Origin: Woeseiaceae bacterium
GTDB taxonomy: Bacteria > Pseudomonadota > Gammaproteobacteria > Steroidobacterales > Woeseiaceae
DNA length: 64,000 nt
NCBI GenBank assembly: GCA_028279985.1
Contig: JANQMR010000011.1
Span: forward strand, 62,001 to 126,000
Reading direction: 5' to 3'
Part shown: in pieces, positions 1-64,000 of the stretch
Position numbering within the stretch: position 1 is the stretch's first letter
Layout of the letters: each line of letters opens with the position of its first letter
Notes under the pieces: model-generated
Database searches by the model: none
Told to the model about the DNA's origin: nothing
What the model saw: only the letters and a program-made list of their open reading frames with translations
Program-made: the position numbers and the translations under genes

Positions 1-975
1 CGCCGACCGCCGGCTCGGCAGGAACAGATGCATGACGCCGAACCAGGCGTAGAGCGCGAGGCCGGACAGCGCGATCCATGCGATCGACAGCGGCAGCCTT
101 CCCCAGGAAACGCCGTGGTAGGCGAAGCCGATAAACAGCACGATGACCGCAAGCGCCGTAATCAGCGCGGTCGCGGCCAGCGCCTTGCCGGCCACGAAAG
201 CCGGCAGCCGGCTCGGCGCGAATACCAGGCGCCTGAGCGTGCCCGCCTCGCGTTCCGCCCAGTAGTCCTCAGCGAGGCTGGACGCCGCGAACATGACGGC
301 CATCAGAATGATCCCCGGCATGAACAACAGGGCCACGGACACACCCGGCGTTTCGGGCGGCGGCTCGGCTATCGTCAGGTCGATCGCAGGCGGGAACAAG
401 AGCGGCGCCGCCGACTGGACACGTTCGTTGAACGAAACGGCAATGGCCGCGACGATCGCCGAGTCCGGGGCCACGTCGGCGCTTGCGGATTCCTCGATCA
501 ACGCGATCTCCTCGCCGAACATTCGGTTGGCGTAGAATCCGGCGTCGAGCAGGACTTCGGTCACCTCGGCGATGATCCCGGGCAGTATGGTCTGCGACGG
601 ATTCGTCTTGAGCTCCAGCGTGATCGGCTTCGAATCGAGCAGCGCTTCGCCGAAACCCTCGGGGATGAGCAGAAAGCCGCTGGCCTCGCCGGCATCGATA
701 CGCGCCCTGCCGTCGGCCGGCGAAACTTTCTCCACCGTAATCATCTCGCCGAGCTCGCCCTGGCTGTAGGTGCCCACGACCAGCCCGCTGATGAACGACG
801 CATCCTGATCGGCGATCAGCAGCAGTCCGCTGGGCTGGCCGCCCCCGTCGCCGTCGACCAGCGACGTGACGAGCCCGCCCACCAGCAGCGGAACGCCTAT
901 CCACATCAGGATTGCGCTCTTGTCCTGTCGCCAGCGTGCAAGATCCTTGACGAGCGTGGAGAGCGCGAATCGCAC
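1..975 (-). CDS. ABC-2 type transporter permease (3' end outside window)
   Basis: Membrane subunit of an ABC-2 exporter, partnered with the ATPase just upstream. Reading from a GTG at 973-975 the protein starts VRFALSTLVKDLARWRQDKS, has one hydrophobic segment near residues 23-40, then a long extracytoplasmic part of about 180 residues, then several close membrane segments that run to the window edge. This one-plus-five layout is typical of the YhfI/NatB/ABC2_membrane_3 class. The start lies 3 bases after the ATPase stop, so the two are co-transcribed and probably translationally coupled. An in-frame ATG occurs 23 codons later, but it would cut the first membrane helix. Substrate cannot be told from sequence. 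Confidence 0.85.
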   Translation of the reverse strand, partial: MRFALSTLVKDLARWRQDKSAILMWIGVPLLVGGLVTSLVDGDGGGQPSGLLLIADQDASFISGLVVGTYSQGELGEMITVEKVSPADGRARIDAGEASGFLLIPEGFGEALLDSKPITLELKTNPSQTILPGIIAEVTEVLLDAGFYANRMFGEEIALIEESASADVAPDSAIVAAIAVSFNERVQSAAPLLFPPAIDLTIAEPPPETPGVSVALLFMPGIILMAVMFAASSLAEDYWAEREAGTLRRLVFAPSRLPAFVAGKALAATALITALAVIVLFIGFAYHGVSWGRLPLSIAWIALSGLALYAWFGVMHLFLPSRRSA

Positions 976-978
976 GGG

Positions 979-1971
979 TTATTGCCTCAGCTCCTTGCCC
1001 GTCAGCGTCAGGAACAACGTTTCCAGGCTGGCGCTTTTGAGGCTGGTCTCGGTAACGGCGCCGCCGGCTTCGGATATCGCGGCGAAGATCCTGGGCAGAT
1101 GTTGCGATCCCGCGGAAAGCGCCAACGTCATGCTGTCGTCTTCCGCGGCCAGCACTTCCAGATCGTCGAGCCCGTCGTCGATCAGCGACGCGACCGCCTG
1201 TGCCGTCTCGGCATCGGGAAACCTGCCGCTGAGTTGCAGCACGTCCCGGGCGCCGAGCTCTGCGCGCAGCTCGTCCACGGTACCCTGTGCAATCAACTTG
1301 CCGTGATCGATGATCCCGAGCGAGTCGCAAAGCTTCTCGGCCTCTTCCATGTAATGCGTGGTGTAGATCACGCAGGCCCCCTGGTCCCGCTCCTGCAACA
1401 CCATGTCGAACAGCCGTTCACGAGACTGCGGATCGACGCCGACCGTTGGCTCGTCGAGCAGGATCAGACGTGGCTTGTGCACGATCCCGCAGCCGAAGTT
1501 CAGGCGGCGTTTCATACCGCCGGAGAAGGTCTTCGGCAGGTCCTTTGCGCGGTCGCCCAGCCCGATGTGGGTCAGGACCTCGCGGACACGGTCGTCGAGT
1601 CCGGCGCCGTTGAGTCCATACGCCTTGCCCCAGTAACGCAGGTTCTCGATCGCCGGCAGGTCTTCATAAAGCGCAAGCTCCTGCGGCACGACGCCGAGTG
1701 CCTGCCGGGCTTGTCGGGGTTCGGCGACGACGTCGAAGCCCGCGACCGCGACGCGGCCCGCGGTGGGCTTCAAAAGCCCCGAGATACAGTGGATGGTCGT
1801 GGACTTGCCCGCACCGTTCGGGCCCAGCAGGCCGAACACGGTACCGGCCCCGGCCGCGAAGCTCACGTCCTCGACGGCCGTGAGCTCACCGTATTGTTTG
1901 ACCAGATTCTCGACTTCGAGCACGACGCTGCTCAATTCCGAACGCCGAGGAAACGATCCCACCGGTCGCAA
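979..1971 (-). CDS. ABC transporter ATP-binding protein (ABC-2 exporter ATPase)
   Basis: Hydrolyses ATP to drive the ABC-2 permease that follows. Walker A GPNGAGKS is at residues 50-57, the signature appears as FSGGMKR at 149-155, and Walker B LILLDEP at 169-175, followed by a VGVDPQ D-loop. The C-terminal about 100 residues form the extra domain usual in NatA/CcmA-type exporters of this length (about 310-330 aa). The ATG at 1971 gives a 16-residue leader with no similarity to the family; a GTG at 1921-1923 (VLEVENLVKQYG) is the likelier start, and it would also remove the overlap with the toxin relic upstream. Confidence 0.9.
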   Translation of the reverse strand: MRPVGSFPRRSELSSVVLEVENLVKQYGELTAVEDVSFAAGAGTVFGLLGPNGAGKSTTIHCISGLLKPTAGRVAVAGFDVVAEPRQARQALGVVPQELALYEDLPAIENLRYWGKAYGLNGAGLDDRVREVLTHIGLGDRAKDLPKTFSGGMKRRLNFGCGIVHKPRLILLDEPTVGVDPQSRERLFDMVLQERDQGACVIYTTHYMEEAEKLCDSLGIIDHGKLIAQGTVDELRAELGARDVLQLSGRFPDAETAQAVASLIDDGLDDLEVLAAEDDSMTLALSAGSQHLPRIFAAISEAGGAVTETSLKSASLETLFLTLTGKELRQ

Positions 1972-2063
1972 AACGGCGCCGCCCTATCGTCGGCGGGGCA
2001 CGCCTGTGAAGAATCCGGCAACGAAACCAAGAGCCGGGTGTTTAGAAAAAGTTCACCGCTCAC
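1932..2063 (-). pseudogene. Decayed PIN-domain toxin remnant
   Basis: Starts with a GTG overlapping the antitoxin stop by 11 bases, the usual antitoxin-toxin arrangement. The reading VSGELFLNTRLLVSLPDSSQ resembles the SGE-FFLDTN-ILVY-FD N-terminus of PIN toxins, but the first catalytic Asp is replaced by Asn (FLNTR for FLDTN). The frame stops after 43 residues, with nothing corresponding to the remaining acidic motifs. I infer a truncated, inactive vapC-like gene cut off next to the ABC operon. The identification rests on about 20 residues, so it is tentative. Confidence 0.4.
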
Positions 2064-2304
2064 CCCGCGGGGACTCCAGGACGTATTCCCGATGTCGTTC
2101 CGCAAGGTCCGGGAACTTCGAATTGAGAGACCCCAGTAAATGGCGAACCCGATCCGCGGACTTCCAGGCAACGGGCCGTTTGAGCAGGGAAGCTCCCCAG
2201 TCCACCCGCACTACTTCGGAAGGTTTACATTGTAGGCGCCGCGCTCGTGCCTCAACGGCAGCCCAAAGCTTCTCGCTGACCCGGACGGTCAACTGGCTTT
2301 CCAT
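2053..2304 (-). CDS. Ribbon-helix-helix antitoxin-like protein
   Basis: 83-residue basic protein beginning MESQLTVRVSEKLWAAVEA, a strand-helix-helix start typical of RHH/CopG DNA-binding antitoxins, with a helical tail. Such proteins bind their own operator and neutralise a toxin encoded next to them. Here the downstream partner is only a degraded PIN remnant, so the antitoxin is effectively an orphan. A short palindromic operator candidate lies about 30 bases upstream of the start. The family call comes from the N-terminal pattern and the length; the partner assignment is inference. Confidence 0.65.
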   Translation of the reverse strand: MESQLTVRVSEKLWAAVEARARRLQCKPSEVVRVDWGASLLKRPVAWKSADRVRHLLGSLNSKFPDLAERHREYVLESPRGER

Positions 2305-2331
2305 GGTTAAGAATTTCCTGAAGCTATACAG

Positions 2332-2355
2332 TGCAATGCGCTACATTGTATTGCA
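2332..2355 (-). promoter_or_regulatory. Candidate operator of the RHH antitoxin
   Basis: TGCAAT (2332-2337) and ATTGCA (2350-2355) form a perfect inverted repeat 28 bases upstream of the antitoxin start, inside an AT-rich patch of an otherwise GC-rich region. RHH antitoxins normally bind such sites. Not tested. Confidence 0.35.
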
Positions 2356-2510
2356 ACTTTCCAGGTCCGACAATACAGCAACCGTTACCGAGAGCGACGC
2401 AGCCCGTCATGGCAGGAGATCGCCGAACGCCTCGGACAGCGCCCGCCGCGATAAAATAGCCCGGCCCGATAACTCGAATCCCTCACCTGCACGATCAATT
2501 TGGAATAGCG

Positions 2511-3050
2511 ATGATGAAACGGTTTGTACTGCTGATGATCATGTCCGCCGCGGCCCTACTCGCCGGTACGCTTGCTAGCGCGCAACAGACGGCTGGCGAA
2601 CATGTCGATAATGCGATCCTGAGCTCACGTGTCAAACTCGCGCTGCTCGAACATTCGGTCGGGGATGCCGCCGACATCGACGTCACGAGTTACAAGGGAA
2701 TCGTACAGTTGTCCGGTTTCGTCGACGATCAGGAAGCCATAACGGCAGCCGTCCGGATCGCCGAAGCCGTGGACGGCGTCGGGAGCGTCAGTAACCACCT
2801 CAAGGTGAAGTCCGGCAAGCGCACGCCCGGCAGGGCCTTAGACGACGGCATCCTCACGGCCAGGGTCAAGCTGGCGCTGGCGGAAAACCGGGATACCCCG
2901 GTCACCCGGATCAACGTCGAAGTGCGGGCGGGGGTCGTCGAGCTGAGCGGATTCGTGGACAGTCACGACCAGCGCAACAAGGCGGTGGAACTCGTTGCCG
3001 GACTCGGCGGCGTCGAGGACGTGATCAACTCGATCGACATCGCGCCGTAA
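2511..3050 (+). CDS. Periplasmic protein with two BON domains (OsmY-like)
   Basis: 179 residues: signal peptide (MMKRFVLLMIMSAAALLAGTLASAQQ, cleavage near residue 25), then two BON repeats at about 37-100 and 113-178. Each repeat ends in the V-L-SGFVD...A-V-GV--V-N pattern that defines BON. BON proteins are envelope-associated and thought to bind phospholipid; E. coli OsmY is the model and is stress induced. It stands alone between TA genes with no operon partners. Role beyond envelope homeostasis is not visible. Confidence 0.85.
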   Translation: MMKRFVLLMIMSAAALLAGTLASAQQTAGEHVDNAILSSRVKLALLEHSVGDAADIDVTSYKGIVQLSGFVDDQEAITAAVRIAEAVDGVGSVSNHLKVKSGKRTPGRALDDGILTARVKLALAENRDTPVTRINVEVRAGVVELSGFVDSHDQRNKAVELVAGLGGVEDVINSIDIAP

Positions 3051-3200
3051 GCATCCCCTCGGCGGCATGGCCAGTGACATAGGATGATAAGCAGATCGCC
3101 GAATGGGGTCGCGCCGATACGTTCGAGAAAGGCGATCAGACGGTTGCCGATTACCTAGCGAATCTATAGCGATCGTTCGGCGCTAGATTGCAGAACAAGA

Positions 3201-3527
3201 TCAAGACAACTTACTCGATACGAGACGGTTGAGGCTGACACCGGACTCGGCAGCCTCGATGGCGAGCATACGATGCACCTCCGGCGGCACCCGAACCATG
3301 AACTTGCCGCTGTATGAACGAGTCGAGACCGGTTCGGGCACCAGCTCCTTGTTCCGTTTCAGCTCCGCGACAGTATCGGCGACAAGTATCCGAATTCCCC
3401 GCAGCGCTTTCTCCTGGGATTTGTCCAGCCAGCTCAGGCTCGCAAACTCGGTACAAAGACCCACGTATTCCTGATCCTCCTCGGACCACGTGACTCGGTA
3501 GGTATAGGGATCAATTTTCACGGTCAT
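3201..3527 (-). CDS. HicB-family antitoxin-like protein (orphan)
   Basis: 108 residues: an N-terminal HicB-like partial RNase-H fold (YTYRVTWSEEDQEYVGLCTEF...SWLDKSQEKALRGI, about 7-60) and a C-terminal RHH segment (FMVRVPPEVHRMLAIEAAESGVSLNRLVSSKL, about 76-107). HicB neutralises the HicA mRNA interferase, but no hicA-like ORF lies on either side. A decayed second copy of the C-terminal half is at 17629-17749. Direct repeats upstream may be its operator. It could act as a solitary regulator. Confidence 0.75.
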   Translation of the reverse strand: MTVKIDPYTYRVTWSEEDQEYVGLCTEFASLSWLDKSQEKALRGIRILVADTVAELKRNKELVPEPVSTRSYSGKFMVRVPPEVHRMLAIEAAESGVSLNRLVSSKLS

Positions 3528-3598
3528 TCGTATCTTCCAGGCGTGAACGGGTTTCGCCGCATTCTGGCCAGAATATGCTTGATTGACTCGGGAACGTA

Positions 3599-3619
3599 TG
3601 GTACCACTATTGGTACCAC
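3599..3619 (-). promoter_or_regulatory. Candidate operator: direct repeat TGGTACCAC x2
   Basis: Two copies of TGGTACCAC at 3599-3607 and 3611-3619, each containing the palindrome GGTACC, lie about 75 bases upstream of the HicB start. Spacing of 12 bases fits RHH dimers binding side by side. Inference from pattern only. Confidence 0.35.
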
Positions 3620-3735
3620 CTTCAAAGCGATCAGACTACCCCTCGATTTCCCGGTCATAAAACCTCTGATTCTTTAGTTCTAACTGCAAATAGGCGCCAA
3701 GTTACGCGTCACTGCGGACAAACTCTTCATTCTCG

Positions 3736-3780
3736 ACATGTTTACATGTTCTCAACATGTGAATAGTATTGCTAACATGT
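3736..3780 (+). promoter_or_regulatory. Operator candidate: four ACATGT palindromes before vapB
   Basis: ACATGT occurs at 3736-3741, 3744-3749, 3755-3760 and 3775-3780, the last overlapping the preferred antitoxin start codon. Four copies of a 6-base palindrome in 45 bases of a GC-rich genome strongly suggest the binding sites of the FitA/VapB antitoxin for autorepression. Confidence 0.55.
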
Positions 3781-4007
3781 CAAAGATGATTCAGTTGCGT
3801 CACGTCCCGGATGCGTTGCATCGGCGATTGAAGGCCCGCGCAGCAATGGCCGGGCTGGCCCTGTCCGACTACTTGATTCGCGAGGTGCGCAAAATCGCAG
3901 AGCAGCCTACACCGGAAGAGATGCGTGAACGTCTCAGGCGACGTGCTCCTTATCGCGGTAAGGTTTCCCCAACCGAAGTCGTGCGCTCGGAGCGCGATCG
4001 GCGTTGA
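3777..4007 (+). CDS. vapB: FitA/VapB-type RHH antitoxin
   Basis: 76 residues from ATG 3777 (MSKMIQLRHVPDALHRRLKA). The N-terminus is the FitA-type RHH (IQLRHVPD-LHRRLKARAA-AGLALSDYLIREV), and the tail PTPEEMRERLRR is the toxin-wrapping segment seen in this family. An ATG at 3738 would extend the protein by 13 residues through the operator repeats and is less likely. The stop overlaps the toxin start by 4 bases (TTGA), showing translational coupling. Function: binds and inhibits the PIN RNase next to it and represses the operon. Confidence 0.85.
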   Translation: MSKMIQLRHVPDALHRRLKARAAMAGLALSDYLIREVRKIAEQPTPEEMRERLRRRAPYRGKVSPTEVVRSERDRR

Positions 4008-4399
4008 TTGTCATTGATGCCTCGGCGCTGCTGGAGCTCCTGCTAAGCACGGATCGGGCGGAAGCGGTTGGAGTAATCGCACTGGAGCCGGACGAGCGCT
4101 TGCATGCGCCTCATTTGCTCGACGTAGAGATTGCCCAGGCCCTGCGCCGCCTCGTCCAGCTCAAGGAGATCACGGTATCGCGCGCCGCGCAGGCCCTGGA
4201 TGACTATGGCGGATTTCTCATTGAGCGGCATGCGCACCGGGAACTGCTCCCACGCATCTGGCAATTGCGCAACGCCGTGACGGCATATGACGGCGCCTAT
4301 GTCGTACTGGCGGAAGCGCTCAATGCCCCACTACTCACATGCGATACCAAGCTTGGAAGATCGCACGGCCACCGTGCCAGAATCGAAGTCGTCGAATAG
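4004..4399 (+). CDS. vapC: PIN-domain ribonuclease toxin (VapC/FitB)
   Basis: 131 residues from a TTG start overlapping vapB. Acidic residues expected for the metal site are present: D5 in MIVIDASALLELL, the Glu in LDVEIAQALRR, Asp in TAYDGAYVVLAEAL, and the late Asp in LLTCDTKLGR. Full length for the family, so probably active. VapC toxins cleave tRNA or rRNA and are held inactive by VapB. This is the only fully intact classical pair in the left third of the window. Confidence 0.88.
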   Translation: MIVIDASALLELLLSTDRAEAVGVIALEPDERLHAPHLLDVEIAQALRRLVQLKEITVSRAAQALDDYGGFLIERHAHRELLPRIWQLRNAVTAYDGAYVVLAEALNAPLLTCDTKLGRSHGHRARIEVVE

Positions 4400-4522
4400 G
4401 GTAGCGGTGTAGATTGTCGAAAGCGCGTGTGTCGTGCGGGTGCAAGTGCGCTGACCATCAGTTAAGCGATAGGTTGAACGACAGGTTTTTCTCGCTTCGC
4501 GCCCGGCTTATGTTCGACGGAG

Positions 4523-4858
4523 TCAATCGTCCGGAACGTAGATGATGGTGCCGTCTTCTAGCTCAAACGCGCTACCGACGCGGCGGCCGCGCGTGCCGGT
4601 TTCCTCGGTGACGCCGTCCACGCCGTAGGTTTTGATCTCGGCGCCCTGTTTGACGAGGATTTCCATTTCCGGAGTGCCCGGATTTTTGACGATGGTAACG
4701 TCGCGTTGCGTCAGCAACTCGTCCATTTCCAGCCGCTGCACGAGCGCGACGAGCAGCGCCACGGCAAACACCATCGCAATGTCGAACAGGTTAGTGAGGC
4801 CGGTCAGCGGATCGCTATCGTCGCCGTTATTAAGAAAACGCCTGTGTCTGGAACTCAT
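4523..4858 (-). CDS. DUF2149 family membrane protein
   Basis: 111 residues from ATG 4856-4858, which overlaps the MotA/TolQ-like stop as ATGA. One transmembrane helix (LFDIAMVFAVALLVALVQ, about 24-41) is followed by a small soluble domain. DUF2149 proteins are found with MotA/TolQ/ExbB-like channel proteins and CobN-like chelatases; by position and topology they resemble ExbD/TolR, so a role in harnessing the proton gradient is plausible. Last gene of the operon; about 120 bases without features follow before vapC. Confidence 0.75.
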   Translation of the reverse strand: MSSRHRRFLNNGDDSDPLTGLTNLFDIAMVFAVALLVALVQRLEMDELLTQRDVTIVKNPGTPEMEILVKQGAEIKTYGVDGVTEETGTRGRRVGSAFELEDGTIIYVPDD

Positions 4859-5445
4859 GTCCGCTCCCGTCCGCATAGAGTCGCGGCGAACTCGGCTCGC
4901 GCCATGTCCTCCGCCGCCCACCGCTGGCGGCTTTGCTGCAGCGTAAAGCCGATGCCGCCGATCATGAGCCCGACGACGGTTGTCGCAAAGGCAACCAGCA
5001 TGTTTTCCGCGAGGGCGTTCAGATCGCCCTCCGCCAGGCCGAGTAAGGCCGGACCCAGCGGTATCAGCGTGCCCATCAGGCCGAGCATGGGTCCGACACG
5101 CGCCAACAGGCGAGTATCGGCGATACGCCGTTCGTGAGCGATTTCCAGCGCCGCCAGTATGCGCTGCGCCTGGGCTGCGTCAGCCCCCAGAACGTCGAGG
5201 TCGGCCATTGTCTTGGCCAACGGCGCGTTTTTGGGGAGCCGGATCTCGGTCAGCACGCGCCGGTTAACGTCGGCCGCGGACAGCGCCCGATCGAGCTCCG
5301 ATCCGTATCGACGCCGGTCGAGCGCCGTTGCGATCGTGCTTCCCGCCAGGACGAGAGCACGCACGACGAGTACGATGAGCAGCGCCACGGTCGGGATTAA
5401 CAGCCCGGTCGTGATCCAATAAAGCAGTTGGCTGAGCAGGGTCAT
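4855..5445 (-). CDS. MotA/TolQ/ExbB-like proton channel protein
   Basis: 196 residues from ATG 5443-5445, overlapping the upstream stop (ATGA). N-terminal helix (ITTGLLIPTVALLIVLVVRAL), a cytoplasmic stretch, then two helices with the family pattern LARVGPMLGLMGTLIPLGPALLGL and MLVAFATTVVGLMIGGIGF. Proteins of this family form the stator pore in ExbBD, TolQR and MotAB. With the DUF2149 protein it probably forms an ExbB/ExbD-like pair serving the CobN-like system. The longer frame reaching 6234 is a chance fusion through the overlapping gene. Confidence 0.8.
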   Translation of the reverse strand: MTLLSQLLYWITTGLLIPTVALLIVLVVRALVLAGSTIATALDRRRYGSELDRALSAADVNRRVLTEIRLPKNAPLAKTMADLDVLGADAAQAQRILAALEIAHERRIADTRLLARVGPMLGLMGTLIPLGPALLGLAEGDLNALAENMLVAFATTVVGLMIGGIGFTLQQSRQRWAAEDMARAEFAATLCGRERT

Positions 5446-6128
5446 TGTGCCGTCGACTTCCGCAGGTAACCGTAAGTGATGAGCGAACCGCACACGGCGA
5501 ACGCGATGAGCAGCCCGAAAGGCTCGAATTCGAGCGTTGGGGCGGGCCGGTGATGCAGCGAGGCCACCATCGCAGCGGCCGCAACACCCACGGTGACCCG
5601 AAGCAGTAGAAGCAGCTCGAGTAAAAAGTCGGGGGCGGCCCGTTTCAGCAACGAAGCCAACCAATACGCCACGATAGCGGCACCCAGGCATGCACCGAAC
5701 CCTATCCAGGCCAGGGCCTCGAGCGCGATGCGCGGTCCGTGCACCATCGAAACGTAGGCCGCCAGCAGCGGCGCCGCAACGACGGATGGCGGCGGAACCA
5801 GCAAAAGGTGAGCCCATGTGAATCGCCGCAGAAATTGCCACGGGAATGGGCGCACGGACGTTGAGCAGCACAGTAACGTGGCGCCCAGTATCGCTTCGAG
5901 GCATAACACGATCGCAATCGCTTCGACCGCGTTTGCATTCGCGAACACGCGGCTGACGGCATCTCCAGGCAAGCCGGCAAGCCACGCCACCGCGGGGGAT
6001 ACGAGGAACACGAGCGTAGCAACGGCTATCGCGGCCAACACCAGCCGGGGCCGGGCGATCAATGCGGCGGAGGCCCACCAGCCGAATGCCGCAAGTGACA
6101 GCGATAGGATTCCGAACGTCACAATCAT
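5442..6128 (-). CDS. Integral membrane protein of the cobN-like operon
   Basis: 228 residues from ATG 6126-6128 (MIVTFGILSLSLAAFGWWAS), chosen because it overlaps the preceding stop as ATGA like every other junction in this operon. Roughly seven hydrophobic segments alternate with short loops; no catalytic motif is visible. I do not recognise the family. Its place between a CobN-like chelatase and a MotA/TolQ-like channel suggests a membrane component of the same complex. Its first about 12 codons are duplicated in the mini-ORF upstream. Confidence 0.7.
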   Translation of the reverse strand: MIVTFGILSLSLAAFGWWASAALIARPRLVLAAIAVATLVFLVSPAVAWLAGLPGDAVSRVFANANAVEAIAIVLCLEAILGATLLCCSTSVRPFPWQFLRRFTWAHLLLVPPPSVVAAPLLAAYVSMVHGPRIALEALAWIGFGACLGAAIVAYWLASLLKRAAPDFLLELLLLLRVTVGVAAAAMVASLHHRPAPTLEFEPFGLLIAFAVCGSLITYGYLRKSTAQ

Positions 6129-6320
6129 GAATGCGGGCGCCGTAATGCCCTGCGAGCGAGGGGTATACCGCCCACAGCCAGCCCGAGCAGGATGCCTGCA
6201 ACAATCCACAGCGACAGGGTGCCGAATACCACAATCATGAATGTGCGCGCCGTAATGCCCTGGGAACGAGGAGCATACCGCCCACAGCGAGCGCGATCAG
6301 TATGCCTGCCAGCATCCACA
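6095..6320. repeat. Imperfect tandem duplication, 110-base period
   Basis: The block covering the last codons of the chelatase gene and the first codons of the next gene occurs twice, offset by 110 bases (ATGs at 6238 and 6128, each preceded by the same GGCATTACGGCGC-CGCA-TTC context). The copies have diverged by many substitutions, so the event is not recent. Confidence 0.8.
6125..6238 (-). CDS. 37-residue single-helix mini-protein made by tandem duplication
   Basis: ATG 6236-6238 overlaps the CobN-like stop as ATGA, and its own stop overlaps the next ATG in the same way. The N-terminus (MIVVFGTLSL) copies that of the following membrane protein (MIVTFGILSL). The C-terminus (AGILLGLAVGGIPLARRALR) copies the C-terminal anchor of the chelatase (AGILIALAVGGMLLVPRALR). 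It is therefore a chimera created by the 110-base duplication, encoding one transmembrane helix with a basic tail. The frame and both couplings have survived the divergence, so it may be translated. Confidence 0.55.
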   Translation of the reverse strand: MIVVFGTLSLWIVAGILLGLAVGGIPLARRALRRPHS

Positions 6321-9300
6321 ACGCGTTGACTCGATCGGCCGGCGCGGTGTCGCGTTCGATGGCGCTGGGGGACGGCTGCTGCCTTGGCTCAGTCGGTTCA
6401 GCGGCGTTTCCACTCGCGTCGCTGCGTTCCGTCAAGACCAGGGACGCCATCGCGTCCGGATTGCTGACAGCGGCGTCGAGGTCCGATGCGTAACGCTGCG
6501 CGGCGGCCGCCGACAGCGACTCCGAGATGAATTGCCGCAGCGCGGGGTTACCGCAGACAAACTCGCTGCACCCAGCACCGTGCACCTCGATCAAATCCGC
6601 GTGCATCGACGCCAGCGCCGCGCGTTGTTCATCGCTTGCGGACCAGAAACCCTTGCGTATCGTTTCGAGCATGACGGCCGTCATTTCCTGGAGAGACTGC
6701 GGGTGCGCCGTGGCGAAGAAGCCGCGCAAGTCCAGGTTGTGACGGTCCTCGACGTAGACATCGTACAGGGCGTTCCAGGTCTCGTCGCCAATCGTTTCCG
6801 GACGCATCGTCTCCCAGCCGAAGCCGTTTCGAAACGACTCGGCAAACACCGCGGCCGAGGAGGCGCCGCCCGCCTGCAACGCTTTGATGTAGGTCGGGTT
6901 CAGGAGCGTGGCGTGCAGCTCCTCGGCGACGGAGTCTTCGAGCGTCCGGACTTCGGCGGCTCCCGGAGTTCGATAGTCGTTGAAATACGCATCGGGCGCG
7001 CGTCCGGTCACCGTTTCGGCCGCCCGGCTGAGTCCGCCCATGAACTCGTAGACATGATCCAGCGACACGGGCCCGTTGACGTTGCTCTCGCGCGGCTGGA
7101 CGATCGCGTCGGTATCCTGCAGCACGGCGGCGAACAGTCCGGGCGTGTTCGCGCCCCAATCGTCGGAGGAGCCGTAACGCGCGTTCATGTTGACGAGGTA
7201 TTGGCGGCCGATTTCCTGCGCATCGTTCCAGCGGTCGCCGTCTTCGACGAACCCCATGATCCCGGTGCCGTAGTTGCCGTTGACGCCGCCGAATACCCGC
7301 TCCGTCGATAATGCGCGTGCCTCGAGCGGCGACAGACCGTCCGCCAACAGTGCGCGTTCGACCCGTTCCGCACTTTGGGCAACCGGGTTGTTACCTTCTG
7401 CGGCCGCCATGGCCGCCGCCTTGTTGATCAACACGAGCCGGCTCGCGGCGAGATCGCGCAGTTGCCCCGCCGTCTGGACTACCACGTCGATCCGGGGGCG
7501 TTGCAGCGAGGACGCAGGCGTGAGACGCACGTCGGCAACCCGCCCGAACCGATCGCGCACGGGTTCCGCGCCGATCAGGTGCAGGATCTGGGCGACCATC
7601 GATCCTTCGTTCTGGATGAATTCGTTCGGCCACAGCGTCATCGCCACCTTGTCGGGATAGCTGCCGTGGCGATCGCGATAATGCTCGATCAAATCGTTCG
7701 CGAGTTTTTCTCCGACCCGCCAGGCCGCCGCGCTGGGCGTGCGCTCGGCGTCGATCGAGACCAAGTTGCGACCGGTCGGCAGCGCCGCCGGGGCAACCAC
7801 CGGATCGCCGCCCGGCGACGGCGCAATATAGGCACCGCCCAGCGCATCCAGCGCCGCGGCGAGTTCGCGGTTGCCGCTGGCGACGATAGCCTGCAGGCGG
7901 TCCGGCGCCGCTATCAGCAGGCCTTCGATACGCTCGACGACGTCCAGGATACGGCAGTCCTCGGCTTCACACCGGCGTTGCTCGCCGGCGTGCCGTTCGC
8001 TTGTATTCATCTCGGCCGGCGAGTGCGTAAACTCCTGGTCAAGCTCGTCGGTGCGCATGTGCTTCGGCAACTCGATCAAACCGGAAATCTCGGCTTCCGC
8101 CACGCCGCCATCGAGCACGTTCTCGACCGCCCGTCGCGCCGGGTCGCGATAACGTGTCCGGAACAGGGATTCGTCCGCTTCGGCCGCAGCCACGTCAACA
8201 CCGAGCATACGGTCGAGCTGGAGCAAGGCCTCGGCAAGTGGGGCCACCGTCATCTGGATTGCGGTCTCGCGCGCGTCGACCTGCGAATAACCCTTGCCGA
8301 GCGAGTAGAGACCGAGCGTTATCCGCGTCGTCTCCTGACGCTCGACGAAATTCGCCAGCGTCAGAAAATGATCGCCGGTCCACGCCTCCTCCGCCGGCAG
8401 TTCCAGCGCGGTCAGCAGATCGAGGCGCTCGGCGACGGCACGGATGTCCTTGGCACGCTCGACCTTGGTCGCACCCTCAGCGCGTCGCCAGCCGTCGAGC
8501 TCGCTGCGCAAAGCCGCCAGGTCGCCGGTCAAGCCGGCTTCGCCGATGGGCTGCGTGAGATGCGACAGGATGGTCGCATACGAGCGTCGCTTGGCGATGA
8601 TCGCCTCGCCGACGTTGTTCATCGTATAGACGTAAAAATGCGGCGCGTCGCCAATCAGCACGTCGGACCAGTCGTAGCTCGACAAGGCCACCTGCTTGCC
8701 GGGCGTAAACTCGAGGCTGCCGTGCGTACCGAAATGGATGATCGCGTCCGCACCGAAGCCTTTATTCGCCCAGAGATAGGCGCCGGCATAGGGATGCGGC
8801 GGCGCGACCCCGGCGCCGTGAACGAGGCGAAAGCTGTCCTCGCCGACGGCCGGCAGCGGTTGCGGTAGAAGCACGACCTTGCCGAACTCGATGCGTGCAA
8901 CGGCCAGCTTCGAACCGTCGGGCGCGACCAGGTAGGAGCCCGGCGCCGCGCCGTACTTTTCGTCGATACGCGCGCAGTTTCGCTCGCCGAGTTGCTCCCG
9001 GCACCAGGCTTCGTAAGTGGGCGTGTCGATCCAGGCCGGCGCACCACTGCCGAGCCAACGCGCCATGTCGCCGGCGGCATAAGGCGCGAGCACCGGCGCC
9101 GTCGCCATCACCCGGTCTTCGAATACCGCCGCATCCTCCGGCAGTTCGCCGAGATCGTAGCCGGCATCGCGCAAGCGCAGCAAAAAACGGTGCAGGGACG
9201 GCGCAACTTCGAGCCCGCCCGCGTTCATGGCGCCCTCGCCCGGGCCCTTGAAGAAAAAGATGGCGATGCGCTTGTCCACGTTGGCCAGGTCGTTGAGCGC

Positions 9301-10386
9301 CAGATGGCGTTCGACCCGGGTCACGAACCGTTCCAGACGGTCGGGGATCGCGCGGAAGGTAGCGAGGCCGTCGGCGTCGGGGTACTGGGCGACCGTCGCA
9401 AACGGATCGATGCCGCCGTCGAGCTCGGCCAAGACCAGGTTCATCGTCAGCAGCGGGCCGCTGAATCCCTGTGGGTCGTCAATCCAGTCGTCGTGGCGCG
9501 TGAACAGGGACAAGGGTGTAAACAGCGGAATCCGATTTTCTTCGAGCCACGTTATCGCCTGGTCGCGCTGACCGGGCGTCAGGGCGCCGTGCGGCATGTA
9601 GATGACGGCGTCGGGCGAGATTTCTTGGAGGAATGCCAACCGCCGGTTTGCGCTTGCGATCGGATAGACGTTGAAGCCGCGCGTTTCAAAGGCCTCGATA
9701 ATCGCGTCGAGGTGATCGCGGTTGGCATTGAAGGGGCCCGGCACGCTCGTGAGCAGCGCGAGTGAGCGCCCTTCCGGCCGCCACGTGCCGGCGCGTTGGT
9801 ACTCGGCCTCGAACGCTGCGACGGATTCGAACACGGCGTCACCCGATGCGGAAAACAGGACGTCGCTCGGTATCGGTTCTGGCTGGCCCGGCGCTGGCGC
9901 GGCAACGCGTTTCCCGTCGATATGACGACGGGCGTAAGCGAGTAGGTTTCGGTAGTTCACCGAGCCGCCGTACGCGAGGTAGTCGCGAATGCGGGTCAAG
10001 GTTTCCCCGCTCAGGTTCGTCATATCCGCATTCGGGTCGGTGGGCGCTTCCACGTACACCGCGGTACCGCGACGGCTTATCTTCCGGAACGCCTCCTGCT
10101 GCTCGGGGTCGAGCGACAAACCCCGCCCGAACACCAACACCAGGTCTGCGCGGCGAGCTTGCTCAAGCTCCCCCAGCGCTACCACGTCGACCTCGACCCA
10201 CTGCGTCGCCGTTTCCTTCTTGATTCGCGCGGACGTGAAGTCAGGGTAGTTGACGAGCACGACCCGCGTCGGCAGCACGTATTGCTGCAAGGCGATAAGA
10301 AGCACGCCGACGGCGAGCAGGACCAGCCCACCCACCGTCAACATGCGCGGCGTCAAAAAACGGGCAACGACGGTTTCCCTTGTCAT
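6235..10386 (-). CDS. cobN: Membrane-anchored CobN/magnesium-chelatase-H-like protein
   Basis: 1383 residues from ATG 10384-10386, directly after GTAGAGGA; an ATG at 10407 would add seven residues but has no ribosome site. An N-terminal helix (about 16-33) and a C-terminal helix followed by RRAHS anchor a body with the CobN/BchH domain; the conserved core HFGTHGSLEFTPGK is at about 551-564. Classical CobN works with CobS and CobT to insert cobalt in cobalamin synthesis. Those partners are absent here, and the anchors and neighbours (DUF2946, MotA/TolQ-like, DUF2149) point to the divergent CobN-like group linked to TonB-dependent metal or tetrapyrrole uptake. Metal and substrate are unknown. 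Confidence 0.85.
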   Translation of the reverse strand: MTRETVVARFLTPRMLTVGGLVLLAVGVLLIALQQYVLPTRVVLVNYPDFTSARIKKETATQWVEVDVVALGELEQARRADLVLVFGRGLSLDPEQQEAFRKISRRGTAVYVEAPTDPNADMTNLSGETLTRIRDYLAYGGSVNYRNLLAYARRHIDGKRVAAPAPGQPEPIPSDVLFSASGDAVFESVAAFEAEYQRAGTWRPEGRSLALLTSVPGPFNANRDHLDAIIEAFETRGFNVYPIASANRRLAFLQEISPDAVIYMPHGALTPGQRDQAITWLEENRIPLFTPLSLFTRHDDWIDDPQGFSGPLLTMNLVLAELDGGIDPFATVAQYPDADGLATFRAIPDRLERFVTRVERHLALNDLANVDKRIAIFFFKGPGEGAMNAGGLEVAPSLHRFLLRLRDAGYDLGELPEDAAVFEDRVMATAPVLAPYAAGDMARWLGSGAPAWIDTPTYEAWCREQLGERNCARIDEKYGAAPGSYLVAPDGSKLAVARIEFGKVVLLPQPLPAVGEDSFRLVHGAGVAPPHPYAGAYLWANKGFGADAIIHFGTHGSLEFTPGKQVALSSYDWSDVLIGDAPHFYVYTMNNVGEAIIAKRRSYATILSHLTQPIGEAGLTGDLAALRSELDGWRRAEGATKVERAKDIRAVAERLDLLTALELPAEEAWTGDHFLTLANFVERQETTRITLGLYSLGKGYSQVDARETAIQMTVAPLAEALLQLDRMLGVDVAAAEADESLFRTRYRDPARRAVENVLDGGVAEAEISGLIELPKHMRTDELDQEFTHSPAEMNTSERHAGEQRRCEAEDCRILDVVERIEGLLIAAPDRLQAIVASGNRELAAALDALGGAYIAPSPGGDPVVAPAALPTGRNLVSIDAERTPSAAAWRVGEKLANDLIEHYRDRHGSYPDKVAMTLWPNEFIQNEGSMVAQILHLIGAEPVRDRFGRVADVRLTPASSLQRPRIDVVVQTAGQLRDLAASRLVLINKAAAMAAAEGNNPVAQSAERVERALLADGLSPLEARALSTERVFGGVNGNYGTGIMGFVEDGDRWNDAQEIGRQYLVNMNARYGSSDDWGANTPGLFAAVLQDTDAIVQPRESNVNGPVSLDHVYEFMGGLSRAAETVTGRAPDAYFNDYRTPGAAEVRTLEDSVAEELHATLLNPTYIKALQAGGASSAAVFAESFRNGFGWETMRPETIGDETWNALYDVYVEDRHNLDLRGFFATAHPQSLQEMTAVMLETIRKGFWSASDEQRAALASMHADLIEVHGAGCSEFVCGNPALRQFISESLSAAAAQRYASDLDAAVSNPDAMASLVLTERSDASGNAAEPTEPRQQPSPSAIERDTAPADRVNALWMLAGILIALAVGGMLLVPRALRRAHS

Positions 10387-10483
10387 TCCTCTACCCTGTC
10401 CATGCAATGCACAATGAACGATCCACGACGCGGAACGCCGTGACCGGATGGCGACTCGCGTCGCGGTTCAGGCAATGCAGGAA

Positions 10484-10780
10484 CTAGGGTGAGGCGCGGG
10501 ACTGGTAGGGAGAGAGGGTTTCGACACATGCCGCCGCCGCGTCTTGCCCGGCTGCCACCGTCGAAACGCACGGCGATGGAGCCGGCGACCCAGTTGCGGC
10601 CAAGGCGTCGTCGCTGCGCTCGAATAGCAGACAAACCGAGCAGCTTTCGCCGATTTCGTCGATCGAATGCTCGAACTGATGGACGGCGAGAGAAACCTGC
10701 GACCACGCCAATGCCAGCACGAGGATTTGCGCCGGTGTAATGCGCTTACGTCTGTTCAGACGCTGTCGGTCGCTTGACAT
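10484..10780 (-). CDS. DUF2946-like small secreted metal-binding-type protein
   Basis: 98 residues. A hydrophobic segment (PAQILVLALAWSQVSLAV, about 16-33) reads as a signal peptide or anchor. Then comes HQFEHSIDEIGESCSVCLLFE, with the H---H and C--C arrangement of DUF2946-type proteins, which are often found with TonB receptors and copper or other metal genes. First gene of the cobN-like operon, 97 bases upstream of it and behind a good promoter. A TonB receptor, usual at this place in related operons, is missing. Confidence 0.7.
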   Translation of the reverse strand: MSSDRQRLNRRKRITPAQILVLALAWSQVSLAVHQFEHSIDEIGESCSVCLLFERSDDALAATGSPAPSPCVSTVAAGQDAAAACVETLSPYQSRASP

Positions 10781-10852
10781 AAACGTGATGTGAACGGGCT
10801 GTTTCAGCTACGCAGTTCTTCTGCATCGGCGATGCGGACTGATTCCACGCGC

Positions 10853-10881
10853 TGTATAACATCTTTATTTGACGCTGTCAC
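10853..10881 (-). promoter_or_regulatory. Sigma-70 promoter of the DUF2946-cobN operon
   Basis: On the minus strand: -35 GTGACA (10881-10876), 17 bases, -10 TATACA (10858-10853). The leader of about 65 bases contains a small hairpin, GCATC-GCC-GATGC. I saw no cobalamin riboswitch box in the leader. Confidence 0.5.
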
Positions 10882-11054
10882 TTGCTCACGTCTCTAGCGG
10901 TTTTCTAGTGCCGGCGATTCAACGGGATGTGGTCCGTATGTTTGCTGACCGGCAGTTGGGCGAGCAGGCCAGTTCCCGCGCCCGCCTGCGGGGACACACG
11001 CGGCGGCAGTGCCGCTACAATGGCGTAGACGCTGTGTCACTTAACTTTCCCACT

Positions 11055-12410
11055 ATGACCGCACTGAACTTCCGGTTGAAGTTATCTGCTCTTGTGCTCT
11101 GCGCTTTTGGCTTCGTTCCATCCGCGACGGCGGGAGATATTACCGAATGGATATCTGAAAACGCTGTCCCGTTAAATACCATCGACATAAGCGACGACAC
11201 CTCCGATCTAACACAACTACAGAACATCATCGGTGACGCACGTTTAATCGCATTTGGAGAAGGAACCCACGACGCGCACGAATTTTGGGCATTTCGCAAT
11301 CGTCTCTTTGCCTATTTGGTTGAGGAGATGGGCGTCACGGCGATCGCCGCCGAGACTGGACTGGCGCAAGCCCATGTTACGGATGCCTATGTGCTCGGCG
11401 ACTCCGCCGACCGGATCGCGGCCGCGCGCGGCGTGTTTTCCTGGAGCGGCAGCGTCTTTGAAGAGAACCTTGCACTCGTCGACTGGATGCGCGCCTACAA
11501 CGCCCGTCCGGCGACGAAGCGCAAGCTGCGATTCTACGGTTTGGAAATGACCGGCTGCATGGACGCTGACGGGCGGCCCTTGGTTGAGGGCGCGCTCGGA
11601 TACGTAGAGACCGTCGATCCTGCCCGCGCGGAGGCCGTGCAGAAAGCACTTGCGCCGCTGCTGTATGGATTCAATCGGCAAAATGCGCGCCGTTTGACCG
11701 TCGAGGAATGGAACTCGCTCGTCGTCGCCAGCCAGGGTCTCGTCAGCCTGTTCGAACGCCGGCAAGTGGTTTGGGCTTCGGTTACGGGCTTCGCCGAATT
11801 TCAGCGCGCCTACCGTAAGGCGATTGCCGTACGGCAATTGACCGCACACTTTCGGATGCGGGGCGAAGGCCGCGACATCGCCGCTGCGAAGAATCTTCGC
11901 TGGGCGCTGGAACAGGAAGGGCCGGACGGGCGCCTCTTGGTATTCGCGCACAACAGTCATGTTGCGAAATGGCGGCTCCCGCCGAAGGACGACGACGATC
12001 TTCACAGTACGATGGGCGAATTCATCGCCAATGATCTAGGCAATGATCTCGTTGTGATCGGTTCACTCTATGACGGCGGCGAGGCCCGGGACCTCCTCGG
12101 CCTGTTCCATCCAGTGAACGCAGTCTACGAGGTGCCGCCCGCCAAGCCAGGTAGTCTCAACGGCGTCGCTACCTCAGCCGGCCTGCCATTATTCCTGCTC
12201 GATCTCAGACGGGCCGGGCGGTCCCCCGTCGCGCGAGACTGGTTTTCCGAATTGCGGGAGATTCGCAATCTCAACGTCCGCGCCGGCTATCACAGGCTCG
12301 ATACGCTTGCCGCCTTCGACGCGCTTTTCTTCGTAAAGACCTTGACGCCGCTACGTCTCGCGTGGGCGCCGGAGCCGGCGACAAACGCCAAGGCTTGTTT
12401 TGTCGATTGA
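11055..12410 (+). CDS. Erythromycin esterase family protein, exported
   Basis: 451 residues from ATG 11055, chosen because it yields a signal peptide (MTALNFRLKLSALVLCAFGFVPSATAG); the frame upstream to 10869 has no protein-like character. Family motifs are visible: IAFGEGTHDAHEFWAFRNRLF with the essential Glu/His pair, AAETGLAQAHVTDAYVLG, and the late FAHNSHVAKWR. The family includes macrolide esterases EreA/B and many uncharacterised hydrolases; the latter is likelier for a chromosomal exported copy. It converges with the serine hydrolase downstream, 28 bases apart. Confidence 0.8.
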   Translation: MTALNFRLKLSALVLCAFGFVPSATAGDITEWISENAVPLNTIDISDDTSDLTQLQNIIGDARLIAFGEGTHDAHEFWAFRNRLFAYLVEEMGVTAIAAETGLAQAHVTDAYVLGDSADRIAAARGVFSWSGSVFEENLALVDWMRAYNARPATKRKLRFYGLEMTGCMDADGRPLVEGALGYVETVDPARAEAVQKALAPLLYGFNRQNARRLTVEEWNSLVVASQGLVSLFERRQVVWASVTGFAEFQRAYRKAIAVRQLTAHFRMRGEGRDIAAAKNLRWALEQEGPDGRLLVFAHNSHVAKWRLPPKDDDDLHSTMGEFIANDLGNDLVVIGSLYDGGEARDLLGLFHPVNAVYEVPPAKPGSLNGVATSAGLPLFLLDLRRAGRSPVARDWFSELREIRNLNVRAGYHRLDTLAAFDALFFVKTLTPLRLAWAPEPATNAKACFVD

Positions 12411-12438
12411 CGAAAGCAGAGCGCATGCACCTCGATCG

Positions 12439-14142
12439 TCAATTGTGGTCGATACGCTTGAACCGAACGTCCGTAATCCAGCCAAACTGATAGGTCAGCG
12501 CCATTTCCGTCGGATGCCCCTCCTCGTCGTCTTGAAACCGAATGGCGAGGCGGCTATCTGGAGCAACAAATTCATGCTTCAACATGGGCTCGAAGGTAAT
12601 AAGCGAAATTGAGTAGGCATCGGCGTCCAGAATGCGCGCCGTCAGCTTCCCACCCTCAACCGCAAAGCGATAGACCACCTCGAGTTCGTCGCTATAGTAA
12701 TCACCGGCATACTGCAATAGCGCACCAGGAGACGGCACTACCCGATCGATCCTCGCAAAACGTCCGGTTCCGTATTTGCGACGGCCGCTCTGGATTAGCG
12801 CCTCGGCGCGTCCGTTGCCATCCATTTCGAAAACGATCTCGAGATATTGTTCGTTGCGAAAACGGTTTGCCGCGATGGGCTCAAAAAGGCTCGGCGCCAC
12901 ATCGCCGGTCACAAGAAGTCCGTTTTCCATCGCTTCGACGAACATCGGCAAACGCAAGACCGGCTCCCGATACGCGCCGGAGAACTTCGCAAGGGCTTTT
13001 GGCGACAATGCGAAATGTGCGGCCCCCGGCGCGCTCGCCTCGTCGCTGCCCAAATCCAAAACGATGTCGGCGAGGCGCATCACCATGGGCTGCGCATAAC
13101 GCCCATGATTGCAGAATCCCAAGATCGCCATGCGCCGCTCCGGAAAGATCATCGTGTGCGCCTTGTAGCCGAGGCCGGAACCGCCGTGCCCGATCGTAGC
13201 AAGACCTTTGTAGGTTTCGAATCGGAAACCGAATCCATACGGAACGAGCGAACCGTCCCGTTTGCTCGACTGCGATCGCAGCGTCGCCAGCAGCGCGGCG
13301 CCGCCGGCGAGTTTGCTTGCATCCGAATAGAGATTCGAGAGCCATTTTGCATAGTCCTCGAGCGTCGTCATCAAGCCCTGATGACCCCACCCGCCGTCAC
13401 CTAGGGAAAACGATTCGTCGTTACGCCAAGCATCATCGACAGGAGAATACGGCAGCGCGCGATCGACGTTGCCACGCGTGGCCGTGCCGAAGTAGCTATC
13501 CGTCATTTTCAATGGCTGGAAAACTACGCGATCCACATAGTCCGGAAACGACTGCCCGGTGACACGTTCGATGATTTCGGCGAGTAGAAGATACCCCGAA
13601 TTCCCGTAACGATAATCCTCGCCAGGTGTAAAATTGAGCATTCGCTGACGCAACAGCAATTGAACTCGGGCGTCTTGGGAAACGTAGTCTTGGGGTCTGC
13701 CCGTCAACATCGTCAGCCGCCCGATATCCCGCAGTCCGTTCGTGTGGCCGATCAAATCGCGGATCGTCATAGCGGCGCCGTACTCCGGCATTTCCGGGAT
13801 ATGCCTGCGCACCTCGTCGTCGAGCGATAATCGCCCTTCGACGGCTGCAATCGCCGTCGCGGCGGCAGTGAATTGCTTGGTCACGGAGGCAACGCCGAAG
13901 ATCGCGCCGGGCGTGATTGCACGACCAGTTTCCAGGTTCGCGAGCCCGAACGCGTCCAGAAAAACCCAGCGATTCGAGTCGATAGCGTAAGCGCCGACGG
14001 CGCAGCCGGGAGCATCCGCTTCGGCAAGGCGCTCAATGTACGCCTTGGCGCTTGCGGTCGCTGTGGAATAATCCGCAGCCGCCACCAGCGCCGGCGAAAT
14101 CAGGGCTGCGCCGCAGATAGCCCTCACTAGCCGCAATGGCAT
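12439..14142 (-). CDS. Serine hydrolase, class C beta-lactamase/DD-peptidase fold
   Basis: About 567 residues from ATG 14140-14142 (MPLRLVRAICGAALISPALVAAAD, signal peptide). Catalytic motifs of the AmpC/Pab87 superfamily are present: SVTK (S-x-x-K), YGN (Y-x-N), and GHGGSG in place of KTG. A C-terminal lipocalin-like extension of about 170 residues follows, as in exported peptidases and esterases of this superfamily. Substrate is unknown; a D-amino-acid peptidase or esterase is more likely than an antibiotic beta-lactamase. Confidence 0.85.
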   Translation of the reverse strand: MPLRLVRAICGAALISPALVAAADYSTATASAKAYIERLAEADAPGCAVGAYAIDSNRWVFLDAFGLANLETGRAITPGAIFGVASVTKQFTAAATAIAAVEGRLSLDDEVRRHIPEMPEYGAAMTIRDLIGHTNGLRDIGRLTMLTGRPQDYVSQDARVQLLLRQRMLNFTPGEDYRYGNSGYLLLAEIIERVTGQSFPDYVDRVVFQPLKMTDSYFGTATRGNVDRALPYSPVDDAWRNDESFSLGDGGWGHQGLMTTLEDYAKWLSNLYSDASKLAGGAALLATLRSQSSKRDGSLVPYGFGFRFETYKGLATIGHGGSGLGYKAHTMIFPERRMAILGFCNHGRYAQPMVMRLADIVLDLGSDEASAPGAAHFALSPKALAKFSGAYREPVLRLPMFVEAMENGLLVTGDVAPSLFEPIAANRFRNEQYLEIVFEMDGNGRAEALIQSGRRKYGTGRFARIDRVVPSPGALLQYAGDYYSDELEVVYRFAVEGGKLTARILDADAYSISLITFEPMLKHEFVAPDSRLAIRFQDDEEGHPTEMALTYQFGWITDVRFKRIDHN

Positions 14143-14163
14143 TGATCTAAAGCGTAGCGACGC

Positions 14164-14254
14164 GTGGGAGCGGCATCTTGCCGCGACTTTGACCAACCCA
14201 TCCCTGCTGAAAAAGCCCCATAGAATCTCCCACGAAAGCTCAAGATGCTCCCAC
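14164..14254. repeat. REP-type palindromic element pair
   Basis: GTGGGAGCGGCATCTTGCCGCGAC (as 14164-14187) and an inverted relative GTGGGAGC-ATCTTG-AGC on the other strand (14238-14254). The core matches the REP family seen at 26056-26112. Lies at the 5' side of the hydrolase gene. Confidence 0.6.
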
Positions 14255-14343
14255 GGATGCTACGGAAGTCGTTTAAGTAAGTGCCATTGTCACTAGCCAC
14301 GATACCCAACGAAACAGTCCCAATGAATGTCGGCCCGCCGACT

Positions 14344-16425
14344 TCAAAGGCTCACGCGCACGCGGCCGAAGAAAGTGCGCGGCGGATTGATATCGATGAA
14401 GTTGGAGCCGATGCCTGAGAAAATGTCTTCGTCGGTCAAGTTATCGACGATTAGGCCAAGCTCGACCTTATCGTTGATCCAGTAGCTCAGGCCCAGATCG
14501 ACACGCACGAAGCTCGGTGCCACCAGCGTATTCGCCGCATCGATGAATCGTTCGTCGGCATATTGAATGGCAGCCGTCAACCCCAGACCGGCAAGCGGGC
14601 CGGACGGCACCTCGTAACGGCCGGTAAACGAGAACGTGGTTTCCGGCGCATATCGAAGCCGATTGCCGTCGAGACCGGGGGCGTTGCTGCGGACTTCCGT
14701 ATCCATGTAGGCATACGCGGCGTAGATATCCAAATTCGGATAAATCTCGCCGCCGATCGAAGCTTCGAGTCCCTGGGACGTGACCTTGCCGAGCGGTACC
14801 TGGAAACCGGGATTATCGAGATCCGGTGTCAGCACGTCGGGTTTCTCGATATGAAAATACGAAAGCGTGCCGTTCAGGCCGGCGGCATAGAATTTTGCGC
14901 CGCCTTCATATTGCGTACTGGTTTCGGGATCGAACACGGTGTTGTTCGCAGTGGTACCCGAGCGCGGCAGAAACGACTCGGAGCGATTCCCGAACAAGGA
15001 GATGGTATCCGTTACGTCGGCGACAAAACCGAATGTCGTCGGCATCTCGGACTGACCGATACTGTCTCCGGTGTTTTCGGACGTGATGTCCGCATAGCGG
15101 ACACCCGCAATCAGATGCAGCCGGTCGCCGACGCTCATGCGATCTTGAATAAAAATCCCGACTGTCTCGTTATCGAGCTCCGACGGCCGATTTCGGATTT
15201 GATTCGCGGGATCGAGCACCGCCGTATAGCTTGGATTGAAAAGATCCAACGGAGCAACGATGAAGCGCGTCTGCAGATTATCGAGCTGTGTTCTGAAGTA
15301 TTCCACACCGACCGACAACTGGTGACGAATCGGTCCCGTCGTAAACTCGCCCGTAAGGTCGACGTAGGCCGCATGATCGTCCCCGTCGCTGACATTGCCG
15401 ACGTTAATCCGGTTGACGGTGCGGAAGTCGTCCTGCAAGCTGCCGATGATGGTCTGATCGTCTCGCTCGGTTTGGGTGTGGGATAACACGACGCGGCTCT
15501 TCAGAACATCACTGAACCGATGCTCGAGCGTCGCTTCGATATTCGTCGTTTGCCGTTCCCGGCCGACGCCTTCTTCATCGGGGCTCTGCATGTAGAACGA
15601 TCGCGGGTAGTCGCCGTTAGGGTTTTCCGTCAATAGGCCGGCCGCCGGCGTTCCGAGATAGGCGCCGGCCGGCTGGTCGAGATCCGAGTAGACGCCCAGC
15701 AGGTTTAGCGTGGTCTTGGGCCCGACGTCCCATTCAAGGGTCGGTGAAATGATGAGTTTCTTCTCTTCCCAGAAATCGAGGAACGTATCGCGATCCTGAT
15801 AGGCGACGTTGAGTCTTGCTCTGACAGCTTCGCCCAAAGGACCGCCGGCATCGAGCATATAACGTTGATGATCGAATCTGCCGACTTCGAGTCCGATGTC
15901 CAGATGGGCTTCGTCCAAGGGCGTCTTCGTGACGATGTTGACGACAGCGCCAGGCTGCATGGAGCCGTATAAGACGGATGCCGGACCCATTAATACTTCG
16001 ACACGCTCCATGACCGCTGTATCCAGCGGAAAGTTGGACGTATTGAGACGGGCGCTGTTGATCACTTGAGTAATAGAGAATCCACGCACGGAATAAGCGT
16101 CGGCCAAAAAGCCGACTTCGGAGTACCGCGTCGACGCCAGCGGCACGAAGCGAACGATGTCTGAGATATCGACGGCCGCGACAGCCGCCAGGAACTCGGG
16201 GTCGAATACCTGAACGCTCCTCGGAGCGTCGCGCTGCGTCGTCTCCTGACCGCGGCCGACGACGGTTATCGTGTCGATGGCAGCGAACTCGTCATCCTGC
16301 TGCGCAACGGCCGGTGCCGCGCCGCCAGTCACAGCGGCAATGGCCGCGAAGGAAAGCGAAGCCGCGATAGCGCCTGAGAAACGGGCGCGAGGGAGTTGAT
16401 CGGATTGCTTGTTTTCGGTGCGCAT
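14344..16425 (-). CDS. TonB-dependent siderophore receptor
   Basis: 693 residues: signal peptide, a TonB-box-like DTITVVG (about 51-57), plug domain (RDAPRSVQVFDPEFLAA ... GPASVLYGSMQPGAVVNIVTK), and a beta barrel ending in the aromatic-rich strand PRTFFGRVRVSL. The SVxGF-I and PGAVVNIVTK plug motifs match the FhuA/FpvA/FoxA siderophore group. A near-perfect Fur box sits 18 bases before the start and a PchR-like regulator is encoded just upstream, so expression should need iron shortage and the cognate siderophore. It has no N-terminal STN signalling domain. Confidence 0.9.
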   Translation of the reverse strand: MRTENKQSDQLPRARFSGAIAASLSFAAIAAVTGGAAPAVAQQDDEFAAIDTITVVGRGQETTQRDAPRSVQVFDPEFLAAVAAVDISDIVRFVPLASTRYSEVGFLADAYSVRGFSITQVINSARLNTSNFPLDTAVMERVEVLMGPASVLYGSMQPGAVVNIVTKTPLDEAHLDIGLEVGRFDHQRYMLDAGGPLGEAVRARLNVAYQDRDTFLDFWEEKKLIISPTLEWDVGPKTTLNLLGVYSDLDQPAGAYLGTPAAGLLTENPNGDYPRSFYMQSPDEEGVGRERQTTNIEATLEHRFSDVLKSRVVLSHTQTERDDQTIIGSLQDDFRTVNRINVGNVSDGDDHAAYVDLTGEFTTGPIRHQLSVGVEYFRTQLDNLQTRFIVAPLDLFNPSYTAVLDPANQIRNRPSELDNETVGIFIQDRMSVGDRLHLIAGVRYADITSENTGDSIGQSEMPTTFGFVADVTDTISLFGNRSESFLPRSGTTANNTVFDPETSTQYEGGAKFYAAGLNGTLSYFHIEKPDVLTPDLDNPGFQVPLGKVTSQGLEASIGGEIYPNLDIYAAYAYMDTEVRSNAPGLDGNRLRYAPETTFSFTGRYEVPSGPLAGLGLTAAIQYADERFIDAANTLVAPSFVRVDLGLSYWINDKVELGLIVDNLTDEDIFSGIGSNFIDINPPRTFFGRVRVSL

Positions 16426-16443
16426 CGAGGATCCTCAAAAGCC

Positions 16444-16462
16444 GCAAATGATAATCATTCGC
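16444..16462 (-). promoter_or_regulatory. Fur box upstream of the siderophore receptor
   Basis: GCAAATGATAATCATTCGC matches the 19-base Fur consensus at 15 positions, with the central ATGATAATCAT intact, and lies 18 bases upstream of the receptor start. Confidence 0.8.
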
Positions 16463-16532
16463 AAATTGAGTGCTTAGCATTTGAGGTCCAAGAATTAGCG
16501 CGAAGGCCCGCCGTCGTAGAACTAAGACCGGG

Positions 16533-17558
16533 TTATTTGCGGTATTTCGCCATGCGCCGCATTTCCCTAGGCGAGATGCCATAGGCGACCTTGAACGCAC
16601 GGGTGAAACTGGGACTGTGTTCATACCCCGTTTCGAGGGCGATCTCGAGCATGGATTTCGAAGTGTTGCACACCAGGTCCAAAGCCAGTTCCGCACGCAA
16701 CCTGTCACGAATGCTACCGACGCTAGTCCCATAGGCCTCACGAAACCCTTGCTGCAATTTCCGCCGTGACAAACCTACGGAGTTGGCAAGCTCGGCGATG
16801 GTTGGCGGGTCGTCAAGCGATCCTTTCAGATGTTGCATCGCAAGCGTAATCTTCTGTTGATCCGCCTTAGACATCGGAGCGTCGGTCGCAGTCAATGCGC
16901 TCTGAGCATCCAAGTCTTGAAACAGAACGCAAATGAACTCCAGTGCTTTCGCGCGTAAGTAACCGCTTCGAAGTGCCGGAGCGACTCGGCAATCCAGTAT
17001 CTGCGTCGTTATGAAATAGGCGCTCGGCGAAAGGGTGGTATGCAGATAGGGATTTAAAATATCGCCGACCGAAAATTCACGAATGACACTGGGTCCGGCG
17101 GACGCCGGCAGCCCAATCGTTTCGAACAGGTCGCGCTGATCGAGGACAATCGTCATCCACCGCAGGCACTGACCCGACTCATAGACAGTTTCGAAGCAAT
17201 CGCCATGATCGAGCCCGTAAACGGTACAAAACCCGCCGCTCAACTGACCGTCGACTCCATGAGAGCCATGCATCGCGACGCCGCCATCGAGTACCGCCGT
17301 TACGACGAGTTTCCGACCAAAACTATGCTGACGGAAGAGCTTGCGCTCCGCGACCATGTCGACGGTGATCAGCCAGAGACCACGCTGCAATTGCTGGAAG
17401 CTCCAATCGCCCTTGGCGAACTTTCGGTCGTATACGCATTGGAACCCCGTACCGTTGGGGATCGGTTCTCGCCAGCCGTCGGCGACGCGAACAGCGACAT
17501 TCGCCTGCATCGCGGCGTAAAGCTCGCCGAAATCACGAGTTGCTTTTGCTCCGGTCAT
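16533..17558 (-). CDS. AraC-family regulator, PchR-like
   Basis: 341 residues: an N-terminal ligand-sensing domain of the PchR type (about 1-230) and a C-terminal AraC double helix-turn-helix (about 240-338) with TIAELANSVGLSRRKLQQGF and the signature LEIALETGYEHSPSFTRAFK. PchR-type regulators bind a ferri-siderophore and activate the cognate receptor gene. It is encoded upstream of the receptor on the same strand, about 105 bases from it, in keeping with that role. Confidence 0.88.
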   Translation of the reverse strand: MTGAKATRDFGELYAAMQANVAVRVADGWREPIPNGTGFQCVYDRKFAKGDWSFQQLQRGLWLITVDMVAERKLFRQHSFGRKLVVTAVLDGGVAMHGSHGVDGQLSGGFCTVYGLDHGDCFETVYESGQCLRWMTIVLDQRDLFETIGLPASAGPSVIREFSVGDILNPYLHTTLSPSAYFITTQILDCRVAPALRSGYLRAKALEFICVLFQDLDAQSALTATDAPMSKADQQKITLAMQHLKGSLDDPPTIAELANSVGLSRRKLQQGFREAYGTSVGSIRDRLRAELALDLVCNTSKSMLEIALETGYEHSPSFTRAFKVAYGISPREMRRMAKYRK

Positions 17559-17628
17559 GATTGACTCTGCACCTGACGTTGCCGGCCTTTCCGCGCCGGG
17601 GGAAATCCTACCCCGCCAAAGCTGCGAA

Positions 17629-17749
17629 TCAAGAAGATTTACTCGACACGAGGCGATTCAGGCTGACACCGGGCTCTACGGCTTAGATGGCGGGCATACG
17701 ATACACCCCAGGCGGGACCCGGACCATGAACTTGCTGCTGTACGAGCGA
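17629..17749 (-). pseudogene. Decayed second copy of the HicB C-terminal half
   Basis: The minus strand reads SSKFMVRVPPGVYRMPAI-stop-AVEPGVSLNRLVSSKSS-stop, clearly homologous at DNA and protein level to the C-terminal RHH of the HicB-like gene at 3201-3527. It carries an in-frame TAA and a changed end, and similarity vanishes upstream of 17749. It lies directly beside the Phd-PIN pair. It is a remnant of an ancient duplication or of a second TA insertion. Confidence 0.8.
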
Positions 17750-17793
17750 TGCGTGAAGCATGTCGGCCGTCGCCCGCCGGTAGCTCCGGAGGG

Positions 17794-18216
17794 TTATTGA
17801 CGCTTCCATGGATCCAGAACTTCGACACCGGTCGGCGTAAAATCATCAACGTTCCGAGTGGCTAGGGTCATGCCGTGCACCAGCGCCGTTGCGGCGATCA
17901 ATGCATCGCGATCGGCACACCGATCAGGTACGTGCAAGCTCGCACACCGTCTGGCGACCGCCGTATCGACCGGCAATATCCGATCGGAAAACGCCCGCAA
18001 AACGTAGCCGTCGAGCCAGGTTCGCAGTACGGCGGCCTGTGCCGCATCGCGCCGCTCTAGTAGCAGGATGCCCGTTTCGATCTCGAGTACGGATATCACG
18101 GAAAGAAACAGCGACGACGTGGACTGGGACTCCGCCCAGGCGACTACGTTGGCGTCGGCTATCTGCGCCTTCCTGAGTTCAGAGACGACATTGGTGTCCA
18201 ACAGGAACATGGACAT
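17794..18216 (-). CDS. vapC: PIN-domain toxin (VapC, Phd-associated type)
   Basis: 140 residues. MSMFLLDTNVVSELRK carries the first catalytic Asp (D7); the Glu of SVLEIETGILLLERR, DRDALIAATALVHGMTLATRN and DDF supply the rest of the acidic pocket. This subtype is typically paired with Phd/YefM antitoxins, as here, the antitoxin ending 8 bases upstream. It is complete and looks functional as an RNase toxin. Confidence 0.88.
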   Translation of the reverse strand: MSMFLLDTNVVSELRKAQIADANVVAWAESQSTSSLFLSVISVLEIETGILLLERRDAAQAAVLRTWLDGYVLRAFSDRILPVDTAVARRCASLHVPDRCADRDALIAATALVHGMTLATRNVDDFTPTGVEVLDPWKRQ

Positions 18217-18224
18217 AACCCACG

Positions 18225-18482
18225 CTAGCTGAAATCCGCGGGCCGGTACAGGCGATCCCCGGCCCGAGCCGGCTCGAATTCGATCTCTGCCACTTCGGGC
18301 ATCGCCAACATCTCAACAATACTCATTGGCTCTTGAGTGATGGCTTGGTAGTCCTCGACGCTCAGCAGGACATGGGAGACTCGGCCGCGATCCGTTACAA
18401 ACACCGGCCCCTTTTGGGTCGCTCGCTTGGCCTTGCTGACGTCCTGATTGAACTCCCTGCTGGTTAAGGTTTTGATCGCCAT
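18225..18482 (-). CDS. Phd/YefM-family antitoxin
   Basis: 85 residues from ATG 18480-18482 (MAIKTLTSREFNQDVSKAKR), the canonical Phd start; the frame extends upstream to 18572 without family likeness. GPVFVTDRGRVSHVLLSVEDYQAI is the Phd core, and the acidic tail (EVAEIEFEPARAGDRLYRPADFS) should wrap the toxin. It represses its own operon, probably through the palindrome at 18515-18530. Confidence 0.87.
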   Translation of the reverse strand: MAIKTLTSREFNQDVSKAKRATQKGPVFVTDRGRVSHVLLSVEDYQAITQEPMSIVEMLAMPEVAEIEFEPARAGDRLYRPADFS

Positions 18483-18514
18483 TTCGTCCACCGTGCATTG
18501 CGCAATCGCGTGAA

Positions 18515-18530
18515 GTAGGTACGTTACTAC
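18515..18530 (-). promoter_or_regulatory. Candidate Phd operator palindrome
   Basis: GTAGGTACGTTACTAC is an imperfect 16-base palindrome 32 bases upstream of the antitoxin start. Phd proteins bind such GTAC-centred palindromes. Confidence 0.45.
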
Positions 18531-18669
18531 ATTCCTTGCGGTGTGGCAATTTGTTGATCGTACGTTGAGCATTCCTGGCAGTCTGTGTTCGCTTGATCAA
18601 ACGCTCAGGATGCCGACGGGCGGCTCGCTCTTGGAAGCCCCAAATCTGTATCTTTGCTGCAGAAAGGCA

Positions 18670-18807
18670 CGCTGCCTTCTTCGATCAGCTTGTCGGTGAT
18701 GGTCGGGATCGTCGCTGTGGACACACTGATGCCGTGCGGCTCCTGGACATTGCCTGGCCCGATTGGATCGCTTTCAGAGCCGCTTCAAAATCGAATTTCT
18801 CGCTCAT
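18670..18807 (-). pseudogene. IS256-family transposase remnant
   Basis: From ATG 18805-18807 the frame reads MSEKFDFEAALKAIQSGQA, which matches the stereotyped N-terminus of IS256-family transposases (K-FDFEAALKALQ-GQ). In a shifted frame a little further on, GISVSTATIPTITDKLIEE resembles the conserved internal 'YG--VS---IS-ITDK' block about 130 residues later in intact enzymes. So the gene has a large internal deletion and is dead. No terminal inverted repeats could be identified. The rest of 18573-18878 shows no other feature. Confidence 0.5.
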
Positions 18808-18878
18808 TCGTCAATCCCCTTTCCTCTAGATTGGAGGATTGACACCGAACTTCTAACACTCCCCGGCAGCTTTCTGCT

Positions 18879-20843
18879 TCAGTGAACGGTCGCTGTTTCT
18901 TTCTCGTCCGCCTCGGCGGCAAGCATCTCGTCAAGCAGCGTCTCCAGGTTGCGGCCCATATCGACCTCGCCGGTGCCGGCGCGGAGAGTACCGTCTCGAT
19001 TCAGCAGCATGTATTGTGGGTAACCGTTGTACCCATATTTTCGTTCGACCGCCTCTCGTTGACTTTCGCCGTCAAGTGTCGTCCAAGTCAAACCAAGCTC
19101 CTCTTCAACTCGGCGCACCATGCTGCGGCGCGTTGTGCCATCGTACACAATAGACACGACTTCGAAACCGTCTTCTTTGAATCGTTCGTAGGCTTCGTGA
19201 ATTCGCGGCATCGCACGGATACACGACGAACAGGTCGTTGTCCAATGATCAACTAAAACAATCTTTCCACTGAAGTCTTTCGCAACGTCGATCTCTTCGC
19301 CGTACAGCGTTTGAGCGACGAACTCGAAGGGCGTGGTGCGTAGCTCTACCAAACGATACGCCGCTTCGGCCAGTTGCCAAAGGCTCTCATTTTTCCGAGA
19401 CAGCATTGGCTTGAAAAACGCGAGTAGCTCATCGTCATCAAGACCGAAATCCCGATGCTGGCTCAGTATTATCGATGACGGCATTATCGCGCTGTGGGCA
19501 GCATCATGATTTGTAAATAGAGCGTTTATGTCGTCCAGCAGTTGCTGAACTGTCTCCTTGTCTTGTTTGGTCAACCACGCAGCCCTGGCACGCCACAACT
19601 GAGACCAAACCTCGGCACCTCTGATACGCCCTCGTTCCTCTTCTGTTATGTTCTTGTCGGCCCACAACTCAGAGCGCAGTTTCGCATAAAGTCGGTTCCA
19701 CTCCGCCCGCGCCGTCTCGTCCGAATCCGTCACCACCTTTCCTCGCGCCAGTTCCCATATCGCATCGACGAAGTGTTCAGCGTACGTTGTGGAATTCCAC
19801 TGAGTCTTAACTATCCACTCAAGCTGTTGCTTCCTATCCGGGTACTCATACCACAATCGTCTGGCGCCGATTTCATGGTTTTTTCGAGTATTGACTACCA
19901 TGTCATGATAGAAAATCACCCATTCCTCCAAGGTAACAGGCTGATTGAGCGGAAACTCGGGCAGCGCCGCCCACGCCAACACAGATTCGTCCGTCGTAGA
20001 GGGCAGTCGGTACTCAACGAAATCTGATGTCGCTGTTATTTCTTCAGCGACCTTTTGTGCAAATTCATTGCCAGTTTCGCCAACCGCAGAAAGATAAGCG
20101 GATAGCGACTCGTCGGTATCAAGGCCAAGGACCTCTCGGTTCGTATGTATCACAAGCTCAATCAGCGTACGTACCCTGACAAAAAAACCACTGGTGTCAT
20201 GCACGTCGAGCAGCTTAGGAAATCTTCGGAAAAACTCAAGTGAATCACCGACAACAGAGGATGCTTCCACAGCTTCTCCCCGAGCCATACTCTCACTGAT
20301 GCGCAGTAACTCCTGCTCGAGCTCGCCAAACCATAGAATGCAACGATCCCGCTCAGTGGTCTCCGGCGCATTCCAAAACTCGTCTCTCATCGCCTCGTAT
20401 TTTCTCCGCCACTCGGAGAGCAAATCTGTGTTCACCGGCGCAGCATTTGGCGTTAGCTTCGTCTCGTTTTCTGACCATGTAACGATATCGCCTGCATAGT
20501 AGGGCGGCATGTGAACGGTGAGTAGCAGCCATTTGTATCGGCGAGGATCATCCGGATATCGACTCCAAAACTCCAAGCCCAACTCTCGCCGACGAATATT
20601 GGAAGTCTCTACCTGACGCATGAAGTACGCCAGTGAGGACTCGCCCGGGATTCTATCTGGCGCTACCCCACTGGAAGTCAGCGTTTTCCAAGCATCGTCC
20701 GCGGCGGAAGTCGTCGCACCGGCAATCTCGGCCGTTTTAGACGTCGAATTCCCGGGCTCTTGATCACAGCCTGCCAGCGCAACAACTGCAACAATCGCGG
20801 CTAGGGCACTATTGAGTAGTCCTTGATTGCTCGAATCGCTCAT
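18879..20843 (-). CDS. Lipoprotein with C-terminal TlpA-like thioredoxin domain
   Basis: 654 residues. Lipobox VALAGCD near residue 26 marks an outer or inner membrane lipoprotein. Residues about 50-500 are an all-helical region I cannot assign. The C-terminus (about 505-640) is a TlpA/AhpC-type thioredoxin fold with the active site CSSC at 538-541 (WTTTCSSCIRAMP) and the cis-Pro loop YNGYPQYMLL. It probably reduces or isomerises disulfides in the periplasm. It lies 70 bases downstream of the STN-TonB receptor on the same strand, so it likely serves the imported ligand or the receptor itself. Confidence 0.8.
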   Translation of the reverse strand: MSDSSNQGLLNSALAAIVAVVALAGCDQEPGNSTSKTAEIAGATTSAADDAWKTLTSSGVAPDRIPGESSLAYFMRQVETSNIRRRELGLEFWSRYPDDPRRYKWLLLTVHMPPYYAGDIVTWSENETKLTPNAAPVNTDLLSEWRRKYEAMRDEFWNAPETTERDRCILWFGELEQELLRISESMARGEAVEASSVVGDSLEFFRRFPKLLDVHDTSGFFVRVRTLIELVIHTNREVLGLDTDESLSAYLSAVGETGNEFAQKVAEEITATSDFVEYRLPSTTDESVLAWAALPEFPLNQPVTLEEWVIFYHDMVVNTRKNHEIGARRLWYEYPDRKQQLEWIVKTQWNSTTYAEHFVDAIWELARGKVVTDSDETARAEWNRLYAKLRSELWADKNITEEERGRIRGAEVWSQLWRARAAWLTKQDKETVQQLLDDINALFTNHDAAHSAIMPSSIILSQHRDFGLDDDELLAFFKPMLSRKNESLWQLAEAAYRLVELRTTPFEFVAQTLYGEEIDVAKDFSGKIVLVDHWTTTCSSCIRAMPRIHEAYERFKEDGFEVVSIVYDGTTRRSMVRRVEEELGLTWTTLDGESQREAVERKYGYNGYPQYMLLNRDGTLRAGTGEVDMGRNLETLLDEMLAAEADEKETATVH

Positions 20844-20913
20844 GTGGAAGACTCACTGGAACCAAACGGATACTGATTGCAACCCACTAACTTCTCTACC
20901 TGCCTCCCTTGGC

Positions 20914-23900
20914 CTAAAAGCGGATTGTTGCGCCGACTGTATAGCGACGCATTCTCGGATCTCCATAGGGGCTGAATCCGCTTTCTACGAAGATAGGGCT
21001 CTGTGTCACCACGATCGGTGGCGCCCGGTCGAATACATTCTGTATTCCAAGCGAAAGCTCTATTTTTTTGAAGATACTGTCGGCCGATAACCGTTCAGAT
21101 TCAGCAAACCGATACACGGCGATAATGTCATGATACGTCTGACTCGGAATTGTCGATGCACCCTGCACCAGAGATTTCCGGGCCGCCACAGCCTCGCTAT
21201 CAAATCGACCAGCTACGTTGTAGCCGTCGTAATACTGAGCGTTCCAACCTATCTTCCATGGGCCCTTACTCCAATCTACTCCTAAGTTTCCACGCCACTC
21301 CAGCGGACCATCGGCCAGCCCAACGATGTCTTTTTCCGGTAACTCCGGGGACACCTGCTGATAGAAAGACCTTGTCCAGGTACCGACGGCATAGGCATTA
21401 AACTCACCCCATCGATCGGTGGCTATGCGGTAGTTTATTTGGAAATCGTAGGCCTCAAGCGATGTATGGGCCAGATTTACACTTGTCGTATCTAACCGGG
21501 TTACACGCCCACCGGTGTAGCCCAGCGCCGCATCGGCATCGGACAGAGGCTCGCGATCAACTCTGTTCGCAAACAGGCCATCTTCGTTGGCGAGTACGAA
21601 CGCCGCGCTGACCGTTCCTATCTCGTTCACCTTGTCGATCCGAACGAAATCGACAGACAACCGCAGCCCGCGGAAACTCTCCGGTGCGTAGATTATTCCG
21701 GCGGACCAGCTCTCCGAGTTCTCTGGCAAAACGTCCGACCGCCCGCCGTATACAAACTCAAAGCTGCCTTCTCCTCCAATAAAGGGACCGGTTAAGCCGC
21801 CGCGTTTCGGGTCCGGGTAAAGCGGTCCGTGTTGCCACAGAGTGGTCGTCGAACTAATGCAAGTGAAGCACGGTGGAAGGTATCCGGTACCCGCGCTGGC
21901 ACGAATAGTAAGGCTCTTTTTCGGCATGTATCGAAAACCCAGAGTCGATTCGGTCGACCTGAAATCGGTGCTCACGTACTGTACGTTGGGAAAATCGTTC
22001 TTTGACGAATAGTACAAGGCGGAGAATGAATCGTTTGGCGGAGCAGAGGTCTTGTAGCGATCACTTCGTACCGACGCCTGTATGTCAAGCGAGTGAACGT
22101 AGCTCAATGCGCTTGCTTCGGAAATAAGTGGGATTGTCGCTTCCGCATACGCCGTATCGACCCGGTTCGACAGCGCCCGGTGCAGACTATACAAAGGCGT
22201 TCGATCAAACGTGCTAAGCTCGGTAACAAACGAGTCCTTTGTTTCGCTTTCGTTGCGTGCCAAACTCATCGAGATATTGAGAGGCCCGGCCGGGAGCGTT
22301 GCAACAGGACCCGCCAGACGGAACGACAAGTCTTTGGTAGTTGAGTCTGCAGGACCTATTTGTTTATGCCCCAGCGGCATTTCGTACGGTCCAAAGTCAA
22401 GAGGGTGTGTGTTGCTCTCTTGCAGCGCGTCAAGAACAGGGCGTCCGTCTCCGGAAGGCAACCCGGTTCTCAGACTGTTTCGCCCGGAGAAGTCGATCCG
22501 AGCGCCGTCCGAAACACTCTGTAGCCGCGACCGGCCCCACGTATAATCCAGGACAGCCGCCCAGTTTCCCGGCAATCTTGTTATGACGCCCCCGCTTACT
22601 CTCAGATTCTCGGACTTGCTGGAAGTGGCGCTCGTTAGCTGTGGCGTCGGTATCGCTACGAATACAGGCTGCTGAAACGGATTGGTCGGCGCGTTTGCGT
22701 CGAGAAAAACTGAGGACACTAGTATCAGACCACTGACTCGGTGCTTCTCGTTCTTTGCGTAGTGTGACTCGAGAAACAGCTCTACCGCGTCATTCAGAGA
22801 GCTATGTACATTCAATGAGATTGACTCCGAGATGGGCCCATCCCACAAGCTGCTCTTGAGTCCGTTAAGGTCGTTCGGAACATCGAGGTTATACTGACCC
22901 GCATTTGCAACTAGCGCCGTACCACTATCGCTCGCAACGCCGCCGTATCCAGGCGGTACATGTGTAAAAGTGCTATTCAGGCTAAGCCCGCCGTACTCCG
23001 GGTCCAGCACGAGCTCACCCGCCAAGCTCTTGATGTTCGTCGTAACACCAATAGGCGGCAGGAAACTTTGTGAGAACGCCTCTGCGTTGTTTAGTGCCGC
23101 CAGAGCACGAGCTCGTTCGGCGAAATGCCGGTCGCCCTGGAGCAATGGATCTCCAGCATCCGCAATACTCGCCGACACGAGAACGTCGGTTGTGCCGCGA
23201 AAAAGACTGAAACCGACATTACCCTCGATCGACCGCGTCATGGCGCCGCCGTCGACGACATCGGAATACCTCGCGATGAGTTCGCCGCCAGTGTAGTTCC
23301 GCTTCAGAACAATATTGATGACGCCGCCATTTGCGCTGGCGCCGTAGATTCCACCCGCCGTTGTGGGCAGCACTTCGATCCTCTCGATAGACCCAATCGG
23401 AATGGAGTTGATGTCCGGTTGCAGAATTGTTCCGCAACAGCTTATGCCGGCCATCCGACGACCGTTGACCAGAATCAGCGTTTGGTTACTACCCAGCCCT
23501 CGCAAATTTATGTTTGTCCCGTGCAACTCGGCATCAGAATCTCCAAACTGCCGCACGGTGTTAGGTGACGCCGATGCATTCATCGGGAGTCTCGATTGCA
23601 AGAAGTTCTCGAGATTCACCGCCTGCGAGTTTTCTAACTCGTGCGAGCCAAATACTACATACGGTTGGATGTCGTCTACGCTGCGGCGAATGTCCACATT
23701 CGTAGATCTCCCTGTAACGATGATCTCGGGCATTCCTCGTTCGGAGCGCGGTTCACCGTCAGTTTCATCCGCAGCCGAATCCTCATTCGCTTCCTGATTC
23801 TCGCTCGCCGGCGTCGGGATCGTGTTCTGCGTCATCAGCGCCGGCATCGGTTGGGAGTTTTTTGAGTCACTGTCACCCCGCTCCTCGTCGAACGTCGCAC

Positions 23901-24180
23901 TGACGCTCACAGTCCGATCATTGATGAAAGCGTACTCCAGCCCATTAGCGGACAGCAGCACGTCTAGCGCCTCGGTCGGCTCGTCGAAGGTTCCCTGCAC
24001 CGCCTCGGTCTCGACGCCCTCGGCATCGGCCGCGTAAATCACGACCTGCAAGCCCGACTGCTCGGCAAACTGGTTCAAGGCATCGCCTACGGGTTGCGAC
24101 GGGATGTCGAACTCGACGTCGGCGAGGACGGAGCTGCTCAGCAGCACGGCAAGGATCGAAGATGGAGCAATGGCACGCAT
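20914..24180 (-). CDS. TonB-dependent receptor with N-terminal STN signalling domain
   Basis: 1088 residues: signal peptide, STN domain at about 22-95 (FDIPSQPVGDALNQFAEQSGLQVV ... LDVLLSANGLEYAFI), a low-complexity linker, TonB-box-like MPEIIVTGR (about 150), plug (VNLENFLQSRLP ... GSNQTLILVNGRRMAG ... GGVINIVLKRNYTGG), then a large barrel ending in RRYTVGATIRF. The STN domain contacts FecR across the periplasm, and the divergent sigma/FecR genes complete the circuit. NQTLILVNGRRMAG and the large size match receptors for peptides, carbohydrates or other organics more than siderophore receptors. Confidence 0.9.
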   Translation of the reverse strand: MRAIAPSSILAVLLSSSVLADVEFDIPSQPVGDALNQFAEQSGLQVVIYAADAEGVETEAVQGTFDEPTEALDVLLSANGLEYAFINDRTVSVSATFDEERGDSDSKNSQPMPALMTQNTIPTPASENQEANEDSAADETDGEPRSERGMPEIIVTGRSTNVDIRRSVDDIQPYVVFGSHELENSQAVNLENFLQSRLPMNASASPNTVRQFGDSDAELHGTNINLRGLGSNQTLILVNGRRMAGISCCGTILQPDINSIPIGSIERIEVLPTTAGGIYGASANGGVINIVLKRNYTGGELIARYSDVVDGGAMTRSIEGNVGFSLFRGTTDVLVSASIADAGDPLLQGDRHFAERARALAALNNAEAFSQSFLPPIGVTTNIKSLAGELVLDPEYGGLSLNSTFTHVPPGYGGVASDSGTALVANAGQYNLDVPNDLNGLKSSLWDGPISESISLNVHSSLNDAVELFLESHYAKNEKHRVSGLILVSSVFLDANAPTNPFQQPVFVAIPTPQLTSATSSKSENLRVSGGVITRLPGNWAAVLDYTWGRSRLQSVSDGARIDFSGRNSLRTGLPSGDGRPVLDALQESNTHPLDFGPYEMPLGHKQIGPADSTTKDLSFRLAGPVATLPAGPLNISMSLARNESETKDSFVTELSTFDRTPLYSLHRALSNRVDTAYAEATIPLISEASALSYVHSLDIQASVRSDRYKTSAPPNDSFSALYYSSKNDFPNVQYVSTDFRSTESTLGFRYMPKKSLTIRASAGTGYLPPCFTCISSTTTLWQHGPLYPDPKRGGLTGPFIGGEGSFEFVYGGRSDVLPENSESWSAGIIYAPESFRGLRLSVDFVRIDKVNEIGTVSAAFVLANEDGLFANRVDREPLSDADAALGYTGGRVTRLDTTSVNLAHTSLEAYDFQINYRIATDRWGEFNAYAVGTWTRSFYQQVSPELPEKDIVGLADGPLEWRGNLGVDWSKGPWKIGWNAQYYDGYNVAGRFDSEAVAARKSLVQGASTIPSQTYHDIIAVYRFAESERLSADSIFKKIELSLGIQNVFDRAPPIVVTQSPIFVESGFSPYGDPRMRRYTVGATIRF

Positions 24181-24245
24181 GGGTTTCTCCCCGTAAACTT
24201 AGCGCAAAGTGCTGATTGTTTGGGGGTAAGAGGTCCGCCAGCCTT

Positions 24246-24313
24246 AAGTGGGGTACACAAGACCGTAATAGAACCGGCCTTTTGCCAATGTTCGTCAGAG
24301 CCATACCCCACTT
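24246..24313. promoter_or_regulatory. Inverted repeat in the receptor/sigma divergent region
   Basis: AAGTGGGGTA (24246-24255) and its exact inverse TACCCCACTT (24304-24313) are separated by 48 bases in the 201-base intergenic region between the receptor and the ECF sigma gene. Each arm points toward one gene. They could be recognition elements of the ECF sigma factor or of a repressor. Confidence 0.45.
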
Positions 24314-24381
24314 TGACCGGCTGACACTCTTAGGTTGATGGAGCCCTGTCCCCTGAAGCTGCGGAAAACCGCGATCAACGC

Positions 24382-24909
24382 GTGAAAAAGGCCAATCGAC
24401 AATTCGTCAACCGGATCTTCGATCAATACCACGAGGAGCTGCATCGCTACCTAGTGAGCCGCCTGCGCGGCCGGCCAATTGAAGCCGCCGACGTCGCCCA
24501 GGAGACCTACTTGCGGCTCTTGCGCATGAATCACGTCGATGCCGTGCAGCACCCACACGCCTATGTGTACCGGGTGGCAGTCAATGTATTGCGCGAATTG
24601 GGCTTGAAGGAAAAAGCGCAGGCCGAGCTCCCGGAACGCCTGGCCGATCCCGCCATGCAACGCGACGTCATCGACACGCCCGACGATCTCATCGAACGGC
24701 GACAGCACATCAAGGCGCTTGAGCGCGCTATTCGCCGGCTGCCGGCGAAAACCCAGGCCGTTCTGGTTTTAAGGAAACGCGACGGCCTGTCGCGCCAGGA
24801 GATCGCCGACAAGCTCGATATCTCGGAACACACCGTCAAGAAGCATTTGCTCAAAGCCGTGGCCTGGTGTCGTGAGTACGGCATTCTCGATAAAGGACAA
24901 TCGTCATGA
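24382..24909 (+). CDS. ECF sigma factor, FecI family
   Basis: 175 residues from a GTG start (KKANRQFVNRIFDQYHEELHRYL). Region 2 is at about 10-75 with the -10-binding segment DVAQETYLRLLR. Region 4 is at about 108-165 with the helix-turn-helix LSRQEIADKLDISEHTVKKHL. It should direct transcription of the divergent receptor when the receptor signals through FecR. The stop lies 4 bases after the FecR start, so the two genes overlap and are coupled. Confidence 0.9.
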   Translation: MKKANRQFVNRIFDQYHEELHRYLVSRLRGRPIEAADVAQETYLRLLRMNHVDAVQHPHAYVYRVAVNVLRELGLKEKAQAELPERLADPAMQRDVIDTPDDLIERRQHIKALERAIRRLPAKTQAVLVLRKRDGLSRQEIADKLDISEHTVKKHLLKAVAWCREYGILDKGQSS

Positions 24910-25943
24910 CGGGCAGTTACGACAACGCCCGGCAGGCGATTCAGGCGGAAGCCGCAGACTGGGTGCTCACACTCGAGGATGGTGCTTTGGATTGGGTCAC
25001 GCGTGAGCGATTGCTTGCGTGGCTCAAAGCTTCGCCCGCGCATATTGATGAGTTCCTGTTGGCGAGCGCCGTGTGGCGAGAACTCGACGGGATCGATGCC
25101 GATGAGCAGGTTGTCGTTGACCAGTTGTTGGTGGAAGCCGGGGACAATGTAGTGACCTTGAGTAAGCCGGCGTCGCCAGAACCGGCCTTATCCGGTCAGC
25201 GGCGGCGGTGGCTGCATGCGACCTGGGTCTCGGGGCTGGCGGCGACAATGGCGATCGTTGCATTCGTTTTTTTCAGCGGCCGGCACGATGGCCCCATACA
25301 CTACGAGACCGGCACCGGGCAGCAGACTTTGTTTACGCTCTCCGACGGATCGATTGTGCATCTCAACACGCAATCGGCCCTGGAAGTCGAGATGACCGCT
25401 TCGTCACGGGAGCTGGCCTTGTTGTCGGGTGAAGCCATGTTCGAGGTCGTCAAGGATCCCGCCCGACCGTTCCGCGTTACCGCCGGCGGCGTGATCGTGG
25501 AAGCCGTCGGCACGGCCTTTAATGTGTACCGGCACGACGGTCAGGTGCAAGTCACGGTCGTTGAAGGGGAAGTCAGCGTGGCACAAGCAGCCACTGTGCC
25601 AGTGATCACGTCGCCAACGGGGCCGGTTCGCCTGTCGGCGGGTCAGGAGGCGATCTCGAATGCGTCCGGAGAGATCGCGCAGGTCGAAGCGCCCGACCTC
25701 GAAAAGCGCACGGCTTGGCGCGAGCAACGCCTGGTGTTTCGTGAGGATTCTTTGAGCGATGTCGCGGCAGAGTTCAATCGCTACAACGCGCTGCAGATCG
25801 TCGTTGAGGACGCAGCGACGCGGCGGATTACGGCGACCTTCGATGCGCACGATCCGCAGTCGTTTATTGCGTTTCTGGAAAGGGACACGGGATTGTCGGT
25901 TAGGCGCTACGGCAAGACCGTCGAAGTCGGAGTGGTTGAGTAG
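24906..25943 (+). CDS. FecR-type transmembrane anti-sigma regulator
   Basis: 345 residues. An N-terminal DUF4880 segment (AADWVLTLEDGALDWVTRERLLAWLKASPAHIDEF, about 16-50) is the sigma-binding part. One transmembrane helix is at about 104-124, the periplasmic FecR domain at about 130-235 (GSIVHLNTQSALEVE ... GTAFNVY), and a C-terminal DUF4974/secretin-like domain at about 265-340 that meets the receptor's STN domain. It overlaps fecI by 4 bases. It transmits receptor occupancy to the sigma factor. Confidence 0.9.
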   Translation: MTGSYDNARQAIQAEAADWVLTLEDGALDWVTRERLLAWLKASPAHIDEFLLASAVWRELDGIDADEQVVVDQLLVEAGDNVVTLSKPASPEPALSGQRRRWLHATWVSGLAATMAIVAFVFFSGRHDGPIHYETGTGQQTLFTLSDGSIVHLNTQSALEVEMTASSRELALLSGEAMFEVVKDPARPFRVTAGGVIVEAVGTAFNVYRHDGQVQVTVVEGEVSVAQAATVPVITSPTGPVRLSAGQEAISNASGEIAQVEAPDLEKRTAWREQRLVFREDSLSDVAAEFNRYNALQIVVEDAATRRITATFDAHDPQSFIAFLERDTGLSVRRYGKTVEVGVVE

Positions 25944-26055
25944 CTGATTCAGCTAAGCTTCGTGCGCAAGCAATCATCCTTCTCCGGTAGGCAGGGCTGA
26001 TCGGAATACCACAAGAAGCGGTCTCAAAAAGCGGGTTAGCTTTGAAGTGGCAACC

Positions 26056-26112
26056 GTGGGAGCGCCATCTTGGCGCGATTGAGACTGAATCGCGGCGGGA
26101 CGCCGCTCCCAT
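26056..26112. repeat. REP-type inverted pair (BIME-like)
   Basis: GTGGGAGCGCCATCTTGGCGC at 26056 and, inverted, ATGGGAGCGGCGTCCCGCCGC ending at 26112 enclose a short GATTGAGACTGAATC palindromic centre. Each unit forms its own hairpin. The same family occurs at 14164-14254. No RAYT transposase is in the window. Confidence 0.7.
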
Positions 26113-26117
26113 CAAGG

Positions 26118-26348
26118 CTAATACAACAGGTCTCGACTGGCGGGTTTTTGCCAACCCGACGCAATACCCTCTTCCATGTGCCTGATCGCCCGGCGCTTCG
26201 CCGCCGTATACCGCCGTTCGTCACCCACCAGCATCTCGATCCGCTCCGCAACCAGCCGGCTCAACGACATGCCGCGCTTCGCGGCCAACACCTTGGCCTC
26301 GTGTGCCAGCTTCGAGTCGATCGAGATTGTTACCTTCGTTTTAGCCAT
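26118..26348 (-). CDS. Small DNA-binding antitoxin-like protein (DUF6364 type), orphan
   Basis: 76 residues: MAKTKVTISIDSKLAHEAKVLAAKRGMSLSRLVAERIEML is an RHH start as in DUF6364/ParD-like antitoxins, with a basic tail. A PIN toxin normally follows immediately, but here a REP pair begins 6 bases after the stop and no toxin frame is present. Probably the survivor of a lost TA pair, or a free regulator. Confidence 0.65.
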   Translation of the reverse strand: MAKTKVTISIDSKLAHEAKVLAAKRGMSLSRLVAERIEMLVGDERRYTAAKRRAIRHMEEGIASGWQKPASRDLLY

Positions 26349-26421
26349 GACTTACTTTTCACAGAAACTGTGCAGCACAGTCTACGTGCCTGTTTTATCG
26401 ACCTCAATTCGCTAGGTGACC

Positions 26422-27594
26422 CTATATAGCGTGCCGGGTCAACTCGCGCGCAAGGTCACACACGTGGATGGCCTCGACATCGTCTGCCACCCGGAATCGC
26501 TCGGTTCCCGAATAGACAACGAACTTCGCTTCCGGGTTTATGTCGGCACACGCATGGTGAAACCCTTTCGTCAGTTTCGGCTCGAGGCTGCGCTTGATCT
26601 CGATAGCCCAGGGTCGACGCCCAGGTAACACCAGCACCAGGTCCACCTCCGCTCCTCCCGACGCGCGATAGAAACTGGCGGCCGTGTCTGCAGGTGCGGC
26701 GTTAACCAGATTTTCAATCACGAATCCTTCCCAACTTTGCCCTGTCACCGGGTGACTCAGCACGTCCTCCTTGTTTCCCAGGCCAAGCAAAGCGTGCGTC
26801 ACTCCGCTGTCTCTAACGTAGACTTTTGGCGATTTGACGAGGCGTTTGCCGACGTTGCGGTGCCAGGGTGCAAGCCGCCTCACAAGCAGCAAATCCACCA
26901 GTAGATCGAGGTATTTGGCGATGGTCTTTCCATCGACATCCAAGCCCCGCGCAAGCGATGCGGCATTCAATAGACCGCCTTGCGTGTGTGCAAGCATTAC
27001 CCAAAACCGTCGTAGCGTTTCAGCGGGTATACGCGGACCGAGCTGCGGCACGTCGCGTTCCAGGTACGTACGGACGAAGTTCTGGCGCCAGCGCAGGCTT
27101 CGACCGTCATCGCGAGCAAGAAAGCTGTCCGGAAATCCGCCGCGAGCCCACAACTTGTCGATATCTTCTTTGTCGACCTCCAACACATCGAAAGGCGGAA
27201 GCTCCACATAGGCGATCCGGCCAGCCAGGGTTTCACCCGATTGTTGAAGCAGGTCCATGGACGCCGATCCGAGCAACAGGAAGCGCCGTGTCCGCCTTCC
27301 CCGGCGACGGCCTTTGTCGATGAGTCCGCGGAGGCTCTGGAACAATTCCGGCACACGATGAACCTCATCGAGAACCACCAACTTGTCTTCGTGATCCCTT
27401 AGGTAGAGTTCTGCATCTGCGAGTTTTGCTCGATCGCCGCGCGACTCCAGATCCAGATAGATGGCGGGTTTTAGCGCCTCGGCCATCTCCAGCGCCAGCG
27501 TGGTCTTCCCCACCTGGCGTGGACCGAGCAACGCGACGGCCGGGTATTCCTCGATCAATTCGATCAATCGTGGTTGAAGGCGGCGACTTATCAT
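26422..27594 (-). CDS. AAA_14/DUF4143 ATPase
   Basis: 390 residues. N-terminal AAA_14 domain: Walker A LLGPRQVGKTTLA (about 22-34), Walker B KLVVLDEVHRVP (about 70-81), sensor FLLLGSAS. C-terminal DUF4143 (about 200-370) with the PD-(D/E)xK-like WAIEIKRS near 335 and GFVIENLVNA. The family is common in mobile and TA-rich regions and its role is unproven, with DNA-linked or TA-like roles suggested. Stands alone among relics here. Confidence 0.85.
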   Translation of the reverse strand: MISRRLQPRLIELIEEYPAVALLGPRQVGKTTLALEMAEALKPAIYLDLESRGDRAKLADAELYLRDHEDKLVVLDEVHRVPELFQSLRGLIDKGRRRGRRTRRFLLLGSASMDLLQQSGETLAGRIAYVELPPFDVLEVDKEDIDKLWARGGFPDSFLARDDGRSLRWRQNFVRTYLERDVPQLGPRIPAETLRRFWVMLAHTQGGLLNAASLARGLDVDGKTIAKYLDLLVDLLLVRRLAPWHRNVGKRLVKSPKVYVRDSGVTHALLGLGNKEDVLSHPVTGQSWEGFVIENLVNAAPADTAASFYRASGGAEVDLVLVLPGRRPWAIEIKRSLEPKLTKGFHHACADINPEAKFVVYSGTERFRVADDVEAIHVCDLARELTRHAI

Positions 27595-27814
27595 CCTTGC
27601 AATTATGGATCTTTAGTCCAGATTTGCAAGGATAAAAAGGCCGACTTGTGCCTGGAAATCGAGGATATCCTGGGTATGAGAACCGATTTGGTGCCAATGG
27701 CACTTAGCTTAAAGCGCGACGCGACATTCAGGGCCTCTGCCACCAGTACGCGACTAATCCCTGTTAAGCGCGAAACAAGGCCCAAATATGGCGCTCGAGA
27801 AGCTCAATGCAGGG

Positions 27815-28191
27815 GGTATATCCTTATCTACACGATCAAGAACCGTCCCGAGCAAGTTCGCCAGGCCTTCAAGCAACACGAAAACCAGATGTGCATTTCA
27901 GCCGTTACGCTCGGTGAGTTGGTCTACGAAGCAGAGCGTTCTGCTCAAGCTGAACGGAATCTGGCGGATATCGAAGGCTTGGTCGCACGCCTGGAAGTTG
28001 CTCCGTTCGAGGCCCACGCAGCCGAACATTTCGGTCAACTAAGGGCCGAGCTATACCGCTCCGGAAAACCCATCGGTCCCTATGACATGATGATTGCAGG
28101 TCACGCAAGGGCAACCGGCTTGATCCTGATTACGAATAACAGAGAAGAGTTTGAGCGAGTTCCGGGGCTCAGGGTTGAAAACTGGGTGTAA
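27815..28191 (+). pseudogene. 5'-truncated VapC toxin
   Basis: The frame YILIYTIKNRPEQVRQAF ... SAVTLGELVYEAERS ... GPYDMMIAGHARATGLILITNNREEF is a classical VapC of the VapBC/MvpA type, complete from the 'ICIYTIKN' motif to the end. The first residues, with the LDTN catalytic Asp, are missing, and so is a vapB. The open frame extends upstream to 27574, but that part has no family likeness. Likely inactive relic. Nothing recognisable lies in 27595-27814. Confidence 0.75.
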
Positions 28192-28232
28192 GCGGCGACC
28201 GGTCGCGGCCTGTTCGTCAACTCCGACTATGA

Positions 28233-28261
28233 AAGGGCCGGCTTGCGCCGGCCCTTCCGTT
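28233..28261. terminator. Bidirectional intrinsic terminator
   Basis: AAGGGCCGGC-TTGC-GCCGGCCCTT, a 10-bp perfect stem with a 4-base loop, followed by CCGTTTT on plus and TTTC on minus. It separates the VapC relic from the converging lipoprotein gene. Confidence 0.75.
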
Positions 28262-28284
28262 TTCCGCGGGTAACACGCATCAGA

Positions 28285-30843
28285 TCACAGGATGTCACCC
28301 AGGTTGATCAGATTGGTCTCACCCGAGTTGTCGTCCACACCGTCGTTGTCGTTGATAATGTAGACGTCGCCGCCGGCGGTTACGGCTGAACCTTCGATCT
28401 TCTCGGCCACCAGGCCGCCGGTCGCGGTCAGGTCGCCTTCGACGACCAGATCGCGCACCAGGGTCTTGGTCAAGGTGCCGCCGTCGGCAACGCCGTTCAC
28501 GTCGAACGTGTACAGACGCTTGACCGCGGCATCCGGCCCGCCCTGGTTGTCGCGTTCGACGACCAGGAAGCGACCGTCGCCCAGCGAGGTCAGGTCCGAC
28601 AGGCCGACCCAGCCGCCGTTCTGCGATTCCGGTGCGTCCAGCGGATAGAAGAAAAAGCTCCAGGTACCGGCCGTCAGGTCGTAAGCGCCGATGCGCGCAC
28701 CGGGGTCGGTGCCACCGTCCGCATCCGGCCAGACACGCTGGAAGGCGACGTAGCCGGAGCCGTTGTACTCGGCGATCCCTTCGAAACCGAAGCGAAGCTG
28801 CGCGGCGTTCAGGGCCTCCGGCAAAGTCACGACCGCCTCGATGACGCCGTCGGCGTCGGTCTTGAAGATGAAGTTCAGCTTCTCGACCGGCCGGTTGACC
28901 GCATCGCTGACCGTGCCGGAACCTTCCGACGCAATCCAGAAGCCGCCGGCGCTGGCCACCGCAATTCCCTCGGGATCGAGGTTGACGGTCCCGTCGGCGT
29001 TGATCATGGCCGCCAGGTCCGCCGAACTGAACACTTCGTTGTCGTCGCCCACGTCGTCGGTCGGGACGGCGGCAAAGACGTCGTTGGTGTCCTTGATCGT
29101 GATCTCGGTGACCAACTCGGCCGGCGCCTTGGTGATGTCGATACCGAAGATCCGGCTCGAGCCGTAGGCGCTGTCTTCGACGGCGTACAACATGCCCGGC
29201 GATCCGGCGTCGGCCGCCAGTCCGGACATGGCACTCCACGGAATCGGCGTACCGTCCATCCGGTCGGCGGAGACGATGGTCGGGTAGCTCTGATTCGCGA
29301 GCTCATATCGGTAGATGTTCAGCGCCGAGCGGAACTTGTCGCCGCGATTGTCTTCCTCGCTGGCTGCCACCAGCAGGTTGCGCGAAGTCACGGCGAGCAT
29401 GCCTTCAGGCCCCAGCGCTGCCGGCAGCGTCTGCTTGAGCACCGGATTCACCGGATCCGACACGTCGTAGACGAACAGCAGGCTGGAACGCTCGGAGGCG
29501 ATCACCAGGATCTTGTCGCCGCCGTAGTTGCCGAACTCCGCGTTCTCGGGCTCGTTACCCTTGTTGCCCGAGCGCCCATCCGGGTAGTGACCGTATCGTA
29601 CCGCGAGATGATCCAGGCTGTTGCCGCTGGTGTAGACGACGTCACCCGACGTGTTGAAGATCGTGAAGCCGCGGCTGCCGCCCAGGTAGTCGCCTTCGTC
29701 GGCGGTCGCGAACAACTCGTCCGTGATCCAGGCGACACCGTCCGGCTCACGCGGCACGGCCATCTGCATCTCGGTCTGCGAGATGATGGCCGGGTCCTCC
29801 TCGGTGGCATCGATCTGCGTCAGATTGACGGCGCCAGCCGTGAAGTCGTTGATCACGGTGGCGGTGGCCAGATCGACCAGCACGAGATGATTGTTCTCCT
29901 GCAAGGTGACGACGGCAACGTTTTGCTCGTTGATATCCACGTACTCGGGTTCCGGATCGCCCGCCGCAACCGCCGCAAGGCTCGTCAGGTTCACCGCAAC
30001 CGGCGCCCAGCCGCCGACCGGGCCCGAGATGTCGATGACCCACAGAAAACCGGCCGGCGCCTGCGGGAAGTTGGCGATATCGCCGTCGTTCTCGTCTTCG
30101 TCGCGCTCGTTCTCGATGACGACGGCAAGCCAGTTTTGGTCGGGACTGACCGCGATCGAGTCCGGCTGACCGCCGACGTCAATTGTCGCCTCGATGGTCT
30201 GGGTTGCGATATCGACGACCACGAGGTTACCCGACGGATTGTCGAAATCCGGTGAGGTATTGACGCCGACCAGCGCACGGCCGCCTGCGACCGCCACCGA
30301 CGTCGATTCGCCGCCTACGTCCAGCACACCGAGTCCGGTCGGACTGGCCGGGTCGCTGATGTCGGCAAAGCCGATCGAGTCGGTTTCGCCATCGGTGTAA
30401 ACCAGGGTCCTGCCGTCACTGCTGGCGGCGACGATTTCGGCGACGGTCTCAGTACCGTCGTTGCAGGCGGCGTCGATTTGCGAACAAACCGGAAACGACG
30501 AGATGCGATTGAACACCCGCTGTGCCGGATTGTTGCAGACGAACGAAGTGTCGGTGATCTCATCCGGGTCGAGCACGCTGTCGCCGTCAATGTCGGCGCC
30601 GGAGTCGATCTGCGTACCGCCGTTGGGGCAGTTGGCATTACCGGCCGCCAGCATGGTCTGCACGACGATGGAATTGGCGCCGTCGTTTCCGCCGGGTCCT
30701 GTCGAACCCGCGGGCCCGTCGGGACCCGCCGGGCCGGCCGGACCTGCGGGCCCCTGGGCACCGTCGTCACCTTCGCAGGCAACCAGCATGAACGGAATGA
30801 CGACCGCAAGCGCGAGCGTCATCCCAGTCTTGTTCTTGGACAT
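28285..30843 (-). CDS. Lipoprotein with collagen-like tract and phytase-esterase domain
   Basis: 852 residues from ATG 30841-30843 (MSKNKTGMTLALAVVIPFML), with lipobox LVACEG at about 22-25. A short collagen-like Gly-X-Y tract (GAQGPAGPAGPAGPDGPAG, about 29-55) leads into a Cys-containing calcium-loop-like segment (SGADIDGDSVLDPDE). A large beta-propeller-like region follows, and the C-terminal about 350 residues match the esterase-like-phytase/choice-of-anchor families (DRFLVVERDNQGGPDAAVKRLYTFDV). Probably a surface or outer membrane hydrolase, conceivably phosphate-releasing; the exact activity is not shown. A longer start at 30921 gives no signal peptide. Confidence 0.75.
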   Translation of the reverse strand: MSKNKTGMTLALAVVIPFMLVACEGDDGAQGPAGPAGPAGPDGPAGSTGPGGNDGANSIVVQTMLAAGNANCPNGGTQIDSGADIDGDSVLDPDEITDTSFVCNNPAQRVFNRISSFPVCSQIDAACNDGTETVAEIVAASSDGRTLVYTDGETDSIGFADISDPASPTGLGVLDVGGESTSVAVAGGRALVGVNTSPDFDNPSGNLVVVDIATQTIEATIDVGGQPDSIAVSPDQNWLAVVIENERDEDENDGDIANFPQAPAGFLWVIDISGPVGGWAPVAVNLTSLAAVAAGDPEPEYVDINEQNVAVVTLQENNHLVLVDLATATVINDFTAGAVNLTQIDATEEDPAIISQTEMQMAVPREPDGVAWITDELFATADEGDYLGGSRGFTIFNTSGDVVYTSGNSLDHLAVRYGHYPDGRSGNKGNEPENAEFGNYGGDKILVIASERSSLLFVYDVSDPVNPVLKQTLPAALGPEGMLAVTSRNLLVAASEEDNRGDKFRSALNIYRYELANQSYPTIVSADRMDGTPIPWSAMSGLAADAGSPGMLYAVEDSAYGSSRIFGIDITKAPAELVTEITIKDTNDVFAAVPTDDVGDDNEVFSSADLAAMINADGTVNLDPEGIAVASAGGFWIASEGSGTVSDAVNRPVEKLNFIFKTDADGVIEAVVTLPEALNAAQLRFGFEGIAEYNGSGYVAFQRVWPDADGGTDPGARIGAYDLTAGTWSFFFYPLDAPESQNGGWVGLSDLTSLGDGRFLVVERDNQGGPDAAVKRLYTFDVNGVADGGTLTKTLVRDLVVEGDLTATGGLVAEKIEGSAVTAGGDVYIINDNDGVDDNSGETNLINLGDIL

Positions 30844-30982
30844 GGGAGGCTCCTTAAGGTTGTTCTTTAAATGTTGGCTGCCGCCAGCCGACGGCAGCCC
30901 GTAATTTTTTCGAAACGGCATGACGCCGGACTTACAGGCCCATTAAGATTATGTTTATAAAAGATTTCTAAATTGTTTCGAT

Positions 30983-31180
30983 TTGGCCTGCGGCAGGCCA
31001 GGCTGCCTTTGCACCGTCGCGGCGGATCTCGTCACCGGGCCCGCGACGAACACGACGGCGGCCATCGATCTGGTCACGACGCTGACGGGCGTGCGCGGTA
31101 TCAACATCGTCGATCCGGCATCGGTGGAGACGTTTCGCGAGTTTCTACTCGCCGTGCTCGACGTAAACGGACGGTCGTGA
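30983..31180 (+). other. Unassigned stretch, possible gene fragment
   Basis: Between the lipoprotein and the epimerase (30922-31271) the only coding-like signal is a short plus frame ending TGVRGINIVDPASVETFREFLLAVLDVNGRS. It reads protein-like but lacks a ribosome site and I do not recognise it; it may be the end of a lost gene. Around 30940-30975 the DNA is AT-rich and may hold the lipoprotein promoter. Confidence 0.2.
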
Positions 31181-31271
31181 ACGAGGACAGTCCACCTCGA
31201 CCGTGACGTCGCTCAGGCGGTTGCCGGCCGATGCCGGCGAGATGACGAGATAGCGAACAGGATCTGCGCAA

Positions 31272-32201
31272 TCAGCGCGACAGATAACCGAGCGATTCGA
31301 CGGAGAAGGCTTGCGGCGGGCGGCCGATCAGTGGCTCCAGCGCCGACGGGTCAGCCGTATTGCCCTCGGCCAGCATCGTCAACTGATCCCGCGTTACCGG
31401 AAACGGCGGCAGCCAGTCGAAGAGCGCGGCGACAAACTTCATCGTCCCGATCGGCATCGGCAGAACCCGCTTGCGCTTGCCTGCCGCTTCGGCCACGCGC
31501 CCGAGCATGTCGGTCCAGGACAGGGTCTCGGGACCGCCGAGCTCGTAAGTCCGGCCTATGGTCGATTCGTCTTCCAGCGCGACGACGAAAGCCCGCGCGA
31601 CGTCCTCGACGAACACGGGCGACATCAGGACCTCACCCCTCGAGGCGCCGGACCCGGTGTAAAAACCGATGGCCGGCACCGGCGGCACCACCATGTCGCG
31701 GTAGAGCTGAGTAGCGAACTCGATCGTGCCGCGCGGATCGCCGAAGATGACCGACGGCCGGAAGATCGTGAAGTCCAGGCCGCTCATTTGGAGCGCTCGC
31801 TCCGCCCGGTGTTTGCTGACCTGGTAAGGCGTGCCCGGCTCCTTGACGCCGTTGGCGCTCATCAGCAGGAAACGCGAGATGCCCGCCTCTTTCGCGCCCT
31901 CGATGACTCTCACAACGCCGCGATGCTGCAGCTTCTCGAAGGTGACTCCCTTGCTTGCGAACTCGCGCAGTATCCCGATGTTGTAGATCGCCGCGTCGCA
32001 GCCTTCGAGGACTTCGCCAATACCGCGCGGCGAGGCCAAGTCACCCGATACGGCATGGACCTTCGCAGGTTGCCGGAGCTTGGGTTCACTACCGGCGCGA
32101 ACCAGCACCGACGGCTCGTGACCTGCGTCGATCAGCGCGTCTACGAGATAGCCGCCGACGAAACCCGTGCCACCGATGATCGCAACTCGCATGATGCTCA
32201 T
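31272..32201 (-). CDS. NAD(P)-binding SDR protein, NDUFA9-like
   Basis: 309 residues, atypical extended SDR. Rossmann motif VAIIGGTGFVGGYLVDAL (about 6-23), and a degenerate active site with S-N-G / YQVSKHRAE (YxxxK-like) at about 118-130. The C-terminal part resembles complex I NDUFA9-like or nucleoside-diphosphate-sugar epimerase proteins. Substrate unknown. Two start codons are possible (MSIMRVAII), three residues apart. Not clearly in an operon; the gene upstream is 72 bases away on the same strand. Confidence 0.8.
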   Translation of the reverse strand: MSIMRVAIIGGTGFVGGYLVDALIDAGHEPSVLVRAGSEPKLRQPAKVHAVSGDLASPRGIGEVLEGCDAAIYNIGILREFASKGVTFEKLQHRGVVRVIEGAKEAGISRFLLMSANGVKEPGTPYQVSKHRAERALQMSGLDFTIFRPSVIFGDPRGTIEFATQLYRDMVVPPVPAIGFYTGSGASRGEVLMSPVFVEDVARAFVVALEDESTIGRTYELGGPETLSWTDMLGRVAEAAGKRKRVLPMPIGTMKFVAALFDWLPPFPVTRDQLTMLAEGNTADPSALEPLIGRPPQAFSVESLGYLSR

Positions 32202-32273
32202 CCGTACCGCAACGGCGCGAGCATAACAGGATCGGCCGTCCGGCGGTGACGGCAGACAGGTTTCGTTAGATTC

Positions 32274-33359
32274 TCAACTCGACGGCCGCCGATCGCTCGC
32301 CACCCAGAAGCAGCCGAGCACGACCGGGATGGCAACGAGAGTGTCGAGAAAGCTGTTGTACCAGATCCACTGGTCGGTCGTCAGCAGGAAGACGAGCGGC
32401 AACTCGATCAGGATGACGAGCAAGGCGCCCGCCGCGGATGCGAATGCGGCACGCTGCGGCCGAATGCTGAAGCTACCCTCCAGGTAGCGCACCAGGCGCT
32501 TGCCGAGGTACCGTCCGCCGAGGAGGCCATCGACCAGAAAACTGGTCGCGCCGATTCCGGCCACGATCGAGCCGCGGAGCTTGACGAAAGTGTCGTCCTG
32601 AAACACGGCTGCAAGACCGGCGGCAACGAGCGCCATTGCAACGCCGAACACGGCAAAGCCGCCGAGCAGGTTCTTCTTCACGAGCGGCTGGATCACAGCC
32701 AACGACACCGTGGCCGCGGCACCCGTCAATGCCGCCGTGACCAGGCCGAACTCACGCGCGACGAAGAAGAAAACCACGCCCAATGCGATGTCCGTATAGA
32801 TCGCCGGGCGTATCTCTTTCGCTCGCCGTTCCCTTTCGAGTACGTCCGGTGTCTTCGGACCGCCGCTTTCCGCCGTCTGATCGTCGAGCCAACGGAACAG
32901 CGCCTGCCCGCGTTTCGGCGCCTTGAAAGGCTTGTCGTGCGATCGATAGACGAGCTCGCCGTTACGCTCTACAACACAGCCGGTGGACCGCCAGCCGAGA
33001 TTGCCGACGCTGATCTCGAGATCGCCGTCCGCCGTCGGCACGGCAATGCGGTGGGGACCGAATAGCTGTTGCATCCGAGGCTCGAAGTCGCGTCTGGCGA
33101 CGACGTCTCCGTCCCGCCAGACGGTGAAATGCCAGTCCCGACTCGTGGCGCGCAGCTCGACCCGGTACGCATCGCCATCGAGGCGGAACTCGAAGCTGTT
33201 TTTCAGAAGGCCCATTTCGGATAGTGAGTCGGTCGGATAGTGCGTCGGATAGCGCAGCGGCAGTCCGCGAACCTCTGGCAGGTAGTCGATCCAGGCAGGA
33301 GGGTACCGGATTTGTTCCGAACCATGTTCGCCGAGTTTGTCCGAAACGGCCGCCGTCAA
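32274..33359 (-). CDS. Membrane protein with IspZ/YciB-like C-terminal domain
   Basis: 361 residues. The first about 185 residues are soluble and unassigned (WRDGDVVARRDFEPRMQQLFG). Residues about 188-355 carry five or six helices with the septation-protein-A pattern: DIALGVVFFFVAREFGLVTA, LAVIQPLVKKNLL, then FVKLRGSIVAGIGATSFLVDGLLGG and YLGKRLVRY. YciB/IspZ is an inner-membrane protein linked to cell-envelope integrity. The soluble N-terminus makes this an unusual fusion. Divergent from the aminotransferase gene. Confidence 0.6.
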   Translation of the reverse strand: MTAAVSDKLGEHGSEQIRYPPAWIDYLPEVRGLPLRYPTHYPTDSLSEMGLLKNSFEFRLDGDAYRVELRATSRDWHFTVWRDGDVVARRDFEPRMQQLFGPHRIAVPTADGDLEISVGNLGWRSTGCVVERNGELVYRSHDKPFKAPKRGQALFRWLDDQTAESGGPKTPDVLERERRAKEIRPAIYTDIALGVVFFFVAREFGLVTAALTGAAATVSLAVIQPLVKKNLLGGFAVFGVAMALVAAGLAAVFQDDTFVKLRGSIVAGIGATSFLVDGLLGGRYLGKRLVRYLEGSFSIRPQRAAFASAAGALLVILIELPLVFLLTTDQWIWYNSFLDTLVAIPVVLGCFWVASDRRPSS

Positions 33360-33496
33360 TGACGCCCCGTGTGTTCAAAAACGCCGACACGAAAACGAAT
33401 CCGGCGGCCTTTCGCCGTAATATCGACGTAATACTTGCGTGTAAACTATCGGTTCACAAGCGAATTTTGCGGCTCTGTCATGCCGCATGGGAACCG

Positions 33497-35233
33497 ATGG
33501 GACTCGACATCATCCTCATTGCCGGCGGGATCGGCGCTTTTTTGCTGTTCGCCGTCAAACTGCGCGCCCGTCTGGCGCTGTCGCGGGCCAAACACCCGTC
33601 CCTGCGCGGCCATGCCCGGATCTCGCGCGCGCTCGCCAAGCTCGTGCCGTTCCACGAATACACCGATGACGCGGTATTCCGCTGCGACAACGCGCCGGCC
33701 GAGGTCGTGGCCAGGCGCAAGGCCGGTCTCGCCGCACTGAAACAGCGTCTCGATGCGATGTCCCCGGACGGTCGCGAACGGACGGCGGCGCTGGAGCCGG
33801 CCGTATCCGACATGCAGTTCACGAACGCTTACCGGGTGCCGTTCCAGTTTCGCAGTTTCGCGATGCGTAACTTCCAGGTCGGCGCGTTCGCCGATGCAAC
33901 GGACGGGGTGCGGATTCGCGACCTGGACGGCAACTGGTCCTATGACCTGGCGGGTTCCTACGGCGTCAACCTGCTGGGCTACGACTTTTACAAAGGCTGC
34001 ATCGAGCGCGGCGCCGAACGCGTGCGCGAGCTCGGACCGGCGCTCGGTCCTTATCACCCGGTGGTCGCCGAAAACGTGGCCATGCTGACCGAGGTCTCGG
34101 GGCTCGACGAGGTCTCGTTCCACATGTCGGGTACCGAGGCGGTCATGCAGGCCGTGCGCCTCGCGCGTTATCACACCCGCCGTTCGCAGATCGTATTGTT
34201 CTGCGGCGCCTACCACGGCTGGTGGGACGGCGTGCAGCCGGGTGTCGGCAATCAGCGCCCGTCGAAAGACGTTTACACGCTCAAGGAAATGAGCGAGCAG
34301 ACGCTGGACGTGTTACGCACTCGCAAGGACATCGCCTGCGTGCTCGTCAATCCGCTGCAGGCATTACATCCGAATGCCGGCGCCGGCAGCGATGCGATGC
34401 TGCTCGCGAGCGACCGGACCGCGAATTTCGACCGCGAGGCTTATGCCGAATGGCTCGGGGCGCTGCGCGAAGTTTGTACCGCGCGCGGTATCGTGCTGAT
34501 CTTCGATGAGGTCTTCGTCGGATTCCGGCTCGGCCTCAAGGGCGCGCAGGCTTACTTCGGCGTCAACGCCGACATGGTCACTTACGGCAAAACGCTGGGC
34601 GGCGGGCTGCCGGTCGGCGTGTTGTGCGGCCGCGCCGATCTGATGAAACGCTACCGGGCCGAACGGCCGACCGACATTTGTTTTGCGCGCGGCACGTTCA
34701 ACTCGCATCCGTATGTCATGGCGACAATGAACGAGTTCCTGCGTTTTGCCCTGACCGACGAGTTCGCAAGCGAGACCGACGCGGCGGACGCGCTGTGGAA
34801 CGAGCGCGCGCTGCACCTGAACGACGAGCTGTCGGAGCACAATCTGCCGGTGCGCGTGCACAACCTGTCGTCGATCTGGATTCTGACCTATACCGTCGTC
34901 AGCCGTTACAACTGGATGTTCCAGTACTATCTGCGCGCCGAGGGGCTGGCGCTGAGTTGGGTCGGAACCGGCCGATTGATTTTCAGCCACAATTACGACG
35001 ACGGCGATTTCGAAGCCGTGGTCAAACGTTTCGTCAAAGCCGCCCAAACGATGTTGGCCGACGGCTGGTGGGAGCCCATCCCCGAGGCAAGCAACAAGAC
35101 GATTCGCCGCCAGGTCTTGAAGGAACTGATCGCCGCCCGTTTGAGCCGGAGGCTGTCACCGACGCCCGAAAATACGGCGCCCGTGTCCGACAAACGGGCA
35201 CGGGCGCGACAGGCGGCAGACCCTAGGGCCTGA
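33497..35233 (+). CDS. Class III PLP-dependent aminotransferase, membrane-anchored
   Basis: 578 residues from ATG 33497 (MGLDIILIAGGIGAFLLFAV), giving an N-terminal membrane helix. The aminotransferase fold follows from about 120: D337 in IFDEVF binds the PLP nitrogen and K365 in TYGKTLGGG forms the Schiff base. The closest pattern is glutamate-1-semialdehyde aminomutase-like enzymes. The substrate is not evident; the neighbouring phosphatidylserine decarboxylase and Mpo1-like genes hint at lipid or sphingolipid-type metabolism, but this is only context. The stop codon lies in the first unit of a 14-base tandem repeat. Confidence 0.85.
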   Translation: MGLDIILIAGGIGAFLLFAVKLRARLALSRAKHPSLRGHARISRALAKLVPFHEYTDDAVFRCDNAPAEVVARRKAGLAALKQRLDAMSPDGRERTAALEPAVSDMQFTNAYRVPFQFRSFAMRNFQVGAFADATDGVRIRDLDGNWSYDLAGSYGVNLLGYDFYKGCIERGAERVRELGPALGPYHPVVAENVAMLTEVSGLDEVSFHMSGTEAVMQAVRLARYHTRRSQIVLFCGAYHGWWDGVQPGVGNQRPSKDVYTLKEMSEQTLDVLRTRKDIACVLVNPLQALHPNAGAGSDAMLLASDRTANFDREAYAEWLGALREVCTARGIVLIFDEVFVGFRLGLKGAQAYFGVNADMVTYGKTLGGGLPVGVLCGRADLMKRYRAERPTDICFARGTFNSHPYVMATMNEFLRFALTDEFASETDAADALWNERALHLNDELSEHNLPVRVHNLSSIWILTYTVVSRYNWMFQYYLRAEGLALSWVGTGRLIFSHNYDDGDFEAVVKRFVKAAQTMLADGWWEPIPEASNKTIRRQVLKELIAARLSRRLSPTPENTAPVSDKRARARQAADPRA

Positions 35234-35294
35234 CCGCTAGAACCCGACCGGTAGAACCCGACCGGTAGGACCTGAACGGTAGGACCTGAACGGC
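35225..35294. repeat. Five tandem 14-base units
   Basis: Units of AGRRCCYGAMCGST form (AGGGCCTGACCGCT, AGAACCCGACCGGT twice, AGGACCTGAACGGT, AGGACCTGAACGGC) run head to tail. The first contains the aminotransferase stop codon, so expansion would extend only the 3' flank. Confidence 0.85.
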
Positions 35295-35335
35295 AGCCGC
35301 CGATCAGGATCCGACGGTCAGCCAGGCCTTACCGA

Positions 35336-36022
35336 TCAAGCCATCGCGGGCTCGTCGTGTTCATCGTCCTCATCCGGCTCCAGGCCATGGTGAATGTGGG
35401 TCATCGGGTCGATCAACTCACCTTTCATCAGGTACATCGGCGACTTGAAATAGATTTTGAAGTCGTGGAACGGATCGGTGAGGATCTTGGTGGCCCATAC
35501 CAGGCCCGTCTGGACGTTGTGGATGAAAAACAGATGCACGGTACGGAAGACCAGTGCGCCGACGGCCAGCCAGATCCACATTATCGACAGGTTGTAGAAG
35601 AACCCGTCCCAGTTGGTGTGGGCATCGAACAGGCCGAAGAAAGCCGGGTTCATGTACAACACTATCGGTGAGATCGCCCACAAGGATTGCAGCACCCGTT
35701 TACGGAACAGGTTGTAACCGACCTTGATCTCCTCTTTGTGCTCGTGGGTCGCCTGATTGACCTCATCGTAACTCTTGGGCTCGAAGAAAAAATGGCCGAT
35801 CTGCCGCGACCACATCGCAAACACCCAGCCCAGGATTGCCGCGGCGCTGGGATTGACGAGCAGCAGCGCGTAAGTCGTCAGAAAGCAGGTTGCGCTCAGC
35901 AGGTGCAGCGACTGGTTGATCCTGCTGTGATGGTAGTACCGGTGGTCGTCCCAGCGCTGGATCCGGAGTTCCTCGAAAAAGCCGGGGGTTTTCGCGACCG
36001 GGGCGGTCGTGTCATTGCTCAT
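35336..36022 (-). CDS. Mpo1-like (DUF962-type) membrane protein
   Basis: 228 residues with about five membrane segments. HHSRINQSLHLLSATCFL and FAMWSRQIGHFFFEPKSYDEVN echo the N-x-x-x-H and Q-x-x-GH-x-x-FE hallmarks of Mpo1-like proteins, which in yeast are dioxygenases shortening 2-hydroxy fatty acids. A His-rich acidic tail (MTHIHHGLEPDEDDEHDE) could bind metal. Assignment is by short motifs only. It converges with the aminotransferase and precedes the PSD gene's 3' end. Confidence 0.5.
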   Translation of the reverse strand: MSNDTTAPVAKTPGFFEELRIQRWDDHRYYHHSRINQSLHLLSATCFLTTYALLLVNPSAAAILGWVFAMWSRQIGHFFFEPKSYDEVNQATHEHKEEIKVGYNLFRKRVLQSLWAISPIVLYMNPAFFGLFDAHTNWDGFFYNLSIMWIWLAVGALVFRTVHLFFIHNVQTGLVWATKILTDPFHDFKIYFKSPMYLMKGELIDPMTHIHHGLEPDEDDEHDEPAMA

Positions 36023-36149
36023 TAGATGTCTCTACGGTGGCGCCAAAGGCATGGAGGGTACATCCGGGCATGGTCACCCGCGCCTAGTTTGTGACCGGTA
36101 TCTTACGTTTATGTGACAAACCGGCCACTGCCGGCATGCGGAGACGAAG

Positions 36150-37037
36150 CTATCCGGCACCGGTATTCGCCGAAAGCTCGAGCAAACGCTGTCCCATGCG
36201 AATGATTCCGCCGCTCGCAAGCCCGTCGCAGGCGCGAAAACGCTTCGAAGTCAGCATGACGATGGTCGAGCCATGCTCGAAGTAACCCACCTGCTCGCCG
36301 CGGCGATAAGCCCCGTCCAGATCGATCCGGTTCGGGCCGCGGTAGCGCAGATTCAGCGCCTGCTCGAGACCGTGTAGCCGGACACTCGCCACCAGTACCG
36401 CGGCAACCGCAACGAGCATCACCGGCTCGTCGAAGTCGTCGAGATCGAGCTCCAGGGCAACCCGCTCGTTCTTGCAATACAAGCGCTCCACGACCTTGAG
36501 CGTCGCGGGATTCACGTTCCAGGTATCGCCGGAGATGTAACAAAGCCCCCGCACCCGCCCCGCCGCGGGCGCGTGAAAGCGGTGATACATGCTGGATTTG
36601 AGCCTCAAGGTCACGAAACGCCCGTTGCGGTAACGGGCCGCCGTCTCGGCATCCCCCACCAGATCGTCGATCGTATACGGAAAACCCTTGGCCTGGATGG
36701 CCTCCAGGCCCTCGATGTCGCCGAACGCGCCGACGACGGCGTCGCAGGGACTGGCCAGCACCGCCGGGTCGGGATCGATCGGCCGCGCCTCCGGGATCAG
36801 CTCGCGAACGAAGCAGTCGTGCAGGCTGTCGAAGCGGGCCTTTTTGGCCTCGAACAGGCGCAGGTCGTCGGCGAACAGCCGCCATGCCGCCATCGACAAC
36901 CAGCGCACGACGGGATTCCTGAGCTTGCTGAAGCGCCCCATGAACAGCGTCAGGCCCCGCCTCGGGATGCGATTGGTCAGCAGGAAATTGAGTCTTTCCG
37001 CGGCGGTCAGGCGGGAAACGGGCTTCGATGGAGGCAT
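36150..37037 (-). CDS. psd: Phosphatidylserine decarboxylase family protein
   Basis: 295 residues. The self-cleavage motif appears as EHGSTIVML, with G256-S257 as the processing site (LGST in E. coli). The triad partners are visible in SPCDAVVGAFG (Asp) and MYHRFHAPAAG (His). The enzyme is a pyruvoyl-dependent decarboxylase that turns phosphatidylserine into phosphatidylethanolamine at the inner membrane. The residue before Gly is His instead of Leu, a variation also seen outside the E. coli-type enzyme. Divergent from the MacA-like gene. Confidence 0.88.
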   Translation of the reverse strand: MPPSKPVSRLTAAERLNFLLTNRIPRRGLTLFMGRFSKLRNPVVRWLSMAAWRLFADDLRLFEAKKARFDSLHDCFVRELIPEARPIDPDPAVLASPCDAVVGAFGDIEGLEAIQAKGFPYTIDDLVGDAETAARYRNGRFVTLRLKSSMYHRFHAPAAGRVRGLCYISGDTWNVNPATLKVVERLYCKNERVALELDLDDFDEPVMLVAVAAVLVASVRLHGLEQALNLRYRGPNRIDLDGAYRRGEQVGYFEHGSTIVMLTSKRFRACDGLASGGIIRMGQRLLELSANTGAG

Positions 37038-37163
37038 TCGGAGACGGTATTCAGCGGTTATACTTGGCGATTACAGGCGATTATGTTGGCAGCTCGCCGG
37101 CACTTGCGGGCCGCCATTCTGCCAGTAACAGTCCGCCACCGCACAAGCACCGGGGAGCACGAC

Positions 37164-38390
37164 GTGGCCGATCCGTCCGACCGCATCAGCCAGCTCAAGA
37201 TCGACCGCAGCGCACCGGCGGCGGCGACAAGCCGTCGGTTGTGGCCGATCGCGACGGGCGTCGTCGCAGTCGGCGCAATTGGCGCGTGGCTGGTGCTCGG
37301 CACCGGCAGCGCCGCGGTGACGGTCGAAACCGATACGGCCCGCCAGCCGCCCAGCGCCGCGGCGGCGAGCAGCGTGCTCGATGCCTCGGGTTACGTCGTC
37401 GCCCGCCGCCAGACCACGGTGTCCTCCAAGGTCACGGGCAAGGTCAGGGAAGTCCTGATCGAGGAAGGCATGCGGGTCGAAAAAGACCAGGTCGTCGCCC
37501 TGCTGGACGACACCACCGAGCAGGCACAACTGTCTTTGGCCCGCGCGCAGGTCGATTCGGCGCGGGCGGCCCTGGTCGAGGTCGAAGCGCAACTGCGTAA
37601 CGCGCGCCTGGAACGCAACCGGCTGCGGGATCTCGCCGCGCGCGACCTGGCCAGCGCATCCAGCCTCGACGCGGCCGTTGCCCGTTACGACGAGCTCGCG
37701 GCCAGGCTCGACACCGGCCGCGAAAACGTCGTCGTTGCCGAGCGCAGCGTGGCGCTCGCCCTCGATGCCTTGTCGAACATGACGATCCGGGCGCCGTTCG
37801 CCGGCATGGTCGTATCGAAAAACGCCCAGCCCGGTGAGATGATCTCACCGGTGTCGGCCGGCGGCGGATTCACCCGCACCGGCATCTGTACGATCATCGA
37901 CACGGACTCGCTGGAAATCGAAGTGGACGTCAACGAGGCGTACATACAACGCGTCGAAGCCGGCCAGCGGGTTTCGGCCACCCTGGACGCCTATCCGGAC
38001 TGGCGTATTCCGGCCGAGGTCATCGCGATCGTGCCGACCGCCGACCGGCAAAAGGCGACCGTGCGCGTTCGGATCGGTTTTCTCGAACGCGACGAGCGCA
38101 TACTCAGGGACATGGGCGTCAAAGTCGCGTTTCTCGGTGTGGAGGCACCCGAGGACGTCGGGGACGGGATCGAGGGTGTGCTGATCGCCGGTGAAGCCCT
38201 GCGCGCCGATGCCGGCGGCGACTTCGTCTGGCTGGTCCGAAACGGCAGCGTGGAGCGCCGCTCGGTGACGATCGGCGGTCCCGCCGACCGGCCGCGGGTA
38301 TTGGTGGTGAACGGGCTCGCCCCAGGCGATACAATCGTCCGGTCCGCCGACGCGCCGCTCAACGCCGGCCAGGCGATAAGAACCGACTGA
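37164..38390 (+). CDS. MacA/HlyD-type periplasmic adaptor
   Basis: 408 residues from GTG 37164, with GGGGAG 7 bases before it; the open frame extends upstream but without family features. An N-terminal helix (about 27-46) anchors it. Lipoyl halves flank a coiled coil (EQAQLSLARAQVDSARAALVEVEAQLRNARLERNRL, about 115-180), and a beta-barrel part ends the chain. It should bridge the inner-membrane permeases to an outer membrane factor not encoded here. First gene of an exporter operon with the ATPase and two permeases. Confidence 0.88.
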   Translation: MADPSDRISQLKIDRSAPAAATSRRLWPIATGVVAVGAIGAWLVLGTGSAAVTVETDTARQPPSAAAASSVLDASGYVVARRQTTVSSKVTGKVREVLIEEGMRVEKDQVVALLDDTTEQAQLSLARAQVDSARAALVEVEAQLRNARLERNRLRDLAARDLASASSLDAAVARYDELAARLDTGRENVVVAERSVALALDALSNMTIRAPFAGMVVSKNAQPGEMISPVSAGGGFTRTGICTIIDTDSLEIEVDVNEAYIQRVEAGQRVSATLDAYPDWRIPAEVIAIVPTADRQKATVRVRIGFLERDERILRDMGVKVAFLGVEAPEDVGDGIEGVLIAGEALRADAGGDFVWLVRNGSVERRSVTIGGPADRPRVLVVNGLAPGDTIVRSADAPLNAGQAIRTD

Positions 38391-38482
38391 ACCAACCGAC
38401 TGAACTATGACCCCGAATGAACCATAACCCCGCAGCCGGACGCACCTCCGACAACCGGGTTTACTGACGAAGGAATTCGATC

Positions 38483-39172
38483 ATGTCCAAGCCACTGGCC
38501 AAACTTCAAGGCGTCAGCCGCGTGTACCAGAAGGGCAAGGAGCGCGTCGAGGTCCTGCACGACATCGACGTCGAGATACCGGAAGGCGATTTCATTGCGA
38601 TCATGGGCCCCTCGGGCTCGGGTAAGACGACGCTGCTGAACCTGCTGGGGGGCCTGGACAAACCCGACGCCGGCACGGTCGTCGTCGGTGATGCGGAGCT
38701 GTCGTCGATGTCAAACAGCCAGCTTTCGCACTGGCGTGCGACCCACGTCGGTTTCATCTTTCAGTTCTACAACCTGCTGCCCGTGCTCACCGCGCAGAAA
38801 AACGTCGAGCTGCCGCTGCTGTTGACCCGCTTCAGCAGCAAGGAGCGCGCCGAACGCGCGGCGATTGCGCTCGACATCGTCGGCCTCGCCGACCGCGCCA
38901 AACACTATCCGCGCGAGCTCTCGGGCGGCCAGGAGCAACGCGTCGCCATCGCCCGGGCGATCGTCTCCGACCCGACGCTTTTGTTGTGCGACGAGCCGAC
39001 GGGCGACCTGGACCGTGAGACGGCCGACGAAATCCTGAAGCTCTTGCAGATACTCAACAAGGAGCACGGCAAGACCATTGTCATGGTGACCCATGACGCC
39101 CAGGCCGCCGAATACGCGAACCGCACCCTGTTGGTAGACAAGGGCAAACTCGGTTTCAAGGCAGCGGCATGA
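38483..39172 (+). CDS. ABC transporter ATPase, MacB/LolD type
   Basis: 229 residues. Walker A GPSGSGKTT at 42-50, Q-loop FQFYNLLPVLTA, signature LSGGQEQ at 146-152, Walker B LLLCDEP at 166-172. This is the MacB/LolD/FtsE group, which works with FtsX-like permeases by mechanotransmission. It powers the two permeases that follow. Its last codons (GKLGFKAAA) are repeated twice more after the stop. Confidence 0.92.
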   Translation: MSKPLAKLQGVSRVYQKGKERVEVLHDIDVEIPEGDFIAIMGPSGSGKTTLLNLLGGLDKPDAGTVVVGDAELSSMSNSQLSHWRATHVGFIFQFYNLLPVLTAQKNVELPLLLTRFSSKERAERAAIALDIVGLADRAKHYPRELSGGQEQRVAIARAIVSDPTLLLCDEPTGDLDRETADEILKLLQILNKEHGKTIVMVTHDAQAAEYANRTLLVDKGKLGFKAAA

Positions 39173-39285
39173 AGGACCGACCGGTAGACATGGGCAAACT
39201 CGATTTCGGGGCAGCGGCGTGAACGGCCCCCTCGTCGCCCAAGGCAAGCTCGACTTCAAGCTCGACTTCAAGGCGGCGGCATGAA
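39134..39285. repeat. Threefold repeat of the ATPase gene tail
   Basis: The 40-base tail (GTAGACAAGGGCAAACTCGG... to GCATGAA) recurs at 39184-39223 (50-base offset) and, with an inner duplication of GCTCGACTTCAA, at 39241-39285. The final copy supplies the ATG of the next permease. So the spacer is made of decayed gene ends, and an original ATGA overlap has been pushed apart. Confidence 0.8.
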
Positions 39286-40438
39286 GTACTTCGGCCTGAT
39301 CTGGAGCAACGCCTGGCGCAAGAAGATTCGTACGTCGCTGACGATACTGTCGGTGTTCGTGGCGTTTCTGTTGTTCGCGCTGCTGTCGGCCGTGGGTTAC
39401 GCCTTCGGCGTCGGCGCGAACTTCGCCGATGCAGAGCGCCTGATCGTGATCAACAAGATCACGCTGATCAATCCCTTGCCGATCGCCTATCAAAACCGCA
39501 TTGCCGCGACGCCGGGGGTTCGATCCGTCACGCACAACACCTGGTTCGGCGGTTATTACCAGGACGAACGCAACCAGTTCGCCCAGTTCCCGGTAGACCC
39601 CGAGGAGTACTTTTCGGTGTATTCGGAGCTGGTGTTGCCCGACGAGCAATTCGAGGCATGGCGCAAGAATCGCACCGGCGCCATCGTAGGCCAGGCCCTC
39701 GCGGATCAATACGGCTGGGAAGTCGGCGACCGGATCCCGATCCAGGCGACGATCTGGACCAAGGCCGACGGCGGCCGTAGCTGGGAGTTCGACATCGAAG
39801 GCATTTTTTCGTCGAAAACCGCCGGCGCCGGCGCCACGACTTTCATGTTGTTCCAGTACGACTACTTCGACGAGGCACGCGCCTTCGGCAACGGAACCAT
39901 CGGCTGGTACGTGCTGCGCGTCGATCCGGACGCGGATCCGGTTCAGGTCGCCGACGCGATCGACCAGCAGTTCGCCAATTCCGCCAACGAGACCGAAACC
40001 AGCACCGAGGAAGCGTTCGCCGCGTCCTTCGCCAAACAATACGGCGACATCGGGCTGATCGTGCGTCTGATCCTGGCCGCCGTGTTTTTCACCTTGCTGC
40101 TGGTTGCCGGCAACACGATGTCGCAGTCGGTGCGCGAACGCATCTCCGAGCTTGCGGTATTGAAGACGCTGGGTTTCACCGACATGTCGGTGCTCTGGAC
40201 CGTGCTGGCCGAAGCCCTTCTGATCCTCGCGATCGGCGCTATTCTGGGCCTCGGCGTCGGCTGGCTGGCGGTGGAGGGTCTGAACTCGCAATTCGGGACG
40301 CAGGTGCCGCTCTACCTGACCCCGATGGCCTTCGTGACGGCCTTCGTCATCATGGTGGTGGCGGGTATATTGTCCGGCATCATGCCGGCCTTGCAGGCGA
40401 TGCGGCTGACGATCACCGACGCACTGGCGAGGGGGTAG
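39281..40438 (+). CDS. FtsX-like ABC permease (first)
   Basis: 385 residues: one N-terminal helix (about 18-42), a periplasmic MacB-like domain of about 210 residues, then three C-terminal helices beginning LIVRLILAAVFFTLLLVAGNTMSQSVRERISELAVLKTLGFT, the FtsX signature. Forms a heterodimer with the next permease under the MacB-type ATPase. Exported substrate unknown; MacB relatives handle peptides, lipids or antibiotics. Confidence 0.88.
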   Translation: MKYFGLIWSNAWRKKIRTSLTILSVFVAFLLFALLSAVGYAFGVGANFADAERLIVINKITLINPLPIAYQNRIAATPGVRSVTHNTWFGGYYQDERNQFAQFPVDPEEYFSVYSELVLPDEQFEAWRKNRTGAIVGQALADQYGWEVGDRIPIQATIWTKADGGRSWEFDIEGIFSSKTAGAGATTFMLFQYDYFDEARAFGNGTIGWYVLRVDPDADPVQVADAIDQQFANSANETETSTEEAFAASFAKQYGDIGLIVRLILAAVFFTLLLVAGNTMSQSVRERISELAVLKTLGFTDMSVLWTVLAEALLILAIGAILGLGVGWLAVEGLNSQFGTQVPLYLTPMAFVTAFVIMVVAGILSGIMPALQAMRLTITDALARG

Positions 40439-40442
40439 CTCA

Positions 40443-40470
40443 GATCAATGAAATCGGATCAATGAAATCG
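40443..40470 (+). repeat. 14-base tandem duplication of a start-codon region
   Basis: GATCAATGAAATCG occurs twice in a row (40443-40456, 40457-40470). The first ATG opens a five-codon ORF (MKSDQ) whose TGA overlaps the true start ATG at 40462, making an upstream mini-ORF coupled by ATGA. Confidence 0.85.
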
Positions 40471-41649
40471 ATACGACAAATCCTCGCAGTCACGCTGTTG
40501 AATTTGCGTAATCTGCCGAAACGGGTCGCAGCCTCGGTGGTGGCCGTCATCGGCGTCGCCGCGGTGGTCATGGTGTTCTCCGCCGTGCTGTCGATGGCAA
40601 CCGGATTCGAGCGAACGATGACGGCCGCGGGCGCCGACGACACCGCCGTGATCCTGCGCAGCGGATCGACGGCGGAGCTCAACAGCGGTCTTAGCAACGA
40701 ACAGGCGCTGATCGTCGCCAACGCGCCGGGCGTACTCAAGGACGGCGACCAGCCGGTCATTTCGGCGGAGCTCTACGTCATCGTCGATCTCGAAAAAAAG
40801 GCCACCGGCACCGAGGCGAACGTGCCGTTTCGCGGCGTGCAGGAAAGTGCATTTGCGGTCCGCAACAATATCGGTATCGTCGAAGGCCGCATGTTCGAAC
40901 CCGGCAAGAACGAGATCATCGTCGGCCGCGCCGCGCAGCAGGAGTTCCGGGGACTGGAACTCGATTCGGTGATCCGCTTCGGCAAAAACGAATGGTCGGT
41001 GGTCGGCGTGTTCGAAGCCGGCGGCGGCGTGTCGGAGTCGGAGCTCTGGACCGACGTGCGCGTCCTGCAGGGCGCCTACCGGCGCGGCAACTCGTTTCAG
41101 TCGGTTCGGGTCCGGCTCGAAAGCGTCGACAGCATCGGCGCCTTGCGCGAGGCGCTGGAGGCCGACCCGCGCATCGACCCGGACGTGAGCACTGAGCGTG
41201 AGTATTATTCCGAACAAAGCGAGGCGCTCAGCACCTTCATCAAGGTCATCGGTTATCCGCTGACGATCTTGATGAGCATCGGCGCGATTTTCGGCGCGCT
41301 GAATACGATGTATTCATCGGTGTCGGTGCGCGGCAAGGAAATCGCAACGCTGCGCGCGCTGGGTTTCGGACCCTTGCCGGTCATGGTCTCGACGATCATC
41401 GAATCGACCCTGCTGGCGCTGATCGGCGGACTGATCGGCAGCGTGGCGGCGTTTCTGATTTTCAACGGCTTTCAGGTCTCCACGCTGAATTTCGCGAACT
41501 TCAGCCAGGTCGTGTTCGACTTCGCGGTCACGCCGGACCTGATCCGGCAAGGCCTGGTCGCGGCGCTGGTCATCGGTGTGGTGGGCGGCCTGTTCCCGGC
41601 AATCCGCGCCGCGCGCATGCCGGTGGCGCTGGCGCTCAGGGAGTTGTGA
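40462..41649 (+). CDS. FtsX-like ABC permease (second)
   Basis: 395 residues: one N-terminal helix (VAASVVAVIGVAAVVMVFSAVL), a MacB-like periplasmic domain, and three C-terminal helices with VSVRGKEIATLRALGFGPLPV. Pairs with the first permease. Its 3' end is of special interest, since a second copy with a 216-base in-frame deletion lies at 54425-54575 on the far side of the CRISPR-Cas locus. Confidence 0.88.
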   Translation: MKSIRQILAVTLLNLRNLPKRVAASVVAVIGVAAVVMVFSAVLSMATGFERTMTAAGADDTAVILRSGSTAELNSGLSNEQALIVANAPGVLKDGDQPVISAELYVIVDLEKKATGTEANVPFRGVQESAFAVRNNIGIVEGRMFEPGKNEIIVGRAAQQEFRGLELDSVIRFGKNEWSVVGVFEAGGGVSESELWTDVRVLQGAYRRGNSFQSVRVRLESVDSIGALREALEADPRIDPDVSTEREYYSEQSEALSTFIKVIGYPLTILMSIGAIFGALNTMYSSVSVRGKEIATLRALGFGPLPVMVSTIIESTLLALIGGLIGSVAAFLIFNGFQVSTLNFANFSQVVFDFAVTPDLIRQGLVAALVIGVVGGLFPAIRAARMPVALALREL

Positions 41650-41692
41650 TCCCGGGGTCGCTCGGAAAATTCAGCACTCTTGGCGGCTCACC

Positions 41693-44428
41693 ATGGCCGA
41701 AGGAGCGCTTTTCGGTAGCGTCCGTTCGCGGTCCGGATTTTCAAAGGTGATTTCGCCGCCCGTAGAGTGCGCCTGGGGCAAGCTGCGGCGAGAATCGGGC
41801 GAGCGTCTGGCCTTCCTGGAACTGTCGTCACACTGCGCCGACGTCGCAGCGGTTACCGTTCGGCTGCTTGAGTTGCCGGTGTGGCGGCGACGTTTCGAGG
41901 CGCTGGCCGGGCGGCCACTCGGTCCGCCGGACATCGTACGCCTGGGTCTCATCGCTTACCTGCACGATCTTGGCAAGTGCGCGGTCGGATTCTGGCTCAA
42001 ACAATTTGACCAGGAGACGGCTGACGGCGATATCGACACGCGTATCCGCCGCAATATCGTCAAGTCCATCGGCGGCGAGCTGGGCGAATGCGGTCACACG
42101 TCCGTCATCGGCGCGCTGTTCAGGAGCGATGCTGCAAAGATCGTCAAAGAGCATTCGTTAATGAATGTTCTTAAGCAAGCGTCCCATCACGAGCAGTTGC
42201 TGATTGCGTCGATTTCACATCATGGTCAACCGGTAAATCCCAAGGATACCCACGATTGCTCGTGGACTTGGCAGCCGGTTCCGCACTTGAATTACGATCC
42301 AAGCAAAGAACTGTCAGATCTCCTGGATGCGGGCGTCGAAATGTTTGAGGATGCTTTGCACGCCTATGATCCGCTGCCGGACACAGAACGCTTCGTTCAC
42401 GGCTTCTGCGGGCTGGTCAGTCTCGCCGACTGGATCGGCTCGAATCCGAATACCGCGTTCTTTCCCTACGACCTCGCACCTCCCGAAAATCGCTACGCGC
42501 TCGCCTACGATCGAGCCGGCGAGGTGCTGCGGTGCATGCGAATCGACTGCGTTGATGCTGCCGCCTACCTTCGGAATCGGCAGTTGGCCTTCGGCGACGT
42601 CTTTTTCGACCCGTACACGAAAAAACCCTACGAAGCGACCCCGATCCAAGCGGCCGCCTGTGAACTCAATCTCGGACAGCTGGTGATCATCGAGGATGAG
42701 ACCGGCGCCGGCAAAACCGAGGCAGCGTTGTGGCGTTTTAAGAGCCTCTTCGAAGCGGGTGCAGTCGACAGCCTCGTCTTTTGTCTGCCGACGCGGGTAT
42801 CAGCCGTGGCCCTGTCGAAACGCGTCGAGACGTTCATCAGGCGCGTGTTTCCGAACGACGAAATCCGGCTCAACACGGTTTTGGCCGTACCGGGTTATCT
42901 CGTCTCCGACGGCCTGATCGGCGAGCGCCTGGCGCGTTTCGAGTTCCTGTGGCCGGAGTCCAGCAAGGAGTCGAGTGCACACCGCCACTGGGCAGCGGAA
43001 AACTCCAAGCGTTACCTCGCGGCGGCTGTCGCAGTCGGTACAATCGATCAGGTGCTGCTCGCAGGTCTGAAAACGCGCCACGCGCATCTTCGGGGCGCGG
43101 CGCTGTTGCGAAGCCTGCTAGTCGTCGACGAGGTGCACGCCTCGGACGTCTATATGAACCGTATCCTCGAGAGGCTGCTGGCCCGGCACGTCGAGGCTGG
43201 TGGACATGCGCTGTTGTTGTCGGCAACGTTGGGTAACTCGGCGCGATCCAGATTTCTCAGGCTCGTCGAATCGGACGATCACACCGGCACTAGCGAACGA
43301 GGTGGGCACGATCATGGACGAAACGCTGTCGCGCCTTATCCGGCAATTAGCAGCGCTGGTTCGCTACGCGGATTTGGATCGGTAGGCCGGCAAAAACACG
43401 TTGAGGTCGAGCTGATGCCGGTTCTCGGAGACTCGACCGTCGTCGCCGATATCGCCGCAGCGGCCGCAACGGCCGGCGCGAAAGTTCTAGTCGTGCACAA
43501 CACCGTGAATCAGGCGATCGACGTCCATCGGGAGCTCGAGCGGAAAGATATCGCAAGTGGCGTACTCTTTGGCTGCAACGGCCAACCCTGCCCGCATCAT
43601 GGCCGGTTTTCCGCTGTCGACAGGAAAGTGCTCGATGCGCAGGTGGACCGGTTATTCGGCAAACAGAGTCCTGGCGGTCCGAGAATCCTGGTCGGCACCC
43701 AAACGCTGGAGCAAAGCCTGGATATAGACGCAGACCTGCTAATCAGCGATCTGTGCCCGATGGATGTGTTGCTACAGCGCATAGGTCGATTACATCGACA
43801 CCTGCGCGACCGTCCAAAGAGGTTTGAAAAACCGAAGCTCGTCCTGCTGGTTCCGCGGGAGCGGAACTTACAGCGGGATCTTTCACAATTGAAAGCTTAT
43901 GGCCTCGGCTCCGTATATGAGAATACTCTCTCTATCGAGGCAACCTGGCGGGAACTGGAACAGCGGGCCGGATTGACGATTCCCGCCGATAATCGTGAAC
44001 TGGTCGAGCGGGCGACCGACTACGACCGGCTCGAAACACTCGCGGCTGAGCTGGGGTCGGACTGGGAAAGAAGCTGGAGACAGCTTCTAGGTGCGGAAGC
44101 AGCCCACCGTCAGCAGGCGATGCCCTTCGTACTGGACTGGGACGGTGAGTTCGAAGTGTACAAGGAAAACACTGGAGTCCTCACTCGTCTTGGTACCATG
44201 CCGCGACTTGTCAAAATTGCCAAAACCCGATCTCCGTTTGGCCAGCCTCTGACCGAGTTACAGATACCGCATCATCTGTGGCCGGAAGGCTGTGATGAGG
44301 CTGAGGTCGAGATCGAGCACATCGGCGATGTGATCAGTTTCCGCCTGGCCGAGCGCTCATTCAGCTACTCCCGTCTCGGTCTGGTCTATTCCCGCAGCGG
44401 CGATGCGGATCTGCAAATGTCGGACTGA
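41693..44428 (+). CDS. cas3: Cas3 nuclease-helicase (type I-E)
   Basis: 911 residues from ATG 41693; the frame before it belongs to the end of the permease region. HD nuclease: H47, H91-D92 (YLHDLGK), H135 (GHTSV), H175-H176 (SISHHG). Superfamily 2 helicase: Walker A DETGAGKTEA (335-344), LPTRVSAVAL, DEVH (479-482), LLLSATLG, and motif VI QRIGRLHRH. It is recruited by target-bound Cascade and degrades the DNA. All catalytic motifs are intact. It begins 43 bases after the permease, and the array lies between it and the Cascade genes. Confidence 0.95.
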   Translation: MAEGALFGSVRSRSGFSKVISPPVECAWGKLRRESGERLAFLELSSHCADVAAVTVRLLELPVWRRRFEALAGRPLGPPDIVRLGLIAYLHDLGKCAVGFWLKQFDQETADGDIDTRIRRNIVKSIGGELGECGHTSVIGALFRSDAAKIVKEHSLMNVLKQASHHEQLLIASISHHGQPVNPKDTHDCSWTWQPVPHLNYDPSKELSDLLDAGVEMFEDALHAYDPLPDTERFVHGFCGLVSLADWIGSNPNTAFFPYDLAPPENRYALAYDRAGEVLRCMRIDCVDAAAYLRNRQLAFGDVFFDPYTKKPYEATPIQAAACELNLGQLVIIEDETGAGKTEAALWRFKSLFEAGAVDSLVFCLPTRVSAVALSKRVETFIRRVFPNDEIRLNTVLAVPGYLVSDGLIGERLARFEFLWPESSKESSAHRHWAAENSKRYLAAAVAVGTIDQVLLAGLKTRHAHLRGAALLRSLLVVDEVHASDVYMNRILERLLARHVEAGGHALLLSATLGNSARSRFLRLVESDDHTGTSERGGHDHGRNAVAPYPAISSAGSLRGFGSVGRQKHVEVELMPVLGDSTVVADIAAAAATAGAKVLVVHNTVNQAIDVHRELERKDIASGVLFGCNGQPCPHHGRFSAVDRKVLDAQVDRLFGKQSPGGPRILVGTQTLEQSLDIDADLLISDLCPMDVLLQRIGRLHRHLRDRPKRFEKPKLVLLVPRERNLQRDLSQLKAYGLGSVYENTLSIEATWRELEQRAGLTIPADNRELVERATDYDRLETLAAELGSDWERSWRQLLGAEAAHRQQAMPFVLDWDGEFEVYKENTGVLTRLGTMPRLVKIAKTRSPFGQPLTELQIPHHLWPEGCDEAEVEIEHIGDVISFRLAERSFSYSRLGLVYSRSGDADLQMSD

Positions 44429-44539
44429 AATGACCATCTCCCGCGCAACGCGATCGTAACGAGCTTGGATGCTCAGAGATTCGATGGAGTTGGACACATA
44501 ACGCCGGGAAGATTGTCAAAACACCATCCATAGCAGAGG

Positions 44540-44603
44540 AAATGCTGCTTGTACGTCGCCCGGTGGATCCCTCCGGTGGTTCTTTAACAGATTGGCTTTT
44601 AGT
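44540..44603 (+). pseudogene. Relic of the cas2 3' end upstream of the array
   Basis: AATGCTGCTTGTACGTCG ... TTCTTTAA is the counterpart of AATGTTGCTTGTGCGTCG ... GCTCTTTAA at the end of the intact cas2 (54329-54374). Read in frame it gives MLLVRRPVDPSGGSL against MLLVRRATGSTDSSL in Cas2. So the leader is preceded by cas2 tail sequence although cas2 itself is 9.5 kb away. Confidence 0.7.
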
Positions 44604-44630
44604 TATTAGATCAGCGAGTTACGATCTAGA
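44575..44630 (+). promoter_or_regulatory. CRISPR leader end with IHF-like site
   Basis: AT-rich stretch directly before the first repeat. ATCAGCGAGTTA at 44610-44621 fits the IHF consensus ATCARNNNNTTR and ends 9 bases before repeat 1, matching IHF placement in type I-E leaders, where it directs Cas1-Cas2 integration. Perfect repeats at this end and a degenerate last repeat at the other fix the direction. Confidence 0.65.
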
Positions 44631-47344
44631 GTCTGCCCCGCCTACGCGGGGATGGTCCGCAAAAGGCATGGAAGACATGCCGCCCGGTGTCGTCTGCCCC
44701 GCCTACGCGGGGATGGTCCCGATGACCCGGAATCGCGCTTGTTCAATCCGGCGTCTGCCCCGCCTACGCGGGGATGGTCCGGTATCCTCATAGTTACCGG
44801 CCAGCCCCAGAATGTCTGCCCCGCCTACGCGGGGATGGTCCTCCATCTTCCGTTATCTTGGTATCCCTTGCATTGTCTGCCCCGCCTACGCGGGGATGGT
44901 CCCCGTTGGACGAGCGGCAGACCGAGGAAAAACCGGTCTGCCCCGCCTACGCGGGGATGGTCCCAGATTATCGCTAGATACCAGCTCTAAATCACTGTCT
45001 GCCCCGCCTACGCGGGGATGGTCCGCGTTAGGTAATGACATTATTGAGGCTTTGGGGGTCTGCCCCGCCTACGCGGGGATGGTCCTCTGCCGCCAACAAC
45101 ATCGCCAAGGTCGTGCCCGTCTGCCCCGCCTACGCGGGGATGGTCCCCCTGACCTACCGAGCTTGCCAGCCACGAAAGCGTCTGCCCCGCCTACGCGGGG
45201 ATGGTCCTTGTTAATGATCAATGCAATAGAATGCTTAATTGTCTGCCCCGCCTACGCGGGGATGGTCCCCGTGAAGGACAACAAACTGTGCTTGCTGTAC
45301 TGTCTGCCCCGCCTACGCGGGGATGGTCCCGTCATATCGACCTCGTCCACGCCTGAGAGTTCGTCTGCCCCGCCTACGCGGGGATGGTCCCTACATGGCA
45401 GAACTTGCCGCAGAAAGGCTAACGTCTGCCCCGCCTACGCGGGGATGGTCCCCTCATTCGCTGAGGATACCGTATTGCCACGAGGTCTGCCCCGCCTACG
45501 CGGGGATGGTCCTTGGCTTACCACTCGCCACAATCGACGCATAAAGTCTGCCCCGCCTACGCGGGGATGGTCCCGTATACCCAGTGACAAGCCGCGCCTC
45601 GGGCAAGTCTGCCCCGCCTACGCGGGGATGGTCCCCTTGTGCGTACGAGGCACAGGCGATCCATCTCGTCTGCCCCGCCTACGCGGGGATGGTCCCGCAA
45701 ACCACGGTTCCGGCACTCGATCTAAAACGTCTGCCCCGCCTACGCGGGGATGGTCCCGAGACTTTCTGCTGAATGACAATTCGGACACCGTCTGCCCCGC
45801 CTACGCGGGGATGGTCCTGACCGTGCCGATGTCGAGGCCACGCTCAATGAGTCTGCCCCGCCTACGCGGGGATGGTCCCTTATGAAGATGCCATGGTCGA
45901 GACCTTGACCCGTCTGCCCCGCCTACGCGGGGATGGTCCCTGGTAAACCGGCAGTCCGTGCATCCACGAATAGTCTGCCCCGCCTACGCGGGGATGGTCC
46001 CAACGACGGGTTGTCCTCGATCTGCCCAGGAATGTCTGCCCCGCCTACGCGGGGATGGTCCCCTAAGTTCCCAGTTCCAAAAACCGGCGTCCCAGTCTGC
46101 CCCGCCTACGCGGGGATGGTCCTTGGTCCTCTCATTGCGCCCTAGTGACCTCGAAGTCTGCCCCGCCTACGCGGGGATGGTCCCCCCACTCGCTGCCCAC
46201 CTGATAAATCCGCTCAAGTCTGCCCCGCCTACGCGGGGATGGTCCGGCGAAATGCAGCTTTGGTTACATGACAGGGCAGTCTGCCCCGCCTACGCGGGGA
46301 TGGTCCCTAACCGGACATTCCATTTTAGGTAGTAAATTCGTCTGCCCCGCCTACGCGGGGATGGTCCCCCTTCAGTACCAACGGCGTATAGTCCCCACCC
46401 GTCTGCCCCGCCTACGCGGGGATGGTCCCAGATCGAGGCCGGTCGGGAAAAGCTTTGGTGCGTCTGCCCCGCCTACGCGGGGATGGTCCCGTGACACCTG
46501 AGAATTTCGTTCGATCGAATCAGTCTGCCCCGCCTACGCGGGGATGGTCCCAAGACATCGTACAACGTGAGGCGCGGGAAGATGTCTGCCCCGCCTACGC
46601 GGGGATGGTCCGCAATGACTAGCACCGAAGACTACATCAGAGAGGTCTGCCCCGCCTACGCGGGGATGGTCCTTAGTAGGACAAGTTCAACGCCCCGGAC
46701 AAAAGGTCTGCCCCGCCTACGCGGGGATGGTCCCCAGTCACGGGCCAAACAACCTCGCTTAGTTGTGTCTGCCCCGCCTACGCGGGGATGGTCCCTCAGC
46801 AAGCGGATGAGTCCGCGGGCGCGCGACGTCTGCCCCGCCTACGCGGGGATGGTCCCGTTTGTGTTGGCGGCCAGATACTCGGTAATTAGTCTGCCCCGCC
46901 TACGCGGGGATGGTCCCGGAAACGCGCTATGTAGCCCTTGCGTCGTGGGGTCTGCCCCGCCTACGCGGGGATGGTCCCGGAGGATTCAGCCAAACGCTGC
47001 CCTCCCAAACGTCTGCCCCGCCTACGCGGGGATGGTCCCCGAAACTGTGAGCGACGACAATGTCGCCGTGCGTCTGCCCCGCCTACGCGGGGATGGTCCG
47101 TAACAGTACACTCTTTCAAAGTGGCGTTGGGGGTCTGCCCCGCCTACGCGGGGATGGTCCTGCGTGGGGCATGTATCTCTGCCGCCGGCACTAGTCTGCC
47201 CCGCCTACGCGGGGATGGTCCGTGAACTGTCGATCAGTACCGGTATTGTGGCGAGTCTGCCCCGCCTACGCGGGGATGGTCCTTGTGTACGGTGGGAGGG
47301 TAGGCCACCCTACACTGTCTGCCCCGCCTACGCGGGGATTACCC
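44631..47344 (+). CRISPR. Type I-E CRISPR array, 45 repeats, 44 spacers
   Basis: The 28-base repeat GTCTGCCCCGCCTACGCGGG + GATGGTCC occurs 44 times without a change; the 45th (47317-47344) ends GATTACCC. The CCCCGC-CTAC-GCGGGG core is the Cas6e hairpin. Spacers are 33 bases except numbers 26 and 44 (34). The base after the repeat is C in 28, T in 9, G in 7 and A in none of the 44 cases, so it is probably PAM-derived. The leader is on the left. Apparent ORFs through the array are repeat artefacts. Confidence 0.98.
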
Positions 47345-47412
47345 AAACGAAGATCCAGGCCGACCAATTGGTCAAGGTCGGCATTGCAGAATGCCTGCCG
47401 CCCTGAGCTACT

Positions 47413-47787
47413 TCAAGCCGCCTGGACGTGCATATCGACATGAATATCCGCGTATGGGCACACTAATTTTCGGTCATCCGTTTTCTCGATCAACCCGAGT
47501 TCAATTAATGCCTGTGCATCATCGTGTACCCGACGAACGCCACGTCCAGCCCGACGCGCAAGTTCACGCACACCAACCGGCCCGATGGTCTGTAGCAGCC
47601 GCACCAACTCCCATCTTTTCTCCGTCAACCGGCTGAACAGGACTGACGGCGTCTCAAAGTTCAGAACTTCGCCCTGATAGCGACCCGTCTTGATTCCCTT
47701 CGCCGCTGCCTTGCCGGCGGCTTTCAACCCCGCCCGCCAATCGGCTGACAGTGTGATTGTCAGCTTTCGTTTTTTGGCTCGTGTCAT
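47413..47787 (-). CDS. Winged-HTH antitoxin (TumA-like)
   Basis: 124 residues with a basic N-terminus and a winged helix (WELVRLLQTIGPVGVRELARRAGRGVRRVHDDAQALIELGLIEK, about 58-103). The ATG overlaps the toxin stop (ATGA). HTH proteins of this type accompany TumE toxins and repress the operon. Located 70 bases beyond the trailer end of the CRISPR array. Confidence 0.75.
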   Translation of the reverse strand: MTRAKKRKLTITLSADWRAGLKAAGKAAAKGIKTGRYQGEVLNFETPSVLFSRLTEKRWELVRLLQTIGPVGVRELARRAGRGVRRVHDDAQALIELGLIEKTDDRKLVCPYADIHVDMHVQAA

Positions 47788-48068
47788 GTCGTCCTCCGCT
47801 TGGCCACTTCGACCATGAAATCGTCAACCAGTTTCTCTATCGACACGAATTGATAGGCGACTTCCCGACCGTCCAAATGGCAGTGGTCGCCCTTCGTTCG
47901 CTCATTATCGAAACCTACCACCCGAACGCCGTCAACGATGTAAACCAGCCGGTATTTGAAATCGTGTTGCGATGGCTCGACCGGTTCCGGAACTCTCCAG
48001 ATCACCATCTCGATCAGGTCACCCTCGGGCGTCACGTCCTTGTAGCGATAGATTAGCTCGGCTTTCAT
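47784..48068 (-). CDS. tumE: TumE-family toxin (DUF6516)
   Basis: 94 residues from ATG 48066-48068 (MKAELIYRYKDVTPEGDLIEMVIWRVPEP); an ATG four codons earlier (48080) is also possible. YRLVYIVDGVRVVGFDNERTKGDHCHLDGREVAYQF is the TumE/DUF6516 core, with the DNE--KGDH-H residues conserved. Toxin-first order with the HTH antitoxin downstream is usual for tumE-tumA. Sits between the array and the tRNA-like gene, within the CRISPR-Cas locus. Confidence 0.8.
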   Translation of the reverse strand: MKAELIYRYKDVTPEGDLIEMVIWRVPEPVEPSQHDFKYRLVYIVDGVRVVGFDNERTKGDHCHLDGREVAYQFVSIEKLVDDFMVEVAKRRTT

Positions 48069-48071
48069 GTT

Positions 48072-48115
48072 GTCAACCATGACAACACTTTATGTTGTTG
48101 TCAATCATAACAACA
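48072..48115 (-). promoter_or_regulatory. Repeat-rich operator before tumE
   Basis: On the minus strand TTGTTATGATTGACAAC, AACATAAAGTGTTGTCATGG and TTGACAACATG repeat and invert the unit GTTGTCA/TGACAAC across the start region. Such arrays are usual binding sites for TA autorepression. Confidence 0.5.
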
Positions 48116-48130
48116 GGGTGAAACCGCAAG

Positions 48131-48212
48131 ATCTAGGGGAACGCGCGGGAATGGTGCCGGCGCCTCGGATGTGATCAAGGCATCTGACCCGCGTGTGCGA
48201 GGATAGCTGTCC
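48131..48212 (+). repeat. Two decayed CRISPR repeats beside the tRNA-like gene
   Basis: 48182-48212 reads ATCTGACCCGCGTGTGCGAG + GATAGCTGTCC, close to the array repeat over its first 25 positions with about 18 identities. 48131-48158 reads GATCTAG-like leader end plus ACGCGCGGGAATGGTGCC, like the repeat's second half with two insertions. They suggest that this area was once array or leader. The second call is weaker than the first. Confidence 0.4.
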
Positions 48213-48233
48213 GTGATAGAAAGGCTTGATGAA

Positions 48234-48249
48234 GCTATGTAACAATAGC
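48234..48249 (-). terminator. Weak hairpin 3' of the tRNA-like gene
   Basis: Minus strand GCTAT-TGTTAC-ATAGC directly follows the tRNA 3' end, then TTCATC. Could end the transcript or aid 3' processing; the T run is poor. Confidence 0.3.
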
Positions 48250-48251
48250 GG

Positions 48252-48335
48252 TGCCCGAGGTGGGATTCGAACCCACAAGCCGCCTAGGGCTACAGTTTTA
48301 AAGACCGCTGTGTCTACCAATTCCACCACTCGGGC
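48252..48335 (-). tRNA. Leu-type class II tRNA with UUA anticodon (ochre-reading)
   Basis: 84 bases. Acceptor GCCCGAG/CTCGGGC with A73, D-arm TGGTGGAATTGGTAGACAC as in tRNA-Leu, long variable arm AGCC-CTAGGC-GGCT, T-arm GTGGG-TTCGAAT-CCCAC. The anticodon arm can only pair as GCGGT-CTTTAAA-ACTGT (two G-U pairs), which places UUA at 34-36 with U33 and A37; UUA reads the stop codon UAA. Shifting the loop to give UAA (Leu) destroys the stem. No CCA is encoded (ACCG follows). Bacterial LeuRS relies on A73 and the tRNA body, not the anticodon, so leucylation is possible. Could be a suppressor, a toxin RNA, or a decayed tRNA-Leu(UAA). Confidence 0.75.
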
Positions 48336-48338
48336 ACC

Positions 48339-48372
48339 AAGGCCTACGGCGTTTCGCCGCAGGCCTTTTTTT
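48339..48372 (+). terminator. Strong plus-strand intrinsic terminator / 5' hairpin of the tRNA transcript
   Basis: AAGGCCTACGGCG-TTT-CGCCGCAGGCCTT (13-bp stem, one G-U in the minus copy) followed by T7 on plus. On plus it would stop read-through from the array toward cse1. On minus the same hairpin forms the very 5' end of the tRNA-like transcript predicted from 48366. Confidence 0.8.
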
Positions 48373-48401
48373 ATACTAGACTCAGGAGTTTTAGGTTGCA
48401 A
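48373..48401 (-). promoter_or_regulatory. Predicted promoter of the tRNA-like gene
   Basis: Minus strand: -35 TTGCAA (48401-48396), 17 bases, -10 TAGTAT (48378-48373), giving a start near 48366, some 30 bases before the tRNA body. The -35 is palindromic and shared with the plus-strand promoter. Confidence 0.45.
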
Positions 48402-48424
48402 CGCGACCTTCATAATTTTATCAT
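48396..48424 (+). promoter_or_regulatory. Predicted promoter of the pseudo-crRNA and cse1 operon
   Basis: Plus strand: -35 TTGCAA (48396-48401), 17 bases, -10 TATCAT (48419-48424; five of six consensus bases), start near 48431, i.e. in the first degenerate repeat. Confidence 0.5.
48399..48415 (-). promoter_or_regulatory. Pseudo-spacer target site over the divergent promoters
   Basis: Minus strand TTATGAAGGTCGCGTTG matches pseudo-spacer positions 1-17 (TTATGATGGGCGCGTTG) at 15 of 17, with no similarity beyond. If the first base is PAM-derived, as in the array, mismatches fall at spacer positions 6 and 9; position 6 is unpaired in type I-E recognition. The flank is AAT (or AAA). The site abuts and overlaps the shared -35. 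Confidence 0.6.
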
Positions 48425-48425
48425 T

Positions 48426-48514
48426 ATCCACTCCCTGCCTTCGGGGATGGTCCTTATGATGGGCGCGTTGTGCTTTTAGGATAGTGAACTACCCCGCCGG
48501 CGCGGGGAATTGGA
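48426..48514 (+). ncRNA. CRISPR-RNA-like unit: degenerate repeat, 33-nt pseudo-spacer, degenerate repeat (CreA/CreR-like)
   Basis: First repeat 48426-48453 matches the array repeat at 17 of 28 positions, with the 3' GGGGATGGTCC handle exact. Pseudo-spacer 48454-48486 is 33 bases, the array's standard length. Second repeat 48487-48514 matches at 17 of 28 and keeps a perfect CCCCGC-CGGC-GCGGGG hairpin for Cas6e. The 28-33-28 geometry directly before the Cascade operon is that of CreA/CreR guide RNAs. The second repeat overlaps the cse1 start codon and supplies its GGGG ribosome site, so processing there could also affect cse1 translation. Confidence 0.7.
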
Positions 48515-50084
48515 TTTGAACCTACTAACCGATTCGTTGATCACCGTTGCCGACAGCGGCGGCAATTCAAGCAGCTTCAGCCTGCCCGACATCTATGAGC
48601 TGGCGGCAACGGACACAATATCCGACTTCCCACGAATACGCCCACATCAGATTCCGGCGTTCCATGCGTTCCTAGTTCAGCTCGGCTCCCTCGCCTGTGA
48701 AGCGGCCGTGCTATCGTCTCCGCCCGAGAGCGCAAGCGAATGGCAGCGCATATTACGTTCGCTGACGGCCTCCTGGCTCGATGATGAACCCTGGCAGCTC
48801 GTCGTGGCCGACCGGACACAGCCTGCCTTTCTTCAACCCGCTCAGCCCGAAGGCGCGCCCTCGCTAAAGACGGTTGTCGAACAGCCGGATAAGCTCGACT
48901 TGCTGGTCACGAGCAAGAACCATGATCTGAAGCAGCGGCGCATGGGCAGCGGCAGCGCCGAAGACTGGTTTTTCGCCCTGTTGTCGATCCAGACCCAGGA
49001 GGGATTTCTCGGGCAGGGCAACTATGGCATTGCACGGATGAACGGAGGCTTCGCCAACCGCAGCTTTCTGACGATAGCGCGGGAACAGGCGGGATTTGGC
49101 GGACGCGTGTTTCGCGATATCCAGGCCTTGCTGTCAAATCTGGAAGCCTACTATAAGACGACGATAGTCAGGAGCGGCCACACGCTTCTTTGGCTCGAGC
49201 CTTGGGACGGATCGCAGTCGCTCGCCGTTCAGGAATGCCACCCATTGTTCATCGAGGTGTGCAGACGAATCCGTCTGATCGAGCATGACGGTGTCATCAG
49301 CGCGGCACTGGGTAACAGCAAGGTTTCGCGAGTGGACGCGAAAGCATTTAACGGAGACGTTGGCGACCCCTGGCTTCCGCTCGACATAAAGAGCAGCGAA
49401 TCAAAAGCAATGACGCTGGCTTCGGATGGCTTCTCTTACCGACGCATGGCTCAGCTCCTATCCGGCTTCGGTGGCAGGTACGAGCTACCGTTTCTCGCAA
49501 AGCCTATGAAAGAAGAAAAAAACGAACCGATGGCCTACGAGGCTTACGGTCTCGTTCGCGGCCAGGGTAAAACCGAGGGCTTCCATCGCCGGCGGGTTCT
49601 CGTCCCCCCTAGAGCCTTGCGACTATTTTACGACCAAAACGGGAGCGAGGAGCTTGCCGAGCGCTGCGGAGTTTTCCTGAACCTCTCCGCCCATGCCTCG
49701 GGGAAAGCGCTTCGACCGGCGCTGATCCAGCTATACCAGGGTAAGGCCGATATCGATTGGAACAAACCGTCCAACGAAACGCTTTGTCGGCCCTGGTTGA
49801 AGCGCTTGGATGGGAAGATTGACAAGAAGTTCTTTTCCGTACTCTTCCGTACCCTGGACAAGAGCAAGAACGAAGCCCAACGAGAGTTCAGCCAAGTCTT
49901 AAAAAAGCTTGTGCAATCGACATTCGATGAAGCAGCGGAAGCGGCACCGCATCAGGAAGACGGCCGAGATATCGCGCGCGCCCGCGCAGAGCTCCTACTC
50001 GCGCGCGCGCTCAGAAAACATCTACCGGCATTGCGGACACCGGCTGCAACCGCGAACGGAGAAGTGCATGAACGAAGAACCTGA
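48510..50084 (+). CDS. cse1: Cascade large subunit Cse1 (CasA/Cas8e)
   Basis: 524 residues from TTG 48510, which lies inside the degenerate repeat and follows GGGG at short spacing; no ATG exists before residue 150. LLVTSKNHDLKQRR is the L1-loop region that senses the PAM, and WFFALLSIQTQEGFLGQGNYGIARMNGG is the central conserved block. Recognises PAM and recruits Cas3. Overlaps cse2 by 17 bases. First gene of a tightly packed operon that runs to cas2. Confidence 0.93.
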   Translation: MDLNLLTDSLITVADSGGNSSSFSLPDIYELAATDTISDFPRIRPHQIPAFHAFLVQLGSLACEAAVLSSPPESASEWQRILRSLTASWLDDEPWQLVVADRTQPAFLQPAQPEGAPSLKTVVEQPDKLDLLVTSKNHDLKQRRMGSGSAEDWFFALLSIQTQEGFLGQGNYGIARMNGGFANRSFLTIAREQAGFGGRVFRDIQALLSNLEAYYKTTIVRSGHTLLWLEPWDGSQSLAVQECHPLFIEVCRRIRLIEHDGVISAALGNSKVSRVDAKAFNGDVGDPWLPLDIKSSESKAMTLASDGFSYRRMAQLLSGFGGRYELPFLAKPMKEEKNEPMAYEAYGLVRGQGKTEGFHRRRVLVPPRALRLFYDQNGSEELAERCGVFLNLSAHASGKALRPALIQLYQGKADIDWNKPSNETLCRPWLKRLDGKIDKKFFSVLFRTLDKSKNEAQREFSQVLKKLVQSTFDEAAEAAPHQEDGRDIARARAELLLARALRKHLPALRTPAATANGEVHERRT

Positions 50085-50604
50085 CAAGAAGCGCCCCGAC
50101 GTACTTTGGCGCCTCTCCAAGTGGTTGTTGGATGAGCGCAGGTCAACCGGCGACCTTGCGCGCCTGCGCCGCATGAATCCGAGAAATCCCGAGGCTGCCT
50201 TCGACGTGCTGCATCACGTGCTCGGCGAGCGGGCTCTCCATAGCTCGCTTGTCCGCTTGCAGCGCTGGGCCCTGATTGTGCACTGCCTGGCGCTTGCCGG
50301 AGGACGGCATCGCAAAGGCGCGGCCGGCTTCGGCCGGGTTCTGGTCGATGTTCACTATGGCGAGCTGCGCCTGCGGCAACTGCTGAGAGCCGACCTAGAG
50401 GTACTCCTCGATGTTCTGCCGCGGGTGGCCCGGCGTATTTCCGCCAAATCGCTCGAAGCGAACTGGTGGTCTATTACTAAACTGGTCCTAAACGTACCGC
50501 CCGACGATGGAAAAGCCGGACTGGATGAGGCGGATGACGCCCGTCGGGAAATAGCCAGAGACTTCGTCATTGCCAGCAGCGCCGAGCAGGCCGCAGCATC
50601 GTAA
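50068..50604 (+). CDS. cse2: Cascade small subunit Cse2 (CasB)
   Basis: 178 residues from ATG 50068 (MNEEPDKKRPDVLWRLSKWLL), overlapping the cse1 end. Helical protein with the family's basic patches (DLARLRRMNP, WALIVHCLAL, LRQLLRADLEVLLDVLPRVARRI). Two copies stabilise the displaced strand and crRNA in Cascade. Frame extension upstream to 49909 lies inside cse1 and is not real. Confidence 0.9.
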   Translation: MNEEPDKKRPDVLWRLSKWLLDERRSTGDLARLRRMNPRNPEAAFDVLHHVLGERALHSSLVRLQRWALIVHCLALAGGRHRKGAAGFGRVLVDVHYGELRLRQLLRADLEVLLDVLPRVARRISAKSLEANWWSITKLVLNVPPDDGKAGLDEADDARREIARDFVIASSAEQAAAS

Positions 50605-50626
50605 CCTCAGACTACAGGAGAAACCC

Positions 50627-51766
50627 ATGTCCCGCTTCCTTCAGATCCACTGGCTTGCCTCGTATCCAGCCGCGTTGCTCAACCGCGACGATGCCGGGCT
50701 TGCGAAGCGTATTCCGTTCGGCGGCGTGACCCGCGGCCGTATCTCGTCGCAGTGCCTCAAGCGTCACTGGCGGCTTGCCGGCGCCGATTCACTGGAAGCT
50801 GCGCAAGCCAATCCCTGGGCCCTGCAGAACATCGGAGTCAAAACTTCGATTCGCAGCAAGGAAGTCGTGGAGCAGCGTATCCGGCCTCGTTTGGAAGACC
50901 TCAAGACCGCCACCCCCGAGAAGCTCGACGCTTTGTGTACGACGTTGATCGAGACTGTTTACGGTACGAAGGCCGCAGATCCGAAAAAGCGTCAAGCGCT
51001 GCTGCTCGGAGAAGCGGAGATTGAATATCTTGCCAGCAAGGCCGCGGAGGCGATGCAGGCGGCCGACGACAAGGCCGCGGTCAATGCTCTGAAAACTTCG
51101 CTGAAAGACGAAAAAAAGAACATCAAGGCACTAGTCGGCGGCGGTGGTCTGCAGGCAGCGTTGTTCGGGCGAATGGTAACCTCCGACCCGGCAGCAAACA
51201 CGGATGCCGCCGTTCACGTCGCACATGCATTGACGGTCCACGCACTCGAGCGCGAGCTGGACTTCATGACCGTCGTGGACGACCTGAAGCGCCGCGAGGA
51301 CGGCGACGACAGTGGCGCTGCCGGTATCTTCGACATGGAACTCGCCAGCGGCCTTTATTACGGCTACGTGGTCGTCGACCTGCCGCTGCTGGTTGCAAAC
51401 CTGAGCGCGGACAGCAACATTGCCGGCAAGGTTCTCGAACACGTCGTGCACCTGATTGCCGAAGTCTCGCCCGGCGCCAAGAAAGGATCTACCGCCCCTT
51501 ACGCCTACGCCCAATGGATGATGGTCGAGCTCGGCGACCGGCAGCCGAGAACGCTGGCAAACGCGTTCTATGAACCACTGTCGGCGCGCGACGCCAGCGT
51601 GTCCGACGCAACCGAACGACTTGACTTTCATCTCAAAGCGCTTGACGAAGCCTACGGAGCACACGAAGACCGACGGCAGATGAGCGTGGAAGCAACACTG
51701 CCCAACGTTTCCCGGATAAACCTGAACGAGCTCGCGGACTGGGCGGCGGCAGGAGTCGCCAGTTGA
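50627..51766 (+). CDS. cas7e: Cascade backbone Cas7e (CasC/Cse4)
   Basis: 379 residues from ATG 50627 with AGGAG 6 bases before it. Starts MSRFLQIHWLASYPAALLNRDDAGLAKRIPFGGVTRGRISSQCLKRHWR, the invariant Cas7e N-terminus. Six copies wrap the crRNA spacer and kink every sixth base, the basis for reading the position-6 mismatch at the promoter target. Stop overlaps the cas5e TTG start. Confidence 0.95.
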   Translation: MSRFLQIHWLASYPAALLNRDDAGLAKRIPFGGVTRGRISSQCLKRHWRLAGADSLEAAQANPWALQNIGVKTSIRSKEVVEQRIRPRLEDLKTATPEKLDALCTTLIETVYGTKAADPKKRQALLLGEAEIEYLASKAAEAMQAADDKAAVNALKTSLKDEKKNIKALVGGGGLQAALFGRMVTSDPAANTDAAVHVAHALTVHALERELDFMTVVDDLKRREDGDDSGAAGIFDMELASGLYYGYVVVDLPLLVANLSADSNIAGKVLEHVVHLIAEVSPGAKKGSTAPYAYAQWMMVELGDRQPRTLANAFYEPLSARDASVSDATERLDFHLKALDEAYGAHEDRRQMSVEATLPNVSRINLNELADWAAAGVAS

Positions 51767-52470
51767 GCGAATACCTGCTGCTGCGGCTGGATGCGCCACT
51801 GATGAGCTTCGGCGGCGTTGCGGTGGACAATCGCGGCGTCGAGATGCCATTGCCGGCCGCCAGCATGATGACCGGTCTGCTGGGCAATGCGCTGGGTCTG
51901 CGACGACAGGATTTCGCCGAGTTGAACGCGCTGCAGTCGCGCCTGCGTTTTGTCGTCCGCATGGACCGTGACGGCTTGTCGTTGACGGACTTTCAAACGG
52001 CAGAGCTGAACAAGTCTGACCAGGGCTGGACGACCCGCGGCGAGGTGGAAAGCCGCGACGGCGGTGCCGGGACGTATGCGGGCAAGCACATCCGGTACCG
52101 CGACTTCCACGCCGATCGCAGTGTCTTGATCGCGTTGTGGCTCGAGCCGGCGGAGCAGGAACCGACACTGGCGCAGCTACAGGTCGCTATCCAGCACCCT
52201 CGTCGGCCGTTGTTCATCGGCCGCAAGCCTTGTTTACCGTCGACCTACATCGATGCAGGCATCGTGGAGGCCTCCAGCCCGCTCGAGGCACTAGCAACAC
52301 AGCCGGTTGATCCCTCGGAATCCATGACCGTTTTCGAGCAGCTACCGACGGCGACCGCTCCTAAGCCCGATGATTTACGAGTCAGCGGTATCCGGGTCTG
52401 GGAGAACCAGGTGCACGGTGGAGAGCAACGTTGGCGAGCGTCTACATTCCCGCCGAAAGATGGTTCATGA
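51763..52470 (+). CDS. cas5e: Cascade Cas5e (CasD)
   Basis: 235 residues from TTG 51763 (SEYLLLRLDAPLMSFGGVAVDNRGVEMPLPAASMMTGLLGNALG), typical Cas5e RAMP fold with the thumb region GTYAGKHIRYRDFHADRSV. Caps the 5' handle of the crRNA. TTGA overlap with cas7e and ATGA overlap with cas6e show strict coupling. Confidence 0.93.
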   Translation: MSEYLLLRLDAPLMSFGGVAVDNRGVEMPLPAASMMTGLLGNALGLRRQDFAELNALQSRLRFVVRMDRDGLSLTDFQTAELNKSDQGWTTRGEVESRDGGAGTYAGKHIRYRDFHADRSVLIALWLEPAEQEPTLAQLQVAIQHPRRPLFIGRKPCLPSTYIDAGIVEASSPLEALATQPVDPSESMTVFEQLPTATAPKPDDLRVSGIRVWENQVHGGEQRWRASTFPPKDGS

Positions 52471-53189
52471 ACGAACTCCAGATCGTCCGTTTTGAGCCGA
52501 ACGAGCTGGCGTTTCGCCGTTGGGGACACCGGCACAGGCTGCTGGCTGCCGGAGTGGATGACGGTTATGCCTGGCACGCGCTGATGAAAGCGACGCTCGG
52601 CGACGACGCTCCCCAGCCGTTTGTCGTCAGAGCACGCGGCGGCAGCGCCGAGCTTCTGGCATACACCACGCTCGATACCCGCCACTGGCGGCCGATGGGA
52701 CAAGAGGAAGAAGCGATCAGAGCACTGGGGCTGGCGCGGTTGCAGGTGAGAGCCTTCCCGATGGACTGGGTGGCTGGCGACCGGGCCAGCTTCGAAGTTC
52801 GTATCAGACCCGTCATTCGAACGCGAAACGGCAGGGACAGGAAGCGGGAGTTGGACGCGGCCGTACATGCCCGGCTGAGCGATCCGGAAGCGATCCGAGA
52901 GGATGTTTATCGGCATTGGCTGGAGGAACAGTTGGGGCGCGGCGGTGCTGCGCGGCTCCGCGGTACACCGCGACTGGTGCGGTTTCGCCGTTCGTACGTC
53001 CTGCGCAGAGACAGAAGCACAACGACGTCCGAAGTACGAAAAGTCGCCGGGCCAGACGTCACGTTTCGGGGTGAACTCGAAGTCATGGACGGCGAAGCGT
53101 TTATTGCCCTGATCGTTCGCGGTGTCGGTCGCCATCGCGCCTTTGGTTTCGGCTGCTTATTGCTGGCGCCTTCGGGCGCCTTGAGATAG
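52467..53189 (+). CDS. cas6e: CRISPR RNA endonuclease Cas6e (CasE)
   Basis: 240 residues from ATG 52467. Histidines H21/H23 in WGHRHRLL lie where Cas6e has its catalytic His (H20 in E. coli), and the C-terminal glycine-rich loop is GVGRHRAFGFGCLLLAP. It cleaves after the repeat hairpin, and would be expected to process the degenerate second repeat at 48487-48514 too since its stem is intact. Confidence 0.93.
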   Translation: MNELQIVRFEPNELAFRRWGHRHRLLAAGVDDGYAWHALMKATLGDDAPQPFVVRARGGSAELLAYTTLDTRHWRPMGQEEEAIRALGLARLQVRAFPMDWVAGDRASFEVRIRPVIRTRNGRDRKRELDAAVHARLSDPEAIREDVYRHWLEEQLGRGGAARLRGTPRLVRFRRSYVLRRDRSTTTSEVRKVAGPDVTFRGELEVMDGEAFIALIVRGVGRHRAFGFGCLLLAPSGALR

Positions 53190-53193
53190 AAGT

Positions 53194-54063
53194 ATGCTAC
53201 GCGGCAGGCTCGGACTGGAGACAGCACGCGTTGCCCACGCCGATCGACATGGCGTTATCTGGCTGGATCGGGGCAATCTCCTGGTGGGGGACGGCTGTCT
53301 CCGGTTCGTCACAGCCGGAGGCGCATTGGAGCCCGGCGATTATCAGATACCTCATCAAACTCTGAGCACGATCCTGCTCGGCCCGGGCAGCACGGTGAGT
53401 CACGATGCTTTACGCCTGCTGGCACGACACGGTACCGGACTCGCTGTAGTTGGAACGGATGGCGTGCGATGTTACACGGCGCCGCCGCTCGGGCCCGACC
53501 GCTCCGACTGGGCAAGGCAGCAAGCACGGCTCTGGTCGGACGAAAAGCAAAGGCTGCAAGTTGCCAGACAGATGTACGCTTGGCGTCTTGGCGAAGTCCT
53601 TCCTCACCGCAGCATAGAGGTTCTGCGGGGTATCGAAGGCGGTCGCATGAAGGAATCGTACCGCCTAACGGCGCAACGCTTTGGTGTGAAGTGGAAAGGC
53701 CGGCGTTACGACCGGCAGAACCCTGGTGCAGCGGACCCACCGAACCAAGCCATCAATCACGCCGCTACCGCCGTCGAGTCGGCCGCTGCGATCGCCGTTG
53801 CCTGCACGTCAACACTGCCGCAACTCGGCTTTATTCACGAAGACTCCGACCAAAGTTTCGTTCTGGACATCGCGGACCTGTATCGAACGTCCGTGGCGCT
53901 GCCGGTTGCATTCGCAGCTGCGAAGGAGATGGAAACCAACCACGGAGATACGATAGACCGTATTGTCCGCCGCCGAGCAAGCCGAATGTTTCGCAAGGAA
54001 AAGCTCATTCCGAAAATGATCGATCGAATCAAGGCGCTTTTCGAAAAGCCGGTTTCGCCATGA
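53194..54063 (+). CDS. cas1: CRISPR integrase Cas1e
   Basis: 289 residues. Metal-site residues E148 (GIEGGRMKESY), H215 (GFIHEDSDQSF) and D228 (DIADLYR) fall at the same spacing as E141, H208 and D221 of E. coli Cas1. With Cas2 it inserts new spacers at the leader. Starts 4 bases after cas6e and overlaps cas2 (ATGA). Adaptation looks intact. Confidence 0.95.
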   Translation: MLRGRLGLETARVAHADRHGVIWLDRGNLLVGDGCLRFVTAGGALEPGDYQIPHQTLSTILLGPGSTVSHDALRLLARHGTGLAVVGTDGVRCYTAPPLGPDRSDWARQQARLWSDEKQRLQVARQMYAWRLGEVLPHRSIEVLRGIEGGRMKESYRLTAQRFGVKWKGRRYDRQNPGAADPPNQAINHAATAVESAAAIAVACTSTLPQLGFIHEDSDQSFVLDIADLYRTSVALPVAFAAAKEMETNHGDTIDRIVRRRASRMFRKEKLIPKMIDRIKALFEKPVSP

Positions 54064-54383
54064 GCTTGACTGTTGTGGTCACCAGGGACGTGCAGAACCG
54101 GTATCGCGGATTTCTCGGCTCGGTCATGCTCGAGGTGAGTGCCGGCGTTTACATCAGCCCGCGGCTGAATGCCGGCGTGAGAAATCGGATATGGAATGTA
54201 GTGTCGGACTGGTACGGCCATCTCCAACGTGGCGCTATCATCATGAGCTGGAGTTCACCCGAGGAGCCCGGCGGAGTTGGGCTCAGAGTATTGGGGGAAC
54301 CGCCGAAAACGCTGTCGGTGGTGGATGGAATGTTGCTTGTGCGTCGTGCCACGGGTTCGACCGATAGCTCTTTAATGAGCTAA
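54060..54383 (+). CDS. cas2: Cas2e
   Basis: 107 residues (MSLTVVVTRDVQNRYRGFLGSVMLEVSAGVYISPRLNAGVRNRIW), type I-E Cas2 with a C-terminal extension SVVDGMLLVRRATGSTDSSL. Structural centre of the Cas1-Cas2 integrase. Its 3' end is partly duplicated before the array leader at 44540-44603. Last intact gene of the operon. Confidence 0.93.
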   Translation: MSLTVVVTRDVQNRYRGFLGSVMLEVSAGVYISPRLNAGVRNRIWNVVSDWYGHLQRGAIIMSWSSPEEPGGVGLRVLGEPPKTLSVVDGMLLVRRATGSTDSSLMS

Positions 54384-54397
54384 TCGGGAAGGACACT

Positions 54398-54426
54398 GGT
54401 ATCTAGCGTGTCTACCCCGCCTCGCG
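54398..54426 (+). repeat. Decayed leader end and CRISPR repeat after cas2
   Basis: GGTATCTAGCGTGTCTACCC + CGCCTCGCG parallels CGATCTAGAGTCTGCCCCGC + CTACGCG at the true leader-repeat 1 junction. So an array once started here, at the canonical place behind cas2. It is cut at the hairpin and joins the permease fragment directly. Confidence 0.65.
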
Positions 54427-54575
54427 ATGTATTAATCGGTGTCGTTGCGCGACAAGGAGATCGCAACGCTGCGCGCGCTGGGTTTCGGACCCTTGCCGGT
54501 CATGGTCTCGACGATCATCGAATCGATCTTGCTGGCGCTCAGGGAGTTGTGATCCCGGGGTCGCTGCTCGGAAAG
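54425..54575 (+). pseudogene. Duplicate 3' fragment of the second FtsX-like permease, internally deleted
   Basis: Matches 41306-41420 and then 41637-41670 of the intact gene almost base for base. The 216 bases between two GCTGGCGCT repeats (41421-41636) are absent, an in-frame loss by short-homology recombination. In the permease frame it reads MY-stop-SVSLRDKEIATLRALGFGPLPV ... LLALREL-stop, including the 3' flank CCCGGGGTCGCT. Thus the same sequence borders the CRISPR-Cas locus on both sides. Confidence 0.92.
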
Positions 54576-54787
54576 TCGCCTGTGGCGCTCCACTGTTCAA
54601 GCGCGTACTGCACGAGGTACGGGCATTCTCGGTAGCTCGCGTTATCGATGTCAGTGATGTACTTACGAAACAGTGTTTCGTGGATACCGAGGTCACGCGC
54701 AATCTGTCTTTGCGAGAGCCCGATAATGTGGATCAGTCCGCGGAGGTAGGTCGGGTCAGGATTGTGACGGTTGATATCCGGCCGCAT
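54539..54787 (-). CDS. Small HTH DNA-binding protein
   Basis: 82 residues: MRPDINRHNPDPTYLRGLIHIIGLSQRQIARDLGIHETLFRKYITD holds a Cro-like helix-turn-helix (about 23-45) and the tail ALEQWSATGDFPSSDPGITTP. The last about 12 codons lie on the complement of the permease fragment, so the gene's end may have been replaced at the rearrangement junction. It resembles small regulators common in gammaproteobacterial accessory regions. No target visible. Confidence 0.6.
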   Translation of the reverse strand: MRPDINRHNPDPTYLRGLIHIIGLSQRQIARDLGIHETLFRKYITDIDNASYRECPYLVQYALEQWSATGDFPSSDPGITTP

Positions 54788-54820
54788 GGGGAACGGGCGG
54801 CCGGAGCCGCCCCGCTGGAA

Positions 54821-54982
54821 TCAGAGGAAGATTTTCACGACGGCGACAATGGCCAGTGTCACGGTCGCGCCGACAATGAACGGGTAGAACCGATTCTCGC
54901 GGTTGATCTTCGACGTCTCAGCGATCAACTTGGCGATCTCGGCGTAGGTCTTCTGCTCGGCCAATGGCATCTCGTTCTGCAT
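54821..54982 (-). CDS. 53-residue single-helix membrane protein
   Basis: ATG 54980-54982 behind GAGGTGAG. Reads MQNEMPLAEQKTYAEIAKLI, then a charged segment and one C-terminal helix (YPFIVGATVTLAIVAVVKIFL). Ribosome site, codon quality and topology support a real gene, possibly a prophage- or holin-like or regulatory mini-protein. Family unknown. Together with the HTH gene it forms a small accessory patch between the CRISPR-Cas locus and pst. Confidence 0.6.
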   Translation of the reverse strand: MQNEMPLAEQKTYAEIAKLIAETSKINRENRFYPFIVGATVTLAIVAVVKIFL

Positions 54983-55084
54983 TTCAGCTCACCTCTTGGT
55001 TGCTTTGCCGCTCCCGCCCAATGCGGTGCATGAAATCATAGTAGCGCCTATTGGCGCTAACATCAACCCTCGCAGACGACCGGC

Positions 55085-55300
55085 TCAGTGATTCTGCTTC
55101 TCGATTCGCCGGTGCGCCAGCTCGCGCTCGGCATCGTCGATTTCGCGTTGCTTCCGGCGGATGGCCTCCTCACGCGCCACCGACGGGCCGAAGTCGTGTA
55201 TCGCCTCGCGCAGGTGGCGAATCTCATCGACACGCTCACGCACGATTTGCGCGAGCTGGGTGTCGGTCATCGCCTCGAAATCCGGATGTTCTTCGTCCAT
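55085..55300 (-). CDS. Short charged helical protein coupled to pstB
   Basis: 71 residues ([20 protein letters not shown] ... AIRRKQREIDDAERELAHRR), mostly helix and probably coiled coil. Its ATG overlaps the PstB stop (TGATG), so it is the last gene of the pst operon in place of phoU. I do not recognise it. It may be a small regulator or partner of PstB. Confidence 0.6.
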   Translation of the reverse strand: MDEEHPDFEAMTDTQLAQIVRERVDEIRHLREAIHDFGPSVAREEAIRRKQREIDDAERELAHRRIEKQNH

Positions 55301-56079
55301 CAACTGAATTTGCCACGCATGTACTCGCGGGTCAGCTCTTCCCGCGGTTCCTCGAAGACCTGGCGCGTTTCCCCGAGCTCGACCAGGTAACCGGTTCGCC
55401 GCCCGCCCGAGATGTCGACGCCCATGAACGCGGTCTTGTCGGCCACGCGGCGTGCCTGTTGCATGTTGTGCGTGACCAGGGCGATCGTGTACCGGGTCTT
55501 GAGCTCGAGCATCAGCTCCTCGATACTCCGTGTCGCGATCGGGTCCAGCGCCGAGCACGGTTCATCCATCAATAATACCGCGGGTGAGGTGGCGATGGCC
55601 CGCGCGATACACAAACGCTGCTGCTGCCCGCCCGACAGCGACAGACCGCTTTTCTTGAGCTTGTCCTTGACTTCGTCCCACAAGGCGGCCTGGCGCAGCG
55701 CCTGTTCGACGCGTGCGCCGACCTCGCCCTTGTATTTGTTGATACGCAAGCCGAAAGCCACGTTGTCGAAAATACTCATCGCGAACGGATTCGGCTGCTG
55801 GAACACCATGCCGATGTAGCGGCGCACCGACACCGGATCGATGCTCTTGTGGTAGATGTCCTGCCCCTGGAAATAGACGTTTCCGCTGAATCGGAAACTC
55901 GGGATCAGGTCGTTGGTGCGATTGAAACAGCGCAACACCGAGCTCTTGCCGCAACCGGAAGGACCGATGAAGCCGGTAATGCTCCCGGATTCGACCGGCA
56001 CGTGACTATCGCGGACCGCCAGAAAATCGCCGTAATAGAGCGCATCCAGCCTACAGTCGATGGCGATACCGTTTTTCAT
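55300..56079 (-). CDS. pstB: Phosphate ABC transporter ATPase PstB
   Basis: 259 residues. Walker [10 protein letters not shown] at 39-47, [15 protein letters not shown] (the PstB-specific Q-loop), signature [14 protein letters not shown], Walker [13 protein letters not shown], and the C-terminal [14 protein letters not shown]. Powers high-affinity phosphate import with PstC and PstA. Six bases after pstA. Confidence 0.95.
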
Positions 56080-56085
56080 CGCAGC

Positions 56086-57012
56086 TTATCGTTGCATGCC
56101 GACCTGGCGCAGACTGAGCAAGCGCCCGGCCGCGTTGGCGATCATGACCAGAATCACCAGCACCAGGGACGCCGCCCAGGCGAGCTCCACCTGGTTGTCG
56201 AACGGCATCCCGGAGTAGTTGTAGATCAACACGGCCAGCGACGCCGTCGGCTCCATCAGCGCAAACCCGCCCTGCTGCGTAATCCAGTAATCGCTGAACA
56301 AGGCCGTAAACAACAGCGGCGCGGTTTCGCCGGAGGCCCGCGCGACGGCCAGCATGACCCCGGTCAGCGTGCCTGCGGTCGCGGTCGGCAACACGACGCG
56401 CAGCACGACCTGCGTCGGCGTGCAGCCCATACCGTAGGCGGCCTCGCGCATCGCATTCGGCACCATCCGCAGCGCCTCCTCGGCGGTCAATACGACCGTC
56501 GGCAACATCAACAAGGAAAGCGCAATACCGCCGGCGGGTGCCGAATAACCGCCGGTCAACAATACGACGGCCGCATACGCGAACACGCCTGCGAGAATCG
56601 ACGGCATGCCGGTCAGCGTTTTGATGCAAAAGCGCGCGACACGCGCAATACGCGTCTGTTTGCCGAATTCGCTGAGATACACCGCAATCAGAATACCTAT
56701 CGGCACGGACAGCAAGGCCGCGATACCCACCATCACGCCGGTGCCGACGATCGCGTTGCCGAAACCGCCGCCCGCTTCGAAAGCGGCCGGCGGGAGCTCG
56801 GTGAAAACGGCCGGGCTCAGGCGCGAACCGCCCTTGACGACCAGCATATAAAGCAGCGAGAACAGCGGCACGCAGGCGAGCAGCGCTATCAGCCAGGTCA
56901 GTCCGCTCAACAAGCCGCTTAGAAACGTATGCGGCCTGAGCCAGGAGCGTTTCAGTTGCTCCGGATCGATCGTCGTTTCCGTCGTCGTCTCGGTCGAGGC
57001 CGATGTCGCCAT
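56086..57012 (-). CDS. pstA: Phosphate ABC transporter permease PstA
   Basis: 308 residues with six helices and the binding-protein-dependent permease loop EALRMVPNAMREAAYGMGCTP that docks the ATPase. Thr-rich N-terminus (MATSASTETTTETT). Start is one base from the pstC stop. Partner of PstC. Confidence 0.93.
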   Translation of the reverse strand: MATSASTETTTETTIDPEQLKRSWLRPHTFLSGLLSGLTWLIALLACVPLFSLLYMLVVKGGSRLSPAVFTELPPAAFEAGGGFGNAIVGTGVMVGIAALLSVPIGILIAVYLSEFGKQTRIARVARFCIKTLTGMPSILAGVFAYAAVVLLTGGYSAPAGGIALSLLMLPTVVLTAEEALRMVPNAMREAAYGMGCTPTQVVLRVVLPTATAGTLTGVMLAVARASGETAPLLFTALFSDYWITQQGGFALMEPTASLAVLIYNYSGMPFDNQVELAWAASLVLVILVMIANAAGRLLSLRQVGMQR

Positions 57013-57013
57013 C

Positions 57014-58072
57014 TCAGGCCTCCAGCCGCTTCGTCGCGCGGGCGACGATGGCGGCGCCGATCACGTTGACGATCAGCGTGATCGCAAGCAACACGACCGC
57101 CGAATACATCAGCGCCTGTGTCTCGATCCGGCCGGCCTCGGGGAAGTTCAGCGCCAACGCGGCGGCCAGCGTATTGGCCGGCGAGAAGAGGGACAAGGTG
57201 ATCTGATTGGAATTGCCGACCAGCATGGCCAAAGCCATCGTCTCGCCGAGCGCACGGCCGAGACCCAGCACCATCGCACCGAAAATGCTGGTCGAAGCCG
57301 CGGGCACGATGACTTTGACGATTGCCTCCCAGCGCGTCGCGCCGATGCCGTATACGGCCTCCTTCATCTTGTGGGGCACCGCCGTGAGCGCATCCTGGGA
57401 AACCGCGGCGACGGTGGGCAGGATCATGATCGCAAGCACCAGCGCCGCCGGAAACATGCCCGGGCCCGAGAGGGTCGTGCTGAAGAAGGGTATCCAGGAG
57501 AACCCGGCGTGCAGCCATTCCGCGACGGGCCGCAATAAAGGAATGACGACGTGAATGCCCCACAGTCCGTAGACGACGCTGGGCACGGCGGCGAGCAATT
57601 CGACGATGTACCGGAACGTGGTCTCGAGCGTGCGCGGCAGAAAACCCTGGGTCAGGAAAATGGCGATCGTGAGCCCGACGAAACCGGCCATCAACAGCGC
57701 CAGCAGCGAGCTGTACACGGTGCCCCAGATCTGCGCCAGGATGCCGAACTGTTGCCGGTTTGCATCCCATTCGGTGCCCGTGAGAAAGCCAGTGCCGTAT
57801 TCACGGATCGCCGGCAGTGCGTGACCGCCGATCTCCCAGACGATGTAGCCGGCCAGCGCGACGACGCCCCAGGTCAGGATACGCGTCGCGCCGGTAAACC
57901 CCCGATCGGACAAGCGCTCCATGGCCGACGGCGGCCTCGCGACCGGCGCCGCCACGGGCGCTCCCGCCGCGCCGCCGTCGTCGCTCGTCGAGTCGCTTCT
58001 AGACTCGCTTCTGGAGTCGCTTCTAGACTCGCTTCTGGAGTCGCTTCTAGAGTCGCTTCTAGAGTCGCTCAT
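57014..58072 (-). CDS. pstC: Phosphate ABC transporter permease PstC with SDSR-repeat N-terminus
   Basis: 352 residues from ATG 58070-58072, overlapping the pstS stop (ATGA). After an N-terminal tail of SDSR/SESR units (about residues 2-27), the permease core has six helices and the loop ALTAVPHKMKEAVYGIGAT. The repeat tail is cytoplasmic, very hydrophilic and coded by 12-base tandem units, so its length may vary between strains. The longer frame to 58291 lies inside pstS and is not real. Confidence 0.92.
   Translation of the reverse strand: MSDSRSDSRSDSRSESRSDSRSESRSDSTSDDGGAAGAPVAAPVARPPSAMERLSDRGFTGATRILTWGVVALAGYIVWEIGGHALPAIREYGTGFLTGTEWDANRQQFGILAQIWGTVYSSLLALLMAGFVGLTIAIFLTQGFLPRTLETTFRYIVELLAAVPSVVYGLWGIHVVIPLLRPVAEWLHAGFSWIPFFSTTLSGPGMFPAALVLAIMILPTVAAVSQDALTAVPHKMKEAVYGIGATRWEAIVKVIVPAASTSIFGAMVLGLGRALGETMALAMLVGNSNQITLSLFSPANTLAAALALNFPEAGRIETQALMYSAVVLLAITLIVNVIGAAIVARATKRLEA
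57991..58068. repeat. 12-base tandem repeat coding the PstC N-terminus
   Basis: About six and a half units of AGTCGCTTCTRG / ACTCGCTTCTGG (minus strand codes S-D/E-S-R). Unit length is a multiple of three, so gain or loss keeps the frame. Confidence 0.85.
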
Positions 58073-59094
58073 TGAATGGCCGTGAGCGCCGCGCGCGCGC
58101 GATCCACGACGTGGGCGGGCAACGGCACGTAACCCATATCCTCGGCGATCTGTTGCCCCTCGGTCAGGCAGTACTCCAGCAGGTCGACCAAGGCTTGGGC
58201 CTTGCCGCTGTCGTCGTGTTCCCGGCGCACCAAGAGCCAGGTGTAGGTCACGATCGGGTAGGCGTCGGCGGTCGGCGGGTCGGTGACCCACACGCGCATG
58301 TCCTTAGGGATCTCGGCCGACTGCAGCGCCGCCCGGCCGCCGCCGGACCCGGGTGCGACAAAAGCGCCCTCGCGATTCTCGAGCTCCGCCATCGGCACGT
58401 CGGCGAACTTCGCGTAACCATGCTCGATGTAACCGATCGCACCCGGCGTCTGCATGATCGTTGCCGTGACGCCGTCGTTCTTGGGCGCCGCGACGATCTT
58501 GTCGGTATCGGGCCAGGCGACGGTCTTGCCGACGCCGGGTCCATCCAGCCAGGCCTCGGAAATTGCCCCCAGGTGTTTGCTGAAGACATAGGTCGTGCCG
58601 CTGCTGTCGGCGCGCCGCACCACGGTGATCGGCAAGTCCGGAAGATCGATGCCGGGGTTTGCGGCGGCGATGGCCGGATCGTCCCAGCGCGTGATACGCG
58701 CGAGAAAAATGTCCGGGTAAACGGTCCGCGGCAGCCTGAGCGACGCCGAAACACCGGGCAAATTATAGGCAACGACGATCTCCCCGGCCGTAATCGGCAA
58801 GAGGATGACGCCACCGTCCACCTCCGCGATCTCCTCGTCGGTCATCGCCGCGTCGCTGCCGGCGAAGTCCACGGTCCGGTTGATGAAATCGCGGATACCG
58901 GCGCCGCTGCCTTTGGCCTGATAGTCGATGATGACGCCGTCGCTCGCACGGCTGTAGTGCTTGAACCAGGTCGAATAGATCGGGTAAGGAAAACTGGCCC
59001 CGGAGCCGGTCAGGCGCACCTGCTCCCCCGAGCCGCCACAGCTCACGACGGCGCAGCAGGCCAGTAAAAACAAAAAGTTACGGTATTGGCTCAC
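58069..59094 (-). CDS. pstS: Phosphate-binding lipoprotein PstS
   Basis: 341 residues. Lipobox VVSCGG (about 16-21) after a hydrophobic leader. The phosphate site residues are visible in TGSGASFPYPIYSTWF, IDYQAKGSGAGIRDF, and FAGSDAAMTDEE, and in RRADSSGTTYVFSKHL. Binds phosphate in the periplasm and passes it to PstCA. A Pho box precedes the gene, so the operon should be induced by phosphate limitation through PhoB. Confidence 0.95.
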   Translation of the reverse strand: MSQYRNFLFLLACCAVVSCGGSGEQVRLTGSGASFPYPIYSTWFKHYSRASDGVIIDYQAKGSGAGIRDFINRTVDFAGSDAAMTDEEIAEVDGGVILLPITAGEIVVAYNLPGVSASLRLPRTVYPDIFLARITRWDDPAIAAANPGIDLPDLPITVVRRADSSGTTYVFSKHLGAISEAWLDGPGVGKTVAWPDTDKIVAAPKNDGVTATIMQTPGAIGYIEHGYAKFADVPMAELENREGAFVAPGSGGGRAALQSAEIPKDMRVWVTDPPTADAYPIVTYTWLLVRREHDDSGKAQALVDLLEYCLTEGQQIAEDMGYVPLPAHVVDRARAALTAIQ

Positions 59095-59129
59095 AACAGA
59101 TCACCTAAAGACCATGGTCACGGTGTTTT

Positions 59130-59147
59130 GTGAACGTTTTGTGACAG
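59130..59147 (-). promoter_or_regulatory. Pho box upstream of pstS
   Basis: Minus strand CTGTCACAAAACGTTCAC: two 7-base direct repeats (CTGTCAC, CGTTCAC) with an AAAA spacer, continuing AAAA-CACCGTG as a weaker third unit. 35 bases before the pstS start. Confidence 0.8.
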
Positions 59148-59218
59148 GAGACTAGGTAGTTACCGCAAGCGCCTTGCCTCACACTCGCCTGAACCATTCC
59201 TCCCTACAGGCATCGTCA

Positions 59219-60433
59219 TTAGGCATCGTCGAGCCGCCGAAGCACACTGCGTGCCTGGTCGCGGAACTCGTCGTACTTCATGGCTTCCCTGAGCGAGACC
59301 CGGGCTTGTTCCTTCATGCCGGCACGGAAGGCGCTGATGCCGGCCAGCAGGTGCAGGCGATCGGCTTCGTCGGTGCCGCCCTTGTCCAGCGCGCGCACGA
59401 AGGCACTGTGTGCGAGCCCCCACGCCTCGTCCTCGAAGTAGATACTGCCGAGCAACTCGTCGGTCTTGCCGTCGGGCGCGACCTCGGCCGCGCGCTTTAG
59501 CACGTCGACCGCCTTGGCACGCTCGCGGGACAACAGCCACAGGTCGCCCAACTGCTTGAGGGTTTCGAAATCCGATTCGAGCACGGCCTCCTCGACGAGT
59601 TCGTCGAGCAGCCGCGCGGCGCGTTCGGGCACCTCGACGTAACCGTACAAGGAGACGATCCGGCGCGAGTCGTCCTTGTCGTTCAGGATGCCCTGCGCAT
59701 AAGCAATCGTCATCACCGACAGGGCCTTGCGACCGTCCTCGAGCCTCAGGTAGTGGTTGGCCAACAGCCGCCAGAAGTCCACCTCGCCCGGCCTGCGCGC
59801 GACGAGATCGACGACCACCTGCTCGGCCTGGCCGTGGCGCTTCAACTGCATCAGCGTCTGGTAATAGAGCCGGTACCAGGAATCCGGCGGATCGTCCTTG
59901 GTTTCGAGCTTGGCTTCCAGCGCCTGTGACAACAGTTCTTCGGCACGCCCGAAGCTGTCCGTCATGTAGTGGGCGTAGCTCGCCGAGAAAAGCTGGCTCG
60001 GATCGGGTTTCTCGGGCCCGAGCGCAAGCCATTCCTCGAAGTAGCGCCTCGCGGTCTCGAAATCCTCTTCCACGAGCACGACCTGCGCGTAGAAGAGCTT
60101 GAGGGTCAGCAACAGCTCATCCGGCAGGCCCGGCTGCCCGAGGGCCTCTTCGAGCGCGTTTCGCGTCACGTCGGGGCAATCGGCCAGCACGCAGGTGTGC
60201 GCCAGATACTGATTGGCCAGCGCGTAATCGTAAGGGTCGCCGCGCGTCTTCTCGCGCAGCGCTTCCAGTTCGGTCAGCGCCTCGTCGTAGTTCTCCTCCT
60301 CCCACAGCTCCTGCACATCCATCAGCTTCAGGAAGGTCTGACGCGAGGCCTGCTGTGCGTGGGTGACGTTCGTGAGGACGAGCGCCACGAGCGCCGTCAT
60401 CAAACAAACTCGAATCGTCTCTGCCATTGTCAT
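59219..60433 (-). CDS. Periplasmic TPR protein of the TonB2 operon
   Basis: 404 residues: signal peptide (to about residue 26, THAQQ) and tandem tetratricopeptide-like helices throughout (ALTELEALREKTRGDPYDYALANQYL, AEELLSQALEAKL, AVDVLKRAAEVAPD, LHLLAGISAFRAG). Corresponds in position to the TPR protein that ends the tonB2 cluster of Vibrio and relatives. Probably a scaffold for the TonB2 machine; no enzymatic motif. Confidence 0.85.
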   Translation of the reverse strand: MTMAETIRVCLMTALVALVLTNVTHAQQASRQTFLKLMDVQELWEEENYDEALTELEALREKTRGDPYDYALANQYLAHTCVLADCPDVTRNALEEALGQPGLPDELLLTLKLFYAQVVLVEEDFETARRYFEEWLALGPEKPDPSQLFSASYAHYMTDSFGRAEELLSQALEAKLETKDDPPDSWYRLYYQTLMQLKRHGQAEQVVVDLVARRPGEVDFWRLLANHYLRLEDGRKALSVMTIAYAQGILNDKDDSRRIVSLYGYVEVPERAARLLDELVEEAVLESDFETLKQLGDLWLLSRERAKAVDVLKRAAEVAPDGKTDELLGSIYFEDEAWGLAHSAFVRALDKGGTDEADRLHLLAGISAFRAGMKEQARVSLREAMKYDEFRDQARSVLRRLDDA

Positions 60434-60457
60434 CGTCGCTGGGTCATTGCTGCCGGG

Positions 60458-61078
60458 TCATTGCGGCTGGTTATCGGCCAACTGGAAGGTGATGCGCGTC
60501 AGCGTCAACACCCGCGTCGGCTTGCCGTCGCGTATTTGCGGCTGATACTTCCAGCGCAGGACCGCCCGTTTCGCGGCCAGCTCGAAAAAGCCCGGCGGAT
60601 TGGCGCGCAGGACCTCGGGGTCTGCGACCGAACCGGTTTCGGTGACGGTAAACCGCAGAATCACGTAACCCTCGACGCCGCGCGCCGCGGCGCGTTGCGG
60701 AAACTCGGGGGGGATGCGGACCAGCGGTATCAGCTCGCGTGCAATCTGGATGTCGCCGCCGATGTCGAGTCCGATGTCGATCTCGAGGTCGGGAATATCG
60801 ACGGCCAAATCCGAGATGTTGCCGCCGCTTGCCTGCGCGAGCTGACGAAGCCGTTGTTGTTGCTCTTGCTGCGGCTTCTCGGGCGCCTTGGGATCCCGGC
60901 GGGAACGTACCTCGCGCGACTGCTCCTGCATGCGGATGAAGTTCGCGATGTCGAATTCCTGCGCGTCGGTCAAACGGATCCGCGGATTACCCACCATGTA
61001 CTGGATCACGCCGAAGATGATCGCATTGATCAGGAACGCGACCAGCAGGACCGTCGGGATTCTGAGCGCGGCGGGCAT
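60458..61078 (-). CDS. tonB: TonB2-type energy transducer
   Basis: 206 residues: one N-terminal helix (about 8-28), a short charged and Gln-rich middle lacking the long Pro-Lys spacer of TonB1, and a C-terminal TonB fold (IPLVRIPPEFPQRAAARGVEGYVILRFTVTETGSV ... AKRAVLRWKYQP). Short TonBs of this kind work with TtpC. Probably energises the receptors at 14.3 and 20.9 kb, which have no TonB of their own. Confidence 0.92.
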   Translation of the reverse strand: MPAALRIPTVLLVAFLINAIIFGVIQYMVGNPRIRLTDAQEFDIANFIRMQEQSREVRSRRDPKAPEKPQQEQQQRLRQLAQASGGNISDLAVDIPDLEIDIGLDIGGDIQIARELIPLVRIPPEFPQRAAARGVEGYVILRFTVTETGSVADPEVLRANPPGFFELAAKRAVLRWKYQPQIRDGKPTRVLTLTRITFQLADNQPQ

Positions 61079-61083
61079 GACGC

Positions 61084-61500
61084 TTACTGTTGGCCGCCGG
61101 GCGTCGCCGCCACCGCCACGTTTTCGACGCCGGCCAGCCGCGCCTGGTCCAGCACCTCGATGACCAGACCGGTGCGCGATTCCTCGTCGGCGAGAATCAC
61201 GACCGCGCCTTCCGGATTCTCGGCGTGCAGGCGTTCGACGTGGCCCCGGACACTGGACGGATCGACGCGCTGGCGGTCCACCCAGACCTCGTCGTTCTCG
61301 GTCACGGCGATCATGATGTTCGCCTGCTGCTTGGTCGTCGCGGTCCTGGCGCTGGGACGGTCGATCTCAACGCCCGCTTCCTTGATGAACGAGGCGTTCA
61401 CGGCAAAGAAGATCAACAGGATGAACACCATGTCGATCAGCGGCGTGATGTTCAGCGCGGTCGGGCCGGATTCGGATTTGAGATGGTCCTTGGTAGCCAT
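61084..61500 (-). CDS. exbD: ExbD2 proton-channel subunit
   Basis: 138 residues. One helix with the essential Asp in ALNITPLIDMVFILLIFFAV, then a periplasmic domain. Works with ExbB to convert proton flow into TonB motion. Five bases from tonB and three from exbB. Confidence 0.93.
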   Translation of the reverse strand: MATKDHLKSESGPTALNITPLIDMVFILLIFFAVNASFIKEAGVEIDRPSARTATTKQQANIMIAVTENDEVWVDRQRVDPSSVRGHVERLHAENPEGAVVILADEESRTGLVIEVLDQARLAGVENVAVAATPGGQQ

Positions 61501-61503
61501 TTG

Positions 61504-62031
61504 TCATTCGCCCTCGAAGAGTTCGGCTTCGAATTTGCGCGCCATTTCCTCCGCGCGATGCTCGAGATTCGAAACGAAGTACAATCCCGACAGCGCGGTG
61601 AACAGTCCCGCCATCGTCGTCACCAAGGCCTCGGAAATGCCCGACGCCATGCCGCGGGTGTTACCGGTACCGAACACGGTGATCACGTCGAACACCTTGA
61701 TCATCCCCGACACCGTGCCCAAGAGGCCCAACAACGGCAGGATGGTCGTCAACGCGTTCAGCGCGCCGGTGTTTTTCGCCGCTTCCGCCCGCAGGTCGTT
61801 GGTCAGCGCCTGGATGCGCCGGAATACCAGCATCTCGTTCAGCATGGCTCGTTGCGCCAGGAACTCCTGGCGCAACCGGTCGCGAAAATCCGGTAGTTGC
61901 CGCATGTGCGCCAGGTAACGTTCGACGATCAGGATCCACAACAGTATCGACGCGAACAGGATCGCCCACAGCGTGGCGCCGCCCTTGTCGAACAGGTTCG
62001 ACAGTCCGTCTAGGTAACTAGCCCAGTTCAC
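61504..62031 (-). CDS. exbB: ExbB2 proton-channel subunit
   Basis: 175 residues with three helices and the pore motif LNALTTILPLLGLLGTVSGMIKVFDVI plus ISEALVTTMAGLFTALSGLYF. Its start overlaps the end of ttpC by 14 bases, keeping the two in fixed ratio. Confidence 0.93.
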   Translation of the reverse strand: MNWASYLDGLSNLFDKGGATLWAILFASILLWILIVERYLAHMRQLPDFRDRLRQEFLAQRAMLNEMLVFRRIQALTNDLRAEAAKNTGALNALTTILPLLGLLGTVSGMIKVFDVITVFGTGNTRGMASGISEALVTTMAGLFTALSGLYFVSNLEHRAEEMARKFEAELFEGE

Positions 62032-63367
62032 GGCTGGTCAGCAGGTCGCTGCTCTGTTTGCCGAGCTGCTCGACGAGGCGGTTGACGCGCCCCGTCAGGA
62101 TACTGTGCAGCAGCACCAGCGGGATGGCCACGCCCAGGCCGAGCTGGGTCGTGACCAGCGCCTGCGAGATACCGCCCGACATGAGCTTGGGATCGCCCGT
62201 GCCGAACAAGGTGATCGACTGGAAGGTCTCGATCATGCCTGTCACCGTGCCGAGCAGCCCGAGCAGCGGACTGACCGCGGCGAGCACCGCGAGCGTAGGC
62301 AGGCCGCGGTGCAGCAACGAGCTTTCCTCGGCAAGCTGTTCGTCCAGGCGGATGCTGGCTGCTTCGGTGCCGCCGTCCTTCGCCTCCTCGACGATCTTCT
62401 GCAGCCGGCCGAGCGGATTCTTGCCATTCGATTCGTCGGCCGTGGCCTGGGCGGCGATCGCGCGGCGGGCCAGCATCAGCCCGATCGAACGCCGGATCAC
62501 GATCAGTATGCCGATGACACCGAGAATCAGGATCAGGTAGCCAATGAAGCCACCCTGGTCGACACGCTCGCCCATGTCGGGCGACTGCACCATCAGCGCC
62601 AGGATCGCGCCTTTCGACGGGTCCAGCGCCATCGGCCGCATCTCGCCCGGCCCCGCTTTCTCGAGCGCTCCGGCCATGTTCTGGAAACGCGCCGTCGGTT
62701 GCCGGCTGAGCTCGACGAGCTTGCCCGAGTCCGGTAGGAAACGCAGGAACTTGCCGTCCGACACGGACGTGAATACGCCGACCCGGGTCACGTTCTGCGA
62801 CGCTTCATCGCCCTGCGGCTTGATGACGATCGACGGGAACTGCACGACCTTGCCGGACTCCGCGATCTCGCTCATCACGCTGGTCCAGAGCTGCTTGATG
62901 TCGTCGATCGTCGGTGTCGTGGATGCCTTGCCGAGATTCTGCAGGAAGGGCGAACGCTCCGGCTGCTCGGCGGCGACCAGCGACGTGTTCATGACGCTGT
63001 AGGCGTTCAGCGCCGTCTGCCGCACGATTGCGAACAGATCGTTGAGATCGCCCGAGCGCTCGCGCAACTCGCCCTCGTAACGCGTCAAGGTCAGCTCGTT
63101 TTCCTCGTATTCGGCGCGAAGCTGGTCCGCGCGGCGATTGGCCGCGGCGAGCTGTGCGCGGGCGTCGCGCAGGAGCTCCTGTTGCTCGGCCCGGACGGAG
63201 AGGAAACGGTTGATGCGTTCCTCGTCGTAGGCCGCTTCCTTGAGCGCCTCCTGGCGCACCGATTCGACCAGCGCGTCAACGTCGTCGATCGCCGCCGACG
63301 CGACTGTGGGTAAGGCCAGCGCCGCAGCCGCAAGCACGCGGAAAGGTCTTGCTATTGCTTGTCTCAT
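62018..63367 (-). CDS. ttpC: TtpC-like MotA/TolQ/ExbB protein with large periplasmic N-terminus
   Basis: 449 residues from ATG 63365-63367 (MRQAIARPFRVLAAAALALPTVASAA, signal peptide). A coiled-coil periplasmic region at about 30-100 (RAEQQELLRDARAQLAAANRRADQLRAEYEENE) leads to an ExbB-like C-terminus with TLAVLAAVSPLLGLLGTVTGMIETFQSITLFG. This long ExbB variant is the TtpC of TonB2 systems, needed for their activity. Overlaps the DUF3450 stop (ATGA). Confidence 0.9.
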   Translation of the reverse strand: MRQAIARPFRVLAAAALALPTVASAAIDDVDALVESVRQEALKEAAYDEERINRFLSVRAEQQELLRDARAQLAAANRRADQLRAEYEENELTLTRYEGELRERSGDLNDLFAIVRQTALNAYSVMNTSLVAAEQPERSPFLQNLGKASTTPTIDDIKQLWTSVMSEIAESGKVVQFPSIVIKPQGDEASQNVTRVGVFTSVSDGKFLRFLPDSGKLVELSRQPTARFQNMAGALEKAGPGEMRPMALDPSKGAILALMVQSPDMGERVDQGGFIGYLILILGVIGILIVIRRSIGLMLARRAIAAQATADESNGKNPLGRLQKIVEEAKDGGTEAASIRLDEQLAEESSLLHRGLPTLAVLAAVSPLLGLLGTVTGMIETFQSITLFGTGDPKLMSGGISQALVTTQLGLGVAIPLVLLHSILTGRVNRLVEQLGKQSSDLLTSRELG

Positions 63368-64000
63368 GAGCGGCTCTCCGGTGCGGGTACGGGCAGTCGG
63401 ATCAGGTCGGGCGGCAATTGCTTGCGTGCGATCCGAATCGCCCGGTCCAGCGGTTGCCGATATTCGTCGCCAAGCTCGACCCACCGATCGACGGTGTTGT
63501 CCCAATGTCCGATCTCGAGGCCGTCCAGGGTCATGTAATAAAGCCCCAAGCGTCCGAAGCGCAGGAAGTTCACGGTACGCGTTTCGGCGCCGTCCGTGAG
63601 CTCGCCTTCGTAAGCTTCAATCGTGTGGCCGTATTCGAGCTCGATCTGATAAGCCTCCGAAATCCGCCGGTACTTCTCCGAAGTCGGCACCTCCGGGCGT
63701 TCCATCAGTTGCCTGAGCGCGACGATCCGCTGGCTGCGCTCGCTTTCGAGAAACGGGATGTCGATCGACACGAATTCCTCCAGCACTTCGATCATCCGTA
63801 CGATCAACGGCAGGATGCGGCGTTTCGTGACTTCGATTTCGTTGAACTTGCGTTCAAACTCGGCGAGCTCGACACGCTGGGTCGAGACCAGTCCCTGGAG
63901 CTGGTCGTTGTACGCGGCAAGATCCGTGACCTGCGCCATCGTCTGCCGGTACTCGTTGAGCGCGTCCCGGGTCTGGTCGTCCAGGGCATCGATGCGTCTT
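63364..64000 (-). CDS. DUF3450 periplasmic coiled-coil protein (5' end outside window)
   Basis: The frame is open to the window edge: RRIDALDDQTRDALNEYRQT precedes AQVTDLAAYNDQLQGLVSTQ. The coiled coil at the visible N-terminus and the C-terminal RTVNFLRFGRLGLYYMTLDGLEIGHWDN are diagnostic of DUF3450, the first gene of tonB2 operons (VC1548-like). Signal peptide lies beyond the edge. Partner of TtpC. Confidence 0.9.
   Translation of the reverse strand, partial: RRIDALDDQTRDALNEYRQTMAQVTDLAAYNDQLQGLVSTQRVELAEFERKFNEIEVTKRRILPLIVRMIEVLEEFVSIDIPFLESERSQRIVALRQLMERPEVPTSEKYRRISEAYQIELEYGHTIEAYEGELTDGAETRTVNFLRFGRLGLYYMTLDGLEIGHWDNTVDRWVELGDEYRQPLDRAIRIARKQLPPDLIRLPVPAPESRS

Follow-up and report, generated by a model that had tools for sequence, protein, structure and literature searches.

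The type I-E CRISPR-Cas locus of an uncultured Woeseiaceae bacterium carries, immediately before cse1, a crRNA-like guide unit whose pseudo-spacer partially matches a PAM-flanked site between the unit and a divergently oriented gene for a complete class II tRNA with the anticodon UUA. The guide is a member of the known CreA/CreR kind, which is known in type I-E systems too. The arrangement favours, with moderate probability, a CreTA-like guard in which a mis-decoding tRNA would be the toxin, combined with feedback on the cas operon. A tRNA-type CreT was not found in the open literature searched, from which many journals are missing; within that literature, the findings suggest that a tRNA as the CRISPR-guarded gene is new. 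The whole stretch of DNA that was analysed (64,000 nucleotides) is called the window, and the features of the locus are listed in Table 1.

Table 1. Features of the type I-E locus, numbered from the first base of the window
Feature	Position	Strand	Basis
cas3	41576..44428	+	Pfam
CRISPR array with 44 perfect repeats, ended by a degenerate one	44631..47344	+	repeat comparison
Class II (Leu-type) tRNA, anticodon UUA, candidate CreT	48250..48335	-	ARAGORN; Rfam RF00005, 57.6 bits (cut-off 29); 72/86 identical to G068
Hairpin between tRNA and predicted promoter	48336..48372		minus-strand fold; 27/37 identical in G068
Predicted tRNA promoter, TTGCAA-17-TAGTAT, weak	48373..48401	-	read by eye; absent from promoter scan
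Predicted promoter of guide unit and cse1, TTGCAA-17-TATCAT	48396..48424	+	promoter scan, 9/12
Target of psiS bases 1-17, PAM AAT	48399..48415	-	15/17; 0/3000 shuffles; covaries with psiS in G068
psiR1, degenerate repeat with 5' handle kept	48426..48453	+	17/28 to array repeat; last 8 bases 8/8
psiS, pseudo-spacer, 33 bases	48454..48486	+	sequence
psiR2, degenerate repeat with 3'-handle hairpin kept	48487..48514	+	17/28 to array repeat; first 22 bases 17/22; 6-pair hairpin
cse1, first Cascade-operon gene, TTG start at 48510 or 48516	48510..50084	+	NCBIfam TIGR02547, 86.9 bits (cut-off 70.05)
cse2, cas7, cas5, cas6e, cas1	49909..54063	+	Pfam

The guide unit, its target and the promoters

The order of features in the window is cas3, CRISPR array, a TumE/HTH pair and the tRNA (both on the minus strand), guide unit, cse1, cse2, cas7, cas5, cas6e and cas1. 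The perfect repeats of the array (n = 44) extend over 44631-47282, the degenerate one lies at 47317-47344, and the period is 61 save for two steps of 62. The locus of the metagenome-assembled genome (MAG) Woeseiaceae bacterium PL23b_bin.52 (G068), which shares its genus with the window genome, has the same layout: cas3, tRNA (minus strand), hairpin, target, unit and cse1. Its tRNA region is directly preceded by cas3, at the place where the window has an HVO_A0114-type HTH protein and a TumE toxin (47413-48080, minus strand, between array and tRNA). On a Salinibacter ruber plasmid (L145, 656-1408), the gap that separates cas3 from casA contains another pair, of a DUF6364 and a PIN-domain protein.

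The first-pass annotation had described two degenerate repeats with the exact geometry of the array, and the spacing at 48426-48514 is indeed exactly 28-33-28. The two pseudo-repeats have decayed in opposite halves: psiR1 retains the bases of the 5' handle and agrees with the array repeat at 11 of its first 22 positions, whereas psiR2 retains the bases of the hairpin and agrees at 2 of its last 8. Decay in G068 is alike (8/8 and 17/22 in the retained parts). Divergent decay of the flanking repeats, as in the window unit, is described for creA genes in the accessible part of PMC8501985. Features expected of CreTA were thus found in a crRNA-like unit whose degenerate repeats keep a 5' handle and a 3' hairpin, in its location inside the cas locus immediately before cse1, and in a partial pseudo-spacer match beside a PAM at a promoter region, the promoter itself being predicted. 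The psiR2 hairpin was also flagged by the terminator scan in the window, so the guide might end there through termination. Within 48500-48516, the GGGG of this hairpin sits at the expected ribosome-binding site of the cse1 start TTG at 48516; excision of the guide might hence reduce cse1 translation. Another repeat-like stretch, at 48182 (18/28), is absent from G068 and was discarded.

The claimed match of the pseudo-spacer was reproduced: bases 1-17 are identical to the minus strand at 48415-48399 in 15 positions, beyond which the match ends; if the PAM-derived first base is discounted, the two mismatched spacer positions are 6 and 9. The next best other site for these 17 bases in the window reaches 13/17, and 15/17 within 1 kb was reached by none of 3000 shuffles. 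Under a stricter score (every sixth base skipped, 2 kb searched) the window was matched by 1 of 300 shuffles. Over the whole pseudo-spacer (32-33 bases) the target is not the best site, with 19/32 against 20 at another site in the window.

The target overlaps TTGCAA at 48396-48401, which is the -35 element of the sole promoter found by the scan, facing cse1. The idea that this element is shared by two divergent promoters held for the cse1 side; the tRNA-side promoter was recognized by eye and is missing from the scan result for the window. The same scan found no promoter in G068 or in the L088 locus (see below). Between the predicted promoter and the tRNA, the minus strand of 48336-48372 folds into a 13-pair leader hairpin that abuts the tRNA, and the plus strand forms a hairpin followed by a T run, resembling a terminator; the terminator scan reports the counterpart in G068 and not the hairpin of the window.

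In G068 the pseudo-spacer also matches its own target at 15/17 (reached by 2 of 3000 shuffles), although the sequences themselves have changed. Between the window and G068, 7 of the 17 target positions and 7 of the 17 pseudo-spacer positions differ; 6 of these positions are common to both, and at 5 the new base is the same in pseudo-spacer and target. When pseudo-spacer and target are exchanged between the loci, they match at only 10/17 and 9/17, as opposed to 15/17 for each locus's own pair, and the mismatch at spacer position 6 is kept in both. Compensated changes of this kind have a probability of about 6.5e-5 under a simple model of independent change. Pseudo-spacer bases 18-33 are identical at only 4 of 16 positions. 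The covariation in relatives that the first-pass annotation had proposed to look for is therefore present, and the independent drift that it had named as contrary evidence is not, in a comparison of two loci, the window and G068. Searches with Cse1 gave hits in 2 of 107 genomes of the family, 2 of 396 of the order, 8 of 369 of the class and 16 of 398 of the phylum, the window genome being counted each time; in these searches G068 was the only other member of the Cse1 group, and viral contigs yielded no close relatives.

Comparable units in other type I-E loci

The scan for units covered the 1 kb before cse1 at 81 loci, namely the best 80 of 208 relatives and the window; less than 1 kb was available in L078, L085, L089, L090 and L118. 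A two-psiR unit was found in 15 of the 81 loci, compared with 4 of the 362 segments used as controls and 3 of the 400 shuffled regions, where the scan of the loci used the own repeat for 20 of the 81 and the control scan used a single generic repeat. Among the four control-segment hits, those in L110 and L120 are array-type repeats and the one in L069 may be a real unit; it lies in a 1-kb control segment 4 kb upstream of cse1 and is possibly a further guide.

Sixteen units were tested for targets: the 15 from the scan and the one in L088, which was recognized by eye and had been missed by the scan because its first pseudo-spacer has 21 bases. Seven more matches in L071 (array repeats) and one poor match in L061 were left out. 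A target with an AAN PAM within 1 kb was found for 14 of the 16 units tested (loci from the best 80 of 208 relatives plus the window), and the best score was reached by none of 300 shuffles for 13 of these 14, the window (1/300) being the other. No target was accepted in L079 and L107, whose best scores were reached by 261 and 9 of 300 shuffles, respectively. Such units, with their AAN-PAM targets, also precede cse1 in other phyla.

Within the best matched stretches of the 16 units, positions 6, 12 and 18 are mismatched in 29 of 36 cases and all other positions in 9 of 231, the latter low rate being partly imposed by the choice of the best sites. Because the score skips positions 6, 12 and 18, the chance-level pairing at these positions is not imposed by the scoring. 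Type I-E Cascade flips out bases at every sixth position, and the mismatch pattern fits this property. Seen over many type I-E guides as they occur in nature, the pattern provides natural evidence of binding that does not lead to cutting.

When 24 further class and phylum loci (L035-L041, L128-L144) were scanned with looser spacing, L041 and L144 having no real upstream region, hits were obtained in five (L037, L133, L137, L138 and L143). Those in L037, L133, L138 and L143 do not look like real units. The one in L137 does; it has a pseudo-spacer of 21 bases, a weak best target and no accompanying tRNA. Pseudo-spacers of 21 bases were seen in L088 (7809-7829) and L137 (reversed, 1418-1438), as opposed to 33 in the other units. 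Five plasmid loci contained no tRNA and gave one weak unit-like match (L146), which was judged to be due to chance.

The tRNA gene and its counterparts

The gene beside the unit, first annotated as tRNA-like, is of the tRNA type; the description had to be corrected to a full canonical tRNA fold with an anticodon that reads UAA. The G068 tRNA has a complete fold with the same score (57.6 bits, Rfam cut-off 29). The anticodon loop is CTTTAAA in the window (anticodon UUA) and TTTGTAA in G068 (anticodon UGU, reading ACA), and both anticodons are non-housekeeping for the tRNA body. Both tRNAs have a long variable arm and an A after the acceptor stem, which are features of Leu tRNAs, and neither gene encodes the full CCA. 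By comparison, the ordinary Leu(UAA) tRNA of the window genome (L002) has the loop CTTAAAA and an encoded CCA. The 3' acceptor strand and T-arm are identical between window and G068 at 26 of 26 positions and the D-arm side at 25 of 27, whereas the adjacent 48373-48395 is identical at only 9 of 23; the conservation of the arms next to diverging DNA indicates that the gene is being kept as a tRNA.

The canonical fold, the anticodon UUA and a 7-base loop with U33 are those of an ochre suppressor, and the Leu-type body with this anticodon resembles nonsense suppressor tRNAs. Known nonsense suppressor tRNAs are mutant, recoded or phage tRNAs, and to our knowledge none is under CRISPR control. A second Leu-type UUA tRNA, with encoded CCA, is present in the window genome (L003 1495-1581, plus strand, contig C13). 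It adjoins a tRNA-Ser, and an HTH gene with weak matches to IS1 transposase is nearby; none of the nine neighbours searched is a CRISPR gene.

In the 1 kb before cse1, ARAGORN with default settings reported a tRNA in 2 of 80 loci (the best 80 of 208), namely L043, which is the G068 locus, and L088, and in none of the 24 further class and phylum loci; the tRNA-guarding class is uncommon. Relaxed ARAGORN settings gave tRNAs in 9 of 15 regions, several of them surely false, and all were dropped except that of L075, which was kept because it is homologous to the L088 gene (0/1000 shuffles). Both loci belong to the Acidobacteriota. L088, from an Acidobacteria MAG, has a target (plus strand, 7484), a hairpin, the tRNA-like gene (7597-7667), the guide (7809) and cse1. 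In L075 (Thermoanaerobaculia), a promoter (TTGACA-18-TAGAGT) and a target (plus strand, 7654) precede the tRNA-like gene (7756-7827), the guide (7922) and cse1. The L088 gene scores 44.5 bits, above the Rfam cut-off, and the L075 gene, with a lengthened acceptor stem, 20.5 bits, below it; these are results of narrow searches, and a wider Rfam search did not list either gene as a tRNA. Both have abnormal anticodon loops and, as judged by eye, are unlike the Woeseiaceae tRNA, which suggests that tRNAs of two kinds were recruited.

Known systems, proposed mechanism and alternatives

According to the accessible part of PMC8501985, the CreTA systems of Haloarcula hispanica and Halobacterium hubeiense (type I-B, type VIII toxin-antitoxin) have degenerate repeats around a pseudo-spacer that partly matches the promoter region of an adjacent RNA gene within the cas locus, as here; their CreT, however, is an RNA with a mini-ORF and ties up a rare tRNA, whereas the guarded gene of the type I-E window locus is a tRNA itself. 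The first-pass annotation described CreTA and CreR as established in other CRISPR types. This has to be corrected, as CreTA of Citrobacter rodentium is also of type I-E, with its unit in the cas3-casA gap and a PAM-flanked target near the toxin promoter (PMC12055562, available portion); its toxin is a translated 96-bp ORF and not a tRNA. In the type I-F system of Acinetobacter, a two-psiR guide is divergent from the toxin gene, as here, but the toxin, a small RNA containing a mini-ORF and a hairpin, is thought to hit translation initiation (PMC10097628, as far as accessible). The CreT toxins published, in the portions of these sources available, thus act by rare-tRNA depletion or disturbed initiation, or are short translated ORFs. 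The window guide can further be likened to CreR, which resembles a crRNA, represses its own cas operon at the promoter and is said to be uncoupled from a toxin gene (PMC12737573, accessible text); in the window, a tRNA gene, the candidate toxin, shares the target region.

In the guard that we propose, a CreA-like guide would be made with the cse1 transcript and excised by Cas6e. Cascade loaded with it would occupy the shared region and silence tRNA and cas operon without cutting, because Cas3 is not expected to act where pairing extends over only about the first 16 bases. As the guide is encoded before cse1, Cascade would limit its own operon, as CreR does; from the sequence, we infer that Cascade could repress either promoter. 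The tRNA would be produced in a cell whose Cascade is missing, is inhibited by an anti-CRISPR or is occupied with other crRNAs. Leucyl-tRNA synthetase charges Leu-type bodies without reading the anticodon. The window tRNA, presumably charged with leucine, would put leucine at UAA stops, and that of G068 would put it at ACA codons unless charged with threonine; the resulting mistranslation may arrest the cell or spoil phage production. More broadly, type I-E loci in at least two phyla may independently have made mis-decoding or mimic tRNAs into Cascade-guarded poisons, with a guide in the operon leader that holds down both operon and tRNA; where Cascade is lost or inhibited, proteome-wide stop-codon readthrough or missense translation would follow. 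This generalization is offered tentatively, its chances being a little under even.

Several observations weigh against the proposed guard. UAA ends just 6 of the 35 long ORFs in the window, the UGU anticodon of G068 reads no stop and that tRNA might be harmlessly charged with threonine, and the full CCA is not encoded. In addition, the genome holds the second UUA tRNA (L003), the tRNA-side promoter is weak, the L075 gene scores below the Rfam cut-off, and a tRNA upstream of cse1 is seen in so few of the best 80 of 208 loci. An alternative is a helper tRNA, released when Cascade is blocked, that benefits the cell or its defence, for instance by reading through UAA in a defence gene or by replacing tRNAs destroyed by a phage. 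In its favour, the gene is intact and tRNA-like throughout, and the second UUA tRNA suggests that such tRNAs are tolerated. We nevertheless judge a helper improbable, as the long cas ORFs of the window require no readthrough, the G068 tRNA does not read a stop, and the abnormal anticodon loops in L075 and L088 are better suited to mimicry or poisoning.

The overlap of the target with the sole, cse1-facing promoter found by the scan would also be expected of a guide that acts like CreR and only regulates its own cas operon, by way of the shared TTGCAA, with the divergent tRNA as a bystander. According to PMC12737573 (in the part available), CreR occurs widely in type I systems, and other loci have targets that face small ORFs directed towards cse1. 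On the other hand, the tRNA is kept, with odd anticodons, in both Woeseiaceae loci, and in L075 and L088 the target sits some 270 and 325 bases ahead of the guide, with the tRNA-like gene as the nearest gene downstream of it; autoregulation as the sole function appears unlikely. Finally, the unit might be the decayed end of the array next to an island-insertion tRNA, the repeats being remnants and the match due to chance. The last array repeat is degenerate as well, and islands often insert at tRNA genes. This reading is largely refuted by the covariation with G068, the 0/3000 shuffles, the 6-base mismatch pattern and the AAN PAMs in 14 of 16 units, and is left with very little probability.

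If the CreTA-like guard is correct, a tRNA as guarded poison would add a new kind of toxin to toxin-antitoxin biology, and suppressor tRNAs would gain a natural role. It would help to explain the upkeep of costly CRISPR loci, and phages with anti-CRISPRs would trigger mistranslation. A simple scan upstream of cse1 is able to reveal more guarded genes. At other loci, as judged by eye, targets precede small ORFs running towards cse1. Similar ORFs of about 55 aa are located directly behind the targets and before cse1 in L061 (7733-7910) and L062 (about 7775-7945) and are candidate guarded proteins; the small ORFs behind the targets in L093 (about 7700-7865) and L106 (about 7690-7856) are Cys-rich (by eye).
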